Positions 1-64,000 of a stretch of 64,000 nt of DNA are shown piece by piece. Each line of letters begins with the position of its first letter. The first letter of the stretch is position 1. The notes below the pieces were generated by a model. The model worked only from the letters and a program-made list of their open reading frames with translations. It ran no database searches and was not told the origin of the DNA. The position numbers were made by a program, and so were the translations under genes. This stretch comes from Longimicrobiales bacterium (GTDB lineage Bacteria > Gemmatimonadota > Gemmatimonadetes > Longimicrobiales > RSA9), in assembly GCA_035461765.1 (NCBI GenBank), contig DATHUY010000047.1, positions 1 to 64,000 of the forward strand, given 5' to 3'.

Positions 1-1307
1 TCCGCGATCGACACCGCGGGCAGCACGCGCAGGAACAGCAGGAACCACATGGCGAACCATGCGAAGCTGCCTGCGACGATCGCCATCTCGACCCAGCTCG
101 GCTGGTAGTTACGCCACTGCCACGGCTCGAACTCGTGCGCCAGCGACGTGACGATGATCACGAAGCGCTCGAACCACATGCCGATGTTCACGAAAATCGT
201 GATCGTGAACAGCGCCGGTATGTTCGTGCGCACCTTCCGTGACCACAGCAGCATCGGGATGATGCCGTTGCACGTCAGCATGATCCACGTCGCCCACCAG
301 TAATCGCCCGTCAGGCGGTCGATGAAGATCGCGCGCTCCGGCGTCTCGAAGCTGTACCACGCCATGAAGAACTCGGTCAGGTAGGCGTAGAACACCACCA
401 TCCCCGTCACGAGCACCATCTTCGCCATTGCGTCGAAGTGGCGCGGCGTGAAGTACGCCTCGAGGTTGAAGATCTTCCGGATCGGGATGATGATCGTGAT
501 CACCATCGCGAGGCCGGAGAAAATGGCGCCGGCGACGAAGTACGGGGCGAAGATCGTCGTGTGCCAGCCGGGCACGATCGACATGGCGAAGTCCCAGGAC
601 ACGACGGAATGCACGGAGAGCACGAGCGGCGTCGCGAGCGCGGCCAGGTAGAGGTAGGCCTTGCTGAAGTGGCGCCACTCGTTGGCCGTGCCGCGCCAGC
701 CGAACGACATCACCGTGTACAGCTTCTTGCGCCAGGGCACCGTCGTGGCATCACGCGCGGCCGCAATGTCCGGGATCATGCCGAGAACGAAGAACGTCGC
801 CGACACGGTCAGGTACGTCGACACCGCGAATACGTCCCACAGCAGTGGCGACCTGAAGTTGGGCCAGATGCCACGCTGGTTCGGGTAGGGCAGCAGGTAG
901 TAGAAGATCCACGGCCGGCCGAGGTGGATGATCGGGAACAGGCCGGCGGTCAGCACGGCGAAGACTGTCATTGCCTCGGCAGCGCGATAGATCGACTGTC
1001 GCCAGCGCGCGCGGAACAGGAAGAGCACGGCCGAGATGAGCGTGCCCGAGTGCGCGATACCGACCCAGAACACGAACGTCGTGATGTAGGCGCCCCATCC
1101 GACCGGGTTGATGAGGCCGGACATACCGATGCCGAGCACGATCTGGACGAACCAGGCCGCGGCACCGATCGCCAGCACCACCAGCACGATGCCGAGCAGG
1201 ATGTAGTACGAGCGGCCCGGCTTGCCGAGCAGCTTCATTACGTCCCGGTTTACTTCGCCGTACCCGCTAACGTCCGGGTGCGTCTCCGAGCGGATTACAG
1301 TCGCCAT
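1..1307 (-). CDS. actC: Alternative complex III subunit ActC (NrfD-like quinol-binding membrane protein), 3' end outside window
   Basis: ActC is the large integral membrane subunit of alternative complex III, a quinol:electron-acceptor oxidoreductase that replaces the bc1 complex. It belongs to the NrfD/PsrC family and is thought to carry a quinol site. About 435 codons are visible from ATG at 1307 (MATVIRSETHPDVSGYGEVN) and the frame is open to the left edge. The protein shows repeated long hydrophobic segments typical of NrfD, for example IVLVVLAIGAAAWFVQIVLG followed by NPVGWGAYITTFVFWVGIAH, and a conserved HLGRPWIFYYLLPYPNQRG stretch seen in ActC. The start lies 4 bases after the actB stop, so the two are surely co-transcribed. 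The remaining act genes (actD, E, F) would be expected just left of the window. Confidence 0.93.
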   Translation of the reverse strand, partial: MATVIRSETHPDVSGYGEVNRDVMKLLGKPGRSYYILLGIVLVVLAIGAAAWFVQIVLGIGMSGLINPVGWGAYITTFVFWVGIAHSGTLISAVLFLFRARWRQSIYRAAEAMTVFAVLTAGLFPIIHLGRPWIFYYLLPYPNQRGIWPNFRSPLLWDVFAVSTYLTVSATFFVLGMIPDIAAARDATTVPWRKKLYTVMSFGWRGTANEWRHFSKAYLYLAALATPLVLSVHSVVSWDFAMSIVPGWHTTIFAPYFVAGAIFSGLAMVITIIIPIRKIFNLEAYFTPRHFDAMAKMVLVTGMVVFYAYLTEFFMAWYSFETPERAIFIDRLTGDYWWATWIMLTCNGIIPMLLWSRKVRTNIPALFTITIFVNIGMWFERFVIIVTSLAHEFEPWQWRNYQPSWVEMAIVAGSFAWFAMWFLLFLRVLPAVSIA

Positions 1308-1311
1308 ATGC

Positions 1312-4300
1312 TCAGTGCGCCTCTGATTCTATCGCCGGCTCGGCGTGGATCGAGACCTTCTTCAGGTACGTGATCGCCGACTGCGTGTTGATCCCCTCGA
1401 ACACGCGGTAGCCGCGTCCGGACGCCGCCACCCGCGCGACACGCGAGTTCGGGTCCTTGATGTTGCCGAACACGATCGCTTCGCCAGGGCACGTCTGTGC
1501 ACAGGCCGGCGTGATCTCGCCATCCATCGTGCCGCGATCCTCGAGGCGCGCAGTGTTCTCCGCATCACGGATCCGCTGCACGCAGAACGTGCACTTCTCC
1601 ATGACACCCTTCTCGCGCACCGTCACATCCGGGTTCAGCTGCCAGTTGAGCGGCTCCGGCCACTCGTGGCTGAACCAGTTGAAAACGCGGACCTTGTACG
1701 GGCAGTTGTTGGCGCAGTACCGCGTGCCGACGCAGCGGTTGTAGACCTGCGCGTTCAGGCCATCGGGCGTGTGATATGCCGCGTACACCGGGCATACCGG
1801 CTCACAGGGCGCCGTGCCGCAGTGCTGACACAGCATCGGCAGGAACTGCGTCTCCAGATTCTCGCCCTCGCCCTCGAAATAGCGCTCGATGCGGATCCAG
1901 TGGAGGATGCGTCCCTTCGCCACCTGCTCGGGTCCGACGATACCGATGTTGTTCTCCGCATAGCACGCCGTAGTGCACGCGGAGCAGCCGATGCAGCGCT
2001 CGAGATCGATGGCCATCGCCCAGCGCGGCTGTGCCTCGCTGTATTCGCCGTAGTGCGTTCCCGGCGGCGGCCAGCCCTGCGGTGACGCATCGACCTCCGC
2101 GGGAGACCAGCCGGCACTGCCCTGGAGGCTCTCGACGCGCGCATCGAGCGGGTGGACGTCCGGCTCGGCATGAACGCCGACGCCGCGGCCGTGATCGCCT
2201 TCCTCACGAACCGGATGCTCGCCGCGCGCCTCGACCTGCGGGCCCGCGGTGATCGGCAGCAACGCGAAGCCACGCTCCTCGTCGTCGTGGCGTGCGTCCG
2301 CGAGCGTGATGTTGCGCGCGATCTGGCGGCCATCCTGATCGGAGTGCAGACCTGCCTGGACCGGGCGTTCCCATCGGCCGGTATTGCGCATGGTGGCGCG
2401 CACCTGAGCGGTCACGAGCGCGCCGGAAAGAGGGTCGGCGGCCGGCTCCAGCAGACGCATGGCATTGACGCCGCGCTCGTTCGCGTAGCGTCCGAGGCCA
2501 TCGTGTCCCTGGCCCATCTGGATGGCGATCGTGTCTTCCCGCACCCCCGGATGTCGCCACGCCGGCAGGCTCACCGTGCCGCGCGACGTCGTCACCTCGA
2601 TGATGTGCCCGTTGTCGATGCGCAGGCGGTCCGCAGTAGCCGGATTGATCTCGACCCAGGAGCTCCAGCAGAACTTGCTGATCGGGTCCGGCAGCTCCTG
2701 CAGCCACGCGCGGTTGGCCAGCCGGCCGTCGAAGAAGCGATAGGACGGATAGACGATCAGATAGAAGGAGTCGTCCCCGTTCTCTCCGGAGAACGACGCT
2801 TCCATGATGTTCATGCTGGCGAGCATGGCATTCGCGCCGGCCGCAACCGCAGCCGTCGGAGCTGCGGGGGCTGGCGCCGTGCTCTCGACGAAGCCGACTT
2901 TCAGCGCTTCCCGCCAGGCGTCCTCGAACGCACCGCCGATGCCGCTGCCGGGAAGGACATCGCGTGCCCAGCGCTCGCGCAGGAAGTCGTAATACGTGTT
3001 CGCCGCCGTGCTGAGCGGCGCATTCAGCCGCCGCGCGACGGACAGCATCACGTCGCCCGTCTGCTTCGACTGGAATACCGGCGTCATGACCGGCTGCACG
3101 AGCGCGGTCACACCGGTACGCGGCACGTAGTCGCCCCAGCTCTCCAGGAAGTGATGGTCCGGGAGCAGCAGGTGTGCCTTCGCGCTCGTCTCGTCGAGCA
3201 TCGGCGAGAACGACGCGATGAAGGGGACGGCAGCCAGCGCCGCATCCACGACATCGTTCTCCGGCATGTTGTAGAGCGGATTGGGGCCGTGCACGAGGAG
3301 CGCACCCACCTGCCCCTGCTGCATCTGCTGGAGCAGCTGCTGCATCTCGGCGTACGTGCCGCTGTTGCCCGCGTGCTCCTCGCGCCGCTCGAGCCGCACG
3401 GTCGAGCCAATGTTACCGGCGACCTGGTTCAGGATGCCGACAGCAGCGGCGACAGCCGTTGCGGCCGCATGCGTCGAACCGACACCCGGACCGACCGCGA
3501 GCGAGCGCCCGTTCGCGGCGAAGATGCGCGCGATCTGGCGCAGCCTCTCGGTCGATACACCGGCGCGCTCCGCCGCATTCGCCACATCGACGCCCGCCAG
3601 CGTACCGGCCGCAGCGCCCGCACTGCCGCCGTCATCGACGATGAGCCGGGCGAGCGCGAGTGCGATGAGGTGCTCTGTGCCAGGCCGGATCGGCAGCCAC
3701 TCGTCGGCGTTCAGGCCGGTGAGGGACTGATGCGGACCGACCCAGACCATGTGCCCCTTGCGACCCTGCGAGTACGCATGCGACTGCACCCATGAGTGCG
3801 CGTAGTCGACCGGCGAGAGCCAGGTCTCGAGGAAGTCGGCGCCGAACGAGATGACCACATCGGCGTTCTTGAAGTCGTGCACCGGCACGGCATCGACGCC
3901 GAATACCATGCGATTGGCAGCGCGCAGCGGCTCGTAGGCGAACGGCTCCCAGCGCACGCGGCGCATGCCCAGCGACTGCGCGAACTGGTCGGCGAGCGCG
4001 TCCATCGAGCCGGTGTAATTGCCGGTGAGGAGGACTGCACGGCCGCGATTCTGCTGGAGCTGGCCGGCCAGCTGCCGCTCGGCCTCGTCCCATGACAGCT
4101 CATCCCAGTCGTCGGCGCCGGAGCGCGCGAGCGGACGCGGCACCCGGTCCGGATCGTACAGGCCGTGCAGCGACGCCTGGCCGCGGGCACAGAGTCGCCC
4201 GTGCGAGATCGGCGAGAGCGGATTGCCCTCCGCCTTGATCGCGCGACCCTCGCGGGTGCGCACGTTCATGCCGCAGCCCGCCGGGCACTCGCGACACGTG

Positions 4301-4464
4301 GTGCGATACCACGTCGCCGTGCCAGGCACGATGTCTTCCGCGGGCGTGACATACGGGATCAGTCGCTCGGCGCCGCCCGTGCCGCACGCAGTGAGACCGG
4401 CGCCCGCGCCGGACACACCGAGGACCTTCAGGAATTCGCGCCGATTCGGACCGTTACTCATCAA
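1312..4464 (-). CDS. actB: Alternative complex III subunit ActB (molybdopterin-oxidoreductase-like plus Fe-S ferredoxin domain)
   Basis: ActB is the peripheral iron-sulfur subunit of alternative complex III. It passes electrons between the quinol site and the haem subunits. The 1050-residue protein has a twin-arginine export signal (RREFLKVLG near residue 8) followed by a lipobox-like LTAC. A long molybdopterin-oxidoreductase-type domain follows, beginning with TTCRECPAGCG and RLCARGQASLHG. In known ActB this domain holds no molybdenum cofactor. From about residue 820 there is a four-cluster ferredoxin domain: CIGCSACTTACYAEN, CQHCGTAPCEPVCP, CVGTRYCANNCPY and CTFC...CAQTCPG. The two parts are joined by a charged, poorly conserved linker (about residues 740-800). 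The domain fusion and length fit the family. ActA lies just upstream and ActC 4 bases downstream. Confidence 0.95.
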   Translation of the reverse strand: MMSNGPNRREFLKVLGVSGAGAGLTACGTGGAERLIPYVTPAEDIVPGTATWYRTTCRECPAGCGMNVRTREGRAIKAEGNPLSPISHGRLCARGQASLHGLYDPDRVPRPLARSGADDWDELSWDEAERQLAGQLQQNRGRAVLLTGNYTGSMDALADQFAQSLGMRRVRWEPFAYEPLRAANRMVFGVDAVPVHDFKNADVVISFGADFLETWLSPVDYAHSWVQSHAYSQGRKGHMVWVGPHQSLTGLNADEWLPIRPGTEHLIALALARLIVDDGGSAGAAAGTLAGVDVANAAERAGVSTERLRQIARIFAANGRSLAVGPGVGSTHAAATAVAAAVGILNQVAGNIGSTVRLERREEHAGNSGTYAEMQQLLQQMQQGQVGALLVHGPNPLYNMPENDVVDAALAAVPFIASFSPMLDETSAKAHLLLPDHHFLESWGDYVPRTGVTALVQPVMTPVFQSKQTGDVMLSVARRLNAPLSTAANTYYDFLRERWARDVLPGSGIGGAFEDAWREALKVGFVESTAPAPAAPTAAVAAGANAMLASMNIMEASFSGENGDDSFYLIVYPSYRFFDGRLANRAWLQELPDPISKFCWSSWVEINPATADRLRIDNGHIIEVTTSRGTVSLPAWRHPGVREDTIAIQMGQGHDGLGRYANERGVNAMRLLEPAADPLSGALVTAQVRATMRNTGRWERPVQAGLHSDQDGRQIARNITLADARHDDEERGFALLPITAGPQVEARGEHPVREEGDHGRGVGVHAEPDVHPLDARVESLQGSAGWSPAEVDASPQGWPPPGTHYGEYSEAQPRWAMAIDLERCIGCSACTTACYAENNIGIVGPEQVAKGRILHWIRIERYFEGEGENLETQFLPMLCQHCGTAPCEPVCPVYAAYHTPDGLNAQVYNRCVGTRYCANNCPYKVRVFNWFSHEWPEPLNWQLNPDVTVREKGVMEKCTFCVQRIRDAENTARLEDRGTMDGEITPACAQTCPGEAIVFGNIKDPNSRVARVAASGRGYRVFEGINTQSAITYLKKVSIHAEPAIESEAH

Positions 4465-4473
4465 CTCACCAGC

Positions 4474-5046
4474 TCAGTAATGGCAGACGAAGCAGTCAGT
4501 GCGCACCTCGCGCTCGCGATGGCAGTCCACACACCATCCCATCTGCATCGTGTTCGGGCGGGCGATACCATAGCGCGCGGAGCTCGGCCCGCCGTTCCAC
4601 ACCTCGATCTCCCGCATGGTCTCCACCGGGCCATGGCATTCCTGGCACTGCACCTCGGCATTCACATGCCGCATGTGCGGGAACTTCGCGTGATCCGGCA
4701 GGTCGTAGATCCGCACCCACGGAATCGGCTTCTGCTCGCGCCAGTAGGCCTCCAGCTGCTTCACGCCGAGGCTGTCCGCGGCGATCATTGTCACACCGCC
4801 CGGAATGTGGCAGCCCGCGCACACCTGAACGGCAGGAATGCCCGCGTCGACCGACCGGTCCGCCGACGTGTGGCAGTACTGGCAGGGAATCTGGTTCGTG
4901 CCGGCATGGATGTCGTGACGGAACGCGATGGGCTGCGCGACGCCGCCGCCGAAGGCCCCCAGTGCGAAGGCACCGACTGCCAGAACGACAAGCAGCACGA
5001 GCGCAGCGACGCCCGCCAGGAGCACCTTGTTCGGGGGTTTAGCCAT
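4474..5046 (-). CDS. actA: Alternative complex III subunit ActA, membrane-anchored pentahaem cytochrome c
   Basis: ActA is the multihaem c-type cytochrome of alternative complex III and passes electrons on toward the terminal oxidase or a soluble carrier. The 190-residue protein has an N-terminal hydrophobic anchor (about residues 8-32) and then five CxxCH haem-binding motifs: CQYCH (55), CAGCH (76), CQECH (134), CVDCH (172) and CFVCH (185). Extra histidines such as HDIHAG and FPHMRH are likely axial ligands. It is the first gene of the act operon in this window, 9 bases upstream of actB. No upstream gene on this strand is close, so the promoter should lie within 5047-5317. Confidence 0.95.
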   Translation of the reverse strand: MAKPPNKVLLAGVAALVLLVVLAVGAFALGAFGGGVAQPIAFRHDIHAGTNQIPCQYCHTSADRSVDAGIPAVQVCAGCHIPGGVTMIAADSLGVKQLEAYWREQKPIPWVRIYDLPDHAKFPHMRHVNAEVQCQECHGPVETMREIEVWNGGPSSARYGIARPNTMQMGWCVDCHREREVRTDCFVCHY

Positions 5047-5317
5047 CTTCTACCTGTGTTGGGGCCAGCTCCCCCCTTCGGGGAGCCGGGTGAAACGCGA
5101 TCATCACGTCGACCCTCTGTGCCGGCGCGGCGATACCCGGTCCGGGCGGGCGGCAGGATACCGTCCGCGCCCGCCCCGCGCAAGTCCGTTTACGGCGTAA
5201 CAGGCCGCGGAATGTGACACACCTGCCAAGTCCTTGCAACTGCCGCCGCGCAGGCACCTGCCGGCCGCTGTGGCGGCTCACCTTCATTCGGTGCTGCCGC
5301 TCCATTATCTTTGACGC
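5047..5317. promoter_or_regulatory. Divergent intergenic region upstream of actA, with a GC hairpin
   Basis: This 271-base stretch separates actA (-) from a small predicted secreted protein (+) and should hold the act promoter. A 7-bp hairpin (arms 5068-5074 and 5080-5086, loop CCTTC) lies 20-40 bases upstream of the actA start, inside its probable leader. I see no convincing -35/-10 pair on either strand. Confidence 0.4.
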
Positions 5318-5755
5318 ATGACTCTCAACGCAGATGCGCGACGGGGTGCTGTGAGGAAGCTGATCGCAGCGCTGGCAATGCTGTCGCTCATCGCCAGCGG
5401 CAGTCTGCGCGCGGGTGCGTCCGCCGACGGGCGCAGCAGCATCACGCCCGCGTCCGAGACCGTCTCCGCAACCGCCATCCACGCCGTACAGCACGCGCTG
5501 CCGGGACACGCGGCGCTCCATGGCCTGGCCACCTCCATCGTTCCGTCCGGCCCCGCCGGCGCCGACGCCTGGCGCAATCCCGGCGGTCAGCGCGTGCAGA
5601 CGCATCCCGCGCGTTCCCATGAACACACCTCCGAGGCACGCACGCACATTGGCAGCGCGCAGCGCGCGCGGCTGGCCTTCGTCCTCGTCGTGGCGCGTGC
5701 ACACGCCAACCGGCCCGGCACCTTCGGCAACCCGCCCCCGCCTCTCCTGACCTGA
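5318..5755 (+). CDS. Hypothetical secreted protein
   Basis: I do not recognise this 145-residue protein. An internal GTG at 5351 would give a start of VRKLIAALAMLSLIASGSLR, a good Sec signal peptide, with likely cleavage near RAGASA. The mature part is rich in Ala, His, Pro and Arg and ends in NPPPPLLT. A second hydrophobic patch, RARLAFVLVVARA, lies near the C terminus. It is divergent from actA and precedes a small membrane-protein gene on the same strand. The opposite strand is also open here, as is common in GC-rich DNA, so the main support is the signal peptide and the position. Confidence 0.45.
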   Translation: MTLNADARRGAVRKLIAALAMLSLIASGSLRAGASADGRSSITPASETVSATAIHAVQHALPGHAALHGLATSIVPSGPAGADAWRNPGGQRVQTHPARSHEHTSEARTHIGSAQRARLAFVLVVARAHANRPGTFGNPPPPLLT

Positions 5756-5835
5756 TCGGCCGTTCGCCGTCCGCACCTTCGCGGCGGCGTGACTCACAGG
5801 TTGTCGCCCGATTACGGGCGGCGGAGAGGCACATC

Positions 5836-5991
5836 ATGTCTGTCATTGCATTGGCCATCCAGTCGGAAGGCCTGACCCTGAATGAAGTCGTCAACGGCAT
5901 CCCGCACGACGGACCAGCCATTGTGGTCTACGCCATGCTGCTGGTGTTCGTCGGCTTCATCTGGAGGGGGAGCCGGAAGAAGTCATCCTGA
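5836..5991 (+). CDS. Small single-pass membrane protein, 51 residues
   Basis: This short gene begins at ATG 5836 after a good ribosome binding site (GGAGAGG at about 5822-5828) and ends with TGA at 5991. The product starts MSVIALAIQSEGLTLNEVVN, has one hydrophobic segment (AIVVYAMLLVFVGFIW) and a basic tail (RGSRKKSS), so an N-out, C-in single-pass topology is likely. I recognise no family. It is preceded by a predicted secreted protein and followed by hairpins that would end transcription. Confidence 0.7.
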   Translation: MSVIALAIQSEGLTLNEVVNGIPHDGPAIVVYAMLLVFVGFIWRGSRKKSS

Positions 5992-5998
5992 TCGGAGG

Positions 5999-6031
5999 AG
6001 CCCCGGCCCGTCGTCAGGCGGCCCCGGGGCT
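5999..6031 (+). terminator. Hairpin after the small membrane-protein gene
   Basis: AGCCCCGG (5999-6006) pairs with CCGGGGCT (6024-6031), 8 bases after the stop codon at 5991. There is no U-tract, so this is a candidate terminator or mRNA-end stabiliser only. Confidence 0.45.
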
Positions 6032-6065
6032 TCCAGTCGGATGGGTCCCGTGAGCCGGCCGGCAC

Positions 6066-6094
6066 GCCGCTGCCGGCGAAAGGCCGGCAGCGGC
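6066..6094. terminator. Perfect 12-bp stem-loop between convergent genes
   Basis: GCCGCTGCCGGC (6066-6077) and GCCGGCAGCGGC (6083-6094) form a perfect 12-bp stem with loop GAAAG. It lies 15 bases beyond the stop of the gas vesicle operon's last gene (-) and about 75 bases beyond the small membrane-protein gene (+). It can serve both strands, but neither side has a clear U-tract. Confidence 0.65.
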
Positions 6095-6109
6095 TCAACG
6101 TGCGCGGGG

Positions 6110-8257
6110 TCAGGAACCTGATTCTGCGATGGCGGAGGGGCGGCGTCCTTCCAGCTGGTCGGAGATGCTCGGCAGGTCAATGGTGAAACGCGTGCCGCTG
6201 CCGTACGTGCTCTCGACCTCCACCTCGCCGCCGAGCAGCGTGAGCAGTTTCCGGGTGATGGAGAGTCCGAGACCCGTGCCGCCGTATTCGCGCGTATGCG
6301 ACTGGTCGAGCTGTCGGAAATCCTCGAAGATCGCCCCGAGATGCTCCGGCTTGATGCCGATGCCGGTATCGGCAACGACGATCCTGACGCTGTGCCCGCC
6401 CTCCAGCCGCGAGGCGGCGAGCGAGACGTATCCGTCCTGCGTGAACTTGATCGCGTTCGAGAGCAGGTTGAGCAGGACCTGCTTGAGCTTCGTGCGATCC
6501 GTGCGGATGGACGGGAGGTCCGTCGGGACCTCGCATCGGAAGTCGAGGCCGCGGCCATGCAGCATGGGCTGGATCGACTCGGTCACTTCGGCAATGACCT
6601 CACGCACGAAGACCGGCTCGACATGCAGCGGCATTTTGCCCGCCTCGATCTTGGAGAGGTCGAGGATGTCGTTGATGAGCTCGAGCAGGTGCTGGCTCGT
6701 CTGGTAGGTCTTCGTCAGCGCCTCATCCTGCTGGTCGGTCAGCGTGCCGTAGATCCGCTCCCGCATGAGCGAGGTGTAGCCGAGGATGACGTTGATCGGC
6801 GTCCTCAGCTCGTGGCTCATGTTGGCGAGGAACTCGCTCTTGAGGCGCGACGCCTTCTGCAGCTCGAAGCTCTGCCATTCCAGTCGCCGGTTACGCTCTT
6901 CGAGCTCGAGGGTCGCCCGCCGGATCCGTTCCTCAAGCTGGTCGTTCAGCTGCTGCAGCTCATGCGCAAGCCGCTCGTTCTCCTCCGACTCCGTCAGATC
7001 GTGGATCACGCTGACGATCGCGGTGGGCTCGCCCCGCTGGTTCAGGATCTTGCTGCTGCCTACTTCCGCCGGGAACTCCCTGCCGCTCTCCGGGTCGACG
7101 ATCGTGATGCGTTCCAGATGACGATGCTCGGGACGCAGCAGAAAGTTGCTGATGAGGGTCGTGAAGCGGGTATCGTTTGCCTGAATCTGGTGACGTGCTT
7201 CCGCGTCGCGCGTCTGGTCGTCCACTACGAACAGGCGGTCCGCCTCGGGATTCATGAGCACGATGTTCGTGCTCTCGTCGGTGACCAGGATGGGATCACT
7301 GACGTTCTCGAGAATCACGTTCAGCCGGTCGCGCTCCAGTCGTGCGTCGTGTTCTGCGACACGGGACCGGTTGTACTGCACCTCCAGCTCACCCACGACC
7401 TGGCGCAGGTCGGTGATATCGCGCAGCACGGAGATCATGCCGGGCTGGCCACCGATGTTTTCGACCGGCACCGCCAGCACCTCGAACAGCAGGTCCGAGC
7501 CGTCCTGGGCATCGACCAGGTTCAGCTCGCGTGAGCGGTCCTCACTCGACGTGATCGCGGTCTGTGTGAGCAGCGAGCTGAAGAGCAGGTTGTTGATCTG
7601 CACCGCGCGACGACGGCCCTCGCTGTCATCCGACTGCGCCATGAGCAGGTGCTCGGCCCGGCGGTTGGACAGCACGATGTTGTTGTCCGCGTCCGTGAGC
7701 AGCACCGGGTCGGGCATGGCATTGACGATGGTCGTCAGCAGGTCACGCTGCCGCGCAGAACGCCTGCCCCGCGCCGATAGCGACTCGATCTCCGCGAAGC
7801 GGCCCAGCATGGGGCCGAGCCGGCTCATCAGGCTGAAGAAGCCGGTGCTGGAGTCGTCCACGACGTGCGACTCCACGAGCCCCGCGCCGATGACTTTGCC
7901 GGAGACGTCGCGGAAGCTGAACGCCACGAAGGATGTGAACTCCAGCGGCGGGAAGGAACCGGCGCCGCGCACGACCGGGGCTCCGCCCTGCAGTGCGCCG
8001 TTCTCGATGAGGTCGAGCACGGGCGAGTCGGGCTGATCGAGTGCACGCAACACGCTATGCGTGCGCGAGTCCGTGCCCCACACGGCTCCGCGCAGGCCGG
8101 CCTCCGTATTCACGGCCAGCACTGCGCGCTGCAGACCGAACTGCCGGGCCGCACGCTCGAGCACGATGGAACACGCGTCTCCCAGGTCGGGAGCCCGTGA
8201 GATCTCCTCCAGGAGCTCGGCGACGATGACGTCCGGCGGACCCGGCTCTACTGCCAC
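6110..8257 (-). CDS. Soluble hybrid-free PAS sensor histidine kinase at the end of the gas vesicle operon
   Basis: This 715-residue histidine kinase has no transmembrane segment. The N-terminal 160 residues look GAF-like. Two PAS domains follow, marked by NAMPDPVLLTDADNNIVLSN and NVSDPILVTDESTNIVLMN, joined to a coiled coil (NDQLEERIRRATLELEERNR). The kinase core has H-box MSHELRTPINVILG, N-box LLSNAIKF, G1 DTGIGI and G2 GTGLGLSITRKL. There is no receiver domain. The start lies 8 bases after the gvpA stop, so it belongs to the same transcript as the gas vesicle genes. A role in sensing redox, light or small ligands to control gas vesicle output is inferred from position only. Its response regulator is not in the window. 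Confidence 0.93.
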   Translation of the reverse strand: MAVEPGPPDVIVAELLEEISRAPDLGDACSIVLERAARQFGLQRAVLAVNTEAGLRGAVWGTDSRTHSVLRALDQPDSPVLDLIENGALQGGAPVVRGAGSFPPLEFTSFVAFSFRDVSGKVIGAGLVESHVVDDSSTGFFSLMSRLGPMLGRFAEIESLSARGRRSARQRDLLTTIVNAMPDPVLLTDADNNIVLSNRRAEHLLMAQSDDSEGRRRAVQINNLLFSSLLTQTAITSSEDRSRELNLVDAQDGSDLLFEVLAVPVENIGGQPGMISVLRDITDLRQVVGELEVQYNRSRVAEHDARLERDRLNVILENVSDPILVTDESTNIVLMNPEADRLFVVDDQTRDAEARHQIQANDTRFTTLISNFLLRPEHRHLERITIVDPESGREFPAEVGSSKILNQRGEPTAIVSVIHDLTESEENERLAHELQQLNDQLEERIRRATLELEERNRRLEWQSFELQKASRLKSEFLANMSHELRTPINVILGYTSLMRERIYGTLTDQQDEALTKTYQTSQHLLELINDILDLSKIEAGKMPLHVEPVFVREVIAEVTESIQPMLHGRGLDFRCEVPTDLPSIRTDRTKLKQVLLNLLSNAIKFTQDGYVSLAASRLEGGHSVRIVVADTGIGIKPEHLGAIFEDFRQLDQSHTREYGGTGLGLSITRKLLTLLGGEVEVESTYGSGTRFTIDLPSISDQLEGRRPSAIAESGS

Positions 8258-8265
8258 CGCTCAAC

Positions 8266-8568
8266 TCAACTGAGTTCGTCCAGTTTGCGTCTCAGCTCGG
8301 CGTTCTCCGCCATGATGCGATCCATCTCGCTCGTGGTCGGCGGCGGCCCTGCCGTGAGCGGCCGCGACGAGGTGCCGGTCAGCGCGATCGCCTCTGCGAA
8401 CCGCAGATACGTCTCCACCGATGCGACGACGATGCGCGCTTCCACACTGACGAGATCGATCCCGACCAGTGAAACCCGGACGTAGGCATCGATGACGATG
8501 CCCTTGTCGAGGACCCGGTCCAGAACGTCAATGAGGCTGCTGCCCGCAGCTGCCCTTTCGACCGCCAT
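8266..8568 (-). CDS. gvpA: Gas vesicle major structural protein GvpA, with C-terminal helical extension
   Basis: GvpA is the small hydrophobic protein whose polymer forms the gas vesicle shell. Residues 10-62 carry the family core: [20 protein letters not shown], then [20 protein letters not shown] and [12 protein letters not shown]. These match GvpA rather than GvpJ or GvpS. I chose ATG at 8568 ([11 protein letters not shown]), the usual GvpA N terminus, over a longer upstream frame that would run into gvpJ. The protein is 100 residues, against about 70 in common GvpA. The extra C terminus ([20 protein letters not shown], residues 81-100) looks like an amphipathic or coiled-coil helix. It starts 1 base after the gvpJ stop. 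Unusually for a shell protein, it is nearly the last gene of the operon. Confidence 0.92.
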
Positions 8569-8569
8569 T

Positions 8570-8905
8570 TCACTTCTCCGAAGAGGGGGTGCGCTTGATC
8601 TGTTTTTTCTCGATGCTGTCCAGCTTGCTCGCCAGCGCGTCCAGCTTGGCACTGAGCGCAGCGACATCCCGGTTCTCGATCATGGGCGCCGCGTAGTTTG
8701 GATCCGTACGCCACCAGTTCATCCCGATCTCCTCCGCCTTGTCGATGGAACAGACCAGCAGGCGGATTCGGATCGTCAGCAGTTCCACATTGGCGAGGTT
8801 GATCTTGATGTCACCCGCCACCACCAGGCCCTTGTCCAGGATCCGGTCGAGGATGTCGACCAGGCCCTGTGAGCGCTGCGGTCCAAGCTCATAACGTTCT
8901 GCCAC
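8570..8905 (-). CDS. gvpJ: Gas vesicle protein GvpJ (GvpA-family minor component)
   Basis: GvpJ is a GvpA paralogue required for nucleating or capping gas vesicles. The 111-residue protein contains [19 protein letters not shown] followed by [20 protein letters not shown] and the GvpJ hallmark [11 protein letters not shown]. The C-terminal 30 residues ([20 protein letters not shown]) form a predicted coiled coil. Its start is 12 bases after the gvpK stop, and gvpA follows directly. Confidence 0.9.
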
Positions 8906-8917
8906 GTTGGTACCTTC

Positions 8918-9247
8918 TCAGAGCAGGCGACCCAGTGGACCCAGGTCGATGTTGAGATCCTCGCCTTCCAGTCCGAACACCGTCTTGATGTCGCCGAGAC
9001 GCTCCTCCAGTCGCATCAGCGCCAGCCCGACATTCTCGATCTCCTCGTCCGTCAGACCGCCACCCTCCATGCGTCGCACCGCCTGGTGCTCCAGCACCTG
9101 CCGGAGAAATTCGACGAGCGTCAGCACCAGCCGCCCGAGACCTGCCTCGATGTCATCAGCGGATGCGTCGATCCGCTGGGGCAGTGCCGGGGCGATGTCC
9201 CTCAGCTCGGCGGCAACCCGCTCCAGGTCATCACCTTCGAACTTCAT
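8918..9247 (-). CDS. gvpK: Gas vesicle protein GvpK
   Basis: GvpK is a small conserved accessory protein needed for gas vesicle formation. The 109-residue product begins MKFEGDDLERVAAELRD and contains the family core LGRLVLTLVEFLRQVLEHQA and LTDEEIENVGLALMRLEERL. I chose ATG at 9247, which forms an ATGA overlap with the gvpF3 stop, rather than an upstream in-frame codon. Translational coupling to gvpF3 is therefore likely. Confidence 0.9.
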   Translation of the reverse strand: MKFEGDDLERVAAELRDIAPALPQRIDASADDIEAGLGRLVLTLVEFLRQVLEHQAVRRMEGGGLTDEEIENVGLALMRLEERLGDIKTVFGLEGEDLNIDLGPLGRLL

Positions 9248-9927
9248 TCGACGAACGAGTACGGCGGCCACGGGCCAGTGACGACCAGACGTGCATTCTG
9301 CAATGCAACGCGCAATGCACGAGCGGCGTCATGGTACGCGTCCGCGTCCGTCCACGCCACCAGGTGCGCGATCGTAGCCACTACCCGACCGGTCGGCGGG
9401 TACTCCACGCGCGTATCGATGGCGAGCAACCCCAGACGGGCCCCGGTTTCAGCGACAATACGCTCTCCCTCGCTGCGCCGTTCGGCTGCTCGAGCCCGCT
9501 TCCAGGCTAGCGCAGCCATGTATTCCGTGCCGGATTGGACGCTGGCAGCACGCACATCCTGTTCCGTTTCAGACACATCCCGCATCACCCGCACGCCGTA
9601 TTCCGCCCGGCCCCGAAAGCGCTCGAGCAGGTCGAGCCACCTCGCGGCCTCTGCCGTGACGAGCTCGGCCGCTGCACTCCGGTCCGGGGCAGACTGCCCG
9701 AAGCGCAGCGGCACTGGCGTGACGCTGCGGCCCATCGCGGCCGTTACGACGTCATTGTGCACGCGCACGGCGTCGACCGAAGCCGGCACTGGCTCCTCGT
9801 GCCCGGTGGCCCAGATGGCAAGGCCGGCGCCGGCATCGAGCATGAACGGACGTTGCGAATCGACCCCGATGCAGTGTTCCGGGACCGAATGCGCGTCCGG
9901 CACGATGCAGTAGAGGTGCAGGTGCAT
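9244..9927 (-). CDS. gvpF3: Gas vesicle protein of the GvpF/GvpL family (third copy)
   Basis: GvpF and GvpL proteins are soluble accessory factors that bind GvpA-family subunits and are needed for vesicle assembly. The 227-residue protein opens with a short strand, MHLHLYCIVPDAHSVPEH, has a VTPVPLRFGQ segment, and closes with the diagnostic LVVTGPWPPYSFVE. It is shorter and more divergent than the other two copies. It lies immediately after gvpS and overlaps gvpK by 4 bases. The F versus L assignment cannot be made from sequence alone. Confidence 0.88.
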   Translation of the reverse strand: MHLHLYCIVPDAHSVPEHCIGVDSQRPFMLDAGAGLAIWATGHEEPVPASVDAVRVHNDVVTAAMGRSVTPVPLRFGQSAPDRSAAAELVTAEAARWLDLLERFRGRAEYGVRVMRDVSETEQDVRAASVQSGTEYMAALAWKRARAAERRSEGERIVAETGARLGLLAIDTRVEYPPTGRVVATIAHLVAWTDADAYHDAARALRVALQNARLVVTGPWPPYSFVE

Positions 9928-10125
9928 TCAGGGGGGCAGCATGCGGCCGCGCATCGATTCGACCGACGAGAGGATGACGTTCAGGCCGAGGTAAATGAGA
10001 TCGACGCCCGCTACGCTGATCGTGATATCGCCCGAGATGACCGCCCCCTTGTCGAGCACACGATTCACGAGATCGACGAGCGCGAGCTCCTCATCGGACG
10101 ACATCCGTCGCTCAGGCATCACCAT
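9928..10125 (-). CDS. gvpS: Gas vesicle protein GvpS (GvpA family)
   Basis: GvpS is a short GvpA-family protein found in Bacillus and actinobacterial gas vesicle clusters. The core reads LVDLVNRVLDKGAVISGD, then ITISVAGVDLIYLGLNVILS and SVESM. The VDLIYLGL signature separates it from GvpA and GvpJ. The longest start at 10125 gives 65 residues and overlaps gvpF2 by 14 bases. ATGs at 10119 and 10104 are also possible and keep the whole domain. It stops exactly before gvpF3. Confidence 0.85.
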   Translation of the reverse strand: MVMPERRMSSDEELALVDLVNRVLDKGAVISGDITISVAGVDLIYLGLNVILSSVESMRGRMLPP

Positions 10126-10906
10126 AGAGCTCCACGAACCGGTAGGGCGCCCACGGCCCGGAAAAGCTGACGATCATGCCGAGCGCCGTGTACTTCTGAT
10201 AGAGCTGCGCTGCCACCGCCCGCAGGCCGTCCTCCGCATCGCGGGCCACGAGAAGGGCCGCGTTCAGCACGACTGTGCCCGCGTCATCGCCCTCCGTCGA
10301 TGGCAGCACCTGTACGTCTTCGGCGTGCGCTGTCAGCGCCTCCAGCAGCTCATCGGCCAGCACCCGCGCCGCCCGCGACACTTCCTGCTTCAGCACATCC
10401 GTGCGTCGCCGCTTCAGGAGATAACGGCGGCCGGGCGCCGCCTGAGCCATTTCTTCATCCAGCCGCCCGACCTCCGGTACGATCTCCGCACCGTGGCGTG
10501 CGAGCTCTTCGGCATCGTATGCGACCTTCAGGTTCCACTCGCGCCGCCCCGCCAGCGACCGGAGCGCAGCAGTGACGTCCGCCATGCGGCCGGCCGCGGC
10601 CTCACGCAGCGCCGCGTCGCCCGTGTACAAGCTGAGCATGCGGGCTGGCAGAATGTCCGCATGGTCCGCAAACCATATCACGACGCGCTCGTGTGCCATC
10701 CCCTGCTCGCCGACCCATGCCAGGTCCTGGAGCCGTGACTCGACCACCGCGGGCGCGAACTGCGCAGCCGGCACATCGGAGACGACCGCGCGCGTAGCGC
10801 CCAGATCGAGCAGACGTACGGACGCCTCCGCAATCCCCGTGACGCTTTCCGGCGGCTCGGGCGTTCCGGGCGGCACGAAGCCATAGAGGTAGACCATGTC
10901 GCTCAT
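10112..10906 (-). CDS. gvpF2: Gas vesicle protein of the GvpF/GvpL family (second copy)
   Basis: This 264-residue protein opens MSDMVYLYGFVPPGTPEPPE and ends with the family signature SFSGPWAPYRFVELYGDA. The middle holds WFADHADILPARMLSLYTGD and a helical, charged region around residues 130-200, as in other GvpF/GvpL proteins. I chose ATG at 10906 because it gives an ATGA overlap with the arsA-like gene upstream, indicating translational coupling. An alternative ATG lies 5 codons earlier. It would act as a soluble assembly factor for the shell proteins. Confidence 0.9.
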   Translation of the reverse strand: MSDMVYLYGFVPPGTPEPPESVTGIAEASVRLLDLGATRAVVSDVPAAQFAPAVVESRLQDLAWVGEQGMAHERVVIWFADHADILPARMLSLYTGDAALREAAAGRMADVTAALRSLAGRREWNLKVAYDAEELARHGAEIVPEVGRLDEEMAQAAPGRRYLLKRRRTDVLKQEVSRAARVLADELLEALTAHAEDVQVLPSTEGDDAGTVVLNAALLVARDAEDGLRAVAAQLYQKYTALGMIVSFSGPWAPYRFVELYGDA

Positions 10907-12858
10907 GTAACGATGTTCCACCGATCGATGAATCCGCGCAAGGCATTCACACCGACCGGCCCACCGTCGAGCGCGGGCGCATGCATCACGACCGGCTGAC
11001 CGGGTCCGTCGAATGGAGCCCGGCGTTCGCCGACCGCTGATGAACGGTTCACGACGATGCCGGCGACACGTACGCCGGCGGCGGCGAGCGCCTCCGTGAG
11101 ACGTTCGGTCTCCGCGCGCACCATGGCCTCATCGAGCATGACGATGATCACGCCGGACGATGCGGCATCGTGCAGGGTATCGCGCAGAGCACGGAGCTCG
11201 CGTGACAGATCCAGCAGTGACCCTGCGACACCACCTGCCGCACCGGCGATACCGTACTTCACAACGATCCGCATGAGCTGGCGCGTCCAACCCAGAGCAA
11301 TGTCCGGCATCTCCAGCAACCGGAGGAAATGCCCGGTCGGCGAGGAATCGATGACGACGAGCTCACCCGTCTTCGATCCTGCCACCATGGCTGCCATGGC
11401 CGTGAGCTCATCGATCCCGGGCGGCGTCAGGTGCCACAGTGTCTCGATGACCCGGCGGTCGAGCACCGCGGATTCGGTGAGACCCACTCGCTCCAGCGCC
11501 GCACTGATCTCCTCCTGGTATGCGTCGCGCAGGCGTTCGAGCTCCACTGCCGGCTCGATCTGCAGCACCCGCAGCCGCGCCACGGGCTCCCGCGCCGCGG
11601 TGCCAAGGACATCGCTCAGAGAGCCCGCCGGGTCCGTGCTGCACAGGAGTACATCCCGTTCGCGGGCGAGCGCAATCGCCGCTGCGGCTGCACACGTGCT
11701 CTTCCCGACGCCGCCCTTGCCCGCAAACAACAGCAGCCGCTGCGCGGCGCCCGCAAGCCACGCGACGGCCGTGGGCGCATCCGCACCACCGGAAGCAACG
11801 CCTGGAACCAACGGAACGGCCGGACCGGGTCCGGACTTCGCCTCGTCGGCCGGACCTGGTCCGGACTTCGCTTGGTCGGCCGGACCGGGTCCGGATACGG
11901 GGACCGCGGGGTCCGGTCCACCCGCAGGCCGCGGGGCCGCGCCACGGTCCGCCTCCATTGCGGGACCGGGCTCCGCAGTCATGCCGCCCGAATCGACATG
12001 CTCCCGCCACCGCCGCAAGCCGGCGCACCCGGCCACGTCCTCGAGCAGCGGCACACGAAGATGCGCGGCACCGGGCAGAACCTGCCGGCCATCTCCGGGC
12101 CCCGTGCTGACGACCGCGACCACCCGCAGGCTGCGGCGCTCCAGGTCCGCGACCAGCCGAGCGGTCTCGGCTTCCACGACGGCACCGGCCCGGGTCACGA
12201 CCACGAACGCAGCGGGACCGAGAACGCGATCCCGATACCCGCCGACCGCGTCCTCCAGCTCCTCAATGATGTCCTCGCCTCGCATGCGGACGGCGCGGCC
12301 AAGCATGGCGCCCGCCACCGCTGACGCCTTCTCCGCCATCGCGCGCAGCGCGCGCGCAATCCCCTCGAACGTGCCTCCCGCGTCCAGCAGCCGCAGCGTA
12401 TGGCCGGTCGGTGCCGTGTCGACCACGACGCGGCTGCGAGGTCCGGCCGTCGCTGAAAGCTCCACCAGCCGGAGTACAGCCATCATCTCATCAATGCCCG
12501 GCAGCGCGAGACGGCTGAAAGCAGCCACGTCCTCACGATCGAGATACGTACCGCCCTCGACGATCTGCGACACGGGTCCGAGCGCATGCTCGACCCAGGC
12601 GTCACCGGCCGCGCCGGCAGCGAATTCCTCGATGCGAAGCAACGGCGAGCAGGGCGATGTCACGACGAAGCCGCCGGCGCCGTGCTGGAACAGGTCGGCC
12701 AGGGAATGTGCGGGATCGGTCGAGATCAGATGAGTGGGCGTTCCGCTGTCGGCGAGCTCGAGACCCAGTGCCCCGGCCGTCGTCGTCTTGCCGACACCGC
12801 CCTTGCCGGTCACGAATATGAAAGGTGCGTCACCGGCCGCCTGGAGCAACCGGCTCAT
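10903..12858 (-). CDS. Tandem two-domain ArsA/Get3-type ATPase inside the gas vesicle operon
   Basis: ArsA/Get3 ATPases are dimer-type P-loop NTPases that drive arsenite export or target tail-anchored membrane proteins. This 651-residue protein has two such domains. The first has FVTGKGGVGKTTTAGALGLE, STDPAHSL and the signature DTAPTGHTLRLL. The second has LFAGKGGVGKSTCAAAA, STDPAGSL and DSSPTGHFLRLLEMPDIALG. A linker rich in Gly, Pro and Ala (about residues 290-355) joins them and contains a repeated SGPGPAD(Q/E)AK unit. No arsenite permease or regulator is nearby. The gene sits between gvpG and gvpF2 and overlaps the latter by 4 bases, so a role in chaperoning or inserting the hydrophobic GvpA-type proteins is a reasonable inference. 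Gas vesicle clusters normally carry the AAA ATPase GvpN, which is absent here. Confidence 0.88.
   Translation of the reverse strand: MSRLLQAAGDAPFIFVTGKGGVGKTTTAGALGLELADSGTPTHLISTDPAHSLADLFQHGAGGFVVTSPCSPLLRIEEFAAGAAGDAWVEHALGPVSQIVEGGTYLDREDVAAFSRLALPGIDEMMAVLRLVELSATAGPRSRVVVDTAPTGHTLRLLDAGGTFEGIARALRAMAEKASAVAGAMLGRAVRMRGEDIIEELEDAVGGYRDRVLGPAAFVVVTRAGAVVEAETARLVADLERRSLRVVAVVSTGPGDGRQVLPGAAHLRVPLLEDVAGCAGLRRWREHVDSGGMTAEPGPAMEADRGAAPRPAGGPDPAVPVSGPGPADQAKSGPGPADEAKSGPGPAVPLVPGVASGGADAPTAVAWLAGAAQRLLLFAGKGGVGKSTCAAAAAIALARERDVLLCSTDPAGSLSDVLGTAAREPVARLRVLQIEPAVELERLRDAYQEEISAALERVGLTESAVLDRRVIETLWHLTPPGIDELTAMAAMVAGSKTGELVVIDSSPTGHFLRLLEMPDIALGWTRQLMRIVVKYGIAGAAGGVAGSLLDLSRELRALRDTLHDAASSGVIIVMLDEAMVRAETERLTEALAAAGVRVAGIVVNRSSAVGERRAPFDGPGQPVVMHAPALDGGPVGVNALRGFIDRWNIVT
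11821..11895. repeat. In-frame 30-bp tandem repeat in the ArsA-like linker
   Basis: Units start at 11821, 11851 and 11881. The first two are full 30-bp copies, differing at a few bases, and the third is partial. Each contains the palindrome CCGGACC(G/T)GGTCCGG. Because 30 is a multiple of three, the repeats encode a repeated ten-residue motif (SGPGPAD.AK) in the linker between the two ATPase domains. Confidence 0.8.
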
Positions 12859-12864
12859 GGTGCG

Positions 12865-13323
12865 TCAGTCCCAGTCCAGATTCAGGTCTATGTCCACACC
12901 ACCGGACGGATCAGCCACCGGGGGCTTCCGCCCGACGCCCCGGGTGTCCACCTCGTCCTCGGCCTGTGCAGCGCGCGCCTCGTCATCATCGACGACATCG
13001 GCGCTGTCGTCCGGCTCGACCGATTCATCCGGCCGCTGCGCCTGCACGCGAACGGGCCCGCCCGACACACCCATGCCGAACTGCTCACGCCACTCGCGGA
13101 TCTCGCGCAGCTGGCGCATGAGGTCGGCCTCATATGCGACGTACTCATCATCGTCGATGTCGCCGAGCTCGAGCTTCAGCTGGAGCTCCATGAGCTCCGC
13201 CTTGATTCGCGTATCGTCCGTCAGCTCCTCCCGCACCACGCCCTGCACCTTGTTCATGGAGAACTCGGTCAGGAAGAGCGGCCCGGTGACTGGCCAGAAG
13301 AGGAGATGCTTGATCAGGCCCAT
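12865..13323 (-). CDS. gvpG: Gas vesicle protein GvpG with long acidic tail
   Basis: GvpG is a small helical accessory protein of gas vesicle formation. The first 85 residues fit: MGLIKHLLFWPVTGPLFLTE opens the protein, followed by a charged helix (ELMELQLKLELGDIDDDEY) typical of the family. The remaining 65 residues are strongly acidic and low-complexity (for example DDSADVVDDDEARAAQAEDE) and end in DIDLNLDWD. This makes it 152 residues, longer than the common 80-120. It is followed after 6 bases by the ArsA-like gene. Upstream lies a 136-base structured spacer. Confidence 0.88.
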   Translation of the reverse strand: MGLIKHLLFWPVTGPLFLTEFSMNKVQGVVREELTDDTRIKAELMELQLKLELGDIDDDEYVAYEADLMRQLREIREWREQFGMGVSGGPVRVQAQRPDESVEPDDSADVVDDDEARAAQAEDEVDTRGVGRKPPVADPSGGVDIDLNLDWD

Positions 13324-13339
13324 GATTTCTTACACGAAC

Positions 13340-13450
13340 TCGGGAGCGGGAGCGGTATCGTGTCCGGGCTCGAGTGCGGGAACTGCACGGCACGGGGAAG
13401 TCGGGCTGTCCGTCCCCGCTAACCGCACACGAACACGCTCCCGATCCCGA
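13340..13450 (-). other. Structured intercistronic spacer between gvpF1 and gvpG
   Basis: A 24-base arm at 13427-13450 pairs with 13340-13363 at 20 of 24 positions, enclosing about 63 bases that hold a second small stem (GGGGA...TCCCC). The structure starts just after the gvpF1 stop and ends just before the gvpG ribosome binding region. It is the only sizeable gap in an otherwise overlapping operon. There is no U-tract. It could be an attenuator, a processing site or a stabilising hairpin. Confidence 0.5.
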
Positions 13451-13459
13451 TTTTGTGCT

Positions 13460-14269
13460 TCAAGCGTCGGCGCGCTCGAGGCGCAGCTTGATATTGACGA
13501 AGTTGTAAGGCGGCCAGGGTCCGGTGTACTTGAAGGACAGGACGTCTTCGTACTTCCGGGAGAGCGCTTTCACCGCCTCGTCGAACTCCTGCTCGCGGGA
13601 ACGCTCCACCAGATAGGCCGCGTTCATGATCATGCGGTCGCCGATCGGCTTGTTCGACCGGCTCGCGACCGCGACCGGCTTCAGCGACTCGTGGATGTCC
13701 ATGACGTAGCCGTTGGCGGTGCTCTCGAGTGCACTTTCGACAAGACGGCCGAGCTGCATCCGGGCGAAGTACGTCGAGCTCTGCGCGTTGCCCGTGATCT
13801 CTTCCTTCAGCCGGCGGATCTCGTCGTCGCTCTGCTCGAGCCGGCCGATGACCTTGTCACGGTCCCACAGCACCTTCAGGCCGAACTCGATCTTGTCACG
13901 CATCTTGTCGAGAACATCGTCGAACGCCTTGTACGTCGACTTCAACAGCTCTACGATGTCCTCCTGCGTGCGGAAGATCGTGCCGAACGACATGGGAATG
14001 ACGGTGAACTGGCGCATGACGGTCTCATTGACCAGCTCGTGGGCGAGGACATTCTCGCGGGTCGGATCATAAATGCGGATCGGCGTGTCGCTCACGACCG
14101 CCGCCAGGTCCTGATGGTTGACCGTGTAGACCTTGTTCTCGCCGTCGCCTATGCCGATGGGCCCGAAATCCCGGCTGTCGGGGGACTTGATGATGCAGTA
14201 GACGTACTTCCCCTCGTCGCTGGAGGGGCCCACGTTGTCGTCGAGCTGGGGCTGTGTTAATTCGCTCAT
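13460..14269 (-). CDS. gvpF1: Gas vesicle protein of the GvpF/GvpL family (first copy, operon leader)
   Basis: This 269-residue protein is the best-conserved GvpF/L copy. After a short polar N terminus comes the strand GKYVYCIIKSPDSRDFGPIG, then VLAHELVNETVMRQFTVIPM with SFGTIF, a long charged helix region (LEQSDDEIRRLKEEITGNAQ), and the C-terminal signature YTGPWPPYNFVNIKL. GvpF-type proteins bind GvpA and limit its aggregation during vesicle assembly. It is the first gene of the operon, with ATG at 14269. Confidence 0.92.
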   Translation of the reverse strand: MSELTQPQLDDNVGPSSDEGKYVYCIIKSPDSRDFGPIGIGDGENKVYTVNHQDLAAVVSDTPIRIYDPTRENVLAHELVNETVMRQFTVIPMSFGTIFRTQEDIVELLKSTYKAFDDVLDKMRDKIEFGLKVLWDRDKVIGRLEQSDDEIRRLKEEITGNAQSSTYFARMQLGRLVESALESTANGYVMDIHESLKPVAVASRSNKPIGDRMIMNAAYLVERSREQEFDEAVKALSRKYEDVLSFKYTGPWPPYNFVNIKLRLERADA

Positions 14270-14475
14270 CCGTCAGCGGTGTGAGCCCGGGCAAGCGCCG
14301 GGCAGGGTGAAGGCTGAGAACGGGTTCAGTCGCACGCGAAAGTAATCGTTCGCTTCAGGCACATGCAAATTCGGGGCTAACGCTGGCATCATAGGCCGGC
14401 GGCGGGCCCGCGGATTGCATGCGGTGCAGTCGATTCAGGATAATGCTGCCCTGGAGGCAGCAGGGGCTCAGGGAG
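14270..14475. promoter_or_regulatory. Divergent promoter region between the gas vesicle operon and the lipoprotein-kinase operon
   Basis: This 206-base region must hold both promoters. For the plus strand, TTGCAT (14414-14419) and GATAAT (14438-14443) are 18 bases apart, a good sigma70-type match; a small hairpin (14443-14461) follows. For the minus strand the best pair is weak: TTGCAT (14368-14363) and TTACTT (14345-14340), 17 apart. A 6-bp hairpin (14285-14303) lies just upstream of gvpF1. Confidence 0.45.
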
Positions 14476-15096
14476 ATGATGATGATACGTGCGGCACTGC
14501 TGCTCGCATTGACCACAGCGGGTGTCACCGGCTGTGCAGCTCTGTCGTTTTCGCGGCAGCCGGACCCGCACGACCAGCTCAACCAGGGTGTGGCCGCGCT
14601 CGAGGCCCAGGATTACGCCACAGCCCGCGCTGTGCTGGAGCCGCTGTACCGCGAGCGCTGGCAGGAACGCGTGGGGCAGCAGGCGATGCTGGCGCTGATC
14701 GCGGCCGACCTCGACAACCGCAATCCGGACCGGCGCCTGTGGGCGGCGGCGGAAATGTCGGCACGGCTTCTGAGCATCCCGGAGCTGGAGCCTTGGCTGA
14801 TCCCCGTGGGTGAGAGCTATTACCTGCTGGCGCTCGAGCTGGGTGCGCAGGAGGAACGGCTCGCACGTGCCGATGCGGCGCGGGCTGCCGCGGAAGCGGA
14901 GGTCGCGGCGGTGGAGCGGGAGCTGCCCGCATCGGCGGCCGAGAGCGTGCCGGCACGCATCAACCGCATCACGACGGAGCGCGAAGCGCTGCGTCGCCGT
15001 GTCACCGAGCTGGAACAGCTGGTACAGACGCGCGACAAGGAGCTCCAGGAGACGAAGCAGGAGCTCGAGCGTGTCAAACAGACGATCCGCCATTAA
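14476..15096 (+). CDS. Lipoprotein with C-terminal coiled coil, paired with a histidine kinase
   Basis: The product starts MMMIRAALLLALTTAGVTGC, a lipoprotein signal with lipobox VTGC, so it is probably anchored in a membrane on the periplasmic side. About 100 residues follow with a TPR-like helical look (LNQGVAALEAQDYATARAVL), and then a long charged coiled coil (REALRRRVTELEQLVQTRDK). Three consecutive ATGs lie at 14476, 14479 and 14482. The AGGGAG at 14470-14475 best fits the third. It precedes the kinase gene by 30 bases. The lipoprotein-then-HAMP-kinase arrangement recalls QseG and QseE, where the lipoprotein modulates the kinase. That function here is an inference. Confidence 0.8.
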   Translation: MMMIRAALLLALTTAGVTGCAALSFSRQPDPHDQLNQGVAALEAQDYATARAVLEPLYRERWQERVGQQAMLALIAADLDNRNPDRRLWAAAEMSARLLSIPELEPWLIPVGESYYLLALELGAQEERLARADAARAAAEAEVAAVERELPASAAESVPARINRITTEREALRRRVTELEQLVQTRDKELQETKQELERVKQTIRH

Positions 15097-15126
15097 CAGG
15101 AGTACTTCACTGCCCCCTCCGCGCCG

Positions 15127-16629
15127 ATGACGCTGCGGCTACGCCTCATCCTGACAATCGGCGGTGTCGCCCTGCTGATGGTGCTGCCTGCATTGTACGC
15201 GGCGCATCGGCTCAGCAGGCTCAGTGAGATCGCGACCAGCGTCAGCCTGACTCACGGCGCCGCCTTCTCGGCGCTGAGCGGACTGCGTACCCAGCTGGGC
15301 GAAGCGCAGCGTCAGCAACGTAACTACGTGGCTTTAGCCGGTGACACCACGGCGGCCGCGGTGCAACGCGACTCCGCGCTGGCGACCGCACGCGCCCACA
15401 TCGCCGAGCTGCATGGCGCCGGGTACGACAAGCTCTCCGCCGAAGTCGACACTGCCGTCGACCGCATCATGGCCGAAGCCCGGAACCTCGACGGGCTGGT
15501 CGCACGGGGGGAGTACCAGGCAGCGACGGACCGCCTGCCCGCCGTATCGCGCCTCTTCACCGGCGTCGATTCCATACTGGTCCGTATCGGTACGGAGATC
15601 GATACACGGAGCAAACGTGATCTTCAGGCCGCCGAGCTGATCAGCGCGACCGCCCTGACGACGACCCTGCTCGCGCTGCTCGCGTGCTTTACGATTGCGA
15701 TCCTGCTCGGGACCTGGGTCACCCATACCCTGGTACAGCCCGTCACACGACTGCGCCGCTCGATGGCCGCGGTATCGGCCGGCGAGTTCATCATTCCCGC
15801 CGGATTGCCGTACGACCGTCGCGATGAGATCGGGGACCTGTCACGATCGTTCCGCAGCATGACGCGGCAGCTGGCGGACCTGGACCGCATGAAGGCCGAC
15901 TTCATGAGCGTGGCGACGCACGAGCTCAAGACACCGATCAATGTCGTGAGCGGATACGCCGAGCTGATCCAGGAGGGTGTGTACGGCGAAATCTCCGAGA
16001 AGCAGCGGGTCGCCCTGAAATCGATCCAGGAGCAGGCACGCATCCTGACGCAGCTGGTCAACCAGCTGCTCGACATCAGCCGCCTGGAGGCGGGTGGTCT
16101 CAAGCTCGAGATAGGAGAGCTGGCCGTGCCGGAGCTGTTCGAGCGCGTTCAGCGCACGTTCGAGGTGCTGGCGAACAAGCAGGGAATCGATTTGAGCGTG
16201 GAACTGGCGGACGATGCGCCCGAGCGGATTCCGGCGGACGGCGATCGCCTGCGGGACCAGGTGCTCGGCAACATCCTCGGTAACGCTCTCAAGTTCACGC
16301 CCGAGGGCGGCAGCATAGGCGTGCACGGACGGGTGGTAGACGACCGCTTCCGGATCGAGGTGACTGACACGGGAGCGGGCATGCCCGCCGAACAGCTGCC
16401 GCACGTGTTCGACAAGTACTACCAGATCGGGGAGCAGGCGCGCAGCAAGGGCGCCGGATTGGGACTCGCGATCGCGCATGACGTGGTGCAGGCGCACGGT
16501 GGCGCCATCTCGGTCACGAGCCAGGAGGGCGAGGGCACGACGTTCCGGATCGACCTCCCGATGACACGGGAGCAGATGGCCGAGGCGCGACGCGCGCAAC
16601 TGGATGGTGCCGGCGCGGATGACGACTGA
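15127..16629 (+). CDS. Membrane histidine kinase with HAMP domain (QseE/GlrK-like layout)
   Basis: This 500-residue kinase has two transmembrane segments, LILTIGGVALLMVLPALYAA at the N terminus and LTTTLLALLACFTIAILLG near residues 177-197. Between them is a periplasmic helical domain of about 145 residues. A HAMP domain (TLVQPVTRLRRSMAAVSAGE) leads to the H-box FMSVATHELKTPINVVSGY. The ATPase domain follows, with N-box ILGNALKF, G1 DTGAGM and G2 GAGLGLAIA. No receiver domain is present and no partner regulator is adjacent. The lipoprotein upstream is a likely periplasmic modulator. The downstream flavoprotein overlaps it by 11 bases. Confidence 0.93.
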   Translation: MTLRLRLILTIGGVALLMVLPALYAAHRLSRLSEIATSVSLTHGAAFSALSGLRTQLGEAQRQQRNYVALAGDTTAAAVQRDSALATARAHIAELHGAGYDKLSAEVDTAVDRIMAEARNLDGLVARGEYQAATDRLPAVSRLFTGVDSILVRIGTEIDTRSKRDLQAAELISATALTTTLLALLACFTIAILLGTWVTHTLVQPVTRLRRSMAAVSAGEFIIPAGLPYDRRDEIGDLSRSFRSMTRQLADLDRMKADFMSVATHELKTPINVVSGYAELIQEGVYGEISEKQRVALKSIQEQARILTQLVNQLLDISRLEAGGLKLEIGELAVPELFERVQRTFEVLANKQGIDLSVELADDAPERIPADGDRLRDQVLGNILGNALKFTPEGGSIGVHGRVVDDRFRIEVTDTGAGMPAEQLPHVFDKYYQIGEQARSKGAGLGLAIAHDVVQAHGGAISVTSQEGEGTTFRIDLPMTREQMAEARRAQLDGAGADDD

Positions 16630-17533
16630 GATACAGGACGCCATCATTGTCGGAGGTGGTCCCGCCGGCCTGTCAGCCGCGATGTGGCTCGGACGCTATC
16701 AGCGCAGTGTACTCCTGTTCGACGCGGGCGAGCCCCGTAACGAGCCGGCGTGGGCGGTGCACGGCTATCCCGGGATCGTGGACCCATCACCTCTCGAGCT
16801 GCGGCGCCGGCTCCAGCAGCAGGCGCTGGGGGAGGGCGTCGAGACGGTCGAAGGGGAGATCGTGAAGATCGAAGGCGCCAAGGACGCGTTCACGGCATAC
16901 TCACAGGATGGTCAGGTCCACTCCGCCCGGCGCGTCATTCTGGCGTACGGCCTGCGCGACTACCTGCCCGACATCGAGGGCCTGGAGCAGCTGTACGGTA
17001 CGTCGGTCTTCCACTGTCCCGACTGTGACGGCCCCTCGTTCGCTGACACGCACATTGGCGTAGTGGGCTGGAACCGCTACGGCGCCAGTCTAGCCCTGTA
17101 TCTGCGACACTGGACGTCCGAGGTCACGCTGCTTGCTCATGGCCACGAGCTCGACCTCACCGATGACGAAAGCGGTGTGGTCCACGGCAGCGGTATTGAG
17201 ATCGTGGCCGACCCCGTCGTGCGCGTCACTGGCCATGGCGGCAATCTGACGCAGGCGGAGTTCGCGGATCGTGATCCGCTCCGTCTCGACGCCCTGTTCT
17301 TCCACCTCGGATCCGAGCCGCGCTGCGAGCTGGCCGAACAACTCGGCTGTGAGCTCGACGAAGATGGCTACGTCGTCGTCGACAAGGGGCAGGAGACCTC
17401 GGTGCCCGGCGTGCACGCCGTCGGAGACATCACCGGCCAGCCGCACCTCGCCTCCATTGCCGCCGCTGAAGGCGTACGCGCCGCGCTCGCCATACACCGG
17501 TCGCTGCTACCTTCGGATCGGAATCTGGGCTGA
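16619..17533 (+). CDS. Thioredoxin-reductase-like FAD/NAD(P) oxidoreductase
   Basis: This is a two-dinucleotide-fold flavoprotein of the thioredoxin reductase family. It has the FAD-binding motif AIIVGGGPAGLSAAMWLGR, the redox-active pair in FHCPDCDG, an NAD(P)-binding segment around IGVVGWNRYGASLALYL, and the C-terminal FAD motif GVHAVGDITGQPHLASIAAA. The 304 residues match the family's usual 300-320. I chose ATG at 16619, inside the kinase 3' end, giving an 11-base overlap. An ATG 5 codons upstream is less likely. Its substrate is unknown; the CPDC centre is common in TrxB-like proteins that are not classic thioredoxin reductases. Confidence 0.9.
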   Translation: MTTEIQDAIIVGGGPAGLSAAMWLGRYQRSVLLFDAGEPRNEPAWAVHGYPGIVDPSPLELRRRLQQQALGEGVETVEGEIVKIEGAKDAFTAYSQDGQVHSARRVILAYGLRDYLPDIEGLEQLYGTSVFHCPDCDGPSFADTHIGVVGWNRYGASLALYLRHWTSEVTLLAHGHELDLTDDESGVVHGSGIEIVADPVVRVTGHGGNLTQAEFADRDPLRLDALFFHLGSEPRCELAEQLGCELDEDGYVVVDKGQETSVPGVHAVGDITGQPHLASIAAAEGVRAALAIHRSLLPSDRNLG

Positions 17534-17627
17534 GCCCTGCGACCTCTCACTCGCAGACGGCCGGATCCAGGCTCGGCGTTGCGTCGAGTTCCATCGCATT
17601 CTGCCGGTTGGACGGCGAGGAACAGCA

Positions 17628-17660
17628 GACGGGCGGGCCCGCGTGGGCCCGCCCGTCTTT
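17628..17660 (+). terminator. Rho-independent terminator after the flavoprotein gene
   Basis: GACGGGCGGGCCC (17628-17640) and GGGCCCGCCCGTC (17645-17657) form a perfect 13-bp stem with loop GCGT, followed by TTT. It ends the lipoprotein-kinase-flavoprotein operon. Confidence 0.88.
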
Positions 17661-17740
17661 CCATGATAAGAAGCTGCCATTTCGGGCGGTCGTCCCCCGG
17701 GATCACCCCGTGAGGCCTACCGGCGGGCGATGATCATTAC

Positions 17741-18442
17741 CTACCGCGATGCTCCCATCGTACCGCCGCGCCAGGCGAGAACGGACGCGCGGCCGGCGCG
17801 AGCGTAGACGTGATTCGGATACTGGTGGCAGTCCGGTGTGTTCGTACCGCGAACGCAGCCGTTATAACGGAGCAGCGCCTTGTCCACGTTGCCATTCGTC
17901 GCCTTCAGGTTCCAGGCGAAGATCTGCGCACCGTGGCAGATGTTGGCGTCAATGTCATCCAGTCGCGGCTCACACGGCTTCCACTGGCCGCGGTGGAAGG
18001 GCATCACCTGCATCAGGCCCTGGGCGCCGACGAAGCTCTTCGCACTCGGGTCGATCCACGGATTCTCCACCAGCAGCACCGCGAGCAGCAGCCGCGGCTC
18101 CAGCTCCGTGCGCCGTGCTTCCCGCACGAGCGCCACCGCGACGCGCCGGACGAGTTGCGGATCGTCGCTCCGGTAGCCGAGCAGCACGCGCTCGATCGGT
18201 GCGACCTCTTCCTCATATACCTGCTCGACACCGTCGAAGAGTGCGCTCACATGCTGCGCACGCGCCTCCAGCGCGTCGACCGCTGCCAGCCGTACGGCCA
18301 GATCCCGGTCTCCTTCGTACGTTGCAGCACCTGCCATAACCATCACTACCAAGCCGGCGACGACCGCCCTGCCGGCACGGCCGCCGCTTCCCCACCCCAG
18401 TCCCAGTATCAGACGAGTGAAGTACTTGATATTCGCTATCAT
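17741..18442 (-). CDS. Lytic transglycosylase (SLT family), membrane-anchored or secreted
   Basis: Lytic transglycosylases cleave peptidoglycan glycan strands to 1,6-anhydro products. The 233-residue protein has a hydrophobic N-terminal segment (AVVAGLVVMVMAGAATYEG), a helical region, and then an SLT domain. The catalytic glutamate sits in LLLAVLLVENPWIDPSAKSF, followed by GAQGLMQVMPFHRG and a late ALLRYNGCVRG motif. Two cysteine-bearing inserts (WKPCEPRL, ANICHG) may form a disulfide in the periplasm. It stands alone, with a 334-base gap to the divergent small gene. Confidence 0.88.
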   Translation of the reverse strand: MIANIKYFTRLILGLGWGSGGRAGRAVVAGLVVMVMAGAATYEGDRDLAVRLAAVDALEARAQHVSALFDGVEQVYEEEVAPIERVLLGYRSDDPQLVRRVAVALVREARRTELEPRLLLAVLLVENPWIDPSAKSFVGAQGLMQVMPFHRGQWKPCEPRLDDIDANICHGAQIFAWNLKATNGNVDKALLRYNGCVRGTNTPDCHQYPNHVYARAGRASVLAWRGGTMGASR

Positions 18443-18776
18443 AAACCACCTTCGTCACATGGAGCACGCGCAGCCATACGACTGCCCGTGTGCTGCATGG
18501 TGCACTCAAACGGCTCCCGCCGGACGGGCGGAATCAGCCACCGCTGGGGGCCAAAGTGCAAGCGGTGTACCCCACGGCGCCAAAAAACTGTGGATAATCC
18601 TGCAACCTCGCGCTGCTCAATGATATGTGAGTTGCACCCTCGACGGCTTTTTCCGCTCCTGCCGGTCGGGCCGCCTTCTTGCCTCTCGTCCCGCGTCGCG
18701 GGTACGGCCGTTGCACAGGCGCCACAATAAGGCGGCCGACCGGCAGCAGCGCAACGGTTGACAACGGAGGGCGGCG
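18443..18776. other. 334-base divergent intergenic region
   Basis: This region separates the transglycosylase (-) from the 91-residue protein (+). It holds no plausible gene. A GATAAT-like -10 element lies at 18593-18598, with no good -35 in front of it. The right half is filled by the long inverted repeat described separately. Confidence 0.5.
18659..18746. repeat. Long imperfect inverted repeat upstream of the 91-residue gene
   Basis: The left arm at 18659-18677 (CTGCCGGTCGGGCCGCCTT) pairs with 18729-18746 with a single bulged base. The 51-base spacer contains a second palindrome, CCCGCGTCGCGGG (18690-18702). The right arm ends about 30 bases before the ATG at 18777, so the structure probably forms in the mRNA leader of that gene. 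On either strand there is no U-run right after the stem. Confidence 0.7.
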
Positions 18777-19052
18777 ATGAACCAGGAGAAGCGCGAGGAC
18801 GCGGAGACGCCGCGGATGGAGACCCGGTCGTTCACTGACGACGAGGGTCGCAGGTGGTCGGGAAGCGTGATTTCGGGGCGTTTCGGCGCTGGGCATGAGC
18901 ACGCCGAAGTCATTTTCGTGTGCGAAGATACGCCGAGTGAAACGAAGCGTTTCACGCGTCTGGACAGCCCGCCGGTCGAGGCGGCCGAGGAGTGGCGCGG
19001 CATGGGGGAGGAACAGGTACGGGACCTGTTTCAGAAATCCGAGCCGGCCTGA
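18777..19052 (+). CDS. Small acidic protein of unknown function
   Basis: I do not recognise this 91-residue, highly charged protein. It begins MNQEKREDAETPRMETRSFT after a strong GGAGG ribosome binding site. The middle reads like a small beta-sheet domain (WSGSVISGRFGAGHEHAEVI, FVCEDTPSETKRFTRLD) and the C terminus is a helix (EEQVRDLFQKSEPA). No signal peptide or membrane segment is visible. The good start signal and the globular composition favour a real gene. Confidence 0.7.
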   Translation: MNQEKREDAETPRMETRSFTDDEGRRWSGSVISGRFGAGHEHAEVIFVCEDTPSETKRFTRLDSPPVEAAEEWRGMGEEQVRDLFQKSEPA

Positions 19053-19112
19053 CCCCCGGGACCCGGCCTACCCCCGGGACCGGCCAGACCCCGGACGCGC
19101 CCCCACGGACAC

Positions 19113-19283
19113 GGCTTCACTTTGCGGTTACGCGCAATCGAGCCATGCGCGATTCCCAGGGCGCCATGCGCAATCCCTGATGCGCGACGCGTCATCCACA
19201 TTTTGCCTCACAACGAGGCATGCGACGCGCAGCCGGCTGTGGATGCCCCATGGTTGAACCGCCCTCAACCGCAAAGTGAAGCC
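19113..19283. repeat. Perfect 17-bp inverted repeat bracketing a structured convergent intergenic region
   Basis: GGCTTCACTTTGCGGTT (19113-19129) is found again in inverted form at 19267-19283. The right copy overlaps the last codons of the luxC-like gene on the minus strand. Between the arms are shorter repeats: GCCATGCGC twice, CATCCACA paired with TGTGGATG, and a GCCTC-GAGGC hairpin. Just left of it, about 19051-19100, the string ACCCCCGGGACC occurs twice. No transposase gene is present. Confidence 0.7.
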
Positions 19284-20674
19284 AGGTCCGGGTCCAGGTC
19301 ACACCATTGAACCAGCTCGCGGAGCGGTCCGCGTCCGTCGTGGTGCCAGCCGGGAGACGGCCATGGCATGTCCGCCACGGTCGTGATGCGCCTGGCGCCG
19401 GCATCCGCGAGCGACGCGGCGACGGCGGTCAGCTTTTCGGGCGGGAACCCGGAGAGGCCAACGGTCTGCAGCAGGTGACCGACGGGCGCGATGGCCCGTA
19501 GCACGTCCACCAGATCCGGGACGTGCTTCACGAGCAGGGTCCGGTTGAGGCAGGACCCCTGAAATGTCGGATCCGCGGAGAGGATGACGGAATAGGACAG
19601 GTCGTGCCCTGCCCAGAGCTCACCACCGCGCCCTGCAATGGCGCCGAACTCTGCGCTGGTGCGCAGATCGCGGATCGCGACGGCCTCGGCGGCGCTGATG
19701 CGACCACGCGGCAGCTCGACCTGGAGATCGCCGAGCGCGTCAGCCGCGGCACGGGCGAAAACGCGCGCTGTTTCGGCCGTGCCGATCACGTAGGCGAGCT
19801 GAGGCGAAACGCAGCCCTGCTGATCGAACAATGCGACCGCGCGCGCGAGATTCCCGGCCGCAGCGTGCACGTTTCTGTCGTCGGCGGCGGCGATTACGGC
19901 GAAGGAGATACGCGGTCCATGCTCTACGAAATGCACGTGCGCAGGCGCGCGCGCGCGCAGGGCCGCGACGGCTTCGGCCGCGCCATACTGCACGACGAGC
20001 CCGACCCGCGCGAGCGCGGCATCCTCGATGGCGCGATCACCGCCGCGCCAGTATGTGATGGCGACGCAGCTGCCGAGCTCGGGATCGACTTCGGCGAGCA
20101 GCCGTGCGAAAGCAGGGGCCAGTGACGGCTCGGTCGCTGCGGACTTGCCGAGCACGGCCGAGCGGACGAGCAGAGCCCGCACGATGGATGTGACGCCGAC
20201 ACCGGGCACGTTGCCGGAAAAGACGTGGAGTCCGAGCGGCGGGGCAACAGCCCGCACACGCCGCCCGCCGGCCGTGCGCGTGAACGACTCGACTGCATCC
20301 GCGCCGCCCAGCTCGACGTGAACCAGTTGCTCCAGCTGCGGTGCCAGCCAGTCGGTGACCACTCGGTCGAGGACATGCGCTGCCATTGCATCGGAGAAGC
20401 CGGAGATGTCGCGCAGCGACTCGAGCACCTGGCCGCGTTCGGGTTCCGCCGGGTCGAGCAGGCGTCGCGCCGCAGTATCGATGGATCGCACGACACGGGA
20501 TACCGGCATGGCAGCCAGCTCGACGCGCGCGGCCAGGAGCCGGGTGCATACGCGGTCGATAGTCGCAGCGTCCATGGCCGGGACGACGGCACGCACCCGC
20601 CCACTCTCGGCCACGACCTGCTCGATGCCTCCTGCGCAGTCCAGCGGCAGGTGGTGGGCGGCAATGCGCTGCAT
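19265..20674 (-). CDS. LuxC-like acyl-CoA/acyl-protein reductase
   Basis: LuxC-family enzymes reduce an activated fatty acyl group to an aldehyde through an acyl-cysteine intermediate, using NADPH. The 469-residue protein starts MQRIAAHHLPLDCAGGIEQV and has the aldehyde-dehydrogenase-like nucleotide region (PPLGLHVFSGNVPGVGVTSI). The probable active-site cysteine lies in ALFDQQGCVSPQLAYV. I chose ATG at 20674, 2 bases after the luxE-like stop, giving tight coupling. No luxA, luxB or luxD is present, so the aldehyde is probably made for another product. Confidence 0.87.
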   Translation of the reverse strand: MQRIAAHHLPLDCAGGIEQVVAESGRVRAVVPAMDAATIDRVCTRLLAARVELAAMPVSRVVRSIDTAARRLLDPAEPERGQVLESLRDISGFSDAMAAHVLDRVVTDWLAPQLEQLVHVELGGADAVESFTRTAGGRRVRAVAPPLGLHVFSGNVPGVGVTSIVRALLVRSAVLGKSAATEPSLAPAFARLLAEVDPELGSCVAITYWRGGDRAIEDAALARVGLVVQYGAAEAVAALRARAPAHVHFVEHGPRISFAVIAAADDRNVHAAAGNLARAVALFDQQGCVSPQLAYVIGTAETARVFARAAADALGDLQVELPRGRISAAEAVAIRDLRTSAEFGAIAGRGGELWAGHDLSYSVILSADPTFQGSCLNRTLLVKHVPDLVDVLRAIAPVGHLLQTVGLSGFPPEKLTAVAASLADAGARRITTVADMPWPSPGWHHDGRGPLRELVQWCDLDPDLASLCG

Positions 20675-20676
20675 GG

Positions 20677-21807
20677 TCAGCGGCCCCGGCTGTCGATGGC
20701 GTCGAGCAGCATGTCCATGGCGATGGAACAGCCGCGCGGCGTCGCACCGGCGGCCCGCCCGAGGAGGCGGAAACCGTCGTCTACCGCGACAGCGACATCC
20801 TCCGTCTGGATCGCCATGACGGACCCGGCATTGGCCAGGTCGAAATGCTGCAGCAGTCCGGGCTGTCCGGCGTCGACGGGCTCGAGTGATTCCGGATCGA
20901 CGACCCGCGTGCGTACCCATGGCGGCCCGATCTTGCGGCGCTCGCGCTCGCGGCCCATGACTGCGTCGCGCAGAGTGGAGTCGTAGAACTGGGACAGCAT
21001 CTCCGTCATGCCGTATTCGTTGACGCAGTGGCTGTCCGCAGTGCCGAGCAGCCGGGCGTAGAGCGCGCGCAGCGAGGATTCATCCACCTCACGCCCATGC
21101 CCCTTGAACCCACCCGTGTCCATGAGGCGCGAACCGGCGGGCAGCCGGAATCCTTCTCCTGCTGCGCTCAGCTCGTCCAGCCAGCGCACGTAGGCGAAGG
21201 AGGTCCCGAGCAGACACACCGGCGCGCCGGCGCGCTCCGCTTCGTGCAGTGTGCCGGCGAGACGGTCGGTGTCGATGCCGTGCTCGACGTCAGCGCAGTG
21301 GGCGCTCCCCTCCCCACCCAGCCGATCCATCACGACGTGGATCATGTGGGCGAGCGACGAATCCGGCATCTCCCGCGCCGACGGCATCAGCGACACCATC
21401 AGGGGCTGAGCACCATCGGGAAGGACGCATGCTGCGAAGTTGGGGATCAGCGACAGGTGATACAGTGAGGCGTCCATGACGTAATGGGTGCCGCGCTTTT
21501 CCGGACCGCGGGTGGTGCCGCTCGTACGGAATACGGCCTCGGCGTCCGCGGGTGCGCCGGTCGAAAGCGTCACTTCCTTGAATGCCGCCGTCGGGACTGC
21601 GGGAACGTGCGTCCAGTGCGCGACCGTGACGGGAGTCCTGCCCCGGCGGTCACAATACGCTGCGTACGGTCCGTTGCGCTCGTACTGGTAGGCGAACACA
21701 CGCAACGCCACATCGTTGAACCTGTCGTCATCGACCGGTGAGTCGAACGGTGTCGTGAACAGGTCCGCCAGGGTGGAACGGAGTGCGACTCCGTCCACAT
21801 CGCGCAT
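20677..21807 (-). CDS. LuxE-like acyl-protein synthetase
   Basis: LuxE-family enzymes activate a fatty acid with ATP and pass it as a thioester to a partner reductase. The 376-residue protein starts MRDVDGVALRSTLADLFTTP after GGAGG. It carries the ATP-binding motif FRTSGTTRGPEKRGTHYV, and later RLMDTGGFKGHGREVD and NEYGMTEMLSQFYDS, which are typical of the family. An upstream open stretch in frame has the wrong composition and was excluded. It is directly followed by the LuxC-like gene, which is its expected partner. Confidence 0.87.
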   Translation of the reverse strand: MRDVDGVALRSTLADLFTTPFDSPVDDDRFNDVALRVFAYQYERNGPYAAYCDRRGRTPVTVAHWTHVPAVPTAAFKEVTLSTGAPADAEAVFRTSGTTRGPEKRGTHYVMDASLYHLSLIPNFAACVLPDGAQPLMVSLMPSAREMPDSSLAHMIHVVMDRLGGEGSAHCADVEHGIDTDRLAGTLHEAERAGAPVCLLGTSFAYVRWLDELSAAGEGFRLPAGSRLMDTGGFKGHGREVDESSLRALYARLLGTADSHCVNEYGMTEMLSQFYDSTLRDAVMGRERERRKIGPPWVRTRVVDPESLEPVDAGQPGLLQHFDLANAGSVMAIQTEDVAVAVDDGFRLLGRAAGATPRGCSIAMDMLLDAIDSRGR

Positions 21808-21871
21808 GGATCCTCCGGTGCCGCTGTGCGCAGGTGTCGTGTGGTCGGCTAGGATACGGCCGGGGTGAGGC

Positions 21872-21888
21872 GGCGGCCAGTGGCCGCC
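21872..21888 (-). other. Hairpin between the histidine kinase and the luxE-like gene
   Basis: GGCGGCC (21872-21878) and GGCCGCC (21882-21888) pair perfectly around AGT. It lies in the 121-base gap after the kinase stop and may attenuate read-through into the luxE-luxC genes. No U-tract follows. Confidence 0.4.
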
Positions 21889-21928
21889 TGTGCAGCCCAC
21901 GAGCAGCGCGAGCGCGCAGCCGCGGGCA

Positions 21929-23335
21929 TCAGCCCTGCGGCACGGTCGTCTCGCGGTGCAGCGGTAGCGACACGGTGACACTCGTTCCCCTGTCAGGCCG
22001 GCTCTCCACGGCGAGCTCTCCGCGGAGCAGCCGCGTATAGCGACGCGATACGCTGAGTCCGAGACCCGTTCCCCCGACGCGGCGCGTATTCGGCCGCTCC
22101 AGCTGCCAGAACGGGTCGTAGATGCGGTCCATCTGCTCCTGCGGTATGCCGATGCCCGTGTCGATGATGTCGAAGTGCACCCGCCTGGCATTCGCACGCA
22201 GGCGCAGCGTCACCCCGCCCCGCTCCGTGAATTTCACCGCGTTCGACAGCAGGTTCATGAGGATCTGGCGCGCCTTGGCCGGGTCCGTGTGGATCGTCAC
22301 GTCCTCGTCCTGCATCTCCACGTCGAAGCTCAGCCCCTTGGACTCCGCGAGCGGCTGAATTCCCGCGGCGACGTCACGAACGAGATCGTCCGCGCGGACC
22401 TTCTCGAGCTGCACCTCCTCCGCACCCGCTTCCATGCGCGCGAAGCTGAGGATCTCCTCAATGAGCTGAAGCAGATGACGCGCGCTCGCACGGATCCGGT
22501 CCAGCTGATGGTGCTGGCGGTCGTTCAGGTCGCCGGAGACGCCGGCATCGAGCAGGTCGGTATATCCCATGATGGCATTGAGCGGCGTGCGCAACTCGTG
22601 GGACATGACGGCGAGGAAGTCTGCCTTGACGCGATTCGCCTCGTGTGCCTGGCGGTAGAGACGGGCATTGTCGAGCGCGATCGCGGCCCGCCGCCCGAGC
22701 TCTTCGGCAAGGCCCAGTTCCTCGTCATTGAAGGAACGGCCGCGCTCGGTCGACACGAGTGTGATCGCACCGAGGACATCGCCGCGGCCGGTGAGCGGCG
22801 TGATCATCGCGGACCCCGTCGCCACACGGTCCAGAAGGCCGGGGTCGACTCCGTCCGTTACGAACCACGTATCGGCCTTCAGCTGCGCCTGGACCTGTGA
22901 CCGGCCCGTGCCGGCAACACTGCGGACGGTGCTGCGCCAGCGGTCGTTGAGCGCCCGGTCCACCAGCTCGGTGAGAGGTTCGTCCAGGGAAGGATCACGA
23001 TGCGACACGACCGCGCGGACGAGTGTGCCGCCCTCGTCGATGCGGTGAATCGCGCACCAGTCCGCCAGGCGCGAAACCGCGAGTCGCGCGAGCGCTGTGA
23101 GCGTCGTCTCGAAATCGAGCGACGTGGCCACGAGGATACTGCTCGCCTCGGACAGGAACGCCGCGCGCCGCCGCGCGAGCTCCAGCTCCGTGCGAAGGGC
23201 AGTGTCTGCCGTCGTATCATCTCCCGTCTGCGCCGGCGGTTGCGCGCCGCTGACGTCATCAGGATGGGAGTGCGCGTCGAGCTGCCGGCGCCGCGTCCTG
23301 GCGGCGTCGGCGTCAATCACAGAGCGATCCGCCAT
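21929..23335 (-). CDS. Soluble GAF-domain sensor histidine kinase
   Basis: The 468-residue protein has no membrane segment. After a polar N terminus and a helix, a GAF domain (about residues 70-220; LADWCAIHRIDEGGTLV, DRVATGSAMITPLTGRGDVL) leads to a kinase core. This has H-box MSHELRTPLNAIMGYTDLL, N-box LLSNAVKF, G1 DTGIGI and G2 GTGLGLSVSRRY. I chose ATG at 23335 (MADRSVIDADAARTRR). It has no receiver domain. It is upstream of the luxE-luxC genes on the same strand with a 121-base gap, so co-regulation is possible but not shown. Confidence 0.9.
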   Translation of the reverse strand: MADRSVIDADAARTRRRQLDAHSHPDDVSGAQPPAQTGDDTTADTALRTELELARRRAAFLSEASSILVATSLDFETTLTALARLAVSRLADWCAIHRIDEGGTLVRAVVSHRDPSLDEPLTELVDRALNDRWRSTVRSVAGTGRSQVQAQLKADTWFVTDGVDPGLLDRVATGSAMITPLTGRGDVLGAITLVSTERGRSFNDEELGLAEELGRRAAIALDNARLYRQAHEANRVKADFLAVMSHELRTPLNAIMGYTDLLDAGVSGDLNDRQHHQLDRIRASARHLLQLIEEILSFARMEAGAEEVQLEKVRADDLVRDVAAGIQPLAESKGLSFDVEMQDEDVTIHTDPAKARQILMNLLSNAVKFTERGGVTLRLRANARRVHFDIIDTGIGIPQEQMDRIYDPFWQLERPNTRRVGGTGLGLSVSRRYTRLLRGELAVESRPDRGTSVTVSLPLHRETTVPQG

Positions 23336-23428
23336 GACATGGCGCGGTGCACGACACATGCCAGCCGGGACATATCGGGCATGGACTTTGCCCGTCTGGC
23401 TGCAACGGATTCAACGAACGGAGGCAGC

Positions 23429-23656
23429 ATGGCTGACGACCTGAACGGCAAGGCGAAGCACGTCGGTGGCAAGGTGAAGGAAGGCCTCGGCGAGCTCCTG
23501 GGCGACAACAAGATGAAGCGCGAAGGCCGGCTGGCCCAGCATGAGGGTGAGGCGGAGCAGGATGCGGAGCGTGCGCGCGAGCGTGTGCGCGAAGCCGAGG
23601 AACGGGAGGCTGCTGCGCGGCTCGCACGGAAACAGTCGGAACGTTCGGACTCGTAA
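23429..23656 (+). CDS. CsbD-like small stress protein
   Basis: CsbD-family proteins are small, hydrophilic general-stress proteins of unknown mechanism. The 75-residue product starts MADDLNGKAKHVGGKVKEGL and continues GELLGDNKMKREGRLAQHEG, the family core. It ends in a charged helix rich in Glu, Arg and Ala. A strong ACGGAGG ribosome binding site precedes ATG at 23429. It diverges from the GAF kinase and is followed by a hairpin terminator. Confidence 0.9.
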   Translation: MADDLNGKAKHVGGKVKEGLGELLGDNKMKREGRLAQHEGEAEQDAERARERVREAEEREAAARLARKQSERSDS

Positions 23657-23734
23657 GCGCCGGGCAGTTGCACGCGAGGACGCTCCCGGGAGACCTGGCA
23701 GGGTCCGCAGGGACAGCGACCGCAGCTCGGCACA

Positions 23735-23764
23735 ACGGCGCGGGCCTCAGGGCTCGCGCCGTTT
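23735..23764 (+). terminator. Terminator hairpin after the CsbD-like gene
   Basis: ACGGCGCG (23735-23742) pairs with CGCGCCGT (23755-23762), with a GCC/GGC extension and a small loop. TTT begins inside the 3' end. It lies between the convergent CsbD-like and DUF4390-like genes. Confidence 0.65.
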
Positions 23765-23810
23765 CGCGTTCATGGATCCAGCGGCCCGGCAGTGTGACCG
23801 ACGGCCGGTA

Positions 23811-24452
23811 TCAGCCGATGCGGAACCGTCCCGTCCGGGCTTCGTAGCGTCGCTCGGGGAGATCGAGCAGCCGCAGCATCAACCGTTTGGCGCCCTGCCC
23901 GATCGCACCCGGCACTGACCGCTGTCCACTCACGGCCGGCTGCAGCTCGCCCTGGAGCCACCTCTCGAGTTCCTCGAGGTCGGAGACGGACAGCGTCTCG
24001 ATCTGGAGAGATACCGTGTAGTAGTACTGTCCGGCGCCGCGCGGCCTCATGCTGAGCAGGTACTCGGACTCGACCGCCTCCCGTGCCGACGCGAAGGTCG
24101 AGGCACGCCGCGACCCGCGTGTCGCGGGCAGCGAACGCACGAAGAACTGCTCGCTGATCGGCTCGTGGACGATTACCGTCGACCAGCTCGTGGTATCGAC
24201 GAGCTGATCGAAGAGCCGGTCCTTCCAGAGCTCGACGCGCACGCGGACCCTCAGCGGGAGGCCCGACGTGGCGGCATCTTCGAGCTCATCGTCGCCGAGC
24301 ACCGGTCCGACCCGAACCACCGGGCGATTGCCGTTTGCTTCATCGATCACGATCGTGAGCGGTCGCTCCTGCCGCAGACGCACGCTGTCCGCTGGCGGGT
24401 CCGGCATGCCGGCCGCGGCGGTCAACAGGACGAGTGCGAGCGCGAGCTGCAT
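23811..24452 (-). CDS. DUF4390-like secreted protein
   Basis: The 213-residue protein begins with a signal peptide (MQLALALVLLTAAAGMPDPP) and is otherwise a beta-rich domain: GLPLRVRVRVELWKDRLFDQ, STVIVHEPISEQFFVRSLP and YYYTVSLQIETLS. This pattern and the linkage to an NtrY/NtrX-type pair match DUF4390 proteins, which in proteobacteria often precede ntrY-like kinases. It overlaps the barrel gene by 3 bases (TGATG). Function unknown, probably periplasmic. Confidence 0.75.
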   Translation of the reverse strand: MQLALALVLLTAAAGMPDPPADSVRLRQERPLTIVIDEANGNRPVVRVGPVLGDDELEDAATSGLPLRVRVRVELWKDRLFDQLVDTTSWSTVIVHEPISEQFFVRSLPATRGSRRASTFASAREAVESEYLLSMRPRGAGQYYYTVSLQIETLSVSDLEELERWLQGELQPAVSGQRSVPGAIGQGAKRLMLRLLDLPERRYEARTGRFRIG

Positions 24453-26149
24453 CAGATCCGCGGCGCGATCCGGACGAACAGGTTGAAGCCGTGGCCGTGT
24501 CCGGACAGCGGCATCGTCCAGTATCCGCCGAGCGGTCCCAGCCGGATACCGAGTCCCGCGTCGACGGAGAAGTCGTCGTTGCCGCCGAAGCGGCCGTCGC
24601 GGGAGCCGGGCTCGTTCCAGGCGCGGCCGGCATCGAAGAAAGCCACCCAGCGGGCCAGGTATCCGAGGGAGGGTCCGAGGCCGAGAGCCTCACTGACGCG
24701 GCGTGCGAACGGGAACCCGGCCTGATACTCCAGCTGCACCACGGCCATGCGGTCACAGCCGTAGTAGGGGTGGAACGTGTCACCCCCGACATCGACGAAG
24801 TTGGTGCGCGCACCGCAGTCGAACTCGAACAACGGGTACCCCGGCAGTGACCCCTCGCCGCCGAGCGCATGCTGTCGCTGCGGTGGCAGGGAGCCGCCGT
24901 CGATCGAGCCGGCCGCGAGCACGCGCATGCTGAGCCGTGCGTAAGGGCTGAGCCGCGCATAGCGGCGCATGTCCAGGCGGCCCGTCAGGAAGGAGCTGTT
25001 CGCCGTGCGACTGACGGTCGCGCCGGTCTCCTGATCGAACGAGCCGGGGTTCACCAGGTTTCCGCCGATCCCCTGCTCCACGCCCGCTTCAATGAGCCAG
25101 CCCGCCGAGGGGTCGCGTTCCTCGTTGCGGGTGTCATAACGCAGCGCCGCCGTCACGGAACGCAGCGATCCCTCTGCGATGCTCGCTTCGGGGCGCCAGC
25201 TCGAGCTCGTGCGGAACAGTACGACGGGATCGGCGACCGGAGTGCGCTGATGTTCCTCGTCGCGATACTCGAGCTGTACCTGCCAGGGCGTGCCCGGCCG
25301 TGCGAGCCGTGCGAACGCGGACCACCCCTCACGTTCATAATGGTCGCGGTAATCCGTGTGCAGCACGAACGTCGCGAGCGCGCTCTCGCGATCGGTGAGG
25401 CCCCAGCTCTCGATCGGCGTGACTACGGAGAGCACGCGCGCGCCGAGGGTCAGACCGAGGTCCGGGGCGGCCAGCTGTTCGACCCGCACGTCGTAGCCGA
25501 CTCTCTTGCGATCCAGGTCAGGCGGCACGGCGGTTCGCGCAATCAGAAGTGCGCGTGCGCTGATGGGGTGCGTCCCACCGAACCGGACCCGCGGACCCGC
25601 GGCAATCGGCAGCCCCTCGGCGCGACTGTAGGCACCGTAGGATGCGATCTGGATGTCCGTACGTCCGAACGCGAAGTCGCGCCCCGCCGAGAGTCCTTCC
25701 TCCAGATCCGGTGGGACGTAGGCGATCGCGCCGTCGAGGTAGCGGTACCGCAGCGGCTCGCGATACACGCGCACTTCGCCTGCGACCGCGCCCGGCGGCG
25801 TAATGGTCGCCTCGCCGCCGGCGACGCTCGCGCGTCCGGCGATCGTGCCACCCGGCAGGACCAGGAGATCGCCGTTGATCACTACGACATCGCCCTCGAC
25901 CGTCCCCTCGACCACGAACCTGCCGCCGAGCACGGCGACACCGCCGCGCATGATGGTCCCCGGCCCGATGCGGGCGTCGCCCGACAACCGGGTGGTCGTC
26001 TCCATGTTGTGGAATTCGACCATGCGCTCGGCCGCGCTGTCGGGCAGCAGGGAGACGATGATCTCCTGCGCGGCCGCTGGCTGAGCGATCAACGTGATGA
26101 CCGCGGCGGCCAGCAGGCATGGAAGGTGGTGTGGACGACGAGCGGTCAT
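24452..26149 (-). CDS. Bactofilin-like repeat domain fused to a BamA/Omp85-type outer-membrane barrel
   Basis: The 565-residue protein has a clear signal peptide (CLLAAAVITLIAQPAAAQE). Residues about 45-130 look like short parallel beta-helix or bactofilin-type repeats (MRGGVAVLGGRFVVEGTVEG, DVVVINGDLLVLPGGTIAGR). From about residue 150 to the end it reads as a 16-strand-like outer-membrane barrel: alternating hydrophobic strands, aromatic ends, LGGEGSLPGYPLFEF and a final strand FNLFVRIAPRI. The LGGEGSLPGYP stretch resembles the conserved (V/I)RGY-containing loop region of Omp85/TamA proteins. POTRA domains are not seen. It lies in the NtrYX-type operon between the regulator and the DUF4390-like gene. 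Confidence 0.8.
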   Translation of the reverse strand: MTARRPHHLPCLLAAAVITLIAQPAAAQEIIVSLLPDSAAERMVEFHNMETTTRLSGDARIGPGTIMRGGVAVLGGRFVVEGTVEGDVVVINGDLLVLPGGTIAGRASVAGGEATITPPGAVAGEVRVYREPLRYRYLDGAIAYVPPDLEEGLSAGRDFAFGRTDIQIASYGAYSRAEGLPIAAGPRVRFGGTHPISARALLIARTAVPPDLDRKRVGYDVRVEQLAAPDLGLTLGARVLSVVTPIESWGLTDRESALATFVLHTDYRDHYEREGWSAFARLARPGTPWQVQLEYRDEEHQRTPVADPVVLFRTSSSWRPEASIAEGSLRSVTAALRYDTRNEERDPSAGWLIEAGVEQGIGGNLVNPGSFDQETGATVSRTANSSFLTGRLDMRRYARLSPYARLSMRVLAAGSIDGGSLPPQRQHALGGEGSLPGYPLFEFDCGARTNFVDVGGDTFHPYYGCDRMAVVQLEYQAGFPFARRVSEALGLGPSLGYLARWVAFFDAGRAWNEPGSRDGRFGGNDDFSVDAGLGIRLGPLGGYWTMPLSGHGHGFNLFVRIAPRI

Positions 26150-26212
26150 CGATACTTCCGTCAGCGGGTGTGTGCGTGTCGCGCGTTCATGATGAGGGAG
26201 GTGCAGCGGTTC

Positions 26213-27562
26213 TCATCGCTCGATCCCGAGTCTCTTCATGCGGCGATAGAGATTGGCACGATCCGTCCGCAGCCTCCGCGCTGCGTCCGCCACACTGCCT
26301 TCGGCCGCATCGAGCGTGCGCTCGATCAGCTCCCGTTCGAACGCATCCATGCGCTCGTGGAGCGGCGCCTCCTCGTGGGCAGAGACCGGCCGAGCGGCGG
26401 CATCCGCTGCGATCACTCCCGCCAGCTCCCGCCGTCCGACGTCCCGCCCGGGATACAGGATGGCGAGCCGTTCGCAGACGTTCGCCAGCTCGCGCACGTT
26501 GCCGGGCCACTGATAGCGACGGAGCGTTTCCAGCGCTTCCGGTGTCATGACCGGCGGCGCGAGTCCGTGCCGCTGCCGCAGCCGCTGCATCAGATGCTCG
26601 ACCAGCTCCGGCACATCATCCAGCCGTTCGCGCAGCGGCGGCATGTGGATGCGCAGCACGTTCAAACGATAATACAGATCGTCGCGAAAGCGACCCGTCG
26701 CCATCTCGGCTTCCAGGTTGCGGTTCGTCGCGGCGATCATGCGGACATCGACCCGGATGGGCGCCTGACCGCCGATCCGCTCGATCGTGCCGGTCTCGAT
26801 CGCGCGCAGCAGTTTTGCCTGCGCCTCCATCCCGAGATCGGCGACCTCGTCGAGAAACAGCGTGCCGCCATCTGCCAGCTCGAAGCGGCCGCGCCGAGCC
26901 TCGTGGGCACTCGTGAACGCGCCGCGCTCGTGGCCGAACATCTCGGACTCGACGAGCTCGCGCGGAATGGCTGCGCTGTTCACACGCACGAAGGGCCCGG
27001 CCGCGCGCGGTGATAGCTCGTGCAGCGCCGCGGCGGCCATCTCCTTGCCCGTGCCGCTTTCGCCTGTGATCAGCACGCGTGCGTCCGTCGGCGCCACTTG
27101 CTCGATCAGGCCGCGCACGCGCTGGAGTACGCGGCTCGAGCCCACGAGCCGCGCACCAGCGCTCAATTCGGCGGTGAGGGTGCGCGTGAGCTCGCGCGCG
27201 CGACGCAGCTCGATCGCGCTGGCCACCGTCAGCAGCACGGCCTCGGCCGAGAGTGGTTTCTCGATGAAGTGGAAAGCCCCGATCTTCGTCGCACGCACTG
27301 CGTCCGTCAGTGTCGCGCGTCCGCTCATCATGACGACGGGCAGCGCAGGATGTGTGGTGTGCAGTGTCGCGAGGATCTCGAGGCCGTTCGCGCCGGGCAG
27401 CGCCAGATCGAGCAGCACCACGTCCGGCTCGCGGTCTGCTACGGCTGTCAGGCCGTCCTCCCCGGATGCCGCCGTCCTGGCCGCGTGACCCTCCGCTTCC
27501 AGCAGACTCGCGAGGAGTCGCCGGATGTTGGGCTCATCGTCGACGATCAGGATGTCGGCCAT
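26213..27562 (-). CDS. Sigma54-dependent response regulator, NtrC/NtrX family
   Basis: The 449-residue protein has three domains. The receiver ([20 protein letters not shown], phospho-acceptor Asp in [10 protein letters not shown], Lys in FIEKPL) is followed by an AAA+ domain with Walker [21 protein letters not shown]. The sigma54 loop reads GAFTSA instead of the usual GAFTGA, and Walker B is [13 protein letters not shown] Fis-type helix-turn-helix ([19 protein letters not shown]) closes the protein. It would activate sigma54 promoters in response to the kinase at 28402-29658, in the same operon. Targets are unknown; the operon itself suggests envelope genes. Confidence 0.93.
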
Positions 27563-27569
27563 TGCGTGG

Positions 27570-28298
27570 TCAGCGACCGACCTCGAGGCGTGCCACGATT
27601 CCGGTCGTCACTCCCGTCAGGTTGCGGGCGGACAGACAGGCCACACGCGCGGACGGCCCGTACAGCAGGCGTACTGCGGGGGCGGCAGCCTGCTCGTCCT
27701 CGCGGCACTCCGACGCATCTCCGATCGTCGCGCGGATCATGGTCGCAGCGCTGTCGGCGATCGCCGCGGTCGGACCATCGAGTGCGAGCAGGAGCGGCGC
27801 ATCGGCGGGAACGTCGGTGGCGATGTAGTTCAGCAATGTCCGTACGGTGATGCGCAGATCGGGGCCTTCGAGGCGCACGATCATCAGATCGATGTTGCGG
27901 TACTCGTCGATCCTGTACAGCGCATCATGCATGTGCACGCTGCCGCCGCCCTGTACCGGCAGCACGAGCGTGGTGTCACCGAGGATCTCCAGAGCGGGCG
28001 TCGTCATGAACGCATAGCCGCGGCCTGTGGTCGCACCCGGCCCGCTCACGACCAGACCGGCCGTATGGCCGACATAGTTGAACCATGCGCTGTCCTGGCG
28101 CTCGGCAGCCATCAGCACGATCTCGGCACCGATGTCCCGGAGCCTCGCGGCGACCGCGTCCGCATCCGCATCGCGCAGCTCGAACACCGCAGCAACGTCG
28201 TATTCCTCGGGGCTGGGTCCACCGAGGCGCACCGCACAGGCGGTAATGGTGAGCGCGATCAGGGGCAGCAGAACGGCGGTGCGCACGAGACGTGTCAT
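27570..28298 (-). CDS. Predicted lipoprotein in the NtrYX-type operon
   Basis: I do not recognise a family. The product starts MTRLVRTAVLLPLIALTITA followed by the lipobox cysteine (ITAC), so it is a predicted lipoprotein of 242 residues. The body contains beta-rich segments (DSAWFNYVGHTAGLVVSGPG, GYAFMTTPALEILGDTTLVL) and GGSVHMHDALYRIDEYRNID. An ATG four codons upstream (28310) is also possible. It lies between the kinase and the regulator, 7 bases from the latter, so it may take part in or be controlled by the same signalling unit. Confidence 0.75.
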   Translation of the reverse strand: MTRLVRTAVLLPLIALTITACAVRLGGPSPEEYDVAAVFELRDADADAVAARLRDIGAEIVLMAAERQDSAWFNYVGHTAGLVVSGPGATTGRGYAFMTTPALEILGDTTLVLPVQGGGSVHMHDALYRIDEYRNIDLMIVRLEGPDLRITVRTLLNYIATDVPADAPLLLALDGPTAAIADSAATMIRATIGDASECREDEQAAAPAVRLLYGPSARVACLSARNLTGVTTGIVARLEVGR

Positions 28299-28401
28299 CG
28301 ATGGCTCCATAACGGTTATTGCGTGTTTTCTCCCGCAGGTCGCAAGAGTCGCGCTCATCCTGTCCCGGCGATCAGCTGCGGTGGGGGCGTCCCCGGGCAG
28401 G

Positions 28402-29658
28402 TCATTCGACATCGGGCGTTCGCGCCACGAGCGGGAGCTCCACAATGAACTCCGCACCACCGCCCGCCCGCGACCTGGCGGAGACGCGGCCGCCGTGGGC
28501 CGCCACCGCCTGACGTACCACCGCCAGACCCAATCCTGTTCCGCCCGCCTTCAGCGTGAAGTCCGGCTCGAACAGCCGCTCGATCCGCTCGGGCGGGATA
28601 CCATGGCCGGTGTCGGCGACGGACACGCGGAGGTCCGGTCCCGCCGTGCGGATGCCGACCGTCAGCTCCCTGCGTGTCCCGGCGACGTCCATGGCCTCTA
28701 CGGCGTTACGGATCAGGTTGCGGAACGCACGCTGGAGTGCGTCGTAGTGCGCGCGAATGAGGGGGACATCTCCGGCGGCATCGAGTCGTACGACGATGTC
28801 AGGCGGAACATCGCTGTCGAGCATGCGCTCCAGCAGCTCGCGCACGTCGACGTCGCTGGCCGGCCCCGTGGATGGGCGCCCGAGCACTGCGAACTGGCGG
28901 GCCAGCTCTTCGAGCCGGCCGGTCTCCTCCTGTATGACATCGAGTGGCTCGCGCAGCGCGCCGTCCGCGTCCGGATGCCGCGACAGTCGGTGCGCGGCGA
29001 GGCGCAGCGGCGTGAGGGGGTTCTTCATCTCGTGGGCGACACGTCGCGCCATCTCTCCCCACGCGCGCACGCGTTCTGTTTCCAGCGCGCGGGCGTGCGC
29101 TTCGCTGATGCGCACGGACGCCACACGCATGGCTTCGCGCAGAGCGCGCACCTCGCGCACCTCGTGAGCTTCCTGGGGACGCGGGCCGGGCAGGGCGCCA
29201 CCGGCCGGCAGCTGCTCGGCCCAGCCAGCCAGCTCCTTGATGGGGCGCGCCAGCTGAACGGCCAGCCGCCGCCCGACCCACAGCGCGAGCGCGGTCAGGA
29301 TGATGGCCAGCAGCAGCGCGATCCACGGCAGTGCCGCGCCCAGCCGCTCGCCGAGAAAGCGCCACCGCCGTGCGAGGACCACCGAGCTCGACAGCTCGCG
29401 GCGATGGATTTCCAGTGCTACGGCCAGCTCAGCGTCGTTCTCCGCGGCCGGCCCGGCGGCATCGATCAGTGTGCGGCCGGATTCCGCCACTCTGTCCCAG
29501 GGGCCGAGCGTGCCAACCCAGTCCAGGGAGCGTGCGGTGACGATGTAGCCGGCGGCGAGCAGCGCGAACATGGGCAGGAGCGTGAGCAGCAGGAGCCACC
29601 CGAACAGGCGCCGCTCCAGCCGGTCGAGCCTCAGCAGCCTCTGCACGGGTCGGAACAT
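28402..29658 (-). CDS. NtrY-like membrane histidine kinase
   Basis: The kinase of the NtrY class has two transmembrane segments (LLLLTLLPMFALLAAGYIVT near residue 20, and WIALLLAIILTALALWVG near residue 110) around a periplasmic region of about 75 residues. A HAMP linker is followed by the H-box ARRVAHEMKNPLTPLRLAAH, where KNPL is typical of NtrB/NtrY. The N-box is LIRNAVEA, G1 DTGHGI and G2 GTGLGLAVV. I chose ATG at 29658 (MFRPVQRLLRLDRLERRLFG), giving 418 residues. It heads the operon that includes the sigma54-type regulator, its probable partner. Confidence 0.92.
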   Translation of the reverse strand: MFRPVQRLLRLDRLERRLFGWLLLLTLLPMFALLAAGYIVTARSLDWVGTLGPWDRVAESGRTLIDAAGPAAENDAELAVALEIHRRELSSSVVLARRWRFLGERLGAALPWIALLLAIILTALALWVGRRLAVQLARPIKELAGWAEQLPAGGALPGPRPQEAHEVREVRALREAMRVASVRISEAHARALETERVRAWGEMARRVAHEMKNPLTPLRLAAHRLSRHPDADGALREPLDVIQEETGRLEELARQFAVLGRPSTGPASDVDVRELLERMLDSDVPPDIVVRLDAAGDVPLIRAHYDALQRAFRNLIRNAVEAMDVAGTRRELTVGIRTAGPDLRVSVADTGHGIPPERIERLFEPDFTLKAGGTGLGLAVVRQAVAAHGGRVSARSRAGGGAEFIVELPLVARTPDVE

Positions 29659-29827
29659 GACTCTGGATCTTTTGCCGGTGACGGCTGTAAAGTGATGAAG
29701 ACGCGAGGCGGGGCCGTCGGCCCGCAAGTTTAGACGCGTCACCCTCCCCGGGCAAGAAGCGATTCACGCTGTGTAGCCGCGGCACACCCCGTGCTAAGTG
29801 ATTTTTCGGGCACAGGAGGACGAACGC
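29659..29827. promoter_or_regulatory. Divergent promoter region of the NtrYX-type operon
   Basis: This 169-base gap separates the NtrY-like kinase (-) from the gene at 29828 (+). It has lower GC content in part (TGAAGTGATGAAG, AAGTGATTTTTCGG). I could not find a clear sigma70 or sigma54 consensus. Confidence 0.35.
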
Positions 29828-30559
29828 ATGATTCTGCCTACCATACGCAGTTCCTTCGATCGCGCCGATGCGAGGTTCGTCATCTGGCTGCTGACGCGCG
29901 GCTCGGAGGCCGACCGCGAGCGTGAGGAAGAGCGACTCCGCGAAGAAGGCCTCGACCTCATCCTGGACGATCCGCGCACGCTGAACGCGCTGCTGTCGGG
30001 ATCGCAGTTCAGCAGTGCGCGCCCGGAGCTGGTGTTCTATGTGCTGGTCAGGCACGCGCTGCTCGAGGGCGGTATCACGGATCGCGGCGTTGCGGACTAT
30101 CTGGCAGGACTGATATCGGCGTTCGGCCGCGGCGGGCGCGCCTATCACATCGCCGACGACAATACGGAGTACCGCTATCTGGTCGACATCATGGCGGCGG
30201 CTGATCAGTCCGAGGGCCGGCGCGCGTTCATGCTGCGCGCGCACCTGGGCGAGTTCGCGCTGTGGCTCAGCGGTCTCTTCCCTGATCATATCACGGCGCG
30301 TGTCAACCGGCGCGCTGCGCCGCCTATCTCCTATTACGAGGAGATGGGCTCGGCGGGATACCGTCAGGCCGCGCGCTTCACCGAGGCGGAACAGCACGGC
30401 ATTGCCGAGCTCTACCGCAACTGCGCCGATTTCTTCCCGGCACTGCGCGTGGCACTGAATCGTGTCTCCGACCGCCACCTGTTCCCGGCCACGGGGGATC
30501 GGATCGACCGCCTGCTGCGACAGGTAGCCGACAGCTTCAACCAGACGCTGGAGACGTAG
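29828..30559 (+). CDS. Conserved-looking protein of unknown function
   Basis: The 243-residue, mostly helical soluble protein starts MILPTIRSSFDRADARFVIW after ACAGGAGGACG, a strong ribosome binding site. An upstream ATG at 29798 would precede that site and is less likely. The body has charged helices (EADREREEERLREEGLDLIL) and a well-ordered core (YRYLVDIMAAADQSEGRRAF, GEFALWLSGLFPDHITARVN). No signal peptide or membrane segment is seen, and I recognise no family. Its last 23 bases overlap the end of the convergent PilB/GspE gene. Confidence 0.78.
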   Translation: MILPTIRSSFDRADARFVIWLLTRGSEADREREEERLREEGLDLILDDPRTLNALLSGSQFSSARPELVFYVLVRHALLEGGITDRGVADYLAGLISAFGRGGRAYHIADDNTEYRYLVDIMAAADQSEGRRAFMLRAHLGEFALWLSGLFPDHITARVNRRAAPPISYYEEMGSAGYRQAARFTEAEQHGIAELYRNCADFFPALRVALNRVSDRHLFPATGDRIDRLLRQVADSFNQTLET

Positions 30560-32408
30560 GCCGCGCGCACGCCGGGCAGTGGCGCCAGGCGTCGTCGAGC
30601 CGCGCACCGCATGCACACCGCAGCCGCAGGCTGGCGCCGCAGGTCGTGCACGCATTGAACCGTGCGCGGACGGGCGCACCGCACGCGCGACAGATGGCCC
30701 CTTCCAGCTCCGCCTGCAGCAGCAGCGGCGCAACCTCGCCGATGCTGGTGAGTCCCGCCTGGACCTTGGCCCACGCATCCTGGCCCATCGAGATGAAGCC
30801 CTCGGCGCGCGCAAGCTCGAGCAGTGCGTCGGCCGGAGCACGCCGCACTATGCGCTCGCGCATCCTGGGTGAGACGACGAGCAGCTCGTAGACACCGATG
30901 CGGCCGCGGTAACCGGTGCTGTCGCAGCGGCGGCAGCCGACGGGCGCGAACACACGGGCATCGCGCGCGGGCAGGCCGAAGGCGACGAGATCCTCGGCGT
31001 GCGCCGTCCGCTGTGCACGGCAGTGTACGCACAGTTTGCGCGCGAGCCGCTGTGCAAGTACCCCGATCAGGCCGCCCGCCACCAGGTAGGCGGGCGCACC
31101 CATCTCGTGCAGGCGCGCGGGTGCGGAGGCCGCATCGTTGGTATGCAGGGTGGAGAGCACCAGATGACCGGTGAGTGCCGCCGCCAGTGCTATCTCGACC
31201 GTCTCGCGGTCGCGCAGCTCGCCCACCATGATCACATCCGGGTCCTGTCGCAGCACGGCCCGCAGGGCGGCGGGGAAGCCGAGCCCCGCCTTGCGGTGCA
31301 CCTGCACCTGTGTGAGCCCCTGCAATCGGTACTCGACCGGGTCCTCGAGCGTGATCAGGTTGCGGCGGTCGCGGTCGAGCGCAGACAGCGCAGCATACAG
31401 TGTCGTGGTCTTGCCGCTGCCGGTCGGCCCTGTCACGAGCAGCACGCCGTGACTGCGCGCGAGCAGGCGCGTGAGCCGGTCATGCAGGAGGCCGTCCATG
31501 CCCAGCTGATCGAGCCGCTGCCCGGCGTTGCTCGAATCGAGCAATCGCAGCACCACCTTCTCGCCGGCGTGGGTCGGCAGTGTGGAGACGCGCAGCGCGA
31601 GCTCGCGACCCTGGATGTGCACCGCACTGCGGCCATCCTGCGGGCGCCGCTTCACGGAGATGTCCAGGCCCGCCATCACCTTGATGCGCGACACGACCGC
31701 GCCTCTGCTGTGCGGCGGCAGCACCATGATGTCGCGCAGCATGCCATCGACGCGTGCGCGCACGCGCATTGTCGTACCCGCCGGCTCGATGTGCACGTCG
31801 CTCGCACGCTGCTGCACCGCCTGTGCGAGCATCAGATCGACAAGTGCGATGACCGGCGGAGCCTCGGAAGCGCGCCGCAGCGAGTCCACCATCTCGGGTG
31901 AGACGTCGCGCGCGGACTCATCGTCGCGCGCGCCGGGCAGCTTCGTCAGCACGTCGGTCACCGCGTGCGCGGAATACGCCGCCACGAGCGCGGCCTCCAC
32001 CGCCGCGGGCGTCGCGACACACGGCTCGACGCGGCGGCCTGTGCGGAACCGCAGATCCTCTACCGCCGCGAGGTCGAGAGGATCGGCCATCGCGACGCGC
32101 AGCACGCGGTCCGTCAGCGACAGCGGCACGATCCGCAGCCGCGTTGCGAGCGCGCGCTCCACGAGCGCGATCGCCGCCGGATCCGACTGAAGCGGCGCGC
32201 TGGCGTGCGGCAGGCGCAGCTGCCGGGCGAGGATTCTTGCCACGTGCTCGCCGTCCGCGCCGCGACGCACCAGCACCGCGCCCAGCCGCTCCGCCGTGCG
32301 CGCCTGCTCGGCCAGCCCGGCATCCAGGTCGTCCGCCGTGATCGCTCCGCTCGCGATCAGCATTTGTCCGAGCGGCCCCGCCGTGCGGGATGGCGCTGTC
32401 GTGATCAT
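30537..32408 (-). CDS. PilB/GspE-type secretion ATPase with C-terminal zinc ribbons
   Basis: This is the hexameric extension ATPase of type IV pilus or type II secretion systems. The 623-residue protein has an N-terminal MshEN-type domain (GPLGQMLIASGAITADDLDA), the catalytic domain with Walker A VTGPTGSGKTTTLYAALSAL, the Asp box (ITLEDPVEYRL), Walker B (RQDPDVIMVGELRD) and His box (LSTLHTNDAASAPARLHEMG). A four-cysteine zinc site (CVHC and CRRC) follows as usual. The last 65 residues add two to three further zinc-ribbon-like pairs (CRACG, CTTCG, CACG, CPAC), which is unusual for this family. No other pilus genes are in the window. Confidence 0.9.
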   Translation of the reverse strand: MITTAPSRTAGPLGQMLIASGAITADDLDAGLAEQARTAERLGAVLVRRGADGEHVARILARQLRLPHASAPLQSDPAAIALVERALATRLRIVPLSLTDRVLRVAMADPLDLAAVEDLRFRTGRRVEPCVATPAAVEAALVAAYSAHAVTDVLTKLPGARDDESARDVSPEMVDSLRRASEAPPVIALVDLMLAQAVQQRASDVHIEPAGTTMRVRARVDGMLRDIMVLPPHSRGAVVSRIKVMAGLDISVKRRPQDGRSAVHIQGRELALRVSTLPTHAGEKVVLRLLDSSNAGQRLDQLGMDGLLHDRLTRLLARSHGVLLVTGPTGSGKTTTLYAALSALDRDRRNLITLEDPVEYRLQGLTQVQVHRKAGLGFPAALRAVLRQDPDVIMVGELRDRETVEIALAAALTGHLVLSTLHTNDAASAPARLHEMGAPAYLVAGGLIGVLAQRLARKLCVHCRAQRTAHAEDLVAFGLPARDARVFAPVGCRRCDSTGYRGRIGVYELLVVSPRMRERIVRRAPADALLELARAEGFISMGQDAWAKVQAGLTSIGEVAPLLLQAELEGAICRACGAPVRARFNACTTCGASLRLRCACGARLDDAWRHCPACARPTSPASG

Positions 32409-32471
32409 GGCCCATGATGCAGCTGTCGTCAGGGCAAAGGAATGTCCGGACGGGCCGTTATCGAGTGTGAT

Positions 32472-33362
32472 TCAGAAATCCCGTGTCTGCACCGGGACGT
32501 CAGCGGACTCGTCGGGTGCGGCAGGCTCGTCGCCTGCGCCACCGGCGTCGAGGTCGCGCTCTTCGATCGCCGTTTCCGGCCGGCGCGGCGCGAAGAACCG
32601 GACTGCGGTCACGCTGCTGGCGACGAATGCGAGCCATGCCAGACCGGCCAGGAAGCCGGCAATCACGTCGGACGGGTAGTGCACGCCGAGATACATGCGA
32701 CTGACCCCGATCGCCACGATCGTGACGCTCGCGATGAACCATGTCACGTGCCGCAGGCGCCGCGTCGGGCTCAGACGGCCCACCAGATAGGCTACCGTCC
32801 CGTACCCGATGAATGCGCCCATGGCGTGGCCGGACGGGAACGACGGTGACGTCACCTCATAGAACCATTCCACAACGCTCGGCCGGTTTCTGTCGAACGC
32901 GGATTTGAGCACGGTGTTCAGTATTTTGCCACCGATCATCCCGACGATCAGGATATAGACCGACCAGTGGTGCTTCGTGATCCACAGGAAGACGGATGCG
33001 ATCACCGCGATCATGATGAGAACGACGCCATCACCGAGCGTCGTGATGTCGAACATGATTTCATCGAGCAGCGGCGAGCGGTGCGCGGCGAACCACTGGA
33101 GCACGCGCTCGTCCACGGTCTGCGTGCCGCCGCCATGCACGATACCGGCGAGCAGGCCGAACACGGCCGCCGCGGCGATGGACAGCGCGAGGCCTGCCGT
33201 GAGGAAGGCGGCGAGGGCGCCCCAGAAGCCGCGGACATGGCGCGCAATGAAGCGGAGGATAGTATACAGCGCATTGCGCGGCGCGCTGGACGCGCCGCGA
33301 GTCGAATGGCGACGCTCGCCACCGGATGGATCGCGAGAAACCATGGGGCTGGCGGGGCGCAT
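32472..33362 (-). CDS. PAP2-family membrane phosphatase
   Basis: PAP2 enzymes dephosphorylate lipid or undecaprenyl phosphates at the membrane. The 296-residue protein has about six hydrophobic segments and the three active-site motifs: KSAFDRNRPS, PSFPSGHAMG, and SRMYLGVHYPSDVIAGF. The C terminus is a polar, acidic tail (about 45 residues). The start at 33362 (MRPASPMVSRDPSG) is uncertain. An ATG at 33344, or a weaker start nearer the first hydrophobic segment, is possible. It diverges from an ABC transporter 23 bases away. Confidence 0.88.
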   Translation of the reverse strand: MRPASPMVSRDPSGGERRHSTRGASSAPRNALYTILRFIARHVRGFWGALAAFLTAGLALSIAAAAVFGLLAGIVHGGGTQTVDERVLQWFAAHRSPLLDEIMFDITTLGDGVVLIMIAVIASVFLWITKHHWSVYILIVGMIGGKILNTVLKSAFDRNRPSVVEWFYEVTSPSFPSGHAMGAFIGYGTVAYLVGRLSPTRRLRHVTWFIASVTIVAIGVSRMYLGVHYPSDVIAGFLAGLAWLAFVASSVTAVRFFAPRRPETAIEERDLDAGGAGDEPAAPDESADVPVQTRDF

Positions 33363-33385
33363 GGAATGTGCCGGAAGCGCGTGAG

Positions 33386-34273
33386 ATGATCGAGCTGAGA
33401 GAAGTCACGAAACGATACGGCCGCAGGGGCGCGGCGCCCGAGGCGGTGCGTGCGCTTTCCCTGACATTTTCGCCGGGAACGGTCTGGGCGGTGGTGGGGC
33501 CGAACGGCGCGGGCAAGAGTACGCTGCTCTCGCTGCTGCTCGGATTCATCCGCCCGACCGAGGGTGCTATCACCATCGCGGGCGAAACGCCTCGTGATTA
33601 CCTGAGAGAGCACGGCGCCGGCTACCTGCCGGAGCGATTCAGCCTCCCCGCCCGGTGGCGGGCGGGTGAAGCACTGCGGATGTTCTCACGACTGGAGCGC
33701 GTACCGGCGGCCGATGCGGAGCGCACCGTCGAGCTGCTCGGTCTCGCGCCGCATCTCGACAAGCGTGCCGGTGAGCTGTCGCGCGGCCTGCTCCAGCGTG
33801 TGGGCCTGGCTCAGGCGCTTCTCGCCCGGCGCTCGCTCATCGTCCTGGACGAGCCTACCGAGGGACTCGATCCCGTATGGCGCGTACGACTGCGCGACAT
33901 CGTGGCTGAGCTACGCGCCGAAAGCCGGACCATGGTGATCGCGAGCCATGACCTGTCGGAGATCGAGCGCATCGCCGACCGTGCGCTCGTGCTCGACAGC
34001 GGAGCAGTTCGCGACCTGCTTGATGTGCGCGGCCCTGACATCACCGCGGAATACCGACTGCGATTGGACGCCCCATGCGCCGCGGTCGCGGAAGCCTTTC
34101 CCGGCGCGGATCAGCTCAACGACCGCGAGTACCTTGTGCACGTGACGGGCGCTGCGGAGCTGAGTCAGCGACTGGGCGGTCTCATCGCTCTCGGCGCTGT
34201 CATCGCCGCCGTCGAGCCGGTCCGGCGGGACCTCGAGGAACGGGTGCGCACGGCCCTGGACGGTGACGGATGA
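33386..34273 (+). CDS. ABC transporter ATP-binding protein
   Basis: The 295-residue protein begins MIELREVTKRYGRRGAAPEA at ATG 33386. It has Walker A GPNGAGKSTLLSLLLGF, the signature ELSRGLLQRVGLAQALL, Walker B SLIVLDEPTEGLDP and the H-loop IASHDLSEIE. A C-terminal extension of about 80 residues follows, as in CcmA/NatA-type exporters. It overlaps the permease gene by 4 bases. Substrate unknown. Confidence 0.92.
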   Translation: MIELREVTKRYGRRGAAPEAVRALSLTFSPGTVWAVVGPNGAGKSTLLSLLLGFIRPTEGAITIAGETPRDYLREHGAGYLPERFSLPARWRAGEALRMFSRLERVPAADAERTVELLGLAPHLDKRAGELSRGLLQRVGLAQALLARRSLIVLDEPTEGLDPVWRVRLRDIVAELRAESRTMVIASHDLSEIERIADRALVLDSGAVRDLLDVRGPDITAEYRLRLDAPCAAVAEAFPGADQLNDREYLVHVTGAAELSQRLGGLIALGAVIAAVEPVRRDLEERVRTALDGDG

Positions 34274-35037
34274 ACGCTCTGGCCTCGTTCCTCACACTCT
34301 CGCTGCGCTCGCGTTCGCGGCGCATCATCGGGCTGGCAGCATTCGGCGTCGTGTTCCTCGCGGCAGGCGCCACGGCGCGCGTCTTTACGGGGAGTGCTCA
34401 CGGTCACGTCGAGCTCGAGCGGCTCTTCGAGCTCGGTGGCACGACGCTGGTCTCCGCGCTGCTCCTGCTCGGCTGGCTCATCGGGCGGTTCCCCATGATC
34501 GCGACGCTGGTCCTGATGAGCGGGATCTTCAGCGACGATGGTGATCGCGGCTACGCGCGGCTCTACGCCGTCCGGCCGCAGTCGCTCATCATGCTGTATG
34601 CAGCGCGCATGCTCATGTTCGGAGCGATCGCGTTCTGCATGAGCGCCCTGCTCATCCCGGGATTCGACCTGCTGATCCTGAACGAATGGAGCGGCTCCGG
34701 CGTATTCGCGCTGATCGGCGCGCAGGTCCTCATATACGGCTCGCTCACCGCACTGCTCAGCGTCATCGCACGCGGCGACGCATGGATCGCACTCTTCCTC
34801 GGACTGCTCGCCACAGTGTGGTACGCGCTGCGCCGGATGGACTTCTTCCAGAGCGCCGCACCGTTCATCCGCGAAACGGTGTCTGTGCTGCTGCCGCCGC
34901 AGGGCGCGCTGCTGCAGGTGGAAGCGGCATTCGCCGCAGGCCAGCCCGCCCCATCAGAGGCAATGCTGTACATCGCGATCTATGCCTCGCTGGTGCTGAT
35001 CCTGGCCGGAGTGGCGCTCGCCCGACGCGAGATCTGA
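34270..35037 (+). CDS. ABC transporter permease
   Basis: The 255-residue protein has about six transmembrane segments, including IIGLAAFGVVFLAAGATARV, FGAIAFCMSALLIPGFDLLI and AMLYIAIYASLVLILAGVAL. It overlaps the upstream ATPase gene by 4 bases and is its membrane partner in an ABC-2-type exporter. Nothing in the sequence identifies the substrate. Confidence 0.88.
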   Translation: MNALASFLTLSLRSRSRRIIGLAAFGVVFLAAGATARVFTGSAHGHVELERLFELGGTTLVSALLLLGWLIGRFPMIATLVLMSGIFSDDGDRGYARLYAVRPQSLIMLYAARMLMFGAIAFCMSALLIPGFDLLILNEWSGSGVFALIGAQVLIYGSLTALLSVIARGDAWIALFLGLLATVWYALRRMDFFQSAAPFIRETVSVLLPPQGALLQVEAAFAAGQPAPSEAMLYIAIYASLVLILAGVALARREI

Positions 35038-35099
35038 CGACCGTCACGCAACGGCGCGGCGCACAACGCGGGGCGCAGAGGTGCGGGGCTCGCCGCCGA

Positions 35100-36056
35100 T
35101 CAATCGGACAGCACGTGGAGAATCAGCGGGGTCACATCCGTCAGTGAGCGGAGCCGCGCGGCCAGGGCCGCATGGCCGCGACCGACCACCATCCCCAGCG
35201 CGGGATTACGAGTGTGGCCTGTCCGGACATCCTCGATGTTGCCGTGATCACTCGCGAGAACGATGAGCAGGTCCTCGTTCCCCGTCTCGAGCACGCCGGC
35301 GAGAAACGCATCCAGCCTTTCGAGCGCGCCCACAGCCGCCTGCATGTCGCGTTGATGCCCGGCGTAATCGGTGCTGTAATGCGCGAACAGTGTCAGGTCG
35401 TTGCGTGCAGCAATGCGAGCGAGGTTACGGCCTGCGTGCGCCGCGTCGATGATCGGCACGTTCCTGCGACCGAGCCGTTCACGCCATCCCTCATTGGTGA
35501 GCTCACTGGCAACGGCATCGCCGCGCTCGAGATCCGGCGTATGACGGGTCAGGAGGTTCGCGCCCAGCGCCGCGAGCGGCGGACCGGCACGGAGGAACGC
35601 GGGACCGCGCCGCACACTGCGGGTTCTGTCGCGCGCAACGGCGGGCCCGGCGCCGCCGGGCAGCTGGTTCAGCTCTTCGGGATACGCATTCGCGAATGCC
35701 ACGCGATGCCCCGCGTCGAGCGCGCGTGCCAGAACACTCTGCTCCCGTACGAACGTCCTGAGGCGTGATGGGACCCATGGGCCGAAGTGACGGCCATGCA
35801 TCTCTACGGCGTTCGCGCCCGTCAACAGAGACGCCTGGCCGGTACCGCTCTGGGGAATGCCTTCGAAGCCGAGCGTTGCATCCAGTGCGACCAGTGACGC
35901 CCGCTCGGCCGTCGCAGGTGCGGCGCGGAGCGTGATTGTGTCGCCGTCCAGCAGCTCGCTGAACGTCGGCAGCCGCGCAACGACCAGCGGATTGATGTCG
36001 GGCTCCGACATGCCGAGTCCGACGCCATCGACGAAGAACAGCAGAACGCGCGGCAC
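35100..36056 (-). CDS. Alkaline-phosphatase-superfamily metalloenzyme (phosphoglycerate/phosphopentomutase-like)
   Basis: The 318-residue protein has the fold's metal and nucleophile motifs: LFFVDGVGLG at the N terminus, the nucleophile region SGTGQASLLTGANA, FAHYSTDYAGH in the middle, and SDHGNIED near the C terminus. These place it with the phosphoglycerate mutase/phosphopentomutase/alkaline phosphatase superfamily, but it is shorter than either mutase. The reaction is unknown; a phosphatase is plausible. It converges with the ABC permease, 62 bases away. Confidence 0.83.
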   Translation of the reverse strand: MPRVLLFFVDGVGLGMSEPDINPLVVARLPTFSELLDGDTITLRAAPATAERASLVALDATLGFEGIPQSGTGQASLLTGANAVEMHGRHFGPWVPSRLRTFVREQSVLARALDAGHRVAFANAYPEELNQLPGGAGPAVARDRTRSVRRGPAFLRAGPPLAALGANLLTRHTPDLERGDAVASELTNEGWRERLGRRNVPIIDAAHAGRNLARIAARNDLTLFAHYSTDYAGHQRDMQAAVGALERLDAFLAGVLETGNEDLLIVLASDHGNIEDVRTGHTRNPALGMVVGRGHAALAARLRSLTDVTPLILHVLSD

Positions 36057-36117
36057 TCCTCACACCCGATATGTCGCGGGTAGCGTGCAGGCAGGACTCA
36101 TCGTGTCCATGAGCGCT

Positions 36118-36399
36118 TCATCCCAGCAACGCATCGCGAACGGCGGTCGCTTCCACACCATCGATTTCCACAACCTTCGAGCGGCCCGTGTCGCCGGTGA
36201 GTACGCGCACCCGCGATCGCGCGACGCCCACGCGTTTCGCGATGTGGCGTATGAGCTCCTCGTTCGCCGCACCGTCAACGGGCGGGGCCGCCAGACGGAT
36301 CCTGATCGAGCCGTCGTGCTCGCCGACGATCTCCGTTCGTGACGCCCGCGGCTGCGCGCGAACACGAACGTGCACGGAGCTCTCTCGCTGCGTGATCAT
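36118..36399 (-). CDS. YggU/DUF167-family protein
   Basis: The 93-residue protein fits the DUF167 (YggU) family, small alpha/beta proteins of unknown function. It begins MITQRESSVHVRVRAQPRAS and contains the family core IRIRLAAPPVDGAANEELIR, followed by VRVLTGDTGRSKVVEIDGV. ATG at 36399 shares a base with the amidase stop (TGATG), so it is translationally coupled to it. Confidence 0.9.
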   Translation of the reverse strand: MITQRESSVHVRVRAQPRASRTEIVGEHDGSIRIRLAAPPVDGAANEELIRHIAKRVGVARSRVRVLTGDTGRSKVVEIDGVEATAVRDALLG

Positions 36400-37913
36400 C
36401 ACGCGGCGATAGCGGCGGCCGGTCGCCACGGCGGTACACTCTCTTCCACCGCCGCGGCCGCTGCTATGGTGAGGTGATCGTTGCCGCGACGACTCGAGAA
36501 CTGGACTGCCAGCGGCAGCCCCTTCCCGTCGAAGCCGAACGGAGCAGCAGTGGCGGGAACCCGCAAGGCATTGAATACCGCCGTGTACAGAAAATCGAAC
36601 GGGCGAAGGATGGCCGAATTGTGTCGCGGCGCAGGGCGTGGATGCACGGGAGAAACCAGCACGGCGTCTTCGCCCAGGAGCTCCCGGAAGCGATGCGTCA
36701 GCCAGCGGGATTCGCGCAGTGCCCTGCGGAACGCGCGGTCCTTCTTTCGCCCGATGCGCTCGCCTATGCAGAAGAACAGTGCGGGCCACGAGTAGCGGCC
36801 CCTGCCCGCGAGCGCGAGCAGCACTTCCAGCTCGAGAAACATCCCGCGACCACCCGACAGGAGGTCCGCAAAGGCCGGTCCGCCGACATTCTGCAGCGCT
36901 GCGAACCAGATGTCACCGGCATGTTCCAGGAGCCGCGCCGGCGCTTCACTGACGATCGCACCGCGGGCTTCCAGCACGCGGCCAGCATCCGCGACGGCCG
37001 CGGCAACATCAGGGGCCGCCGATCCGGCGCGCCGGATAACCGGACTCGGAAGCAGCAGGACCCGACGGCCGCGCCAGTCCACGCTGCGCGGGTCATGAAA
37101 TGCAAGCGGCTCCGCATTCGGATCGACGCCGTCGCGGCCCGCCATCACCCGCATGAGGGGTGCGATGTCGACGGCTGAGCGCGTCAACGTGCCAATGCTT
37201 ACGTATGGTGCCGTCTTCGCCGTGCCGGCGTCAGGGCCCTGCGCATAGACCGGGTAGTGCCCCGTCAGAGGCAGCAGCCCCGACGTCGGCTTGTGACCAT
37301 ACACGCCGCAGAACCCCGCCGGCATGCGGACCGATCCGCCGATGTCGCTGCCGATGCCGAACACGGAGCCGCCCGCTCCCACCACGGCGCCCTCACCGCC
37401 GGAGCTGCCGCCGGGCGTATGCTGCACGTTATGCGGGTTGCTCGTCCTGCCATACACGCCGTTGTACGACTCGAACCACATCCCCCACTCCGGCACATTC
37501 GTCACACCGAGCAGGATCGCGCCCGCCTCACGCAGCCGACGGACCACGGTCGCGTCACGCAGCCCCGTACGCCCCACTCTCGCCCGGCTGCCCAGCGTGT
37601 GCGGCATGCCCTCGACCTCTATCAGCTCCTTGACCGTGAACGGGACCCCCAGCAGCGGTCGCGGATGCGACGATGTCTCGTACTCGCGTTCCGCCGCCTC
37701 CGCCTCCTGCCGCGCTGCCGCGAAGCGGTCGGCCACTACACAGTTGAGTAACGGATTCACCGCCCCTACCCGGCTGATGTGCGCCTCCAGCAGCGCGACC
37801 GGCGACAGCTCCCGCCGCCGCATGCGCTCCGTCAGCGAGCACAGTCCGTCCGCAAGCACCTCGCCCTCGGGCGACCCATCCCGCGAGACGCGCTGGTCCA
37901 CCGTTTCCGCCAT
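36399..37913 (-). CDS. Amidase-signature-family hydrolase
   Basis: Amidase-signature enzymes hydrolyse amide bonds with a Ser-cisSer-Lys triad. All three are visible: Lys in GVPFTVKELI, the cis-Ser region in TPGGSSGGEGAVVGAGG, and the nucleophile in GIGSDIGGSVRMPAGFCG. The 504 residues from ATG 37913 (MAETVDQRVSRDGSPEGEVL) match the family length. It lies upstream of the YggU-like gene. It is not GatA-like in context, since no gatB or gatC is nearby; the substrate is unknown. Confidence 0.9.
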   Translation of the reverse strand: MAETVDQRVSRDGSPEGEVLADGLCSLTERMRRRELSPVALLEAHISRVGAVNPLLNCVVADRFAAARQEAEAAEREYETSSHPRPLLGVPFTVKELIEVEGMPHTLGSRARVGRTGLRDATVVRRLREAGAILLGVTNVPEWGMWFESYNGVYGRTSNPHNVQHTPGGSSGGEGAVVGAGGSVFGIGSDIGGSVRMPAGFCGVYGHKPTSGLLPLTGHYPVYAQGPDAGTAKTAPYVSIGTLTRSAVDIAPLMRVMAGRDGVDPNAEPLAFHDPRSVDWRGRRVLLLPSPVIRRAGSAAPDVAAAVADAGRVLEARGAIVSEAPARLLEHAGDIWFAALQNVGGPAFADLLSGGRGMFLELEVLLALAGRGRYSWPALFFCIGERIGRKKDRAFRRALRESRWLTHRFRELLGEDAVLVSPVHPRPAPRHNSAILRPFDFLYTAVFNALRVPATAAPFGFDGKGLPLAVQFSSRRGNDHLTIAAAAAVEESVPPWRPAAAIAA

Positions 37914-38138
37914 GAATCCTTCCTGCTCCCACAGGGCCAAATATCCTCGTCCCCGAACAACTGGACCCGCACGCGCACAGTGCTCTCCCGTGCACGAACC
38001 GCCACGCCTGACCGCCAGGGGGCGCATCCGGTTGACACCGCGAACGTTGGCGTTGTCCGTCTGAAACGCACCGAAAAATAGCCGGCCGGGCCGGCGCATG
38101 CACGCCTCGACCTGGCGACGATATGAACTGGCCCGCTT

Positions 38139-38159
38139 GTTGCCATTTCGGAAGGCAAC
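38139..38159 (+). promoter_or_regulatory. Small hairpin just upstream of the lmo0937-like gene
   Basis: GTTGCC (38139-38144) and GGCAAC (38154-38159) pair around a 9-base AT-rich loop, ending about 6 bases before the ACGGGAGG ribosome binding site. Further upstream, GCCGGCC-G-GGCCGGC forms another palindrome around 38084. These could shape the leader of this abundant-looking small gene. Confidence 0.4.
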
Positions 38160-38175
38160 TTTACGGGAGGCAATA

Positions 38176-38322
38176 ATGCTCTGGACAATCGTAATTATCC
38201 TGTTGGTGCTGTGGCTGCTCGGCTTCCTCAGCGGTTCGGTCGGCGGTCTGATCCACATCCTGCTGGTCATCGCGATCATCGTGGTTCTGATCCGCGTGAT
38301 TCAGGGACGCAGACCCGTCTGA
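38176..38322 (+). CDS. Small two-helix membrane protein, lmo0937 family
   Basis: The 48-residue protein starts MLWTIVIILLVLWLLGFLSG and has two hydrophobic helices separated by SGSVGGLIH, ending in QGRRPV. This is the pattern of the lmo0937 (DUF5670) family, tiny membrane proteins often linked to stress. A strong GGGAGG ribosome binding site lies 7 bases upstream. A terminator follows, so it is a monocistronic unit. Confidence 0.88.
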   Translation: MLWTIVIILLVLWLLGFLSGSVGGLIHILLVIAIIVVLIRVIQGRRPV

Positions 38323-38372
38323 CCTGCGTGGTACAGGAAGCCACCCGAGGTGGCTGACACATGCGGTTGAGA

Positions 38373-38404
38373 GGGGTCCGGCATAGCGCCGGGCCCCTTT
38401 CGTT
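38373..38404 (+). terminator. Rho-independent terminator after the lmo0937-like gene
   Basis: GGGGTCCGGC (38373-38382) pairs with GCCGGGCCCC (38388-38397), with one G-T pair, followed by TTTCGTTTT. A smaller hairpin (AGCCACC-CGA-GGTGGCT) lies about 20 bases before it. Confidence 0.85.
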
Positions 38405-38510
38405 TTGTGCGTCCCGGTTCCGGTAGCCGCGTCATGTCAGGTTGCGACCGTGCTCTGCATTGCGGCATCTTGGCGCTCTGAGGCGAGACCCGAATCCGCA
38501 AAGAGGGACG

Positions 38511-40487
38511 ATGAAGAACTTGCTGCGTCTGACCGCCACTGCCGTGGCCATCGCTGTCGCGACCGGCTGCGCTTCACGACAGAACCCGGAAGCCGCGGGC
38601 GCGCGGAATGGTGCGCCGGGCGTGGCCCGGGCGGCCGCGACACCGGGCGAGGCGGCGGTCCCGCGGAGTGGGGCGGTGCCCGCCCGCACCGGGGTCCAGG
38701 GTACGGATACCGTTCGCTACGAAGTCTCGTTTCCGCATGCATCGCGGCACGAGGCGGAGATCAGCGTGGCGTACACCGGCCTGCCGCCACGGCCGCTCGA
38801 GCTGCGCATGAGCAGGTCATCGCCGGGCCGCTATGCGCTTCACGAGTTCGGCAAGAACGTCTACAACGTGCGAGCCGTGGACGGGGGCGGCCGTGAGCTG
38901 GAGGTGACCCGCCCCAATCCCCATCAGTGGGATGTTCACGGTCACGATGGCACTGTACGCGTGTCGTACACGCTGTTCGGCGATCACGCGGATGGCACGT
39001 ATACGGGCATTGATGTCACGCATGCGCACATGAACATGCCGGCGACGTTCATGTGGGCGCGCAACACGGGGGAGCGGCCGATCGCGATCACCATCCGCGT
39101 GCCGGAAGGGTCCGGCTGGAAGGTGGCAACCCAGCTGCGGCAGACAGGTGACAGCGCGCGCTTCGTCGCGCCGCACCTTCAGTACTTCCTGGACAGTCCG
39201 ACCGAGGTGAGCGCCTTCGACTTGCGGGAGTGGGAGTCAGGTGGCCAGCGCATCCGCATCGCGATGCATCACCTGGGCAGGGCGGCACAGCTGGAAGAAT
39301 ACACGATGCACACACGCCGGATCGTTGCGGAGCAGGCAGCGGTCTTCGGTGAGCTGCCCGAATTCGATTTCGGCGCATACACGTTCATTGCCGATTACCT
39401 GCCGTGGGTGCGCGGCGACGGTATGGAGCATCGCAACTCGACGATTCTGACGAGTACGGCTTCGCTCGAGAGCAACATGATCGGACTGCTGGGCACCGTG
39501 GCCCACGAGTTTTTTCATGCGTGGAACGTGGAGCGGATCCGGCCGGCGGCACTCGAACCGTTCGACTTCGAGGAAGCGAACATGTCGGGCGAGCTGTGGT
39601 TCGCGGAGGGCTTCACCAGCTATTACGGGCCGCTCTCGCTGCGGCGCGCAGGAGTCTATGATGATGCCCGTTACGCTTCGTCGCTGACCGGCGCGATCAA
39701 CACGATCCTGAATGCACCGGGCCGCGATTTCTTCTCGCCCGTGGAGATGAGCATGCAGGCGCCGTTCGTGGATGCGGCGACATCGGTCGATGCACAGAAT
39801 CGCGCGAACACGTTCATCTCGTACTACACGTGGGGTGCCGGCCTCGGTCTGGCGCTGGACCTGGCGATCCGCACACGCTTCGACGGCCTGACTCTGGATG
39901 ACTTCATGCGCGCGATGTGGCGCAGGCACGGCGTGCATCAGGAGAACCAAACGCCGCTGCGGCCGTACACCATCGATGATCTCCGCATCACGCTGGGTGA
40001 GACCGTCAGTGATACGGCCTTCGCCAACGAGTTCTTCCGGCGTTACATCCACGGCCGTGAAGCGCCTGATTATGCTGCGCTTCTGGCTCACGCCGGCATC
40101 CTCGTGCGGCAGGCTCAGCCACCCCGCGCCTCGATCGGTGCACCGCGTCTGAACGAGCAGGATGGCGTGGTGACGGTTTCGGGTCCGGTGCTCGTCGGCA
40201 CCGCACTCTACGACGCAGGCGTGTCGCCGGGCGACCGGATCGTATCGCTCAACGGTCGCGCGATCGATTCGGCGGCTGCCCTCGAAGCGGTGGTCAATGC
40301 AGCGCGCATGGGCGACAGCATCGCGATCACGTTCGAGCAGCGCGGCGTACAGCTCACCCGGACCGTGCGGGTGGGCGAGGACCGGACGCTCGAGGTACTT
40401 CTGTATGAGGATGCTGGAATGGACGTGACGGCCGCCATGCGCCAGTTCAGAGCTGCATGGCTGTCACCCAAAGCCGCGGGCCGATAG
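38511..40487 (+). CDS. M61-family glycyl aminopeptidase-like lipoprotein with PDZ domain
   Basis: M61 peptidases are zinc metalloproteases with an N-terminal beta domain, a thermolysin-like catalytic domain and a C-terminal PDZ. The 658-residue protein starts MKNLLRLTATAVAIAVATGC, a lipoprotein signal. The catalytic motif is TVAHEFFHAWNVERI, with the third ligand glutamate in LWFAEGFTSYYG. A PDZ domain ends the protein (LVGTALYDAGVSPGDRIVSL). I chose ATG at 38511 after AGAGGG. The substrate is unknown; it would act outside the cytoplasm. Confidence 0.92.
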   Translation: MKNLLRLTATAVAIAVATGCASRQNPEAAGARNGAPGVARAAATPGEAAVPRSGAVPARTGVQGTDTVRYEVSFPHASRHEAEISVAYTGLPPRPLELRMSRSSPGRYALHEFGKNVYNVRAVDGGGRELEVTRPNPHQWDVHGHDGTVRVSYTLFGDHADGTYTGIDVTHAHMNMPATFMWARNTGERPIAITIRVPEGSGWKVATQLRQTGDSARFVAPHLQYFLDSPTEVSAFDLREWESGGQRIRIAMHHLGRAAQLEEYTMHTRRIVAEQAAVFGELPEFDFGAYTFIADYLPWVRGDGMEHRNSTILTSTASLESNMIGLLGTVAHEFFHAWNVERIRPAALEPFDFEEANMSGELWFAEGFTSYYGPLSLRRAGVYDDARYASSLTGAINTILNAPGRDFFSPVEMSMQAPFVDAATSVDAQNRANTFISYYTWGAGLGLALDLAIRTRFDGLTLDDFMRAMWRRHGVHQENQTPLRPYTIDDLRITLGETVSDTAFANEFFRRYIHGREAPDYAALLAHAGILVRQAQPPRASIGAPRLNEQDGVVTVSGPVLVGTALYDAGVSPGDRIVSLNGRAIDSAAALEAVVNAARMGDSIAITFEQRGVQLTRTVRVGEDRTLEVLLYEDAGMDVTAAMRQFRAAWLSPKAAGR

Positions 40488-40500
40488 ACGCGGATGCGCA

Positions 40501-40528
40501 GAGCGGGGAACCGGCTGGCTCCCCGCTC
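40501..40528. terminator. Hairpin between convergent M61 and transglycosylase genes
   Basis: GAGCGGGGA (40501-40509) pairs with TCCCCGCTC (40520-40528) around a 10-base loop, 13 bases after the M61 stop. No U-tract is present. Confidence 0.55.
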
Positions 40529-40651
40529 CGCGTTCATGCTTCCTGCCCAGCCCCTTGCGCCGCTCCGTCGATCCGCGCCTGGAGTCGCGATGCCTGCCAG
40601 GCGGTATGCGGATGCCACGCCACGGCGGAGCGACGCCTGTTGGGGTCCGGC

Positions 40652-41923
40652 CTAGTCGGCAAGCACTCCCGTGTTCACGAGCTGGCCGCCGAAGGCACTC
40701 GCCACCTGCTGTGACTGCCCGACCGGCACACGGACCGCCATCTCGCGACCAGGCGGTGTCTGCTTCTTCACGAAGTGGGGGTTGAGGTCGTAAACGATCT
40801 CCGCGTCCACCCCTGCGGCAGTCGCCACCTCCGCGAGCTTCGTCCCACCCGGGACAATGACCTCCTCGAACTGCAACGGCTGCTCGTATTGCAGGTCGTG
40901 GAAGCCGTACTTGGCCGGCTCCTTCGCGATGTGGCCCATGGCGAGCATGAGCGGCACGTAATCGCGCGTCTCGCTGGGGAGGCGGTCCCAGATGTCCCAG
41001 TAGCCCTCGTCCGAGCCCTTCTCGGAGCCGGTCGTCTCGCGCATCAGGCGGCCGACACGATTCTCGCCCGTGTTGTACCCTGCGGCCGAGAGGTACCAGC
41101 TGTCGAAGCGCTCGTGCATCTCCTGGAGATACGTGAGTGCCGCACCGGTCGCCTTGATCGGATCGCGCCGCTCATCGACGTAGGTGGAGACCTCGAGACC
41201 GTAGCGTTCGCCGGTCTCCTCGATGAACTGCCACAGGCCGGCCGCGTCCGCCCGCGAGTAGGCGTTCGGGTCGAGGCCGCTCTCGATCATCGTCAGATAT
41301 AGCAGGTCCTCGGGCATGCCGCGCTCGCGCAGCTCGTTCTGAATCAGCGGGCCATACTTCCCGATGCGCTCGAGCCACGTGCGCGTCTTGTCGTAGTTCT
41401 TGCCCATGAGGAATTCCGTGAAGAAGTCGACGCGATCGTGATCGCTGACGTGGAGATCCCACGACACGCCCTTCTTCTCCGCAACCTCGGCCGGAGGCAG
41501 AAAACCCTCCGCTACTGCGACGCTGACGGGCTTCTCGCCGGCACCGGCGCCACCGCCGCGCGTGCCGGCCAGCAGAGCGAGCGAGCTCGCAGCCAGCCCG
41601 ATGGTGAGCGCATTGTCACGGATCAGACCCGTGATGCTGCCGCGCTCACGCGCCTCCTGCGGGTCGAGGTCGCTCGTACCGGCCCGGCGCTCGACCGGTC
41701 GGCCCGATGCCTTCTGCTCGCGCGCCGGCTCCTCCTCGCGCTCCTGCGCCTCCTCGACCGTGCCGGCGGAGTCGAGATCGCGCACCTGCTCCTGGTAATC
41801 GCGCGTCGCGGCTTCACTGCCGCGGGCGCGCTGTGGCGTGGACTGGTCGTCCGCGTCGCTCGCGCTCTCGCGCGTCCGGTGGTTCTCAGGCCGTTCGGAT
41901 GATTGCTTGCGATCCTGCGTCAT
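40652..41923 (-). CDS. Membrane-anchored lytic transglycosylase with LysM-like domain (MltD-like)
   Basis: The 423-residue protein begins with about 90 very polar residues and then a single hydrophobic anchor (ALTIGLAASSLALLAG). The SLT catalytic domain has the active glutamate in YLTMIESGLDPNAYSRADAA, followed by GLWQFIEETGERYGLEV and the AAGYNTGENRVGRLM motif, typical of MltD. A LysM-like segment (VPGGTKLAEVATAAGVDAEI) closes the protein. I chose ATG at 41923. The long cytoplasmic N-terminal tail is unusual for MltD. Confidence 0.87.
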   Translation of the reverse strand: MTQDRKQSSERPENHRTRESASDADDQSTPQRARGSEAATRDYQEQVRDLDSAGTVEEAQEREEEPAREQKASGRPVERRAGTSDLDPQEARERGSITGLIRDNALTIGLAASSLALLAGTRGGGAGAGEKPVSVAVAEGFLPPAEVAEKKGVSWDLHVSDHDRVDFFTEFLMGKNYDKTRTWLERIGKYGPLIQNELRERGMPEDLLYLTMIESGLDPNAYSRADAAGLWQFIEETGERYGLEVSTYVDERRDPIKATGAALTYLQEMHERFDSWYLSAAGYNTGENRVGRLMRETTGSEKGSDEGYWDIWDRLPSETRDYVPLMLAMGHIAKEPAKYGFHDLQYEQPLQFEEVIVPGGTKLAEVATAAGVDAEIVYDLNPHFVKKQTPPGREMAVRVPVGQSQQVASAFGGQLVNTGVLAD

Positions 41924-42037
41924 GACTCCTCCAACTATGGCGAAATGCTTGAGACGCACAGAGTTGCAAGGGCCGTGCTCGCAGGTCGAAAATGCCCGTC
42001 GGAGGGCCTGCAAGCGCCGCACGCCCCGTCCCGGAGC

Positions 42038-43321
<1,284 letters not shown>

Positions 43322-43406
43322 GATGCACCGCCGGCTGAGGGGATACCAAAAATCTCGGAGTTCGCCGTCGGTCGCAAGTGGTTGCGCCTGCGGGTAGATT
43401 CCGGCC

Positions 43407-44495
43407 ATGCAGCACGCACTCTCGACGGCCGCCATCTCCGCCATACGAGCGGCTCTGCTTGCCTTTTTCGATGAATCGGCCCGCCCGCTGCCCTGGCGGC
43501 AGACACGCGACCCGTACGCGGTGTGGGTCTCCGAGGTGATGTCGCAGCAGACGCGAGTCGAGACCGTCGTTCCCTATTATTACCGCTGGCTCGATCGTTT
43601 TCCCGACATCGCGACGCTCGCGGACGCACCCGTCGACGACGTACTCAAGGTCTGGGAGGGGCTCGGCTATTACTCCCGCGCGCGCAACCTGCACGCGGCC
43701 GCACGCATCGTGCGCGAGCGCCACGACAGCGCCCTGCCGTCGTCCCATGATGCGCTGCGCGCCCTGCCCGGTGTCGGCGAATACACCGCCGGCGCCGTGT
43801 CGAGCATCGCGTTCGGCGAACGGCGGCCGGCCGTCGACGGCAACGTGCGGCGCGTCCTGGCACGCGTGCTCGACCTGCCTGCCCCGTCCGCAGCACTGCT
43901 GAGGGATGTCGCCGCGACTCTGGTCCCCGACGACCGGCCGGGCGACTTCAATCAGGCGCTGATGGAGCTCGGTGCCACCATCTGCACGCCGCGCTCCCCA
44001 CGGTGCGGCCGCTGCCCGATCGCGGCGCGGTGCACAGCGCGCGCGGCGGGAACAGCAGAGGAAAGGCCGGCGCGCAGGACGAAGAAGCGCATCCCTGTGA
44101 TTGACATCGCGACTGCCGTGCTGCGGGATCCCGCGGGGCGGCTGATGATCGTGCGACGACCCGAAGATGGCCTGCTCGGTGGTCTGTGGTGTTTCCCCGG
44201 CACAGAGATGCACCCTGGCGACGATCCCCAGGCCGTCGCGTCGGCCGTCGCGGATGTGTACGTCACGGGCCGCGGCGAGCCCACGCCGCTCGGTACCGTC
44301 GAGCACGTGTTCAGCCACCGCCGCGAGCGATACCACTGCTTCGTCATCGAGGCAGTCGCCGCCGGCGCGGTCGATGGTGGCGAGTGGATTGACGACGCAG
44401 ACCCGCGGCATGCGCTGCCGCGCGCACAGCAGCGGATCAGGACATTGGCACTGGCTGACGGTGACGCACGGCGAACGCCGCCGTCAGCTGCGTGA
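43407..44495 (+). CDS. mutY: A/G-specific adenine DNA glycosylase MutY
   Basis: MutY removes adenine mispaired with 8-oxoguanine. The 362-residue protein has the HhH-GPD domain (LPWRQTRDPYAVWVSEVMSQ with QQTRVETV, then LRALPGVGEYTAGAVSSIAF, and the catalytic Asp in VDGNVRRVL). The Fe-S cluster CTPRSPRCGRCPIAARC has the C-x6-C-x2-C-x5-C spacing. A NUDIX-like 8-oxoG-recognition domain follows (LLGGLWCFPGTEMHPGDDP). The length fits. It is divergent from the VWA gene and converges with the Ku genes. Confidence 0.95.
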   Translation: MQHALSTAAISAIRAALLAFFDESARPLPWRQTRDPYAVWVSEVMSQQTRVETVVPYYYRWLDRFPDIATLADAPVDDVLKVWEGLGYYSRARNLHAAARIVRERHDSALPSSHDALRALPGVGEYTAGAVSSIAFGERRPAVDGNVRRVLARVLDLPAPSAALLRDVAATLVPDDRPGDFNQALMELGATICTPRSPRCGRCPIAARCTARAAGTAEERPARRTKKRIPVIDIATAVLRDPAGRLMIVRRPEDGLLGGLWCFPGTEMHPGDDPQAVASAVADVYVTGRGEPTPLGTVEHVFSHRRERYHCFVIEAVAAGAVDGGEWIDDADPRHALPRAQQRIRTLALADGDARRTPPSAA

Positions 44496-44551
44496 CGCAC
44501 ACCGCGCTACCGACCGTGCGCTCGCGACGCCACCGTGCGCCGACCCGGCGG

Positions 44552-45724
44552 CTACGCGGATTTGCGCGTCTTCTTCGCGGCTGATGACTTCCTCGCTGAC
44601 GAGTTCCGGCCACCCGACTTCTTCGCGGAAGACTTCGTGCCGCCTGATTTCTTCGCCGACGACTTCCTGGCACCCGCCTTCTTCCCGGACGACTTCTTCG
44701 TGCCCGACTTCCTGGCGCCAGACTTCCTGGAACCAGAATTCCCGGCGGCCGATTTCCCGTCACCCGATTTCTTGGCGGACGATTTCCTGGCGGCTGACTT
44801 CCCGGAGGATGACTTCTTCGCGGACGACTTCTTCGAACCGTCGGACCTCTTCGTCCCCGCAGATTTCTTCGATGTCGACGATCCGCTGCCACCGCCGCTA
44901 CCGCCCGTCGCGCGCTTTGCGGGCGCCTGTCCCTGCAGGCTGCGCTTGAGCACTTCCATCAGGTCGATGACACCCTCGGCCGGCTCCGCCGGCACATCCG
45001 GCGCCTCCACCACGTCCTCGCCGGCCTTCTCCTTCTTCGCGACCAGCTTCAACAGCTGCGCGGACGAGTGATCCGTTAACTCATCCTCGTCCAGGTCCTT
45101 TTCGACAAGCTTCGCGATGGCCTTCTCGAACTTCGTCACCACCGTCGACTTCGGCTTCTCCGGCTCGGGCAGCCCGACATCCTCCGCGGATCGCACCTCG
45201 TCGGCGAAGCGCAACGTTTCCGCGCGCATGATGCCGTTCTCCGCCAGGATCGCGATCAGGTACTCCTTGCCGCGCATCACGAACGTGGCGATGCCAGCAC
45301 GGCCCGTCTGCTCCATCGTTTCGGCCAGCAGACGGTAGGCCTTCGTCGAGTTGCCGCCCGGCGTCAGATAGTACGCGCGCTCGAAGTAGATGGGATCGAT
45401 ATCGGCTGCACTCACGAACCGGCGCAGATCGATGTCGCGGGTCTTCTCGGGCGCCAGCCGGTCAAGCTCATCGTCCGTCACGACGACGTACTGGTCCTTT
45501 TCGATCTCATAGCCGCGCACGATCTCGTCCCAGTCCAGCTCACGCTCCTCCTTCGGGCAGAAGTAGCGGCGGGAGAGCGGCGTGCCGTCCTCGGAGACCA
45601 TGCGCAGGGATACTCCCACCGACCGGTTCGCAGGGAACAGCTCCACGGGTATGCTGACGAGGCCGAACGTGATGGTCCCCGACCAGAACGACCGTGCGCG
45701 GACCTCCTGCTCGTCGGTGCTCAT
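44552..45724 (-). CDS. ku: Ku protein with long lysine-rich histone-like tail
   Basis: Bacterial Ku binds DNA ends for non-homologous end joining. Residues 1-260 form the Ku core: RARSFWSGTITFGLVSIPVE at the N terminus, RRYFCPKEERELDWDEIVRG, and FVMRGKEYLIAILAENGIMR. A flexible C-terminal tail of about 115 residues repeats AKKS, ARKS and SGKS units, resembling histone H1-like tails, and is probably a nonspecific DNA-binding region. It overlaps the second Ku gene by 4 bases (ATGA), giving a two-Ku operon. No ligD is in the window. Confidence 0.95.
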   Translation of the reverse strand: MSTDEQEVRARSFWSGTITFGLVSIPVELFPANRSVGVSLRMVSEDGTPLSRRYFCPKEERELDWDEIVRGYEIEKDQYVVVTDDELDRLAPEKTRDIDLRRFVSAADIDPIYFERAYYLTPGGNSTKAYRLLAETMEQTGRAGIATFVMRGKEYLIAILAENGIMRAETLRFADEVRSAEDVGLPEPEKPKSTVVTKFEKAIAKLVEKDLDEDELTDHSSAQLLKLVAKKEKAGEDVVEAPDVPAEPAEGVIDLMEVLKRSLQGQAPAKRATGGSGGGSGSSTSKKSAGTKRSDGSKKSSAKKSSSGKSAARKSSAKKSGDGKSAAGNSGSRKSGARKSGTKKSSGKKAGARKSSAKKSGGTKSSAKKSGGRNSSARKSSAAKKTRKSA

Positions 45725-46509
45725 GCGCTGGCCTTCTTCTTCGTCGCTTTCAGGCTCTGCTCGAGCATGGCGGCCAGCGACTCGTCGGCCGCCTTCTTCT
45801 TCGGTGCCTTCGGGAACTTCAGGACCTTCCCCTCCGCCTTTGCCTCCACCAGCTCGAGCACACGTTCACGGTACTCGTCATGGTACGCCGCCAGATCCAG
45901 ATCGCCTTCCAGCGCCTCCACCAGCTGCTTTGCCATCTGGATCTCGCGCTTGTCGAGCGCACGTCCGCCCGGCGCCTTCAGCACCGATGCCGGCACGACC
46001 TCGCCCGCATGGCGCAGCGTCATCAGCATCAGGTGGTCATTCTCCAGTCGCAGAGCCCCGACGTATTCCTTCTTTCGCATCACCCAGCGCGCCACGCCCT
46101 CCTTCTTCTGCTTCCGCAGCGCTTCCGCCAGTGCGAAATATTCCGACGCACTGTCGTCCGGGCCGAGGAAGTAGGGACGGTCGTACCACTGATGCGTAAT
46201 GACCTCGGGATCGACGAAGCGCGTGATCTCGATGTCGCGCGAGCCCTCCGGCTCCAGCTCCGCAAGCTCGTCCTCATCGAGCATCACCAGCACACCGTCA
46301 TCGGTCGGGAACGCGCGCCTCACATTCTCGTACTCGACGACCTTGCCGGTCTCGGGGTTGACCATCTGCTGTCTGACCGGCTCCAGATCCTTCTCGTGGA
46401 GCAGCCGGAAGTGCACGCCGCCGGTGCTCTTTATGGCGGAATACAGCTTGACGGGGACGTCCACGTCGCCGAAGCGGATCCTGCCTTTCCACATTGCGCG
46501 TGCGGCCAT
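45721..46509 (-). CDS. ku: Second Ku protein
   Basis: The 262-residue Ku paralogue starts MAARAMWKGRIRFGDVDVPV and contains VHFRLLHEKDLEPVRQQMV and ARWVMRKKEYVGALRLENDH, the family core. It ends in a short basic tail (KKKAADESLAAMLEQSLKAT then KKKASA). It differs clearly from the downstream Ku, so the two may form a heterodimer, as has been shown or proposed for some bacteria with several Ku genes. The zinc-ribbon-like gene ends 1 base upstream. Confidence 0.93.
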   Translation of the reverse strand: MAARAMWKGRIRFGDVDVPVKLYSAIKSTGGVHFRLLHEKDLEPVRQQMVNPETGKVVEYENVRRAFPTDDGVLVMLDEDELAELEPEGSRDIEITRFVDPEVITHQWYDRPYFLGPDDSASEYFALAEALRKQKKEGVARWVMRKKEYVGALRLENDHLMLMTLRHAGEVVPASVLKAPGGRALDKREIQMAKQLVEALEGDLDLAAYHDEYRERVLELVEAKAEGKVLKFPKAPKKKAADESLAAMLEQSLKATKKKASA

Positions 46510-46510
46510 C

Positions 46511-46705
46511 TCAAGTCTCCCGCTCGTTCTCGTGGCAACCAGGGCACCAGGGCTCGTGCGTGACGCGCTCGATCACCACGCAGTGCACGCACAATCCGCG
46601 GTCGCAGGCGACGCAGTGGTGGCCGGTCTCGTAGATATAGAGGTGCGTGCAGGCGTGGCACGTCTCGGTGCCGCCGCTCAGCCACCACGGAGGTCGCTTC
46701 GCCAT
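46511..46705 (-). CDS. Small cysteine-rich (zinc-ribbon-like) protein upstream of the Ku genes
   Basis: The 64-residue protein carries at least four cysteine pairs or cysteine-histidine pairs: CHAC (16-19), CVAC, CVHC and CPGCH. These would form two small zinc sites. It starts MAKRPPWWLSGGTETCHACT and is read into the Ku operon with a 1-base gap. No enzymatic domain is visible. A role as an accessory factor in end joining is inferred only from its position. Confidence 0.65.
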   Translation of the reverse strand: MAKRPPWWLSGGTETCHACTHLYIYETGHHCVACDRGLCVHCVVIERVTHEPWCPGCHENERET

Positions 46706-46749
46706 GCCCGTGGGAGGGGCAAGTTTTCTGCCAGCCGGAGGCCGGTGTG

Positions 46750-47061
46750 GAACGTCAAGTGGGCTCCGACCGCGTTGCGCGCAGGGTCTGGGGCAACCGC
46801 GACGTCGCCTGCGAACGTGAACTGGGCTCCGCCCCCGGTCGCGCGGGCGTTGGGGCTAGCTTGGCGTCACCCACGAACGTGAACCGCGCTCCGACCCCCG
46901 GCGCGCACCGCCTGGGGCAACTCCGACGTCGCCTCGACCGTGAACCGCGCTCCGCCCCCCCGGCGCGCACCGCCTGGGGCAGCACCAACGCCGCCCCCGA
47001 ACGTGAAACCTGCCCCGACGCCGTCCGCGCGCACCTCCCGGGGCAACCTCCACGTCCTGCA
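46750..47061. repeat. Degenerate tandem repeat, five units of about 62 bp, noncoding
   Basis: Five units start at 46750, 46813, 46875, 46936 and 46999, with lengths of 63, 62, 61, 63 and about 62. Each begins GAACGTGAA (or a close variant), then has GCTCCGACCCC-like, GCGCGC and TGGGGCAAC blocks and ends near CGACGTCGCC. Because the units are not multiples of three, the array is not a protein repeat. It fills the 415-base gap 46706-47120 between the Ku-operon start and the 3' end of the sugar operon. No spacer sequences are seen, so it is not a CRISPR array. Confidence 0.82.
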
Positions 47062-47120
47062 CGGGCCGCACGCCTCGCCCACCCGCAAAGCGGCCCAGAG
47101 CCGCGGGATGGCGCGGCGGG

Positions 47121-48485
47121 CTATCCCTGCACGATCCCGAGCGGCGGCCGACCGCGCCAGGCGCCGCGGGTGAAGTCCGGCACGTCCTGCGGCGCGCTGC
47201 GCTGCGCGATCGAGCGTTCGCTCAGCTCGCTGATCGCGCTCCAGGCGGCGCCGTCGTAGACGTCCATGTCCATCGGCTCCCCCGCACGGAGGCACTGGAC
47301 CAGGCGGTAATCTTCGATGAAGTCCATGCCGCCGTGACCTGCACCGCGCGACCGCTCCTCCAGCGCGCGCCAGATGGGATGGTCGTACTCTTCACGATAG
47401 CTGCGCAGCTCATCCCACCGGTGTGCCGCGCTACGTCCCTCGATGTGAATGCGCTCATCGGGATATTTGCGCACCAGGCCCTGCGTGCCCTGCAGCAGGA
47501 TGCGGCGGCTGTACGGTCGCGGCGAGTTCGTGTCGTGCGTGAGCAGCACCGTCTGGCCGCGCCGGGTACGGATCAGCGTATTCACGACGTCGCCGAGCGC
47601 GTACTGCTGCCGTGCCTCCGGGCTGTCCGGCCCGATGTGCTCGGCCGCCCACCGGTTGAGGCCGCGGCCGGGCGACGCCATCGAAACGACATAATCGAAC
47701 TGGTTGCCGCGATTCACATCGAGCCACTGCGCGACCGGGCCGAGGCCGTGGGTGGGGTAGAGGTCGCCATTGCGTCGAATGGAGTGCTCGACGCGCCAGC
47801 GTCCCTCGTAGAAGTCGGTGAGCTTCAGCTCCCGCAGGTCGTGCAGGTATCCGCATTCGGCGTGCAGCAACTCACCGAAGACGTTCTGTCGCACCATGTT
47901 CAGGATCATCATCTCGGTGCGGTCGTAACAGCAGTTCTCCATCATGACGCAGTGGCGGCGCGTACGCTCGGCGGTCTCCACCAACTGCCACAGCTCGTCG
48001 ATCGTCGGCGCCATCGGCACTTCCGTCGCCGCGTGCTTGCCGTTCTCCATGGCGGCGAGGCACACGGGAGCATGCAGGTTCCAGGGCGTCGCGGTGAACA
48101 CCAGATCGACATCGTCGGACTCGCACAGCCGCACGTAGTCGCGCGGCCCGCGGTCGTACGCCGCCGGGAGTGCGCGGCCCGCATCCGTGACCACCTTCTG
48201 CGCCGCAGCGACCTTGTCCGGTGCGATGTCGCAGATGGCCGTGATCTCCACGCCGTCGATGCGCAGAAAATTGGCGACATGACTCGAGCCCTGATGTCCC
48301 ACGCCCACGAACGCGACGCGGACGGTCTCCATGGGCGGCGCCCGGAACAGCTCCGGCTCCTGCGGCGCACTGCGCGTTGCGGCGTGAGCAGGGACGGCGG
48401 CGAGGGCGTCGCTCGATCCGAGCGCCAGGCCGACGCCCGCCAGGGTCGTGGTCCTGAGAAAGTCTCTGCGATCCACACCGCTCAT
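47121..48485 (-). CDS. Gfo/Idh/MocA-family enzyme, GH109-type (alpha-N-acetylgalactosaminidase-like), Tat-exported
   Basis: The 454-residue protein has a twin-arginine signal (VDRRDFLRTTTLAGVGLALG) and an NAD-binding fold (VRVAFVGVGHQGSSHVANFL). The GH109-type signatures are clear: GKHAATEVPMAPTIDELWQL, MMENCCYDRTEMMILNMVRQ, ELLHAECGYLHDLREL and DLYPTHGLGPVAQWLDVNRG. GH109 enzymes use NAD in a redox-assisted hydrolysis of terminal GalNAc. I chose ATG at 48485, which overlaps the kinase stop (ATGA). Together with the transporter, kinase and nucleotidyltransferase it suggests GalNAc or galactose use. Confidence 0.9.
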   Translation of the reverse strand: MSGVDRRDFLRTTTLAGVGLALGSSDALAAVPAHAATRSAPQEPELFRAPPMETVRVAFVGVGHQGSSHVANFLRIDGVEITAICDIAPDKVAAAQKVVTDAGRALPAAYDRGPRDYVRLCESDDVDLVFTATPWNLHAPVCLAAMENGKHAATEVPMAPTIDELWQLVETAERTRRHCVMMENCCYDRTEMMILNMVRQNVFGELLHAECGYLHDLRELKLTDFYEGRWRVEHSIRRNGDLYPTHGLGPVAQWLDVNRGNQFDYVVSMASPGRGLNRWAAEHIGPDSPEARQQYALGDVVNTLIRTRRGQTVLLTHDTNSPRPYSRRILLQGTQGLVRKYPDERIHIEGRSAAHRWDELRSYREEYDHPIWRALEERSRGAGHGGMDFIEDYRLVQCLRAGEPMDMDVYDGAAWSAISELSERSIAQRSAPQDVPDFTRGAWRGRPPLGIVQG

Positions 48486-49852
48486 GTCAGTTCCTCCGTT
48501 ATCCGCGTCGCCGGAGCAGCCGCGGGCGTGATGAAGAAGCAGGCGTCGTCCTGCCGCGTGCTGAAGCGCCTGACGTATGCGTCGCGCCAGGCGCCGGCAA
48601 AGTCGGGCGCGTCCCGGATCGGCACCAGCGCCCACACGCTGCCGCCGAAGCCGGCACCGAAAGCGGATGCGGCAGCCGCACCCAGGTCGAGCGCGGTCGT
48701 CGCCAGGTAATTCGTCTCCTGCACCTGGTTGCGGAGCGCCTCCACCGCGAAGTGCTGGGATCGCCGCACGAGGGCGGCGAAGCCGCTCAGGTCGCCGCGC
48801 GCGAGCGCCGCACTCGCGGCGGGGACGATCTCTTCGCTTTCGGCAACGAACTGTGCGAGTCTGGCGAGCAGCTCGTCCGCACGGTCGGGCTCGCGCGATC
48901 TCACGATCTCGCGCAGCCGCAGCGGTGCATCCGCATCCTGCGCCACAATGTCGCCGAGCGTCTGTGCGGCACCGGCTCCTGTTGAGCGCCACAGCTGCAC
49001 GAGGCGCCGCGTGGCCGACGACAGCCGGTTGTAGTGCTCCAGCGCCGCGCCGGTCTTCTCCGCGCGCACACCGCTCGATCCGACAGCGAACGTATATCCA
49101 GCCGGCAGCGGTACGTCACCCTCGGCGCGTACCGGTGCAAAACTGTACTGCACCAGCCGGCCGGGTCGTGCGCAGAGAATCGCGGTGTGATCCTCGCTGC
49201 CGCCCATCGTGCCCACACCGTCATCACCGGCGAGCGCGCCGAAGCTCATGCCGTTCTCAACGGCACCGAGATACCCGGCCAGGTCCGCATCACTGCTGAT
49301 CGCTGCGCGGTATTCCTCCGTCTGCGACATGCCGCGTACGGCGTCGAGCGCCAGGAATGTCGCCACCGTCAGAGCACTGGAACTGCTGAGTCCGGATGCC
49401 TGCGGCAGATCACTGGCGAACACGATGTCGGCGCCGCCCGCAGCCGATGGGAAGTTGCGGGCGCAGCGGCGCAGCACGGTAAGCGGGTAGACGGCCCATG
49501 CCGGTACCGGGCCGTTCCCCGCCGCGTGCGTGCGGAGCGGCGCGAGGACGCGAACACCAGTCGCGCCGCCGGAACCGGCGGCGATTGAATCGGTCTCGAA
49601 TCGCTCACCGCTTCGAGCGTCCACCACGCGTACACGGTCATCGCGGCGGCGCGCGGCAGCGATGACGAAGCCACGATCGACCGCCGCCAGCAGACTGCGC
49701 CCGCCGGCGTAGTCGGTATGCTTGCCGAGAACCTCGATTCTGCCTGGCACGAAGAAGCACGCCTCGAGATCGCCGTTGCGACCACGCATCTCACGAAGCG
49801 CCATCACTACTGATGCGCGCAGCGCCGCGATCCTCTCAGTCGAATCCATCAC
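48482..49852 (-). CDS. GHMP-family sugar kinase, galactokinase-like
   Basis: The 456-residue protein belongs to the GHMP kinases. The galactokinase-type signature is present but altered: GRIEVLGKHTDYAGGRSLLA, where galactokinase normally has GEHTDY. The phosphate-binding motif is DLPQASGLSSSSALTVATFL, and the C-terminal GHMP motif is SAFGAGFGGSVWALVP. Length and motifs suggest phosphorylation of galactose, GalNAc or another sugar at C1. It overlaps the nucleotidyltransferase by 4 bases upstream and GH109 by 4 bases downstream. Confidence 0.87.
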   Translation of the reverse strand: MMDSTERIAALRASVVMALREMRGRNGDLEACFFVPGRIEVLGKHTDYAGGRSLLAAVDRGFVIAAARRRDDRVRVVDARSGERFETDSIAAGSGGATGVRVLAPLRTHAAGNGPVPAWAVYPLTVLRRCARNFPSAAGGADIVFASDLPQASGLSSSSALTVATFLALDAVRGMSQTEEYRAAISSDADLAGYLGAVENGMSFGALAGDDGVGTMGGSEDHTAILCARPGRLVQYSFAPVRAEGDVPLPAGYTFAVGSSGVRAEKTGAALEHYNRLSSATRRLVQLWRSTGAGAAQTLGDIVAQDADAPLRLREIVRSREPDRADELLARLAQFVAESEEIVPAASAALARGDLSGFAALVRRSQHFAVEALRNQVQETNYLATTALDLGAAAASAFGAGFGGSVWALVPIRDAPDFAGAWRDAYVRRFSTRQDDACFFITPAAAPATRITEELT

Positions 49853-50661
49853 AGCGCCACGCGCCGGCCGCGCAGCAGCTCGCCGACGCGCGCGATGTCT
49901 TCGCGCCTGGAGAGATCGAGCACCGGGACGTCCATCGGTACCACCGTAAACCGCTCATGCCGCATCGCCACACGCACCGCGTCGGGCAGTTCGTATTCGC
50001 CGCGTGCGGACAGTGGCGTCTGCCGGATCGCATCGAAAATGGCCGGACCGAAGCGCCAGCACGTCATGCTCACGAGCGACCCGGCCCCGGCCGCGGACAG
50101 CGCCGCACCGTCCGGCTTCTCAGTGATGCGCGTGAGCGCACGCTCATCGTCCATCTCGATCAGTGCGTATCCGCCGATCCTGTCGGAGTCGATGTTGCCG
50201 CGCTCGAGGCCATCGCGTGCGAACCCGATGAGACCGCTCCCGGTCAGATCCCGGAGCGCCGCCAGGGCGGGCGGCGGATACAGATTGTCGGAATTGATCA
50301 CTGCCACGTCCCGTCCCGCACTGAACGGCTCCGCGGCCAGCAGCGCGTGCGCCGTGCCGAGCGGTTCGTTCTGTATCGCGAACTCGATGCGCAGCCGTTC
50401 GGTGCGGGTGCGTGAGAAATACTCGCGTATCGGATCCACACCGGGCGCCGTGACCATGCATACGCGGCTGAAGCCTGCATCGGCGACGGCTGTGAGCACG
50501 TGCGCGAGAAACGGCTCGCCCTCGAACGGGATCAGGCCCTTGAGACCGCGTTCTGCCGCAATTCGCTGCGCGTCCTCGAGCATCGTATCCGGCGCTGCAT
50601 TCCGCATTCGCGTACCGCGTCCGGCAGCGAGCACGACCACTCCCGTCAGACCCTCCGCCAT
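49849..50661 (-). CDS. NTP-transferase-domain nucleotidyltransferase (sugar-1-phosphate)
   Basis: The 270-residue protein starts MAEGLTGVVVLAAGRGTRMR, with the GxGTRMR nucleotide-binding loop, then GLIPFEGEPFLAHVLTAVAD. A DVAVINSDNLYPPPALAALR segment carries the metal-binding Asp. It is a short, single-domain member of the family that makes NDP-sugars from sugar 1-phosphates. Coupled by a 4-base overlap to the galactokinase-like gene, it could convert that kinase's product to a UDP- or dTDP-sugar. Confidence 0.87.
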   Translation of the reverse strand: MAEGLTGVVVLAAGRGTRMRNAAPDTMLEDAQRIAAERGLKGLIPFEGEPFLAHVLTAVADAGFSRVCMVTAPGVDPIREYFSRTRTERLRIEFAIQNEPLGTAHALLAAEPFSAGRDVAVINSDNLYPPPALAALRDLTGSGLIGFARDGLERGNIDSDRIGGYALIEMDDERALTRITEKPDGAALSAAGAGSLVSMTCWRFGPAIFDAIRQTPLSARGEYELPDAVRVAMRHERFTVVPMDVPVLDLSRREDIARVGELLRGRRVAL

Positions 50662-50731
50662 CTCACCGAACCCTGCATGCTCTAAGCGCCCATTACGTTT
50701 CCGCGCGCGACCCACATCGCGTTCGTGCGAC

Positions 50732-52558
50732 TCACTGCGCGATGACGGGCTCGTCCGTGGTCGCCCGCGCGCCGCTGACCCTACCCCACGCCTTTGCCAG
50801 ATACACGGCACCGACGACGGCAACAACGGTCAGCAGAGCCGCGATCGCGTAGCGGCCGTAGATCCAGTAGCCAATGGCGAACAGCGCGGAGTACACGGCG
50901 AAGCAGCCCGCAACCATCGCGAGAATACCCTGCGGTACGACCCAGCCATCACCCGTGCCGACCACGGGCTGGCCCTCGGCCGCGGCGCGGTCGAGCACGG
51001 GTTGCCAGCCGGGTCCGCCGGGACGGGTGAGCGCGTAGAAGCTGCGCAGCGTGCGTTCGTCAGCCGGCTTCGTCATCAGCGTGACCGTCACCCATGCGAT
51101 GGTCGTGATCGCGACGCCGATCACGAGCTTGGTCGATCCGCTCAGCGCCGCCTCGGGGAACATCCCGGGGTGCACCACCTCCAGGTATACCGCCACAATG
51201 AACGACACGGTCATCGCCGTCAGCTCGCTGATGGCATTGATGCGCCACCAGAACCACCGCAGGATGAAGAGCAGTCCCGTACCGGCACCGATCTGAAGCA
51301 GGATGCCGAACGCCTGGAGCGCGTTCTGGAGCCAGAGTGCCACGGCCGCCGCCAGCACCATCAGCACGACGGTCGTCACACGACCGACGCGGACCAGCTC
51401 GCGGTCGTCCGCGTCACGGCTGATGAAGCGGCCCCAGAAGTCGTTGACGATGTACGACGCACCCCAGTTGAGGTGTGTCGAAATCGTCGACATGTACGCC
51501 GCCGCGAGCGACGCCACCACGAATCCCAGCACACCGGCCGGCAGGAACGTCAGCATCGCGGGATAGGCCAGGTCATGGCCCAGGATGGTGGGCGAGACGT
51601 GCGGGAAGGCCTCGCGTATCGAGTCCACCGTGGGAAAGACGATGATCGACGCGAGAGCGACGATGATCCACGGCCACGGGCGTACTGCGTAGTGCGCCAC
51701 ATTGAACAGCAGCGTGGCGCCCGTGGCGTCCGTTTCGCTGCGGGCGGCAAGCATGCGCTGCGCGATGTATCCGCCACCGCCCGGCTCCGCTCCCGGGTAC
51801 CACACGCTCCACCACTGTACCGCCAGTGGGATGATGAGCAGCGGCACCAGCTGCGATGTATCCCCGAAGTCGGGCAGGAGCGACAGCTTCCCCACGACAT
51901 CGGGATGCGTGAGCAGTGCATCGAGTCCGCCCACGGCCGGATGACCCAGTGCGTAAGCCGCTGCTGCGATGGAGCCGGCCAGCGCCGTGATGAACAACAC
52001 GAAGTCCGTCAGCAGCACGCCGCGCAGACCGCCGACCATGCTGAACACGGTCGTCACGCCACCGGCAATCAGGATGGTCTGGAGCGGAGTCAGACCCAGC
52101 AGGATGCCGCCGATCTTCATGGCGGCGAGTGTCACCGTCGCCATGATCATGACATTGAAGAAGAGCCCGAGATAGAGCGCACGGAACGCACGCAGCACCG
52201 TGGCCGTACGGCCGCTGTAACGCAGCTCGTAGAACTCCAGGTCGGTCATGATACCGGCACGGCGCCAGAGCTTGGCGTAGATGAACACGGTCAGCATGCC
52301 GGTGAGCAGGAACGCCCACCACACCCAGTTGCCGGCGACACCGTTCTGACGGACGATGTCGGTGACCAGGTTCGGCGTATCCGTCGAGAACGTGGTGGCG
52401 ACCATCGATGTGCCGAGCAGCCACCAGGGCATGTGCCGGCCGGACAGGAAGTAGTCGGCAGTACTCTGACCGGCCCTGCGCGCGACGGCGATGCCGACCG
52501 CCAGGGTCATGGCGAGGTAGGCCAGCAGGATGATCCAGTCGATCGGGGCGAGCGTCAT
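50732..52558 (-). CDS. Sodium:solute symporter (SSS family)
   Basis: The 608-residue protein starts MTLAPIDWIILLAYLAMTLA at ATG 52558 and has about 13 hydrophobic segments. Family features include the N-terminal SGRHMPWWLLGTSMVATTFS and LWRRAGIMTDLEFYELRYSG, and VASLAAAYMSTISTHLNWGA later. It is the first gene of the sugar operon, 70 bases before the nucleotidyltransferase, and is the likely import step for the sugar released by the GH109-type enzyme. Confidence 0.9.
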   Translation of the reverse strand: MTLAPIDWIILLAYLAMTLAVGIAVARRAGQSTADYFLSGRHMPWWLLGTSMVATTFSTDTPNLVTDIVRQNGVAGNWVWWAFLLTGMLTVFIYAKLWRRAGIMTDLEFYELRYSGRTATVLRAFRALYLGLFFNVMIMATVTLAAMKIGGILLGLTPLQTILIAGGVTTVFSMVGGLRGVLLTDFVLFITALAGSIAAAAYALGHPAVGGLDALLTHPDVVGKLSLLPDFGDTSQLVPLLIIPLAVQWWSVWYPGAEPGGGGYIAQRMLAARSETDATGATLLFNVAHYAVRPWPWIIVALASIIVFPTVDSIREAFPHVSPTILGHDLAYPAMLTFLPAGVLGFVVASLAAAYMSTISTHLNWGASYIVNDFWGRFISRDADDRELVRVGRVTTVVLMVLAAAVALWLQNALQAFGILLQIGAGTGLLFILRWFWWRINAISELTAMTVSFIVAVYLEVVHPGMFPEAALSGSTKLVIGVAITTIAWVTVTLMTKPADERTLRSFYALTRPGGPGWQPVLDRAAAEGQPVVGTGDGWVVPQGILAMVAGCFAVYSALFAIGYWIYGRYAIAALLTVVAVVGAVYLAKAWGRVSGARATTDEPVIAQ

Positions 52559-52614
52559 TGCTGCACCTGTGCTGTTGCGTGGAGTGAACCTGCCGCTGTG
52601 CCTGTGCCTCTGTG

Positions 52615-54078
52615 CTACACGTCGAACGTCGGTGGTGAGTACGGCCCGCCGCCCTTCGGACGCTGCCGCGGCGCACGGCCATACCCGCCACCCTCCGTAC
52701 GGGAGAGCCGCTTCTCCGCCACCAGTGCCTCCAGCACCAGCTCGCACGCGGCGGCAGTGTGGCCGGCGGAGTCGTGGCGACCGAGACCGATCTCGCGCAC
52801 TGCGTCGATCAGGCCCGGTACCGTGCCGAAGCCATCGACAGCGGCCTTCCCGGATGCCGTCTCGCCCAGCTGAAGCATGCCGCCGGCATCGAAGTACTCG
52901 ACGATCTCGAGCAGCGATGTCTCCGTGGCCTCGCCGCCCCACGCACCGAATGTCTCCGACGACGCTTCGGCGATGAGCTCGCGCGCGATCTTCTCCGCAC
53001 CCACCAGCTCACCCTCGTACTCCAGCTCCAGCTTGCCGGTGATGGACGGCAGCGCCGCATAGATGTCCGTCGGCCGAGGTACGATCTCCGCCTCACCGTT
53101 CATGATCGCGCGCCGCTCCGCGTTCGATACGGCGTTTTCCAGAACGGAGATCGGCATGCGCTGACTTACGCCGGACCGCTGATCGATGCGCTTGTCCGTG
53201 CGCGCGAGGAACGCAATGCGTTCAATGGTCTCGAACACGAAGTCGGGCACGTCCACTCTTATGTCACCGCCGCGGTCCACCCACGCTTCCTGGCGGGTGA
53301 TCGCAATGCCCTCGTTGACCGTCTCGGGGTAGTGCGTGGTGATCTCCGCGCCAATGCGATCCTTCAGCGGTGTGATGATCTTGCCGCGTGCCGTGTAGTC
53401 CTCGGGATTGGCCGTGAACACGAGCAGAACGTCGAGTGGCAGGCGGATGGGATATCCCTTGATCTGGACATCGCCCTCCTGCATGATGTTGAACAGGCCC
53501 ACCTGGATCTTGCCGGCCAGGTCGGGCAGCTCGTTGATGGCGAAGATCCCGCGGTTCGCGCGCGGCAGCAGGCCGTAGTGGATGGTCAGCTCATCCGACA
53601 GGAGATGCCCGCCGCGCGCCGCCTTGATCGGATCGACGTCGCCGATCATGTCGGCGATCGTGACATCGGGGGTGGCCAACTTCTCCACGAACCGCGCATC
53701 CCGCTTCACCCACGCGATCGGCGCCTCGTCCCCGTGCTCCTGGATCAGCAGCCGGCCGTCCTTCGATATCGGGTGCAGCGGGTCGTCGTTCACCTCGCTG
53801 CCTGCGAGGATGGGGATCTCCTCGTCGAGCAGGAGCGTCAGCTCCCGGACGATGCGGCTCTTCGCCTGACCACGCAGCCCGAGCAGGATGAAGTTCTGGC
53901 GCGCGAGCAGTGCGTTCGCGATACGCGGTACCACCGTATCCTCGTAGCCGAGCACGCCCGGGAAGAGCGTATCGCCAGCCGCCAGCTTGCGCAGCAGGTT
54001 CGATCGCATCTCATCCCTGACCGACCGTGTCTCGTATCCGGTCGCTTTCAGCTCTCCGACCGTGTGCGCCTTCTGCAT
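52615..54078 (-). CDS. MoxR/ChlI-type AAA+ ATPase
   Basis: The 487-residue ATPase has a Walker A of the form ILLGLRGQAKSRIVRELTLL (GxxGxxKS). It continues with PDVTIADMIGDVDPIKAARG, GIFAINELPDLAGKIQVGLF (Walker B region) and VFTANPEDYTARGKIITPLK, as in magnesium-chelatase-like ATPases. The C terminus has a wHTH-like region and ends in a Gly/Pro-rich tail. Such ATPases pair with VWA proteins; the probable partner is at 42038-43321. It is followed by the SSS gene, with a 57-base gap. Confidence 0.88.
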   Translation of the reverse strand: MQKAHTVGELKATGYETRSVRDEMRSNLLRKLAAGDTLFPGVLGYEDTVVPRIANALLARQNFILLGLRGQAKSRIVRELTLLLDEEIPILAGSEVNDDPLHPISKDGRLLIQEHGDEAPIAWVKRDARFVEKLATPDVTIADMIGDVDPIKAARGGHLLSDELTIHYGLLPRANRGIFAINELPDLAGKIQVGLFNIMQEGDVQIKGYPIRLPLDVLLVFTANPEDYTARGKIITPLKDRIGAEITTHYPETVNEGIAITRQEAWVDRGGDIRVDVPDFVFETIERIAFLARTDKRIDQRSGVSQRMPISVLENAVSNAERRAIMNGEAEIVPRPTDIYAALPSITGKLELEYEGELVGAEKIARELIAEASSETFGAWGGEATETSLLEIVEYFDAGGMLQLGETASGKAAVDGFGTVPGLIDAVREIGLGRHDSAGHTAAACELVLEALVAEKRLSRTEGGGYGRAPRQRPKGGGPYSPPTFDV

Positions 54079-54099
54079 GAACCCCTCGCTTCTGCTGCG

Positions 54100-54927
54100 T
54101 TATCCGATGCTGTCATCACGCGGGACGACGATGCCCACGCCATCCTGCGTGCGGACCAGCCGCGGCAGGATCACCGGGACATCGGCACCGCGGAACGCAG
54201 CGAGCATCTGCTCAACCGACACAAACGGCTGCAGCATCTGAATCGTCTTGACCGTGGGAAATACCATGGGCAGCTCACCGCGCTGGAATCCGGCCAGTGC
54301 GTCGTCAGCGGTGAGCCACAGTGCATCGCTCATCTCGCGCTCGTCGATCGTCGCCGCGCATCCGGCCGGCAGCTCCGCCAGGAAGAAGCGTGTATCGTAT
54401 CGCTTCGGCTCGGCCAGCGGCGTCACCCAGTGCGAGCAGTACACCATCCTGCTGATATCCGGGAGCAGCCGCTCACTCCGCAGCACGTCCAGCAGCGTCG
54501 CGTCGTTCGTGAGCAGCGCTTCACGCCACCGCGCGAGCGTATCGTCGACGCTTGCGTCCCTGCACGCAACGCCTTCCGGAGAACGCGCGAGCAGCACGCC
54601 TGTCTCTTCGAACACCTCGCGCACGACCGCCAGCCAGAACGCGGGCTCCGCTCCGCGTGGTACTGTCCCCAGCATCTCCAGGAGCGCCGCATCACCATCT
54701 TCAGCGTCGACACGGCCGCCGGGGAACACGTACGCGCCCGGCACGAACCCGGCCGCGCGGTGCCGTTTCAGCAGCAGTATCTCCGGCGCGTGCGAGCCGT
54801 CACGAACGAGTACGGCCGTGGCCGCGGGCCTGGGATCGGCTGCGTTGGGCGGCGGATCCTCGATCCGCTCCGCAAACCCCGGCGGCAGCCGGTGCAGCGG
54901 GATGACCATCTCGGGCTCTTCACTCAT
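54100..54927 (-). CDS. NUDIX hydrolase with extended loop (NUDT19-like)
   Basis: The 275-residue protein has an interrupted NUDIX box: GAYVFPGGRVDAEDGDAALL begins it, and after an insert of about 20 residues AVVREVFEETGVLLARS completes it. This long-loop layout resembles NUDT7/NUDT19-type coenzyme-A diphosphatases. The substrate is not defined by sequence. It overlaps hutF by 4 bases and so belongs to the histidine-use operon. Confidence 0.85.
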   Translation of the reverse strand: MSEEPEMVIPLHRLPPGFAERIEDPPPNAADPRPAATAVLVRDGSHAPEILLLKRHRAAGFVPGAYVFPGGRVDAEDGDAALLEMLGTVPRGAEPAFWLAVVREVFEETGVLLARSPEGVACRDASVDDTLARWREALLTNDATLLDVLRSERLLPDISRMVYCSHWVTPLAEPKRYDTRFFLAELPAGCAATIDEREMSDALWLTADDALAGFQRGELPMVFPTVKTIQMLQPFVSVEQMLAAFRGADVPVILPRLVRTQDGVGIVVPRDDSIG

Positions 54928-56312
54928 CGGGCCCGCCGCGCAACCGCGTTGAACTCACGCATGGCGTGCTCCTGCTTTGCATGTACGCGGTTCGCGACCA
55001 CGTTGCGCCCGCCGACCCACACATCGCTCACGGCATCGGGGGGTGCGCTGAACGCCAGCATCGCCGGCAGCGACGGCGCTGTCCACCCTGCGAGCGCCGG
55101 ATGGTCGAGGTCTATACCAATGAAGTCCGCCAGCGCTCCTTCTTCGAGCGTCCCGGCCGCCACGCGCAGGGATCGGGCACCGGCGAGTGTGGCCATCCGC
55201 AGCAGGACGGGCGCGACCTCGAGCACGTCGTCCGCGCCACGCGTGAGCATGACACGCTGCAGCCGTCGCAGCCGCTCGTTGTACTCCACGAGGCGCGCCT
55301 CCTCGAGCATGTCGAGCATGGTCTGGCTGTCGCTCCCGAGCGCAATGCCGGCGCCGGCACGCAGCAGGTCGGCACCGCGCAGGAAGCCATCGCCCAGGTC
55401 GCGCTCCGTGGTCGGGCACGCGCACACGGTGCCGCCGCTGATCGCGAGCATCACGACCTCGCGATCCGTGATGTGCGTTGCATGGACGCCGGTAAAGCGA
55501 GCGTCCAGCACACCATCCTCATCGAGCATCTCGACCGGCCTCAGACCGGTCGCGGCGACACACGCGTCCACTTCCGCGGGCTGTTCGCTCACGTGCATGT
55601 GGAACGGCAGATCACGCGTCGCCGCCCAGGCGTGCAGCAGGCGTATCCATTCGCGCGGCACCGCACGTACGCTGTGCGGCGCAACGCCGACGCTCACCCG
55701 CGACTGCCCCACCACGTCCGCAGCCAGTCTCTCCGTCGTCGCCAGGTACGTGTCGACGTCGCCCGTATCGAACCGGCGCTGCTCCGCGCGCAGCGGCTCG
55801 CCGATGCCGCCGGCCGCATAACACGTGTTGAGCAGGCAGATGCGGATGCCCGCGTCCTGCGCCGCGCTGATCACGCGCCGCGCGAGCTCCGCGCGGTCAC
55901 CGTACGGGCTGCCGTCCGGAGCGTTGTGTACGTAGTGGAACTCGCCCACGGTCGTGATCCCCGCGCGCAGCATCTCGATGAAGCAGTAGCGCGATGCGTC
56001 GTACACATCTTCCGGTGACAGTCGTAGCACGGCGTCGTACATCGTCTCGCGCCAGCTCCAGAAGTTCGCGACCGTCGCGTCCGCCGGGCGCCACTGTGTG
56101 CGGCCGCGGATCAGGCGCTGGAAGGCGTGCGAGTGGGCATTCACGAAGCCTGGCATCAGTGCGCGGCCGGGTAGCGGTACGGCGTCGCGCGAGTCCATCT
56201 CCAGCCGGTGCCCGATACGGGTGATCCGGCCGCTGTGCTCGTCGTACTCCAGCGCCAGGCCGCTGTAGAACAGATCGTCGCGGTAGAGCAGGTCGGGGAC
56301 GAGGACAGCCAT
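54924..56312 (-). CDS. hutF: N-formimidoylglutamate deiminase HutF
   Basis: HutF converts N-formimino-L-glutamate to N-formylglutamate and ammonia. The 462-residue amidohydrolase has the metal ligands NAHSHAFQRLIRG, HMHVSEQPAE, GVHATHITDREV and ALGSDSQTMLDML. The N-terminal FVNAHSHAF and long central region fit HutF rather than HutI. Its use, together with hutU, points to the two-step formylglutamate route rather than HutG formiminoglutamase. Confidence 0.9.
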   Translation of the reverse strand: MAVLVPDLLYRDDLFYSGLALEYDEHSGRITRIGHRLEMDSRDAVPLPGRALMPGFVNAHSHAFQRLIRGRTQWRPADATVANFWSWRETMYDAVLRLSPEDVYDASRYCFIEMLRAGITTVGEFHYVHNAPDGSPYGDRAELARRVISAAQDAGIRICLLNTCYAAGGIGEPLRAEQRRFDTGDVDTYLATTERLAADVVGQSRVSVGVAPHSVRAVPREWIRLLHAWAATRDLPFHMHVSEQPAEVDACVAATGLRPVEMLDEDGVLDARFTGVHATHITDREVVMLAISGGTVCACPTTERDLGDGFLRGADLLRAGAGIALGSDSQTMLDMLEEARLVEYNERLRRLQRVMLTRGADDVLEVAPVLLRMATLAGARSLRVAAGTLEEGALADFIGIDLDHPALAGWTAPSLPAMLAFSAPPDAVSDVWVGGRNVVANRVHAKQEHAMREFNAVARRAR

Positions 56313-56318
56313 TGATCG

Positions 56319-57023
56319 CTAGTTCCCGCGCAGCCCGAGCTCGAGTGTGACGCCGATGATGAACAGTGCGTCCATATGGTCGTTACCTTCATCGAAGCCG
56401 AAGCCCATTCCGACCGACAGGTTCGCGGCCGTCGTTGCGTCCTGGTCCCGGTACCGCCAGGCGACCGTCGGCATATAGAACGTGCCAGTCGCAAAATCAT
56501 CCGAGCCGAACGCGATCAGCTGGGTCGTGTACCACCCGTTCCCGTTCTGCCCGATCCGGCCGACCTGCACATACGGGCCGGCCATTCCGGTCGAGGCGAG
56601 TCCGCCTACGCCCCACTCCCAACCCGCTGCGGCACGGCGTGAGGGCTGAACGTAGACATCCGCGTAGCTCGTCAGCATCACTGCTTTGAAGCCGTCCTCG
56701 TTTCCCGCGAACAGGGGCGCCAGCAGCACAGGCACCTGCACGCCGACAGATGCTGCGGGACCGCGACCATCAGCGGAGACCCATGAGCGTCGCAGTCCGC
56801 CGTACAGACTGGGCACGATACGCGTGTCCATTTCACCCACTTCGCGATTGTGCCCGAGAGTCAGAGAGAGAGATCCCGACACACCGTCATCATCGACGCG
56901 CGGTCCGTGCATTATGTGCGGCATACAGCCGGTGGTCAGCGAGGCCGCCGAGGCGGCAACGACGGCGACGCGCACGCACAAGGGACTGGCGTGGCGCCAG
57001 CATGACCGGACAGCCTCCCTCAT
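56319..57023 (-). CDS. Predicted lipoprotein or small outer-membrane barrel, unknown function
   Basis: The 234-residue protein has an N-terminal export signal ending in the lipobox SLTTGC. The rest has alternating hydrophobic strands ([32 protein letters not shown]) and ends in [18 protein letters not shown], a barrel-like strand. I recognise no family. It overlaps hutU by 4 bases upstream and is 6 bases before hutF, so it is translated within the hut operon. It may be a histidine- or urocanate-related envelope protein; this is inference. Confidence 0.75.
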
Positions 57024-58687
57024 TCGTGCTCGCGCATGGGCAGCCGTATCCCGTGCTCACCGGCCGTTTCGACGGCCAGCTCGTAACCCGCGTCCGCGTG
57101 CCGTGCCACGCCGAGGCCGGGATCGTTCGTCAGCACACGCTCGATCCGCACGCGCATCTCCGGCGTCCCGTCCGCGACCAGCACCTGACCCGCGTGCAGT
57201 GAACGCCCGATGCCGACGCCGCCGCCGTGATGGAACGACACCCACGATGCGCCGGAGGCCGTGCTCAGCAGTGCGTTCAGGATCGGCCAGTCCGCGACTG
57301 CATCGCTGCCGTCCAGCATCGCCTCCGTCTCGCGGTACGGCGATGCGACGCTGCCCGTGTCGAGATGATCGCGCCCGATCACGAGCGGGGCGCTGAGCTC
57401 GCCCGTTGCGACCAGTTCGTTCAGCGCGACTCCGAACCTCGCGCGGTCGCCCTGGCCCAGCCAGCAGATGCGTGCCGGCAGGCCCTGGAACGCGACACGT
57501 TCGCGCGCCATGGTGATCCACCGCCGCAGATGCTGATCATCCGGGAACAGCTCGAGCACGAGGTCGTCCGTGCGATGGATATCGGCGGGGTCGCCGGACA
57601 GCGCAGCCCACCGGAACGGACCCTTCCCCTCGCAGAACAGCGGCCGCACGTACGCGGGCACAAAGCCGGGGAACGCGAACGCGTCGGCGTAGCCCGCTTC
57701 GCGGGCCTGACCGCGCAGGTTGTTACCGTAATCGAACGTGACGGCACCCGCGCGCATCAGCCCGACCATGGCTTCGCAGTGCACCCGCATCGAGTCCATC
57801 GACCGGCGCACGTACTCCGCAGGGTCCCTCTCGCGCAGCGTGGCGGCCTGATCGAGGGGGAGACCCGCGGGGATGTAGCCGTTCAGCTCATCGTGCGCCG
57901 ACGTCTGGTCCGTCAGCACGTCCGGCACCACCCCGCGGTGCAGCAGCTCGGGCAGCACCTCGGCGCAGTTGCCGACCAGCCCTACCGACACGGCCGCGCC
58001 GTTCGCCGCAGCGTCCTGCACCCACGACAGTGCCTCGTCCAGCGAATGCGTCATGCGATCGCAGTAACGCGTCTCTACCCGCCGCTCGATGCGGCGCGGA
58101 TCGACTTCGACACACAGGATCGAAGCGTCCGCCATTGTCGCCGCCAGCGGCTGGGCCCCACCCATCCCGCCCATGCCGCCCGTCAGCACCCAGCGGCCGC
58201 GCAGCGAGCCGCCGAAATGCTCGCGTGCAACCGCACCGAACGTCTCATACGTGCCCTGGAGAATGCCCTGTGTACCGATGTAGATCCACGAGCCCGCGGT
58301 CATCTGACCGTACATCATGAGCCCCGCCCGCTCGAGCTCGCGGAAGTGCGTCCACGTCGCCCAGTCGCCGACGAGGTTCGAGTTCGCGATCAGAACGCGC
58401 GGCGCGTGAGCGTGCGTGCGGAACACCGCGACCGGCCGACCCGACTGCACCAGCAGCGTTTCGTCGTTGTCCAGTGTGCGCAGTGTGCGCACGATCGCGT
58501 CGAACGACGGCCAGTCGCGCGCCGCCTTGCCCGTGCCACCGTAGACCACCAGGTCCTCGGGACGCTCGGCGACCTCCGGATCCAGGTTGTTCATCAGCAT
58601 CCGCAGCGCCGCCTCCTGCGCCCAGCCGCGGCAGCTCAGCTCCGTCCCGCGCGGCGCGCGGATCACCTGCCCGCTCGATACCGGCAT
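57020..58687 (-). CDS. hutU: Urocanate hydratase HutU
   Basis: HutU adds water to urocanate to give imidazolone propionate, using bound NAD. The 555 residues match the usual size. Family blocks are clear: [56 protein letters not shown] and the [20 protein letters not shown] block containing the active-site cysteine. ATG 58687 follows AGGAG. It is the first gene of this hut operon; hutH and hutI are not in the window. Confidence 0.95.
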
Positions 58688-58855
58688 GTCATCTCCTGCT
58701 CCGATAGTGCCGTGTATGCCAAACTAGGCGGCGGGACTGCTGGCGTCCAATGCGTCCCGATGGGTAGGTTCCCCCGGCCATCAGGCACGCCGCAGATGAA
58801 ACCGGTGACGCCCACAGGCGTATCAGGAAGAGACCAGGAACTTCAGCGGGAACCC
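58688..58855. promoter_or_regulatory. Divergent promoter region between hutU and signal peptidase I
   Basis: This 168-base gap should hold promoters for the hut operon (-) and lepB (+). The hutU start has a clear AGGAG site. A small hairpin (ACGCC-CACA-GGCGT) lies around 58808-58821 in the lepB leader. No strong -35/-10 pair is seen. Confidence 0.35.
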
Positions 58856-59602
58856 ATGGCTAAACAGCAGAACACCAGACCGCCCGTCAGGCGGAAGGCG
58901 ATGACGAAGAAGGACGAGCAGACCGCCGGCCAGGTGGCGTGGGAGTGGCTCAAGTCCGGCATCATCGGATTCCTGATCTTCATCGTCGTCCGCACGTTTC
59001 TGATCCAGACGTTCACCATCGTCTCCGGCTCGATGGAGGGGACGCTGCTCGTCGGCGATTTCCTCGTGCTCAACAAGTCCGCCTACGGCGCGACCGTGCC
59101 CGGGACGGGCATGAAGCTGCCCGGCTACGACGAGCCCGGTCGCGGCGACATCATCGTGTTCGAAGGGCACCACGAGCCGATCGACCTGGTCAAGCGTCTG
59201 GTGGGCATGCCCGGCGATACGATCGCCATGCGCGACGGCGCCCTCTACGTCAACGGACAGCCGCAGGACGAGCCCTACGCGCGTCACACGTTCCCCGACG
59301 GCGATGCCGGCCACCTCTGGATGGAGTGGCAGCGCGATTTCCTGGTGGACAACGTGGACGAGCAGGCGTACCGGCCCACGCGCGACAACTGGGGGCCGCT
59401 CGTCATCCCCGCCGAGCGCTATTTCGTTCTGGGCGATAACCGTGACGAATCGCTCGACTCACGCTACTGGGGCTTCATCCAGCCCGATCAGGTCAAGGGC
59501 CGGGCCGTGGCGCTTTACTTCTCGTACAACAACCGGCCCAACGGCGGCATGCCCGTGCTCGGCCGCATCCGCTGGAACCGCATCGGGGACCGGCTCAGGT
59601 AG
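58856..59602 (+). CDS. lepB: Signal peptidase I
   Basis: Signal peptidase I removes Sec and Tat signal peptides. The 248-residue protein has a basic N terminus, one transmembrane segment (SGIIGFLIFIVVRTFLIQTF), the nucleophile Ser in TIVSGSMEGTLLVGDFLVLN and the general-base Lys in VKRLVGMPGDT. The C-terminal domain includes YFVLGDNRDESLDSRYWG. ATG at 58856 is the first in-frame start after the ribosome binding region. Confidence 0.93.
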   Translation: MAKQQNTRPPVRRKAMTKKDEQTAGQVAWEWLKSGIIGFLIFIVVRTFLIQTFTIVSGSMEGTLLVGDFLVLNKSAYGATVPGTGMKLPGYDEPGRGDIIVFEGHHEPIDLVKRLVGMPGDTIAMRDGALYVNGQPQDEPYARHTFPDGDAGHLWMEWQRDFLVDNVDEQAYRPTRDNWGPLVIPAERYFVLGDNRDESLDSRYWGFIQPDQVKGRAVALYFSYNNRPNGGMPVLGRIRWNRIGDRLR

Positions 59603-59647
59603 GCGCGATCCCGGATGGGCGCCCGGCCTGGACGCCCGGCAGGCTCC

Positions 59648-61501
59648 ATGCGCGGTGAGCCGCCCCCGCAGCTCCGGATGCGGGAACGATTCGGGGCGCT
59701 GCGCAATCTCCCGCCATTCCTGCGACTGATCTGGCGCACGAGCCGGGCGCTCACGGTGTCCACGCTCGTGCTGCGTTTTCTGCGGGCGCTCCTGCCCGTA
59801 GTGACACTGTACATCGGCAAGCTGATCATCGACGAGGTGGTGCGGCTCGCGCAGCTGCCCGGTGCGCCGGCCACGCTAGGCGAGTGGCTGGGCAGCGGCC
59901 TGCTGTCCCGGCTCGGCTGGCTGCTCGGCATTGAGCTGGTCCTCGCGATCACGGCGGATATACTCGGGCGCATCGTATCTCTCCTGGACTCCCTCCTGTC
60001 CGAGCAGTTCACGAACGCGACGAGCATCCGACTGATGGAGCACGCCGCAACGCTCGACCTCGAGGACTTCGAGGACAGCGAGCAGCAGGACCGCCTGGAG
60101 CGCGCGCGTCGCCAGACAATGGGGCGCACGACGCTGATGACGCAGCTGTTCAGCCAGGCACAGGATGTCGTTACCATCGTCACGTTTGCCGCAGGGCTCG
60201 TCCTTTACGCGCCGTGGCTGATCCTCCTCCTGCTGATCGCACTCGTGCCGGCCTTCCTGGGCGAGGCCCATTTCAATGCGCAGAGCTACTCGCTGAACTA
60301 CGCGCGCACGCCCGAGCGTCGCGCGATCGATTACGTGCGACAGACGGGCGCGAGCGTAGACACCGCGAAGGAAGTGAAGATCTTCGGGCTGAACCCGTTC
60401 CTGATCGAACGCTACCGCCGTCTCGCCACGGACTTCTACCACGCCAACCGCCGCCTGGCCATCCGTCGTGCGGGCTGGGGCAGCGCGCTCACGGCGGTGG
60501 GCACGCTCGGCTACTACGTCGCGTATGCCTACATCGCGTGGCGCACGCTCGCGGGCCAGTTCACGATCGGCGACCTCACGTTCCTCGCCGGATCGTTCCG
60601 CCGCCTGCGCAACCTCCTCGAGGGACTGCTCGTCGGCTTCTCACAGATGGCGGGTCAGGCTCTCTATCTCGACGACCTGTTCTCCTTCTTCGAGATCGAG
60701 CCCGAGATCCGCTCACCGGAGAATCCGCGACCGTTCCCGATGCCGATACGCGAGGGCTTCGTGTTCGACGATGTCGGCTTCCGCTATCCGGGTGCGGATC
60801 GCTGGGCAGTCCGGCATCTGAGCTTCACCCTGCATGCCGGCGAGGTGCTGGCGCTGGTGGGGGAGAACGGCGCGGGCAAGACAACTGTCGTGAAGCTGCT
60901 CGCGCGCCTCTACGATCCCGATGAGGGCGCGATCCTGCTGGACGGCCACGATCTGCGTGAGTACGACCTCGAAGAGGTCCGCGCGAACATGGGCGTGATC
61001 TTCCAGGACTTCGTCCGCTTCCACATGACTGCCCGCGAGAACATCGCGGTCGGAAGCATCGGCGCGCTGGATGACGATGCGCGCATCGAGGACGCCGCCC
61101 GGCGCGGCCTCGCGCACGACACCATCGTCCGTCTGCCGGCCGGGTACGATCAGGTGATCGGCAAGCGTTTCCGCACGGGCGTCGACCTCTCCGGCGGGGA
61201 GTGGCAGAAGATCGCAATCGCACGCGCATACATGCGCGATGCCCAGCTGCTGATCCTGGACGAGCCCACCGCCGCACTGGACGCGCGCGCCGAGTTCGAG
61301 GTGTTCCAGCGTTTCAAGGAGCTCAGCCATCGCCGGAGCGCGGTGCTGATCTCACACCGCTTCTCCAGTGTCCGCATGGCCGACCGCATCCTCGTGTTGG
61401 CCGACGGCGAGATCGAAGCGATGGGAACGCACGAGGAGCTGCTGGCCCAGCGCGGCCGGTACGCGGAGCTGTTCGAGCTTCAGGCGTCAGGATACCGCTG
61501 A
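59648..61501 (+). CDS. ABC exporter with fused membrane and ATPase domains
   Basis: The 617-residue protein has a six-helix membrane domain (residues about 30-330) followed by an ATPase with Walker A LVGENGAGKTTVVKLLARLY, signature VDLSGGEWQKIAIARAYMRD, Walker B LLILDEPTAALD and ISHRFSSVRMADR. It is an MsbA/LmrA-type homodimeric exporter. I chose ATG 59648 (MRGEPPPQLRMRERFG); ATGs at 59615 and 59678 are alternatives. It follows lepB by 45 bases and converges with ppk1. Substrate unknown. Confidence 0.9.
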   Translation: MRGEPPPQLRMRERFGALRNLPPFLRLIWRTSRALTVSTLVLRFLRALLPVVTLYIGKLIIDEVVRLAQLPGAPATLGEWLGSGLLSRLGWLLGIELVLAITADILGRIVSLLDSLLSEQFTNATSIRLMEHAATLDLEDFEDSEQQDRLERARRQTMGRTTLMTQLFSQAQDVVTIVTFAAGLVLYAPWLILLLLIALVPAFLGEAHFNAQSYSLNYARTPERRAIDYVRQTGASVDTAKEVKIFGLNPFLIERYRRLATDFYHANRRLAIRRAGWGSALTAVGTLGYYVAYAYIAWRTLAGQFTIGDLTFLAGSFRRLRNLLEGLLVGFSQMAGQALYLDDLFSFFEIEPEIRSPENPRPFPMPIREGFVFDDVGFRYPGADRWAVRHLSFTLHAGEVLALVGENGAGKTTVVKLLARLYDPDEGAILLDGHDLREYDLEEVRANMGVIFQDFVRFHMTARENIAVGSIGALDDDARIEDAARRGLAHDTIVRLPAGYDQVIGKRFRTGVDLSGGEWQKIAIARAYMRDAQLLILDEPTAALDARAEFEVFQRFKELSHRRSAVLISHRFSSVRMADRILVLADGEIEAMGTHEELLAQRGRYAELFELQASGYR

Positions 61502-61517
61502 CGAGCTGGTGGGGACC

Positions 61518-64000
61518 TCAGGATCCGGCGATCACTTCATCACCGCGAACGTAGGAGCCGTCGGGCTGCAGTGTCCACGCGTCGGGATCGTTCAGGATCT
61601 CGTCGAGCATGCGATCGAGTGTATCCCTGTGCTCCTGCGCCCGGATGGGCGTGATCACCTCCACGCGCTTCGACAGGTTGCGCGGCCGCCAGTCCGCGGA
61701 GCCGAAGAAGTATTCCGGATCGCCGGCATTGTGAAAGCAGTAAATGCGCGGATGCTGGAGAAACCGCCCCAGCTTGCTCACGACGCTGATGTTCTCGGAC
61801 ACGCCCTCGACGCCCGGCCGCAGGCAGCAGATCTCACGCACCATCATGTCGATCTTCACGCCTTCATGCGCGGCTCGATAGAGTGCCGAGATCATGCGGC
61901 GATCGGCGAGTCCGTTCATCTGGATCCGGATCCGCCCTTCGCGCCCTGCCTTCACATGCTCGATCTCGCGGTCGATCAGCGCCACGAAACGGTCGCGCAT
62001 CGTGAACGGCGACACGAGCAGATGCTGGAAGTCGCTCGCCCCCGAATAGCCCGTGAGGAGGTTGAACACGTCGTTCACCTCTTCAGCCAGCTCGGGATCG
62101 GCGGTCAGCAGACCGACATCGGTGTAGGCGCGCGCGGTGGCCGCATTCAGGTTGCCGGTGCCGATATAGACGTAGCGCCGGATGCCGTCCTCCTCGCGGC
62201 GCACGATGAGTGCGATCTTCGCATGTACCTTGATGCTTGTCGGGCTGAACACCACGTGGATGCCCGCGCTCTGAAGCGATCGTGCCCACTCGATGTTGCG
62301 GCGCTCGTCGAAGCTGGCCTTGAGCTCGACCAGCGCGAATGCGTCCTTGCCGATGCCGCGCGCTCGCGCGAGTGCCTGCACCAGGCGTGACTTCGCGTCC
62401 GTGCGGTACAGCGTGATCTTGATGGCGAGAACGTCCGGATCGTCAGCAGCCTCATCGAGCAGGCGTTCCACGGTCTCGTCGAACGAATCGAACGGGAAGC
62501 GCACCATCACGTCGCGCTCACGCAGCTGATCGAATATCGGGCGATCCGGATCGAGCGGCGTCGTCTGCTCGAGCTTGTCAAACCGAAGCTCGGGTACGTC
62601 GATCGCCGCGATCTCGCGGAGCGCGGCCAGATCGACGAGCCGCTCCACCGGGTATACGTCGTCATGCGAGAGGCCGGTCATGACTTCCGGCAGCTCGAAC
62701 TGCAGCTCACGCACGAGACGGTCGCGCATCGCGTTGGACATGGCGCTTTCCACTTCCAGCCGTACCACCTCGCCGAACGGCCGCTGCGCTACCTGCTCCT
62801 CCACCGCCGCCAGCACGCCGCCCTCCGGCTCCTCGTCGAACTCGACGACGGCACTGCGGGCGACGCGGAACGTATTGGCCTGGACGACCGTCAGGCCCGG
62901 ATACAGCGTGGGCAGCCAGGCGAGGATCAGCTCCTCGAGTGGGACGAAGTCGTGAGTGTTCGGCAGCTGCACGAAGCGCGGCATGCCGCTCGGCAGCTCG
63001 ATCGCCACGAAGTGCTCGTCCGTGCTCTCCGGAAGACGCATGATCGCGGCGATGGCGGGGCGCAGGTTCCGCATGTGCGGGAACGGATGCGTCGGATCGG
63101 CGATCACGGGGGTCAGGACGGCCTCGGCCTGCGGCTCGTACGTGCGCCGGAGGAAGTCGCGTTCCTCCCTGCCGAGGTCCGCCCACCGCCGCACGCGAAT
63201 GTCGTGACGATCGAGCTCCGGGAGCAGTGTCTCCGTGAGCAGCCGGTAGGCGCGGTCGAACATGCGGCGCGCACGGATACGGGTGACATCGAGCTGTGCA
63301 TCGGGTGTGAGGCCGTCGATGCTGGTGTCGGTGTCACCCGCCGCGACCTGCTTCTTGAACTCCGCAATGCGCGTGGTGAAGAAGTCATCGAGGCGCGTGC
63401 CGAACATGGAGAGAAAGCGGACGCGCTCCAGCAGCGGTGTCTGCGGGTCCTCCGCGATCACGAGAATGCGCTCGTCGAACGCCATCCTGCTGAGCTCCGG
63501 GTTCAGCAGCAGCTCCTTGGGCACATCCTTCGCCCTGATCGATTCCAGCAGCGCCGGAACGCGCGCGGCGGATACGGCTCTCTCGAAGATCGGATACGCG
63601 GCGTTGCTGGTCCCCGGCACGGCGCCGTTCGCGGAGGCGGCGCTGTGCGCAGCCAGCTCCGAGCGGGCGACCGCGTGCAGCGCCGCCAACGTGCGTGCAT
63701 CGCGCAGCTGCGGCGCGCCCACGTGCTCGAGCACGACTTCGATAGGCAGCCACTTGCACGCCTCGCCGCCCGACACGCCTTCCGCGAGCCATACCTCCAG
63801 CCCCGGCCGTGTTTCCATTCCCGGTGCGGTCCCCAGCAGGCGGATCCGGCCGAGCGAGCGGCCGAACACGTTACGCAGCACCCGGCGGCAGGCCTCCTGT
63901 CCGGAGCCGTGACCCGTGGGTATGTACAGGGACTCGCCTTCACTGCACAGCGCGATTCGCCCCTGCGCGTGTGCGACTACGGCCACTTCGCGCGCCGCCC
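61518..64000 (-). CDS. ppk1: Polyphosphate kinase 1 with NUDIX-like N-terminal domain, 5' end outside window
   Basis: PPK1 makes polyphosphate from ATP through an autophosphorylated histidine. The visible part, over 820 residues, has LNPELSRMAFDERILVIAED, the catalytic region SIKVHAKIALIVRREEDGIR, YVYIGTGNLNAATARAYTDV and a second conserved block, RIYCFHNAGDPEYFFGSADW. About 110 residues at the N terminus precede the normal PPK start and look NUDIX-like (VAVVAHAQGRIALCSEGESL, then IPTGHGSGQEACRRVLRNVF). A GTG at 63986 is a possible start, but the frame stays open to the right edge, so the true start is probably beyond it. Confidence 0.92.
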   Translation of the reverse strand, partial: AAREVAVVAHAQGRIALCSEGESLYIPTGHGSGQEACRRVLRNVFGRSLGRIRLLGTAPGMETRPGLEVWLAEGVSGGEACKWLPIEVVLEHVGAPQLRDARTLAALHAVARSELAAHSAASANGAVPGTSNAAYPIFERAVSAARVPALLESIRAKDVPKELLLNPELSRMAFDERILVIAEDPQTPLLERVRFLSMFGTRLDDFFTTRIAEFKKQVAAGDTDTSIDGLTPDAQLDVTRIRARRMFDRAYRLLTETLLPELDRHDIRVRRWADLGREERDFLRRTYEPQAEAVLTPVIADPTHPFPHMRNLRPAIAAIMRLPESTDEHFVAIELPSGMPRFVQLPNTHDFVPLEELILAWLPTLYPGLTVVQANTFRVARSAVVEFDEEPEGGVLAAVEEQVAQRPFGEVVRLEVESAMSNAMRDRLVRELQFELPEVMTGLSHDDVYPVERLVDLAALREIAAIDVPELRFDKLEQTTPLDPDRPIFDQLRERDVMVRFPFDSFDETVERLLDEAADDPDVLAIKITLYRTDAKSRLVQALARARGIGKDAFALVELKASFDERRNIEWARSLQSAGIHVVFSPTSIKVHAKIALIVRREEDGIRRYVYIGTGNLNAATARAYTDVGLLTADPELAEEVNDVFNLLTGYSGASDFQHLLVSPFTMRDRFVALIDREIEHVKAGREGRIRIQMNGLADRRMISALYRAAHEGVKIDMMVREICCLRPGVEGVSENISVVSKLGRFLQHPRIYCFHNAGDPEYFFGSADWRPRNLSKRVEVITPIRAQEHRDTLDRMLDEILNDPDAWTLQPDGSYVRGDEVIAGS

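Follow-up and report, generated by a model that had tools for sequence, protein, structure and literature searches.

A two-domain ArsA/Get3-type ATPase in a gas vesicle operon and its candidate role as an accessory chaperone

The window (the whole stretch of DNA analysed, 64,000 nucleotides of a Longimicrobiales contig) contains a gas vesicle operon that includes a gene for an ArsA/Get3-type ATPase. The source contig is 91.6 kb long and the genome is 99.3% complete. The genes are as follows, in operon order.

13460..14269, minus strand, gvpF1 (GvpF/L family, 268.6 bits)
12865..13323, minus strand, gvpG
10903..12858, minus strand, two-domain ArsA/Get3-type ATPase of the gvp clade, 651 aa, ATG start
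10112..10906, minus strand, gvpF2 (GvpF/L family), 4-base overlap with the ATPase gene
9928..10125, minus strand, gvpS, short (65 aa) GvpA-like protein
9244..9927, minus strand, gvpF3 (GvpF/L family)
8918..9247, minus strand, gvpK, 109 aa
8570..8905, minus strand, gvpJ-like (GvpA family)
8266..8568, minus strand, gvpA (NCBIfam PRK09371 above cut-off)
6110..8257, minus strand, PAS-HisKA-HATPase histidine kinase, directly behind gvpA

The order is gvpF1-G-arsA-F2-S-F3-K-J-A with every gene on the minus strand, and the ATPase is flanked by gvp genes on both sides. Its ATG lies 6 bases from the end of gvpG. Its TGA (10905-10903) and the ATG of gvpF2 (10906-10904) form a 4-base ATGA overlap. The spaces between neighbouring genes of the cluster are too small for a GvpC gene. 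Genome-wide, the GvpN model TIGR02640 scores no higher than 34 bits (cut-off 266.8), and these scores fall on ORFs on other contigs of this 99%-complete genome; the same model passes the cut-off in gvpN-bearing genomes. Among the larger ORFs of the window, a Pfam scan found no arsenic genes. The initial annotation had described a tandem ArsA-like ATPase coupled to gvpF2 in an unbroken gvp run, with GvpN and GvpC missing from the cluster and no arsenic genes near, and all of these points hold.

A PAS-HisKA-HATPase kinase of about 700-800 aa abuts or slightly overlaps the last gvpA in 27 of the 28 gvp clusters examined in the window's phylum. It occurs both with and without ArsA (examples are L103, L105, L110, L123 and L125). 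In this phylum the kinase seems to be a constant member of the operon, and it perhaps senses flotation conditions.

The 10903-12858 ORF encodes a two-domain ArsA/Get3-family ATPase with two intact active sites. Pfam ArsA_ATPase matches it in two stretches with a total of 246.8 bits, and TIGR00345 (GET3_arsA_TRC40) scores 231 bits against a cut-off of 135. The arsenic equivalog TIGR04291 (NCBIfam arsenical pump ATPase) is far under its cut-off (151 bits vs 650), the ParA and MinD models score weakly, and TIGR02640, which describes the AAA+ domain of GvpN, is absent among the model matches of the protein. The genome has no two-domain ArsA besides this gvp-operon copy.

Among 13 relatives, both halves keep the P-loop, switch I and switch II without any change; therefore, both sites should bind ATP. 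The deviant Walker A motif GKGGVGKT and the conserved switches are present as in Get3/TRC40. The region before switch II separates the ATPase from arsenite pumps. The CxxE-type motif contains the arsenite-binding cysteines established for E. coli ArsA. It is found in both halves of 30 of the 31 non-gvp ArsAs, the exception being a Lyngbya sequence that falls inside the gvp clade. The window ATPase has no CxxE before switch II in either half and carries PGxDE there instead. PGxDE precedes every pattern-recognised switch II in the gvp clade (both halves in 24 members, one half in 20, none recognised in 1) and also appears in the alignment of algal ArsA1. Past switch II, the gvp members have helical stretches of 67-69 and 64 residues vs 55 and 43-47 in the others, and the hydrophobicity of this stretch in most gvp members is above that of the arsenite ArsAs. 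The TRC40 insert, the hydrophobicity of which characterises Get3 and not ArsA (PMC10248533), falls in this stretch. Alone among the compared ArsAs, the gvp clade has lost the arsenite-type cysteine motif and has gained PGxDE and a bigger helical subdomain in both halves.

The CXXC zinc motif is missing from the ATPase, which has cysteines only at 70, 278, 389 and 406. Some functional Get3 proteins also lack CXXC (PMC10248533), and algal ArsA1, a CXXC-less pseudodimer, is a carrier of tail-anchored proteins (PMC11170914). An AlphaFold2 model of the ATPase (pLDDT 77.5, pTM 0.76) was used in a fold search, which matched ArsA, ArsA1 and Get3, with ArsA ranked above Get3. The superpositions were loose (8-15 A on two-domain targets) and the relative placement of the halves is uncertain. 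The ATPase shares its fold, deviant P-loop, PGxDE and long helical subdomain with Get3/TRC40 and ArsA1 (PDB 5zme), and with ArsA1 also the pseudodimeric form. Those proteins are carriers of tail-anchored clients, whereas the window ATPase is the product of a gvp-operon gene and has about 23% identity to them.

A ParA/MinD-type positioning or partition ATPase that distributes gas vesicles within the cell would belong to the same broad P-loop class and fit the weak ParA and MinD scores, and in Halobacterium a ParA gene adjoins gvpO. However, the ArsA/Get3 models score far higher (246.8 vs 46.9 bits), and the protein is a pseudodimer with enlarged Get3-like helical subdomains that is tightly linked to assembly genes, so this role is unlikely.

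Strong GvpF/L matches are present in 42 of the 395 genomes of the window's phylum, and in about 19 of those 42 gvp genomes the ATPase lies between gvpG and gvpF2. Clusters of Myxococcota (L163, L173, L253) share this gvpG-ArsA-gvpF2 order, as do clusters from the phylum of the Terriglobia genome G402 (L317, L318, L326, L333). With about 19 genomes of the phylum and two further phyla having this order, the placement of the ATPase in the operon is not due to chance. Other gvp arrangements with ArsA are found in Cyanobacteriota, Thiohalocapsa and Chlorobi, and the gvp-linked ArsA of Chlorobi has a single domain (ORFs of 316-357 codons). Most of the genomes are draft assemblies, and clusters seen as cut by contig ends were excluded from the counts.

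In a tree of 76 two-domain ArsAs, 45 gvp-linked sequences and one from Lyngbya form one clade with a support of 100, and the 30 others lie apart. This clade spans five phyla and includes the window ATPase. Most of the gvp-linked rows were located via gvp genes, which biases the linkage rate; of the five clade members recovered by an ArsA-anchored scan, four lie within 10 kb of gvp genes. A contig scan with an ArsA alignment was dominated by P-loop matches and yielded mostly non-gvp ArsAs, which were used as the outgroup, and a tblastn search of plasmids returned mainly arsenic ArsAs. The initial annotation held that relatives carrying the ATPase without a gvp link would speak against its reading. 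One such case was found, the Lyngbya clade member (L165), which has no gvp gene within 10 kb; the other clade members are linked. The gvp-ArsA is under purifying selection (dN/dS 0.22-0.30). Judged by its relatives and its placement, the ATPase appears to be a genuine gas-vesicle component with a dedicated role.

An arsenite-pump ATPase that came to lie in the operon by chance would explain why the best fold match by E-value is an arsenite ArsA, and the two proteins do share the two-domain ArsA fold and ATP sites (compared with the E. coli and L. ferriphilum proteins). However, the window ATPase belongs to a separate clade with CxxE gone from both halves and larger helical subdomains, no ars genes were found nearby, and its placement is kept across phyla. 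An arsenite pump is therefore highly improbable.

The association of ArsA with gas vesicles was already reported by Castillo & Saier 2010 (PMC2963123), who described gvp-associated two-domain ArsA homologues in clusters 4 and 6 and proposed that they energise gas vesicle biogenesis. Those homologues also have two ArsA domains and about 640 aa and lie in a gvp cluster with no ars genes; gvpN is not listed in the acidobacterial cluster (PMC2963123). They differ from the window ATPase only in lineage and gene order. No experimental follow-up of gvp-ArsA was found in the open-access literature searched. As far as was found, the Get3-type signatures, the GvpN counts, the repeated loss and the GvpS-GvpK fusion pattern are new relative to that work.

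Some single-domain forms were also seen. In G186, from another family of the window's phylum (L122:349-8789), the order is F1-G-J-Hsp20-ArsA, with a one-domain ArsA, followed by F2-S-F3-K; the pair G186/G261 was excluded because the G261 contig is cut. Chlorobi-class genomes carry single-domain ArsA/Get3-like genes near gvp (L311:11847-13091, L311:15754-16905, L315:2357-3664) that score below the usual Chlorobi form.

The initial annotation further proposed that the ATPase chaperones shell proteins and thereby replaces the energy step of GvpN. A gas-vesicle role, independence from arsenic and a Get3-like architecture agree with the data, but the GvpN part of the proposal does not. GvpN drives elongation, since gvpN mutants are still able to make bicones but do not elongate them (PMC11445434, PMC11223475). 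An ATPase that functionally replaces GvpN would power the elongation of bicones into cylinders. In favor of this, ArsA is the sole P-loop ATPase of the window's gvp cluster, and GvpN is missing genome-wide here and in all ArsA carriers of the GvpN-less type in Myxococcota and the phylum of G402 (nowhere above cut-off in the genomes of L163, L173, L253, L317, L318, L326 and L333). However, none of the 42 gvp genomes in the window's phylum has GvpN above cut-off, so gvpN is always missing there when ArsA is present, but equally always when it is absent. ArsA and GvpN coexist in Cyanobacteriota, Chlorobi and Thiohalocapsa, and two further phyla have some clusters with both.

Among 88 complete clusters, 37 have both GvpN and ArsA, 13 have GvpN only, 21 have ArsA only and 17 have neither; four Chlorobi-class clusters with GvpN on another contig were scored as GvpN-positive, and three cut clusters were dropped. 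ArsA thus occurs in 37 of 50 clusters with GvpN and in 21 of 38 without, an odds ratio of 2.3 (p=0.07, with kinship ignored). If ArsA substituted for GvpN, the odds ratio should be well below 1; therefore, the replacement reading is unsupported. The two proteins are both ATPases encoded in gvp clusters, but their folds are unrelated (AAA+ vs ArsA/Get3), and the clusters with neither are under selection. It is unlikely that the ATPase stands in for GvpN; it is best regarded as a separate component, a substitute role being not supported.

By the GvpF1+GvpF2 tree, ArsA was lost repeatedly within the GvpN-less lineage. Its presence changes five times on this tree, and supported branches force at least three of these changes. 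The nearest complete cluster to that of the window (G143, same family, 67% identity) has no ArsA and an otherwise identical order, and no ArsA match was found in that genome, which is 92% complete. A genus-mate, G147, has ArsA on a cluster that is split over two contigs and hence lies outside the tree. The repeated loss shows that ArsA is not essential. In the clusters with neither ATPase, every gvp gene compared is under purifying selection (dN/dS up to 0.23, mostly <0.15). These GvpN-less lineages are natural knockouts of either or both ATPases, and they contradict a review stating that gvpN is present in all gvp clusters (PMC9501494).

Two other explanations of these clusters were considered and rejected. 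Another ATPase could stand in for both ArsA and GvpN, but no credible further P-loop ORF was found within 3 kb of 16 clusters with neither ATPase. GvpN could also have been overlooked by the model or be encoded elsewhere, but the controls work and nothing is above cut-off in the GvpN-less genomes.

The reading we favor, with a probability of roughly 0.5, is that this gvp-dedicated pseudodimeric ArsA/Get3 ATPase is an accessory Get3-like chaperone for GvpA-family subunits that works with GvpF2/L, useful but dispensable, and not a GvpN substitute. By analogy with Get3 and algal ArsA1, the helical groove of the ATPase would shield the hydrophobic GvpA-type segment of GvpS, GvpJ or GvpA. ATP hydrolysis might then hand the subunit to the GvpF2/GvpL-GvpK assembly complex; both the client and this direction are suggested by the analogy. 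This reading is consistent with the conserved slot between gvpG and gvpF2, the separate clade, the invariant ATP sites, PGxDE, the longer helical stretch and purifying selection. ArsA distances also track those of GvpF2 most closely (r 0.93, partial 0.75, jackknife 0.66-0.82, for neighbouring genes in 11 genomes). The preference of the fold search for ArsA, the missing CXXC, the repeated loss and the fact that the presumed clients are not classical tail-anchored membrane proteins count against it. How very hydrophobic shell proteins stay soluble and enter the growing shell is an open question (PMC11445434). A widespread gvp-specific Get3-like ATPase would connect gas vesicles with tail-anchor chaperones.

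A lead on the client comes from GvpS and GvpK. In the ArsA-less type II clusters of the window's phylum, a single polypeptide combines GvpS with GvpK, and gvpF3 has been lost. Fusions of this kind were also seen in L312 of the Chlorobi class, in two clusters from the phylum of G402 (L336, L338) and in L161, which comes from a Methylosinus plasmid. The GvpS-type/GvpK fusion ORFs are as follows.

L125:9851-10564, GvpS-type/GvpK fusion
L124:15008-15775, GvpS-type/GvpK fusion
L338:7539-8339, GvpS-type/GvpK fusion
L312:7852-8637, GvpS-type/GvpK fusion
L336:5630-6178, GvpS-type/GvpK fusion
L161:9399-10178, GvpS-type/GvpK fusion

ArsA is present in 0 of 17 fused clusters vs about 64 of 103 in which GvpS and GvpK are separate. 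Counted as about five lineages, this exclusion has a chance of about 0.008, for a test that was suggested by the data themselves. The exclusion fits GvpS as the client. However, gvpF3 lies between gvpS and gvpK and in the window's phylum the fusion coincides with its loss, so gvpF3 loss is an alternative link. The fusion as a cause of ArsA loss is a lead only. A stronger version is doubtful: a second ATP-driven assembly branch apart from GvpN, in which a Get3-like pseudodimer would pass free GvpS to GvpF2/L-GvpK and the GvpS-GvpK fusion would remove the need for it. In that case a Get3-type chaperone would be working for an organelle with a protein shell rather than for a lipid membrane.

Lone GvpF/L genes without the rest of a gvp cluster were also seen, some beside a single GvpA-like gene (L141, L143, L144, L339-L342, L346). 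Elsewhere in the window, a gene for a LuxC-like acyl-CoA reductase adjoins one for a LuxE-like acyl-protein synthetase (19265-22197, minus strand), and two Ku-domain genes have a 4-base overlap (44552-46509, minus strand).
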